The translations under genes were made by a program, and so were the position numbers. Under the pieces are notes generated by a model that did no database searches, was not told the origin of the DNA, and worked only from the letters and a program-made list of their open reading frames with translations. Shown here piece after piece: positions 1-11,030 of a DNA stretch of 11,030 nucleotides. Numbering within the stretch: position 1 is the first letter of the stretch; every line of letters begins with the position of its first letter. Source of the DNA: Acidimicrobiales bacterium (lineage in GTDB: Bacteria; Actinomycetota; Acidimicrobiia; Acidimicrobiales; Poriferisodalaceae); NCBI GenBank assembly GCA_030749275.1, contig JASMKJ010000485.1:1-11030 (forward strand), in the 5' to 3' direction.

Positions 1-219
1 CCCTGCAACCAAAGGTCCTATTCGAACACGTGGAACGCTGGCAGCGATCGCAGCTAGCACAGACCATGCTTCGTGAATCGGCTGGTCGATGTTCTCTTCA
101 TTGGGCATGAAGTGATCCGCGTACCAGATGCCGTCCCACCCAGTGCTTTCTGCGTGGCGACATCCTTCGAGGGTGTCCTCCCAAGTTTGGCCATTACCTG
201 TCCAGAAACTAAATCGCAT
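1..219 (-). CDS. LLM-class flavin (probably F420-dependent) oxidoreductase, N-terminal part
   Basis: The first 73 codons of a gene that continues beyond the left edge. Translation from the ATG at 219 begins MRFSFWTGNGQTW and continues with a glycine-tryptophan turn (GWDGIWYADHFMP, about residues 26-38) and LAAIAASVPRVRIGPLVAG at the end. This is the start of the luciferase-like (beta/alpha)8 barrel: the first strand, the 'W/YADHF' second strand and the 'T.RiriGplV' third strand. Family members use FMN or, in actinobacteria, coenzyme F420 to oxidise or reduce diverse small substrates; the substrate cannot be told from this fragment. It starts 12 bases after the thpR stop, in the same direction, with no clear ribosome site, so translation is probably coupled to thpR. 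No alternative GTG or TTG lies between the thpR stop and this ATG in frame. F420 rather than FMN use is inferred from the lineage, not seen. Confidence 0.82.
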   Translation of the reverse strand, partial: MRFSFWTGNGQTWEDTLEGCRHAESTGWDGIWYADHFMPNEENIDQPIHEAWSVLAAIAASVPRVRIGPLVAG

Positions 220-231
220 CTGGACAGCATT

Positions 232-756
232 TCAGATGTAACCGTGACGCGTAGGGCCGTCTTCAGGAAATAGCTGCTTTGAGTCGATGATGGTGTGCCT
301 AGCTCCCTCGGGTCCGGTGACACTTTTCATCAACATCAAGCGATCTACCTGAAATTCTCCTTGTATGGCCACACCTTCGAGTGCCAGCGGGGCCGAATCA
401 TCTCTTATTCGACCAAGGGTGATGTGCCCGACAAAAGGAAGTTGACCTTTCGAGGCCAATGGCCTCATCGATTCTCGAACCCGGTTAGCCAAAGTGGATA
501 GGCCGTCAACTGGTACCACAAGATTTCTGGCTCCGAGCCGGGTAACCCTCGGTCCTAGAATTCCAGTCGCCTGGAAGGCCTCAATTCGGCTAAACCTAGG
601 CCGTAGTTCATCCAGGTTCACATGGCTAAAGAACTGAATCGTTATATGCCATTGTTCGGGCTGAATCCATCGTATGTCCAGCTGCTCTCGGTCAAGTCGA
701 CTCAACGCTGCCCGAGTTTTTTCGTCAAGAGAAGCTGAAATGAAAGCTCTAATCAC
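232..756 (-). CDS. thpR: RNA 2',3'-cyclic phosphodiesterase / 2'-5' RNA ligase-like protein (ThpR)
   Basis: A 174-residue member of the 2H phosphoesterase fold. Two HxTx catalytic motifs are visible, H37-I-T39 in WHITIQF and H111-I-T113 in GHITLGR, separated by 74 residues as is normal for the family; the N-terminus MIRAFISASL matches the usual 'R.FiA..l' strand. The length is typical. The bacterial enzyme opens 2',3'-cyclic phosphate ends of RNA (and can ligate 2'-5' in vitro); its biological substrate is poorly defined. The start is GTG at 756, two bases after the cinA stop, and no good Shine-Dalgarno sequence is seen, so coupling with cinA is likely. A cinA-thpR pair is a recurrent bacterial arrangement. 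Nothing in the protein looks broken. Confidence 0.91.
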   Translation of the reverse strand: MIRAFISASLDEKTRAALSRLDREQLDIRWIQPEQWHITIQFFSHVNLDELRPRFSRIEAFQATGILGPRVTRLGARNLVVPVDGLSTLANRVRESMRPLASKGQLPFVGHITLGRIRDDSAPLALEGVAIQGEFQVDRLMLMKSVTGPEGARHTIIDSKQLFPEDGPTRHGYI

Positions 757-758
757 AG

Positions 759-2018
759 CTAGGGGCGTAGCCCTTGCAGATGAAGTCTTAGGAGGTTCAG
801 GAGTGAGATGACACTGAACTGCCTGATTCGTTCGAGATCCCCTGGAAGTGTCACCCTTTCCACCGTCTCAAAACCCTCCATTGAAACGGCTAGCCAAGCG
901 GTCCCGAACGGTTGAGCGTCTGTGGCTCGGCCGGGGTCTTCTATAGCGGTCGTGGCAACCCCAACGTCGGACAAAAGGATGCCCCGCGCTACTCGCGCCA
1001 TTTGCATGGCCGCTTCGTCGGGTTGCCAGGCGGCCGGGTCTCCTTTCAGCAGGTAAGACAAGATTCCCGGACCCCTAGCTACGACACCTCCAGAAAAAGC
1101 TTCGGTCCCATTTCTGGCCGTCGCGAGACGATGGGCGAGATAGCCACCCGTTGTTGTTTCCACCGCCCCAAGGGTTAGTCCTTCTGTAGCAAGCAGCGTC
1201 AGAACTGTTGATTCCATATTGTCTTCGTCGACCGCGAAGATTAGATCTCCGAGCAACCCCCGAAGAACATCTTCTTCTTGTCGGAGGATCTCTTCCGCTT
1301 CGTCGGAGGTTGCAGCCTTTGCTGTTACCCGAACCTTTATTCCCTCGACTCCACTGGCAAGGAATGCCAACGTCGGATTGCCCGCTGTCTCTAGCTCAGT
1401 GATTCGATGACTCAGCAGTTCGGCTAATCCTGATTCGCTTTGTCCCCACGTTCGCAAAACTCTGCTCTCAATTACCGATGTAACACCTGACCGGCGCTGT
1501 AGGTCTGGGAGTACGGTTCCCAAAATCATCTCTTTCATCTCGTAGGGAACCCCTGGGACCGCGTATATGACTTTGTCGTCGCCATCTGAAACGGGGACCG
1601 GCACAACTAGGCCGGGAGCAGTCCCTGGCTGCTGCTCCATGGTTTGAGCACCTTCGGGGACCATCGCTTGGCGGAGGTTGTTTTCGGGCATGTCGCGTCC
1701 CCGGCTCCGAAACATTCCTCGGATTCGCTCGGCGATTACGTCATCAAGAACCAGGTCAGATTTGACAACATCGGCAATTACCTCCCTTGTGATGTCATCT
1801 TGAGTTGGGCCCAATCCACCACAGACAATGATTGCGTCGCTTCGCTCTATACCCAATTGCAAGGCTTCTTCTATCCGGGACCAGTTATCACCAACTTTGG
1901 TTTGGTGATGACTGTCGATTCCGGCAAGAGCTAGCTGCTCACCAATCCACGAAGAATTTGTGTCAACGATCTGGCCCAGCAGAAGTTCTGTTCCGACGGC
2001 GATAACTTCACAATCCAT
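759..2018 (-). CDS. cinA: CinA family protein with degenerate C-terminal deamidase domain
   Basis: A 419-residue two-domain protein of usual CinA length. Residues 1-170 form the MoCF/MoaB-like domain, with the conserved GTELLLGQIVDTN (9-21) and GGLGPTQDDITRE (67-79), followed by the AVPGVPYEMK segment (153-162); in characterised CinA proteins this half is linked to ADP-ribose hydrolysis. Residues about 275-415 align with the PncC/NMN-deamidase domain, but the hallmark ESCTGG reads E287-T-T-T-G-G292, so the active-site serine is threonine. The 'GGVVTYSN.AK' stretch that follows in active relatives is GGVVARGPG (310-318), and the TGIAGP motif is TAIEDP (357-362). The C-terminal domain is therefore probably not an active NMN deamidase, whereas the N-terminal half looks intact. 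The ATG start at 2018 has both an AGGG at 8-11 bases upstream and a TAGGGT that fits a leaderless promoter. Confidence 0.92.
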   Translation of the reverse strand: MDCEVIAVGTELLLGQIVDTNSSWIGEQLALAGIDSHHQTKVGDNWSRIEEALQLGIERSDAIIVCGGLGPTQDDITREVIADVVKSDLVLDDVIAERIRGMFRSRGRDMPENNLRQAMVPEGAQTMEQQPGTAPGLVVPVPVSDGDDKVIYAVPGVPYEMKEMILGTVLPDLQRRSGVTSVIESRVLRTWGQSESGLAELLSHRITELETAGNPTLAFLASGVEGIKVRVTAKAATSDEAEEILRQEEDVLRGLLGDLIFAVDEDNMESTVLTLLATEGLTLGAVETTTGGYLAHRLATARNGTEAFSGGVVARGPGILSYLLKGDPAAWQPDEAAMQMARVARGILLSDVGVATTAIEDPGRATDAQPFGTAWLAVSMEGFETVERVTLPGDLERIRQFSVISLLNLLRLHLQGLRP

Positions 2019-2024
2019 CCCTTG

Positions 2025-2030
2025 ACCCTA
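2025..2030 (-). promoter_or_regulatory. Possible -10 element (TAGGGT) for leaderless cinA transcript
   Basis: TAGGGT fits the actinobacterial TANNNT consensus and ends six bases before the cinA ATG, so transcription would begin at or next to the A of the start codon. No convincing -35 hexamer is seen. The same bases could act as a Shine-Dalgarno site (AGGG) on a longer mRNA coming from pgsA, so the call is ambiguous. The 79-base gap it lies in is the only sizeable gap inside the rimO-to-LLM gene group. Confidence 0.35.
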
Positions 2031-2097
2031 TTGCTCTTCAGCCGTCCGAGTACATGCTTGTCGGGTTCGCCTGTGTTTGCATCGGACATTCACGACG

Positions 2098-2688
2098 CTA
2101 AGCGTCATTGTCAAGTTGGGTTCGGGCGATTTTTCGGGCACCGACTAGGTACGCAACACCGGTTTGTACGGTCAAAAGCACGGCAAGCCAGAGCGTTCCC
2201 GTGGCTATCCAGTGGGCGGACTTCACTATCGGTGGAATGACACCGAATCCGATGGCCCAAAGCTGAACAAAGGTCTTCCATTTAGCCGCCTTGGTCGCCG
2301 GAACCGTGATGCCGCGACGACCGGCTTGAGACCTATAACCACTAATTGCTAACTCTCGCACCGCAATAATTGCTACGGGAAGCCAGTGAAATTGCTCATT
2401 AGCTACAAGAGCAGACATTCCACCTAGGACAAGCACCTTGTCAGCAAGTGGGTCCAAGAAGGCACCCGACCTTGTGGCGCCTTGCCGGCGAGCAAGCCAT
2501 CCGTCGGCAAAATCCGACATGCCAATTGCAAAGCCGACAGCGAAAGTGAGCCATGACGGCTCATTTGTGGCTATGAGTAACACAAATACCGGAGTAGCGA
2601 GGATGCGAGCTACTGTCACCAGGTTGGCGGGCGTGGCGAGCGCGCTGGGCCCATAGGTGGGGCGGTCATCGTCGTGTTCTTCCGTCAC
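2098..2688 (-). CDS. pgsA: CDP-diacylglycerol-glycerol-3-phosphate 3-phosphatidyltransferase (PgsA)
   Basis: A 196-residue integral membrane protein of the CDP-alcohol phosphatidyltransferase family, which moves the phosphatidyl group from CDP-diacylglycerol to glycerol 3-phosphate as the committed step to phosphatidylglycerol and cardiolipin. The metal-binding signature is clear: D59-x2-D62-G63-x2-A66-R67, G75, D79-x3-D83. The usual spacing between AR and G is eight residues; here it is seven, a small deviation. The segment ATPANLVTVARILATPVF (18-35) is the typical PgsA N-terminal helix 'PN.LT..R....P', and hydrophobic stretches around 24-41, 46-57, 86-112, 138-152 and 160-182 are membrane helices. 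Start is GTG at 2688, overlapping the rimO TGA as GTGA, with GGAAA seven to eleven bases upstream. The close rimO-pgsA-cinA order is typical of actinobacteria and favours PgsA over other CDP-alcohol transferases (cardiolipin or phosphatidylinositol-phosphate synthases), which cannot be fully excluded. Confidence 0.88.
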   Translation of the reverse strand: MTEEHDDDRPTYGPSALATPANLVTVARILATPVFVLLIATNEPSWLTFAVGFAIGMSDFADGWLARRQGATRSGAFLDPLADKVLVLGGMSALVANEQFHWLPVAIIAVRELAISGYRSQAGRRGITVPATKAAKWKTFVQLWAIGFGVIPPIVKSAHWIATGTLWLAVLLTVQTGVAYLVGARKIARTQLDNDA

Positions 2689-3965
2689 TGGGTTTCCACT
2701 TGTACGGCTTCGATGTCAGGACCTTCTGACCGGGTTACGACTACATCATAAATCTCGCCCGGCTTGAGAGTCGATGGGACGTGCACCACACCATCGATTT
2801 CCGGTGCTTCGCGGTGAGATCGACCGATTCCTTGCCTGTCGACGAGTACTTCAATCGTTTTGCCCACCATGCCATCGCGACGTGTGGCAGTGATCACATC
2901 CTGCAGCTCAGTCAGTTCGGCATGACGTTCTCGCATCAGTTCCGTAGGTACCTGGTCATCTAGATTCGATGCATAAGTGCCCTCTTCTCTGGAATAAGTA
3001 AAGAACCCGCACCAATCCAACTGGGCTTCTTGTAGCCAAGTGAGGAGTTCAGCTTGATCGTCTTCTGTCTCTCCGGGATAACCGACGATGAAATTCGACC
3101 TAAAAGCCGCGTCAGGACACAATTCGCGAATTCGTTTAATTCTCTCGAGAAATTTCTCGCCGTGACCCCAGCGCCTCATGCGCCTCAAGTGCCCCCTAGC
3201 GACATGTTGTAAAGACAGATCAAAGTAGGGCACCTCGCTCACCAAGATCGCTTCGATGAGTTCATCTGATAGATCAGACGGGTACAGGTACAAGAGACGG
3301 ACCCGATCAACCCTTTCTTGTGCCGCTTGCACCAGAGAGACAATCGCTCCACGTCTCCCTAAGTCTGAGCCGTAGCTCGCCAGATCTTGCGCGACCAGTA
3401 CGACTTCGCGGACACCAAGTTGCTCTATCTCTCCCAAGATGGACTCCACTTCTCGACTCTTTTGTGGGCCTCGAAAGGAGGGGATTGCACAAAATCCGCA
3501 TGCTCTGTCGCAACCCTCAGCGATTTTCACGTATGCCCAAGGAAGGTCCGATGCCGGTCGACGCAAGTTAAGTAAGTCGAACTGTGGCGCCTGGGTCTCC
3601 GCTGTCGCTGATAACCCATCAGGTTTCGTCCTGAAGTGAACCGGCACACCAAATCCTGCTACCTGATCGACCTCTGGCAACGCGTCTGCAAGTTCGCTTC
3701 CGTAGCGTTCCGCCATACAACCGGTTACCACGATGCGAGCTCCTGGGGATCTCTCACGCTCTAAAGCCAAAATGGTGTTGATCGATTCCTCTCGCGCCTC
3801 TTCAATGAATGCGCACGTGTTGACCACAACTAGATCCGCTGCAGATGGGTCATGCGTCGGAATTAGACCATCATCTATTAGGGTCCCGGCGATCTTGTCT
3901 GAATCAACCTGATTTTTTGGGCACCCTAACGTGTGGAGATGAAAGCTCTGCTGAGACTGCGCCAT
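2685..3965 (-). CDS. rimO: Ribosomal protein S12 methylthiotransferase (RimO)
   Basis: A 426-residue radical SAM methylthiotransferase that adds a methylthio group to the conserved aspartate of ribosomal protein uS12. Domains in order: UPF0004 N-terminal domain (about 7-125) with the three iron-sulfur cysteines C15 (LGCPKNQVDSD), C51 (VNTCAF) and C83 (VTGCMAE); radical SAM core (about 140-360) with the CxxxCxxC cluster C152, C156, C159; and a C-terminal TRAM domain (about 366-424). The GCPKNQVDSD form of the first motif and the SLQHVARGHLRRMRR segment favour RimO over the tRNA enzymes MiaB and MtaB, which usually begin with GCQMN or GCKVN motifs. ATG at 3965 is preceded by AGGGG with a four-base gap. 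It is the promoter-proximal gene of the minus-strand group and diverges from copA. Confidence 0.95.
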   Translation of the reverse strand: MAQSQQSFHLHTLGCPKNQVDSDKIAGTLIDDGLIPTHDPSAADLVVVNTCAFIEEAREESINTILALERERSPGARIVVTGCMAERYGSELADALPEVDQVAGFGVPVHFRTKPDGLSATAETQAPQFDLLNLRRPASDLPWAYVKIAEGCDRACGFCAIPSFRGPQKSREVESILGEIEQLGVREVVLVAQDLASYGSDLGRRGAIVSLVQAAQERVDRVRLLYLYPSDLSDELIEAILVSEVPYFDLSLQHVARGHLRRMRRWGHGEKFLERIKRIRELCPDAAFRSNFIVGYPGETEDDQAELLTWLQEAQLDWCGFFTYSREEGTYASNLDDQVPTELMRERHAELTELQDVITATRRDGMVGKTIEVLVDRQGIGRSHREAPEIDGVVHVPSTLKPGEIYDVVVTRSEGPDIEAVQVETQ

Positions 3966-3980
3966 TACACCCCTAGGGTA
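3966..3980. promoter_or_regulatory. Imperfect inverted repeat resembling a copper-repressor (CsoR-type) box
   Basis: The sequence TACACCCCTAGGGTA has a TAC plus C-run on the left and a G-run plus GTA on the right, centred on the perfect palindrome CCCTAGGG (3971-3978). This general TACCC...GGGTA form is that of CsoR-family operators found before copA genes. The symmetry is imperfect (one extra base on the left), it sits 50-64 bases before the copA start rather than over its -10, and no csoR gene is in the window. It is an inference worth testing, not an established site. Confidence 0.3.
3970..3974 (-). promoter_or_regulatory. Shine-Dalgarno site of rimO
   Basis: AGGGG on the minus strand ends four bases before the rimO ATG. 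It is one half of the CCCTAGGG palindrome in the divergent spacer, so a protein bound there would also mask the rimO start region in DNA. This clear site contrasts with copA, which has none at normal spacing. Confidence 0.55.
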
Positions 3981-3984
3981 CGAC

Positions 3985-3998
3985 CTAACAACTGTTAG
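3985..3998. promoter_or_regulatory. Perfect inverted repeat in the rimO/copA divergent spacer, possible operator
   Basis: CTAACA-AC-TGTTAG is a perfect six-base-arm palindrome with a two-base centre. It can be lengthened by CGA on the left and TCG on the right if one base (C at 3984) is skipped. It covers the place where the copA -35 element would fall (3995-4000, TTAGTC, a poor match to consensus) for the -10 at 4018, a classical position for a dimeric repressor or activator. The regulator is not identified. Confidence 0.4.
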
Positions 3999-4017
3999 TC
4001 GATCTGAAATAGCGAGC

Positions 4018-4023
4018 TAACAT
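4018..4023 (+). promoter_or_regulatory. -10 element (TAACAT) for leaderless copA transcript
   Basis: TAACAT matches TANNNT and ends six bases before the copA ATG, which would place the transcription start on the A of the start codon. The bases before the ATG (AGAAG directly adjacent) do not form a correctly spaced Shine-Dalgarno site, which supports a leaderless message. A -35 at 17-base spacing would be TTAGTC, which is weak. Confidence 0.5.
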
Positions 4024-4029
4024 CAGAAG

Positions 4030-6168
4030 ATGAACGTCGGCCCTCCTGTAGCCGAAAAGGACCGAACCCAATTCACTATTGAGGGGATGACCTGTAGCGC
4101 CTGCGCCACTCGAATTGAAAGTGCGTTGCAAGTCATCCAGGGAGTTGAAGCGGCTCATGTCAATTTCGCTACGGCGACCTCATTGGTTCGCCACAGCAAA
4201 GATGTTGATGCCTCAGCTATAGCCGACGTTGTCGAACGACTGGGCTATCACGCGAGACGCGACGGTGATCGACAATCAATTCAGGAGTCAAACGAGGCGA
4301 CGCTGAAGAAGAGAGCCGGCCCTGCTCTACTGATCGCGGCATTTGCAATGACGACAATGTTTGTCCAATTCCCCGCTAGTGATTGGATCCTGGCTTCGTT
4401 GTCTACGTTGAGTGTGTGGTGGGCGGGTTGGAGTTTTCACCGCTCGGCACGTTTGCAGCTAGTTCAGAGATCTTTGGCTATGGACACCTTGGTTTCGTTG
4501 GGGACCATCGCCGCTTGGTCTTGGTCCATGACGGTGCTGCTCTTGGACGCGGATCAAAGTCTTCACTTCGGAGGTGCTACCGCGATAGTGGCGTTCGTTT
4601 TGCTTGGCAAGTGGTGGGAGGCGCGAGCGATGCGGACGTCAGGAGATTCGTTACGAGCTCTCGCCGAGATGACGCCAAAGTGGGTTCGTCTCAAGGATGG
4701 TGCCGAAATTGCCATTCAGGAGTTAGTGGTCGGCATGGAATTCATTGTCGCTCCTGGTGAACGCGTCGCAACCGATGGCCAAGTCATCGAAGGTTCATCT
4801 GACGTCGATGTCTCACAGTCGACTGGGGAATCATCACCTATCGAGGTATCACCTGGGTCGGAAGTCGCCGGCGGGGTTCTGAATGGTGGAGGAGGCCTAG
4901 TTGTTAAAGCCACAGCGATAGGCGAAGACACCGAACTTGCCAGGGTCGCGAGACTCGTTGAGGAGGCACAAGCAACTCAAGCACCCATTCAACGTCTCGC
5001 TGACAGGGTGGCTGCCAGATTTGTGCCGTTGGTCGTTGGTATTGCCATAGGAACTTTTGTGATCCGTTGGTTGCTCGGTCACGAATTCAGCGACGCTCTA
5101 ATCGCTTCGGTAGCGGTTCTCGTGGTGTCGTGTCCTTGTTCTTTCGGTCTAGCCACCCCTCTGGCGGTCCTAGTCGGAACGGGCAGAGCGGCCCAGTTGG
5201 GCGTTGTCGTGGCCGGAGCACACGTGCTGGACTCGACTCGAGCGATAGACATGGTCGTTTTCGATAAAACCGGCACGATCACTACCGGTAAGCCGTCGAT
5301 TGTTGAGGCGGTCGCTCCGGTCGACCAGGAGCTGCTTTTCTCGCTCGCTGGTGCTCTTGAATCTCGGTCCGGTCATCCCATGGGTAGAGCCTTCGACTCT
5401 TTCTCAGACAATGAAGCTGAGGTCAACGATTTTGTTAACCATGCTGGGAAAGGGGTATCGGGTGTAGTGAACGGAGTCGAATTGAGGGTCGGCAAAGCCG
5501 ATCTTTTCGACGTGGTGCCGGACGGCCTGCAGGCGTTCGAATCTGAAGGCACCCCTGTGTTCTTGGGCAGAGGTGCGGTGGCCGAGGCGGCGGTAGTGGT
5601 TAGGGACGAGATCCGCTCAACGAGCATCGAAGCTGTCGCTTTGCTCCGTGACCTCAACCTAGATGTCGTCTTACTTTCGGGCGACAAACACTCCATAGCT
5701 CAAGACGTCGGGCAAAAAGTCGGAATCAAAGATGTGGTCGCCGAGGTTCTCCCTGAAGAGAAACGAGATCACATAGCGATGCTGCAATCCGACGGAAGGT
5801 GCATCGCTATGGTCGGTGATGGGGTTAACGACACTCCGGCGCTCGCAGCAGCGGATCTAGGCATTGCACTCCAGTCAGGAACGGATGTCGCTCGGAACAC
5901 CGCAGACCTGACAATCATGACGGACGACCCGCGAGCGGTTGCAAATGGAATTGCATTGTCACGTCAGACGCTGAAAACGATAAAACTCAATTTGGCTTGG
6001 GCCTTCTCCTACAACGTCGTAGCGTTACCTCTAGCTATTACGGGTACTCTCGCTCCCACTCAGGCGGCGATGGCAATGGCACTGTCTTCATTCTTGGTGG
6101 TCATCAACAGTCTGCGACTTCGCAAGTTTCGTAGCCTCAGCGGCCCCCACCCAGAATCATCGACCTGA
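4030..6168 (+). CDS. copA: Copper-exporting P1B-type ATPase (CopA)
   Basis: A 712-residue heavy-metal ATPase that pumps Cu+ out of the cytoplasm at the cost of ATP. One heavy-metal-associated domain lies at residues 13-76 with GMTCSAC (C22, C25). Eight membrane helices are apparent: about 97-114, 118-136, 151-171, 178-195, 331-350, 356-380, 651-673 and 675-695. The actuator loop has TGES (265-268); the membrane metal site is C368-P-C370; the phosphorylated aspartate is D412 in DKTGT; the HP dipeptide is H449-P450; the hinge is GDGVNDTPAL (596-605). Y661-N662 in helix 7 and M683 with S686-S687 in helix 8 are the residues that mark Cu+-selective P1B-1 pumps. Small departures are CPCSFGLATP for the usual CPCALGLATP and GDGVNDTPAL for ...DAPAL. 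It stands alone: no copper chaperone or CsoR/CueR gene lies beside it. Length is at the short end for CopA because it has a single metal-binding domain. Confidence 0.95.
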   Translation: MNVGPPVAEKDRTQFTIEGMTCSACATRIESALQVIQGVEAAHVNFATATSLVRHSKDVDASAIADVVERLGYHARRDGDRQSIQESNEATLKKRAGPALLIAAFAMTTMFVQFPASDWILASLSTLSVWWAGWSFHRSARLQLVQRSLAMDTLVSLGTIAAWSWSMTVLLLDADQSLHFGGATAIVAFVLLGKWWEARAMRTSGDSLRALAEMTPKWVRLKDGAEIAIQELVVGMEFIVAPGERVATDGQVIEGSSDVDVSQSTGESSPIEVSPGSEVAGGVLNGGGGLVVKATAIGEDTELARVARLVEEAQATQAPIQRLADRVAARFVPLVVGIAIGTFVIRWLLGHEFSDALIASVAVLVVSCPCSFGLATPLAVLVGTGRAAQLGVVVAGAHVLDSTRAIDMVVFDKTGTITTGKPSIVEAVAPVDQELLFSLAGALESRSGHPMGRAFDSFSDNEAEVNDFVNHAGKGVSGVVNGVELRVGKADLFDVVPDGLQAFESEGTPVFLGRGAVAEAAVVVRDEIRSTSIEAVALLRDLNLDVVLLSGDKHSIAQDVGQKVGIKDVVAEVLPEEKRDHIAMLQSDGRCIAMVGDGVNDTPALAAADLGIALQSGTDVARNTADLTIMTDDPRAVANGIALSRQTLKTIKLNLAWAFSYNVVALPLAITGTLAPTQAAMAMALSSFLVVINSLRLRKFRSLSGPHPESST

Positions 6169-6190
6169 CCGTTCGAATCTCTGTTGCACT

Positions 6191-6205
6191 AGCAATCGAC
6201 TTGCT
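6191..6205 (+). other. Short stem-loop in the copA-aminotransferase spacer
   Basis: AGCAA-TCGAC-TTGCT forms a five-pair stem with a five-base loop, and an overlapping alternative TTGC-ACTA-GCAA (6184-6195) uses the same GCAA. No T-run follows, so it does not look like an intrinsic terminator for copA. It may be chance. Confidence 0.15.
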
Positions 6206-6243
6206 CCCTCAAAGTTGTTGCGATCTTGTTCCTCTAACGCGCA

Positions 6244-6249
6244 TAGTCT
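6244..6249 (+). promoter_or_regulatory. -10 element (TAGTCT) supporting a leaderless GTG start
   Basis: TAGTCT fits TANNNT and ends seven bases before the GTG at 6257. It overlaps CATAGT, another passable -10 hexamer. This supports starting the class IV aminotransferase at 6257 rather than at the TTG 6215, where no comparable signal or Shine-Dalgarno site is seen. No good -35 was found. Confidence 0.38.
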
Positions 6250-6256
6250 CAAGTCC

Positions 6257-7276
6257 GTGACTGGCCCAACTCCTTATGTGCTCTCAGAGTCTGAAGTGCT
6301 TTCTCGTTTGCGATCCAAACGAGGAGAAACTGGTTATCGAGCCATGTTCAGTTCATGGCTCGGGGGAATCATCACCGACCCTGCCCTCATGCAGATCCCT
6401 CTGGACGATCACTTGGTGCACAGGGGTCACGGAGTGTTCGATACCTGCACTCTCAGCGATGGTCGTCTTTATCGCCTCGGTGTCCATATGGACCGTCTGC
6501 TCCATAGCGCTTCTCTCGCTCGTATCGAACACCCTTGGAGTAAAGAAGAGTTGATTCAGATGGTGGCGGACACTGCTGGCAAAGCCGATATCAGAGATGG
6601 TGCGGTGCGGTATTGGTTGAGCGTGGGGCCGGGTGGCTTTTCGCCCAGCCCTCAAGAGTGTCCAGAAGCCTGCTTCTATTGCGTAATTTTCGACCCGATA
6701 CCCCTAGGAGGAGCCCATTCAGATCCGTTGACTGACGGCATTTCAGAAGCCACGGTGCGCGATACGCCGATGAAACCGACGTTGCTGGCCACCATAAAAT
6801 CCAACAACTATTTGCTTAACGTCCTCACCCATATGGAGGCAGTTGACCGGGGTGGGACTTTCGGGATTCTGGTTGACGATGACGGGTACGTCGCAGAGTC
6901 CTGCGTATTGAATGTTGTTTTCGTTACAGAGAACGGCACTCTCCGAACGCCGCCATTCGACGGCATCCTTTTCGGAACAACTGTTCGTCGCGTGATGGAT
7001 CTAGCGTCGACCGTGCTGCTAGAAGAGGGTTTAGTTTCGTCCGTTGTTCAGTCCCCAATTCTCGCGTCGGAAGTATCTGGTGACTTGGTCAAGGAGATGT
7101 TTCTCTGCGGGGGTGACACACACTTGTACCCCGTAATTTCATGGGATGGAACAGCGGTCGGCGATGGACAAATTGGGCCGGTGGCAGAACGTCTGACCGA
7201 ACTCCTCGACGGCGAAGCTTTCGGAGGGGCACCAGGTGATCCGGTTGACTTTATCGACGTGAATTATGAGCACTGA
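6257..7276 (+). CDS. Class IV PLP-dependent aminotransferase (D-amino acid / branched-chain aminotransferase-like)
   Basis: A 339-residue fold-type IV PLP enzyme (353 if started at TTG 6215). Numbering from GTG 6257: HRGHGVFDT at 55-63 is the family's N-terminal motif, K181 in TIKSNNYLLN is the likely Schiff-base lysine, E214 in AESCVLN is the glutamate that contacts the PLP pyridine nitrogen, and ILFGTT (237-242) is the phosphate-binding turn. Such enzymes move amino groups of D-amino acids or branched-chain amino acids, or act as 4-amino-4-deoxychorismate lyase; the motifs alone do not decide which. The preceding segment (SSWLGGIITDP and IPLDDHLVHRGHGVFDT) recalls, from memory, the plant-type D-amino-acid transaminase/ADC-lyase branch. 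GTG 6257 is chosen because the conserved N-terminus begins soon after it and a -10 element sits just upstream; the 14 codons before it look uninformative. Eighteen bases separate it from the next aminotransferase, so the two probably form an operon. Confidence 0.87.
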   Translation: MTGPTPYVLSESEVLSRLRSKRGETGYRAMFSSWLGGIITDPALMQIPLDDHLVHRGHGVFDTCTLSDGRLYRLGVHMDRLLHSASLARIEHPWSKEELIQMVADTAGKADIRDGAVRYWLSVGPGGFSPSPQECPEACFYCVIFDPIPLGGAHSDPLTDGISEATVRDTPMKPTLLATIKSNNYLLNVLTHMEAVDRGGTFGILVDDDGYVAESCVLNVVFVTENGTLRTPPFDGILFGTTVRRVMDLASTVLLEEGLVSSVVQSPILASEVSGDLVKEMFLCGGDTHLYPVISWDGTAVGDGQIGPVAERLTELLDGEAFGGAPGDPVDFIDVNYEH

Positions 7277-7285
7277 AAAGGTAGC

Positions 7286-7291
7286 GGAAAG
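7286..7291 (+). promoter_or_regulatory. Shine-Dalgarno site of the class I/II aminotransferase
   Basis: GGAAAG lies three bases before the ATG at 7295, within the 18-base gap after the class IV aminotransferase; AAGG at 7278-7281 is a second weaker candidate. A ribosome site here, and no -10-like box at leaderless spacing, support co-transcription of the two aminotransferase genes. Confidence 0.45.
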
Positions 7292-7294
7292 CTA

Positions 7295-8449
7295 ATGCGC
7301 TTCAGCGAAAGAATTAGCGATCTCGTTCATTCTCCGATCGGCGCAGCTCACGCCCTGGTGGGTTTACGAACCAATGACCGTCAGCTACTGGACTTGTCCC
7401 AAGCTGCGCCATCTTTTCCTCCTTCCGATGCCGTCATGAGACGTATAGCGGAAGTTGCCTGCGAACCCGATGCAGGCCGCTATCCCCCCCAACCGGGCTT
7501 ACCGGAATTACGTCGCGTCTTCGCCCAAGATTTAGCGGAGGGTTACGAAGCTGAGATCAAGCCTGATTCGGTGTTGATCACCGCTGGATGCAACCAGGCG
7601 TTTTGTGTTGTCGCCAGCTCCTTAACTTCGCCCGGAGACGAAGCGATCTTGGTCGCACCGTTTTATTTCAATCACGATATGTGGCTGAAAATTGAAGGTG
7701 TCACGGTTCGCTATCTGCAACCAGAGGCCGACTTGGTGCCCGACCCCGAGAGGGCTCAGAGCCTCATAACTGAAAAAACTAAGTTGATTACGTTGGTTAC
7801 CCCAGGTAACCCCACCGGGGTGACCATTCCGCCCGACATCATCCACGGGTTCGCCGACTTGGCGGCTCGAAACGATGTCGCTCTCATCGTTGATGAGACG
7901 TATCGTTCATTTCGAGACGAAAGCGGCAGCGCCCATCAGCTTTTCAACAATGATGACTGGGCGAGCGACGTAATAAGTCTTCATAGCTTTTCAAAGGACT
8001 TCGCTATCCCTGGTTACAGATGCGGTGCAGCGGTAGGTGGGCAACCCGCGATAACCGAAGCCCTCAAAGTTTTGGACTGCATCGCTATTAGCGCGCCTCG
8101 AATTGGACAAGAAGCAGCGCTCGCAGGTCTGCGTCATGCTCAAGAATGGAGAGTGAATCAAGCCGCGCGAGTCAAAGATTTGGAACGACAGTTCCTCGGA
8201 GCAATGGAAACCGAACCTGGAGGTTTCAAAGTCGTATCTTCGGGCGCCTATTTTGGTTGGGTTCAACATCCCCACATTGATCTGCCGACAGAAGATGTCG
8301 TGAGAAAGTTAGTTCTTGATCACGATGTCCTAACAATTCCTGGGACTGCCTTCACTTCCGATGATGACGCCATGCTTCGACTGAGCTTCGCCAACCTAGA
8401 ACCCGAAGAAATCAGCGAGTTACCTCACCGGCTGAGTGAATTCGCTTAG
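7295..8449 (+). CDS. Class I/II PLP-dependent aminotransferase
   Basis: A 384-residue fold-type I aminotransferase of the aspartate-aminotransferase superfamily, full length. Visible elements: the substrate-arm region RYPPQPGLPELR (62-73), the PLP-binding TAGCNQAF loop (96-103), N172 in GNPTG (171-175), D200 and Y203 in VDETY, the Schiff-base lysine K234 in SFSKDFAIPGYRCG with R242 as phosphate ligand, and R362 in LRLSFAN as the substrate carboxylate arginine. It transfers an amino group between an amino acid and a 2-oxo acid; the exact substrate is not readable from sequence. The sequence is not close enough to AspC, HisC or AlaT patterns for me to assign one. Pairing with the class IV enzyme in an operon suggests linked transaminations, for example converting one amino acid pool into another, but this is inference. 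Confidence 0.92.
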   Translation: MRFSERISDLVHSPIGAAHALVGLRTNDRQLLDLSQAAPSFPPSDAVMRRIAEVACEPDAGRYPPQPGLPELRRVFAQDLAEGYEAEIKPDSVLITAGCNQAFCVVASSLTSPGDEAILVAPFYFNHDMWLKIEGVTVRYLQPEADLVPDPERAQSLITEKTKLITLVTPGNPTGVTIPPDIIHGFADLAARNDVALIVDETYRSFRDESGSAHQLFNNDDWASDVISLHSFSKDFAIPGYRCGAAVGGQPAITEALKVLDCIAISAPRIGQEAALAGLRHAQEWRVNQAARVKDLERQFLGAMETEPGGFKVVSSGAYFGWVQHPHIDLPTEDVVRKLVLDHDVLTIPGTAFTSDDDAMLRLSFANLEPEEISELPHRLSEFA

Positions 8450-8458
8450 CCCCAGATC

Positions 8459-8464
8459 TATTGT
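8459..8464 (+). promoter_or_regulatory. -10 element (TATTGT) for leaderless DNA polymerase transcript
   Basis: TATTGT fits TANNNT and ends six bases before the GTG at 8471, placing the start of transcription on the start codon. Nothing in the 21-base gap is a well-spaced Shine-Dalgarno site (GTAAG is directly against the GTG). This suggests the polymerase is transcribed separately from the aminotransferases. No clear -35 is seen. Confidence 0.45.
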
Positions 8465-8470
8465 CGTAAG

Positions 8471-10891
8471 GTGACCGTTCCCACTGATCCTCGACCTCGG
8501 TCATCTAAGCGCGTCGGTGATGTTCCGGTAAGGCTCGTCGATGCATCTTCTTTGGGAGACTTCGAAGTTGCTATCCGCGATTCGAATGCCAGGGCGATCG
8601 ACACGGAAACCGCCTACACCCCCCAAGCATTTAGTGGCCCAAATGCCGCTCCCGGTGCCCTTCGCGTGATTTCTGCCGCTACGAGAGATAGCCAAGGGTT
8701 CGACGAAGCATGGGTTATCGACGTGAACTCAATCAATCGTTCCGCAATAGCGGAAATATTGAGTGGTGTCACGGCAGATGCATGGAACGCCGACTTTGAC
8801 GCTCTGGTGCTAGATCGGGATCTTTTTGGGCCTGCACGGGAGCTCGACGACTCCGTTGAACCGATTACCTGGTGGGACGCTCAACTCGCGGACGCGCTGC
8901 TTCATCAAGGACGGACGGGGTTCAGCTTCTATCACGGCCTCGCCTGGGCCGTTGAGTGGTACCTCGGCTTGAGCGTAGAGGGCAAAGGAACAACCCAACT
9001 GTCCTATACCGAGACTGATGCTCTTTCTGAAGAACAGGTCATGTACGCGGCCGCAGATGCCATAGAAACGCTTTGGGTAGCTGAGGAAATCAGGACTCGC
9101 ATTCGAAAATCTGGTCTGTTGGAAGTTTGCAGGTTGGAGCAAGAGGCTCGTCCCTTCTTGGATCAAATGGAGAGAGTGGGACTTCCATTCGATTGGTCAG
9201 GTTGGGAACAACGTCTCAAAGAGATGGAACATCGCCGAGCCCAAGTTTCGACCGACCTGGCTGCCCTTACGGGCGGCGGGCAGGCAAGTCTGTTCGGCGA
9301 GTCACTCCAACCCTCATGGAATCCCGGAAGTGAACAGCAGGCAAAACAAGCACTCAACGAATGGAGCCCTGACGAAGTCCTGCATTGGTCTGCTTCTAAG
9401 TTCGGAAAAGCAAGACTTTTGCTGTCCACTGATCCGTTAACAGCGGCAGTGCTGTTAGAGATCGGTGGCCCGATTTGTTCCTCACTGCTCGAATATCGGG
9501 AACTGAGCAAAGTGATTTCCACCTACGGCGAATCGATCCGGGACCACATTGATGACCACGGCAGAATGCATTCGGAATATTTGCAAGTGGTTGGCACCAA
9601 CACGGGCAGGTTGGCGAGTCGTCGACCCAACGCTCAAAATTTTTCTCCCAAAATGAAAGAACATATCCGACCATCGGACCCCAATCGGGTGTTCGTCTAT
9701 TCAGACCTGAGCCAAGCGGAGTTGAGGTTCGCCACCCATATTGCTGGCGACGAGAACTTGCGAAACGCTTTCATCAACGGAGAAGACATCCATTCAGCCA
9801 CTGCCGAAAGAATGTTCGGAGTGGATATGAAGTTGCTGAGCGAATCTCAACCCGACCAATACAGCGAATACCGCGATAAAGCCAAGAGGATCAACTTCGG
9901 AATCGTTTACGGTCAACGCGGGAGCGGCCTAGCTAGAAGCCTTTCTCAAGCGGGCGTGGAAACCAACGAAAAGGAAGGCCGCGCTTTGCTCGAACAGTAT
10001 CTAGACGCGTATCCGCAAATTGCCTCTTGGGTTTCTCAACGCGACCGCTTCGTTGAGCAACTCGCTACATCCCACAAGAAAATCGATTGGGATCTGACGC
10101 TTCACCTACACAAGCAGTGGCCTGTAGTCCGCCAAGCGGTTCGCCGACATCGAGACGAAAACCGGAACTGGCCGGCCGCCGAAGAGGTAGCCGCGCGCCT
10201 CGGGTCATCTTGGAACATCGATGAGGTTGCGTGGACCCTTTCCTTCGAAGCATCGGTCGTAATTGACCTAGATGGTGCCGTCTTCGGATTCGACTCGTTC
10301 ACCGAGTCCGGCAGACGGCAGCAGTTCACATTTCATACCGAGGGAGTTCTAGAGCAAGCTGCAAAGACGATCATGGGTTCCACCAAGAAAGGACCTAAAA
10401 CGATTCGGACAATCATAGGAGCCCGTCACAACATCGACCTAGAACGAGACGGCAATGTACTTTCAACCGCCGACATCACCAAGGCCTTGGAAGACAGACA
10501 GCTGCGCCGGGGAATGGTCGACGAAGTACAACAGACCATGGGTTCAGAAGCCTTGGAGTTACTACTGGACAAATCACTTAACACGCGCATATCTCAGATG
10601 GCTAACGCCTACCGAAATGCTCCCATACAAGGCGGCGTAGCCGACATCATGCTCGAAGCATACGGGCTATTAGATAGACGCCTTCCTAGGTTCAGCGAAG
10701 CGGTCGGCGTTCAGACCGTACATGACAGCGTTGTAGTGGAATGCAGACGCGACGAGGCAATTGAAGTCGCGTCATTGGTCAAAGCGACCATGGAAGAGGC
10801 GATGCAGCTTTGGTGCCCTAATATTCCGGCCCAGGCAGACACTGACATTCGTACAAGTCTGTCCGACAACGATGTCGTCGAGACCATCTAG
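8471..10891 (+). CDS. Family A DNA polymerase with 3'-5' exonuclease domain and large fingers-region insertion
   Basis: An 806-residue template-directed DNA polymerase without the 5'-3' flap nuclease domain of housekeeping Pol I. Residues about 35-215 are a DnaQ-like proofreading domain with D44-T-E46 (Exo I), N106...D110 (Exo II) and Y192...D196 (Exo III), all present. The polymerase part has motif A Y410-S-D412-L-S-Q-x-E-L-R419, motif B with R468, K472, F476 and Y480 in the same spacing as E. coli R754, K758, F762, Y766, and motif C H751-D752-S753. Between Y480 and Q720 of NAPIQG there are 240 residues; E. coli Pol I has 83 (Y766 to Q849). Most of the extra length lies at about 525-645, before IRTIIGARHNI (645-655), which looks like the usual 'V.TL.GRRR' segment; about 37 more lie at 655-705. 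The serine in motif C replaces the common glutamate, and the position of E. coli R841 is N712. The gene starts with GTG; TATTGT upstream supports it. It is probably an accessory repair or replication polymerase, possibly of phage-like ancestry; no phage gene is nearby. Confidence 0.93.
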   Translation: MTVPTDPRPRSSKRVGDVPVRLVDASSLGDFEVAIRDSNARAIDTETAYTPQAFSGPNAAPGALRVISAATRDSQGFDEAWVIDVNSINRSAIAEILSGVTADAWNADFDALVLDRDLFGPARELDDSVEPITWWDAQLADALLHQGRTGFSFYHGLAWAVEWYLGLSVEGKGTTQLSYTETDALSEEQVMYAAADAIETLWVAEEIRTRIRKSGLLEVCRLEQEARPFLDQMERVGLPFDWSGWEQRLKEMEHRRAQVSTDLAALTGGGQASLFGESLQPSWNPGSEQQAKQALNEWSPDEVLHWSASKFGKARLLLSTDPLTAAVLLEIGGPICSSLLEYRELSKVISTYGESIRDHIDDHGRMHSEYLQVVGTNTGRLASRRPNAQNFSPKMKEHIRPSDPNRVFVYSDLSQAELRFATHIAGDENLRNAFINGEDIHSATAERMFGVDMKLLSESQPDQYSEYRDKAKRINFGIVYGQRGSGLARSLSQAGVETNEKEGRALLEQYLDAYPQIASWVSQRDRFVEQLATSHKKIDWDLTLHLHKQWPVVRQAVRRHRDENRNWPAAEEVAARLGSSWNIDEVAWTLSFEASVVIDLDGAVFGFDSFTESGRRQQFTFHTEGVLEQAAKTIMGSTKKGPKTIRTIIGARHNIDLERDGNVLSTADITKALEDRQLRRGMVDEVQQTMGSEALELLLDKSLNTRISQMANAYRNAPIQGGVADIMLEAYGLLDRRLPRFSEAVGVQTVHDSVVVECRRDEAIEVASLVKATMEEAMQLWCPNIPAQADTDIRTSLSDNDVVETI

Positions 10892-10900
10892 GATCATGAC

Positions 10901-10905
10901 AAGGG
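10901..10905 (+). promoter_or_regulatory. Shine-Dalgarno site of the dioxygenase-like gene
   Basis: AAGGG ends six bases before the ATG at 10912 and decides that start over the ATG at 10896, whose frame closes after 12 codons. It lies in the 20-base gap behind the polymerase gene, so co-transcription with it is likely. Confidence 0.45.
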
Positions 10906-10911
10906 TTTGGG

Positions 10912-11030
10912 ATGCGAGTATTAAACGATTCTGAGGTCGCGACGTTTCGCTCCGATGGAGTTGTTCACATCCGTGACGCAGTCGACCCGGAGTTGGTTGC
11001 TGCGATTCTTGAGTCCGTCGAAGATCTCAT
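10912..11030 (+). CDS. Probable phytanoyl-CoA dioxygenase (PhyH)-like protein, N-terminal part
   Basis: The first 39 codons of a gene that leaves the window on the right. The protein starts MRVLNDSEVATFRSDGVVHI and goes on with RDAVDPELVAAILESVEDL. The pattern 'v..F..DGvv.ir.av.pelv..il..v' is the usual opening of PhyH-family iron(II)/2-oxoglutarate dioxygenases, which hydroxylate lipids, small metabolites or natural products. The catalytic HxD...H residues would lie outside the window, so activity and substrate cannot be judged. The gap to the polymerase stop is 20 bases. Confidence 0.65.
   Translation, partial: MRVLNDSEVATFRSDGVVHIRDAVDPELVAAILESVEDL

Follow-up and report, generated by a model that had tools for sequence, protein, structure and literature searches.

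The stretch of DNA analysed here (henceforth the window; 11,030 nucleotides) is a single contig, C485, of a 2.69 Mb assembly in 630 contigs. Its forward strand carries the gene for an 806-residue A-family DNA polymerase, the features of which are listed below in window coordinates with residue numbers in brackets. Positions 759-6168 hold genes resembling CinA, PgsA, RimO and a copper-type P-ATPase, as judged by reading their translations; they served as queries for synteny.

8471..10891, + strand: whole gene, 806-residue A-family DNA polymerase, GTG start
8579..9109, + strand: 3'-5' exonuclease domain (37-213) with an intact DEDDy set (D44, E46, D110, Y192, D196)
9281..9295, + strand: QASLF (271-275), a candidate peptide for binding the beta clamp; it lies in the thumb, in the loop joining helices 242-266 and 288-298
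9704..9727, + strand: motif A, DLSQAELR (412-419), placed by alignment
9872..9910, + strand: motif B, R468...K472...F476...Y480
10043..10282, + strand: insert A (about 525-604), comprising the end of helix 515-534 and helices 540-564, 570-577 and 583-590
10283..10330, + strand: retained beta-hairpin (605-620), TESGRRQQF, equivalent to TxxGRR of ordinary Pol I by MAFFT alignment, model and conservation
10331..10588, + strand: insert B (about 621-706), comprising helices 623-636, 640-653, 666-672, 676-690 and most of 692-709
10616..10633, + strand: NAPIQG of the Q helix (716-721), placed by alignments
10721..10729, + strand: motif C, HDS (751-753)

Domain layout and catalytic motifs

At E <= 1, Pfam detected only two domains in the protein, PF01612 (residues 63-211) and PF00476 (from residue 284), with no 5'-3' exonuclease domain at that threshold, so that the hallmark of PolA1 is missing. 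The PF00476 match is split in two, and the gap falls at the extra residues that are the subject of this study (525-705, i.e., 10043-10585). The protein nonetheless has what defines the A family, namely motifs A, B and C and the Pol I fold. An AlphaFold2 model of the full protein reached a mean pLDDT of 88.7 and a pTM of 0.88, with lower-confidence blocks at 471-500 (pLDDT 67-74).

To assess conservation we used 120 listed proteins of 722 homologues found; 87 of these 120 form alignment A2 together with the query, P0001 (88 rows). Motif patterns were counted in the 112 of 121 proteins which have the hairpin pattern (of the nine left out, seven are A2 rows and two, P0038 and P0104, are short). 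Among the matches listed, DL[SN]QAE of motif A and VHDS of motif C were each present in 112 of 112 proteins; for motif B, conservation rests on alignments rather than on a pattern count, its four residues being invariant in both A1 and A2. The catalytic motifs on both sides of the addition are thus kept, as had been claimed from the sequence in an earlier note. Motif C has a serine here as opposed to HDE in the cellular and gut-phage PolA frames printed, while phage Muddy has HDA.

Two inserts flank a retained hairpin

The earlier note had proposed about 157 extra residues in the fingers/palm region, and this was confirmed: 234 residues separate NxPxQG from the last residue of motif B, whereas of 77 other PolA frames 69 have 77 residues there (79 in five, 83 in one, and the NxPxQG motif missing from two), an excess over the usual spacing of exactly 157. 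In a comparison with Klenow, query residues 522-705 lie opposite chain residues 480-511 only. The segment is free of stop codons in 47 loci of the family (L024-L070, several being the same genome twice; 43 plus 4, where the script giving the 43 passed over stop-containing segments), and homologues among the matches listed are 46-94% identical, which excludes a local frameshift. One homologue, on contig C22 of genome G301 (4681-7050), has a single in-frame TAG, which lies outside the insert segment (none was found there) and represents either decay or a sequencing error.

The way in which these residues had been divided, into one insert of about 120 and another of about 37, did not survive. It took IRTIIGARHN for the fingers/palm hairpin, but this segment overlaps 641-660, where the commonest residue averages 40% and the columns are among the least conserved. 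The true hairpin is TESGRR, starting at T611: MAFFT aligned it with the TxxGRR hairpins of PolA1, NF011538 and NF011539 members, model strands 606-610 and 616-620 flank it, and its residues R615, Q617 and F619 are invariant in 88/88 aligned sequences among the matches listed. The usual position of TxxGR is +49 (65 of 77 PolA frames), compared with +129 here. With the hairpin kept at 606-620, the addition consists of two inserts of similar size: A, of about 80 residues, precedes the hairpin and B, of about 77, follows it. Counting against this split, hhalign with an ordinary PolA profile placed RR 679-680, not TESGRR, on the hairpin, meaning that sequence profiles alone do not settle it.

Both inserts appear to be ordered and conserved. 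In the full AlphaFold2 model, 10-residue blocks across 511-710 had pLDDT values of 80-94, and residues 514-721 modelled alone reached a pLDDT of 88.0 and a pTM of 0.82. W540, R561, E674, R676 and R679 were invariant in 88/88 aligned sequences among the matches listed. The segment 673-714 has a constant length (42 residues in 34/34 rows) and 525-606 varies between 82 and 142 residues. The earlier picture holds as regards a polymerase that looks active and an addition that is real, conserved and ordered, but not as regards a single large insert, and the described beta-like second half (VVIDLDGAVFGFDSF, QQFTFHTEG) is in part just the ordinary hairpin.

A weak resemblance of insert A to sigma factor region 3

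The addition was not recognised in the earlier note, and our profile searches with it returned only weak matches, the one domain resemblance found being that of insert A to PF04539, sigma factor region 3. Insert A has the three-helix layout and an RxPTxEEVA-like segment as in sigma-70 region 3, and its sequence-profile signal for that region exceeded those of all 100 shuffles and nine other segments. With a self-built region-3 model, 13 of 119 family members reached 5 bits (10 in the insert, 3 elsewhere) compared with 0/119 shuffled sequences and 0/77 ordinary PolA. The similarity is nevertheless mostly under the Pfam cut-off: only 1 of 10 proteins exceeded that of PF04539 (P0049, picked because a precomputed Pfam line showed the domain), the query fell below it, and at E <= 1 there were 3 hits among 34, the best at 0.0012. 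Insert A also differs from sigma-70 region 3 in sitting inside a DNA polymerase. Other matches in Pfam, NCBIfam and PDB profiles were also weak: EutT (8.8e-5 in 1 of 26), RelB-like (0.042 in 3), sigma FliA (0.035 in 2) and an ATP synthase subunit (0.034). For insert B no domain match was found, which shows little, since the VIA rows cover insert-model residues 25-105 and insert B was modelled as part of 514-721 and of the full protein. Standalone insert proteins were rejected as a possibility: among 8000 candidates scored there were 27 short matches (123-383 aa), and all 27 contained PF00476, identifying them as pieces of polymerases.

These observations make a sigma-region-3-like domain of the helix-turn-helix type the most likely identity of insert A. 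A stronger version, in which a Pol I relative that proofreads and is tethered to the clamp took a sigma region-3 domain into its fingers and so gained its own reader of double-stranded DNA, we put forward only tentatively. Were it true, the polymerase would engage certain structures or sequences in DNA, possibly at forks or transcription bubbles, and would add one more group to the bacterial A family in addition to PolA1, PolA2 and PolA3.

Alternatively, the inserts may be a module that serves regulation or the docking of a protein such as SSB, a helicase or a partner of the polymerase and does not bind DNA, with the sigma-like shape being an accidental three-helix layout. The inserts are nearly neutral in charge, the fold comparison of insert A with sigma region 3 gave a structural Z no higher than expected of unrelated folds and Foldseek scored it weakly, and the conserved W540, F592 and L699 could belong either to a core or to an interface. 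The region-3 profile signal, which neither shuffled sequences nor ordinary PolA reproduced, speaks against such a module, and we consider it unlikely.

Proofreading motifs are intact, and a Pol I without them is also present

The DEDDy residues of the 3'-5' exonuclease are invariant in alignment A1 and invariant or at least 90% conserved in A2. Among the matches listed, 106, 111 and 112 of 112 proteins fitted the three exonuclease motif patterns; shorter frames (664-794 aa) account for the six misses. Carriers also possess a long, ordinary Pol I (frames of 892-969 aa), found in all 12 carrier genomes examined (of 49 carriers found). This Pol I had lost motif I (DxE), the motif II Asp and the motif III Tyr in 12/12, the motif III Asp being still present in 7/12. 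In the source genome, too, an ordinary Pol I occurs as a second polymerase, on contig C423; its 422-aa frame does not show the exonuclease part. Loss of Pol I proofreading residues was already known in Actinobacteria (PMC12926913).

Functional insertions occur in other A-family enzymes, namely plant organellar polymerases (one of them in the fingers) and Pol theta, where they are reported to enlarge or clamp the active site, and one could suppose that the present enzyme likewise serves translesion synthesis or end joining. In Pol theta, the inserts probably occupy other sites than those described here. According to two reports (PMC13365964, PMC7699545), insertion 3 of AtPolIB (844-869) belongs to the fingers, where it connects with the O helix, and lesion bypass drops when it is deleted; at about 26 residues (PMC13365964) it is much shorter than our two inserts of about 80. 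Against such a use, the proofreading motifs are intact, and Y-family polymerases are equally frequent with and without the enzyme: PF00817 had 64 matches in 32 carriers (2.0 each; 32 of the 49 found) and 64 in 33 non-carriers (1.94). This makes translesion use less likely, and we judge it improbable. For the same lack of difference between carriers and non-carriers, we rejected the idea that the enzyme replaces Y-family polymerases.

A candidate clamp peptide in the thumb

The only evidence that bears on a binding partner is the QxxLF peptide at 271-275, outside the region to which the earlier note had assigned a possible partner-binding module. Q271, L274 and F275 were invariant in 88/88 aligned sequences, and TGGGQxxLF was found in 111 of 112 proteins (both among the matches listed), the remaining one, P0045, reading SGGGQASLF; one exception, L066, lies outside these sets and has H in place of Q. 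The peptide matches the clamp-binding consensus, is conserved and sits in an apparently flexible loop (pLDDT 68 for block 271-280) that is 12 residues longer than in PolA1 at the median, from which binding to the beta clamp is predicted. Elsewhere, QxxLF occurred anywhere in the protein in 6 of 90 other PolA frames and in 5 of 7 NF011538 frames, in the latter within the exonuclease part. The thioredoxin-binding domain of T7 polymerase also lies at the thumb tip. T7 polymerase binds this processivity factor by means of a domain near residue 300 (PMC5984650).

The combination fits none of the published groups compared

We compared the enzyme with known A-family groups and found that its combination of features fits none of them, in that PolA1, PolA2/APEX and PolA3 each have a defining feature that it lacks. 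With PolA1 (E. coli Pol I, Klenow fold) it shares the exonuclease and polymerase folds, motifs A and B, the TxxGRR hairpin and the Q helix; it differs in having no 5'-3' exonuclease, in its two inserts, in HDS for HDE and in the QxxLF of its longer thumb loop. PolA2/APEX, which we took to be the NF011538 group (an equation suggested by the QSSLF of that group), is also a second A-family polymerase of Actinobacteria and has a clamp peptide of the same class. However, PMC12926913 describes the APEX exonuclease as inactivated and the peptide as located in an exonuclease-domain loop, whereas here the exonuclease motifs are intact and the peptide is in the thumb. NF011538 frames are without such inserts, and the query scored 67.9 against that model (cut-off 389). 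The best NCBIfam match was NF011539 (PRK14975.1-3, bifunctional exonuclease/polymerase), at 227 bits against a cut-off of 640. Like the insert family, this group has a long thumb loop (40-41 residues where measured, compared with a median of 29 in PolA1), but QxxLF was found in 0 of 14 frames and the motif spacing is 71-77, with no inserts. Second PolAs of this group (L134-L143) also have the longer thumb loop without QxxLF.

Phylogenetic placement depended on the method. A single midpoint-rooted FastTree run on 153 sequences placed the family as sister to NF011538 (support 0.889), while iqtree on 56 of the 153 did not, recovering the insert family as 12/12 at 86 on a long stem of about 1.2. 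Czernecki et al. 2023 reportedly reclassified A-family polymerases into 19 clusters with 'ordered insertions', and the present group may be among these.

Distribution and genomic neighbourhood

The listing of taxa sharing the addition, by which the earlier note proposed to check it, showed it to be nearly universal in one family and patchy across Acidimicrobiia. Specifically, carriers made up 37 of 39 genomes examined in the GTDB family (25 of 25 good ones), 16 of 198 in the order (families f1, f49, f50, f55 and f68), 6 of 395 in the class (two of them in family f20 of another order) and 1 of 396 in the phylum, this being the source genome. In the order, class and phylum surveys, the draws of which overlap, 5 or 7 candidates were scored per genome, so some carriers may have been missed. 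The named homologues are Acidimicrobiia, Candidatus Poriferisodalis and MED-G01 among them, apart from a few records titled otherwise, and 17 of 80 loci listed in a second homologue search were full family members. Two records bore titles from outside Acidimicrobiia, possibly owing to mislabelled or contaminated bins: L071:4-411, which lies where a contig titled Pleurocapsa ends, matches residues 70-209 at 54%, and L057, titled Acidobacteria, is a full family member.

A BCAT-type gene was near the polymerase in 11 of 17 loci and an AspAT-type gene adjacent in 7 of 17; six other loci (L061, L062, L065-L067 and L069) had neither gene next to it. Neighbours were common only to close relatives, for which reason a conserved operon was rejected, and they suggest no repair role. 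In two loci a PhyH-family gene directly follows the polymerase gene (L054:4540-5415 and L070:8412-9290); the window ends before that position. A link to defence was likewise rejected, as the PADLOC match to RTasPolA (49 bits at 221-525) was taken to reflect the shared polymerase core.

That the enzyme is a captured phage replicative polymerase of the PolA3 type, kept as a relic, is the least probable reading and was already disfavoured: it would explain an exonuclease and polymerase without a 5'-3' domain, as well as the PHROG 17 match to 38-793, but within the collections searched we found neither close phage homologues nor a prophage setting (three IMG/VR stretches matched the pattern and none was confirmed; of 2031 phage records that matched, 0 covered over 80% of the query in one place), and both the near-universal presence in the family and the neighbours shared by close relatives speak against it. 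The match to Thermus phage P74-26 reaches residue 599; its protein has 728 aa and a motif B outside the pattern used. The enzyme looks like an old, chromosomal gene, patchily inherited in Acidimicrobiia.

Proposed role in repair synthesis

With its active sites intact, a peptide of the clamp type and ordered additions next to the hairpin and Q helix, the enzyme looks like a proofreading polymerase for repair or gap filling that is tethered to the clamp. This anatomy, taken with the observed conservation and spread and with the finding that the carriers examined also have a Pol I whose exonuclease motifs are lost, leads us to infer, at about even chances, a clamp-docking, proofreading, chromosomal second polymerase with DNA-gripping inserts, serving accurate gap filling or repair. 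The enzyme would dock on the beta sliding clamp through the QxxLF peptide of its thumb, and the two helical inserts that bracket the fingers/palm hairpin would probably form one accessory module gripping DNA, either near the leading edge or along a minor-groove track beside the Q helix. In Klenow, the Q-helix region contacts the primer-template. Such an enzyme would most likely carry out accurate gap filling or repair synthesis, which the co-resident, exonuclease-deficient Pol I cannot proofread.

What sets this enzyme apart from the groups compared is the combination of intact proofreading motifs with a clamp-type peptide, alongside a Pol I without exonuclease motifs I and II (12 carriers). 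Through it one could test how A-family polymerases come by processivity factors and additional domains for binding DNA, and which enzyme is responsible for proofreading during repair synthesis in these bacteria. We also observed that motif B of the carrier Pol I (L191-L202, 12/12) reads SYGLAYG compared with NFGxxYG in most others, the usual Phe being replaced by Tyr.
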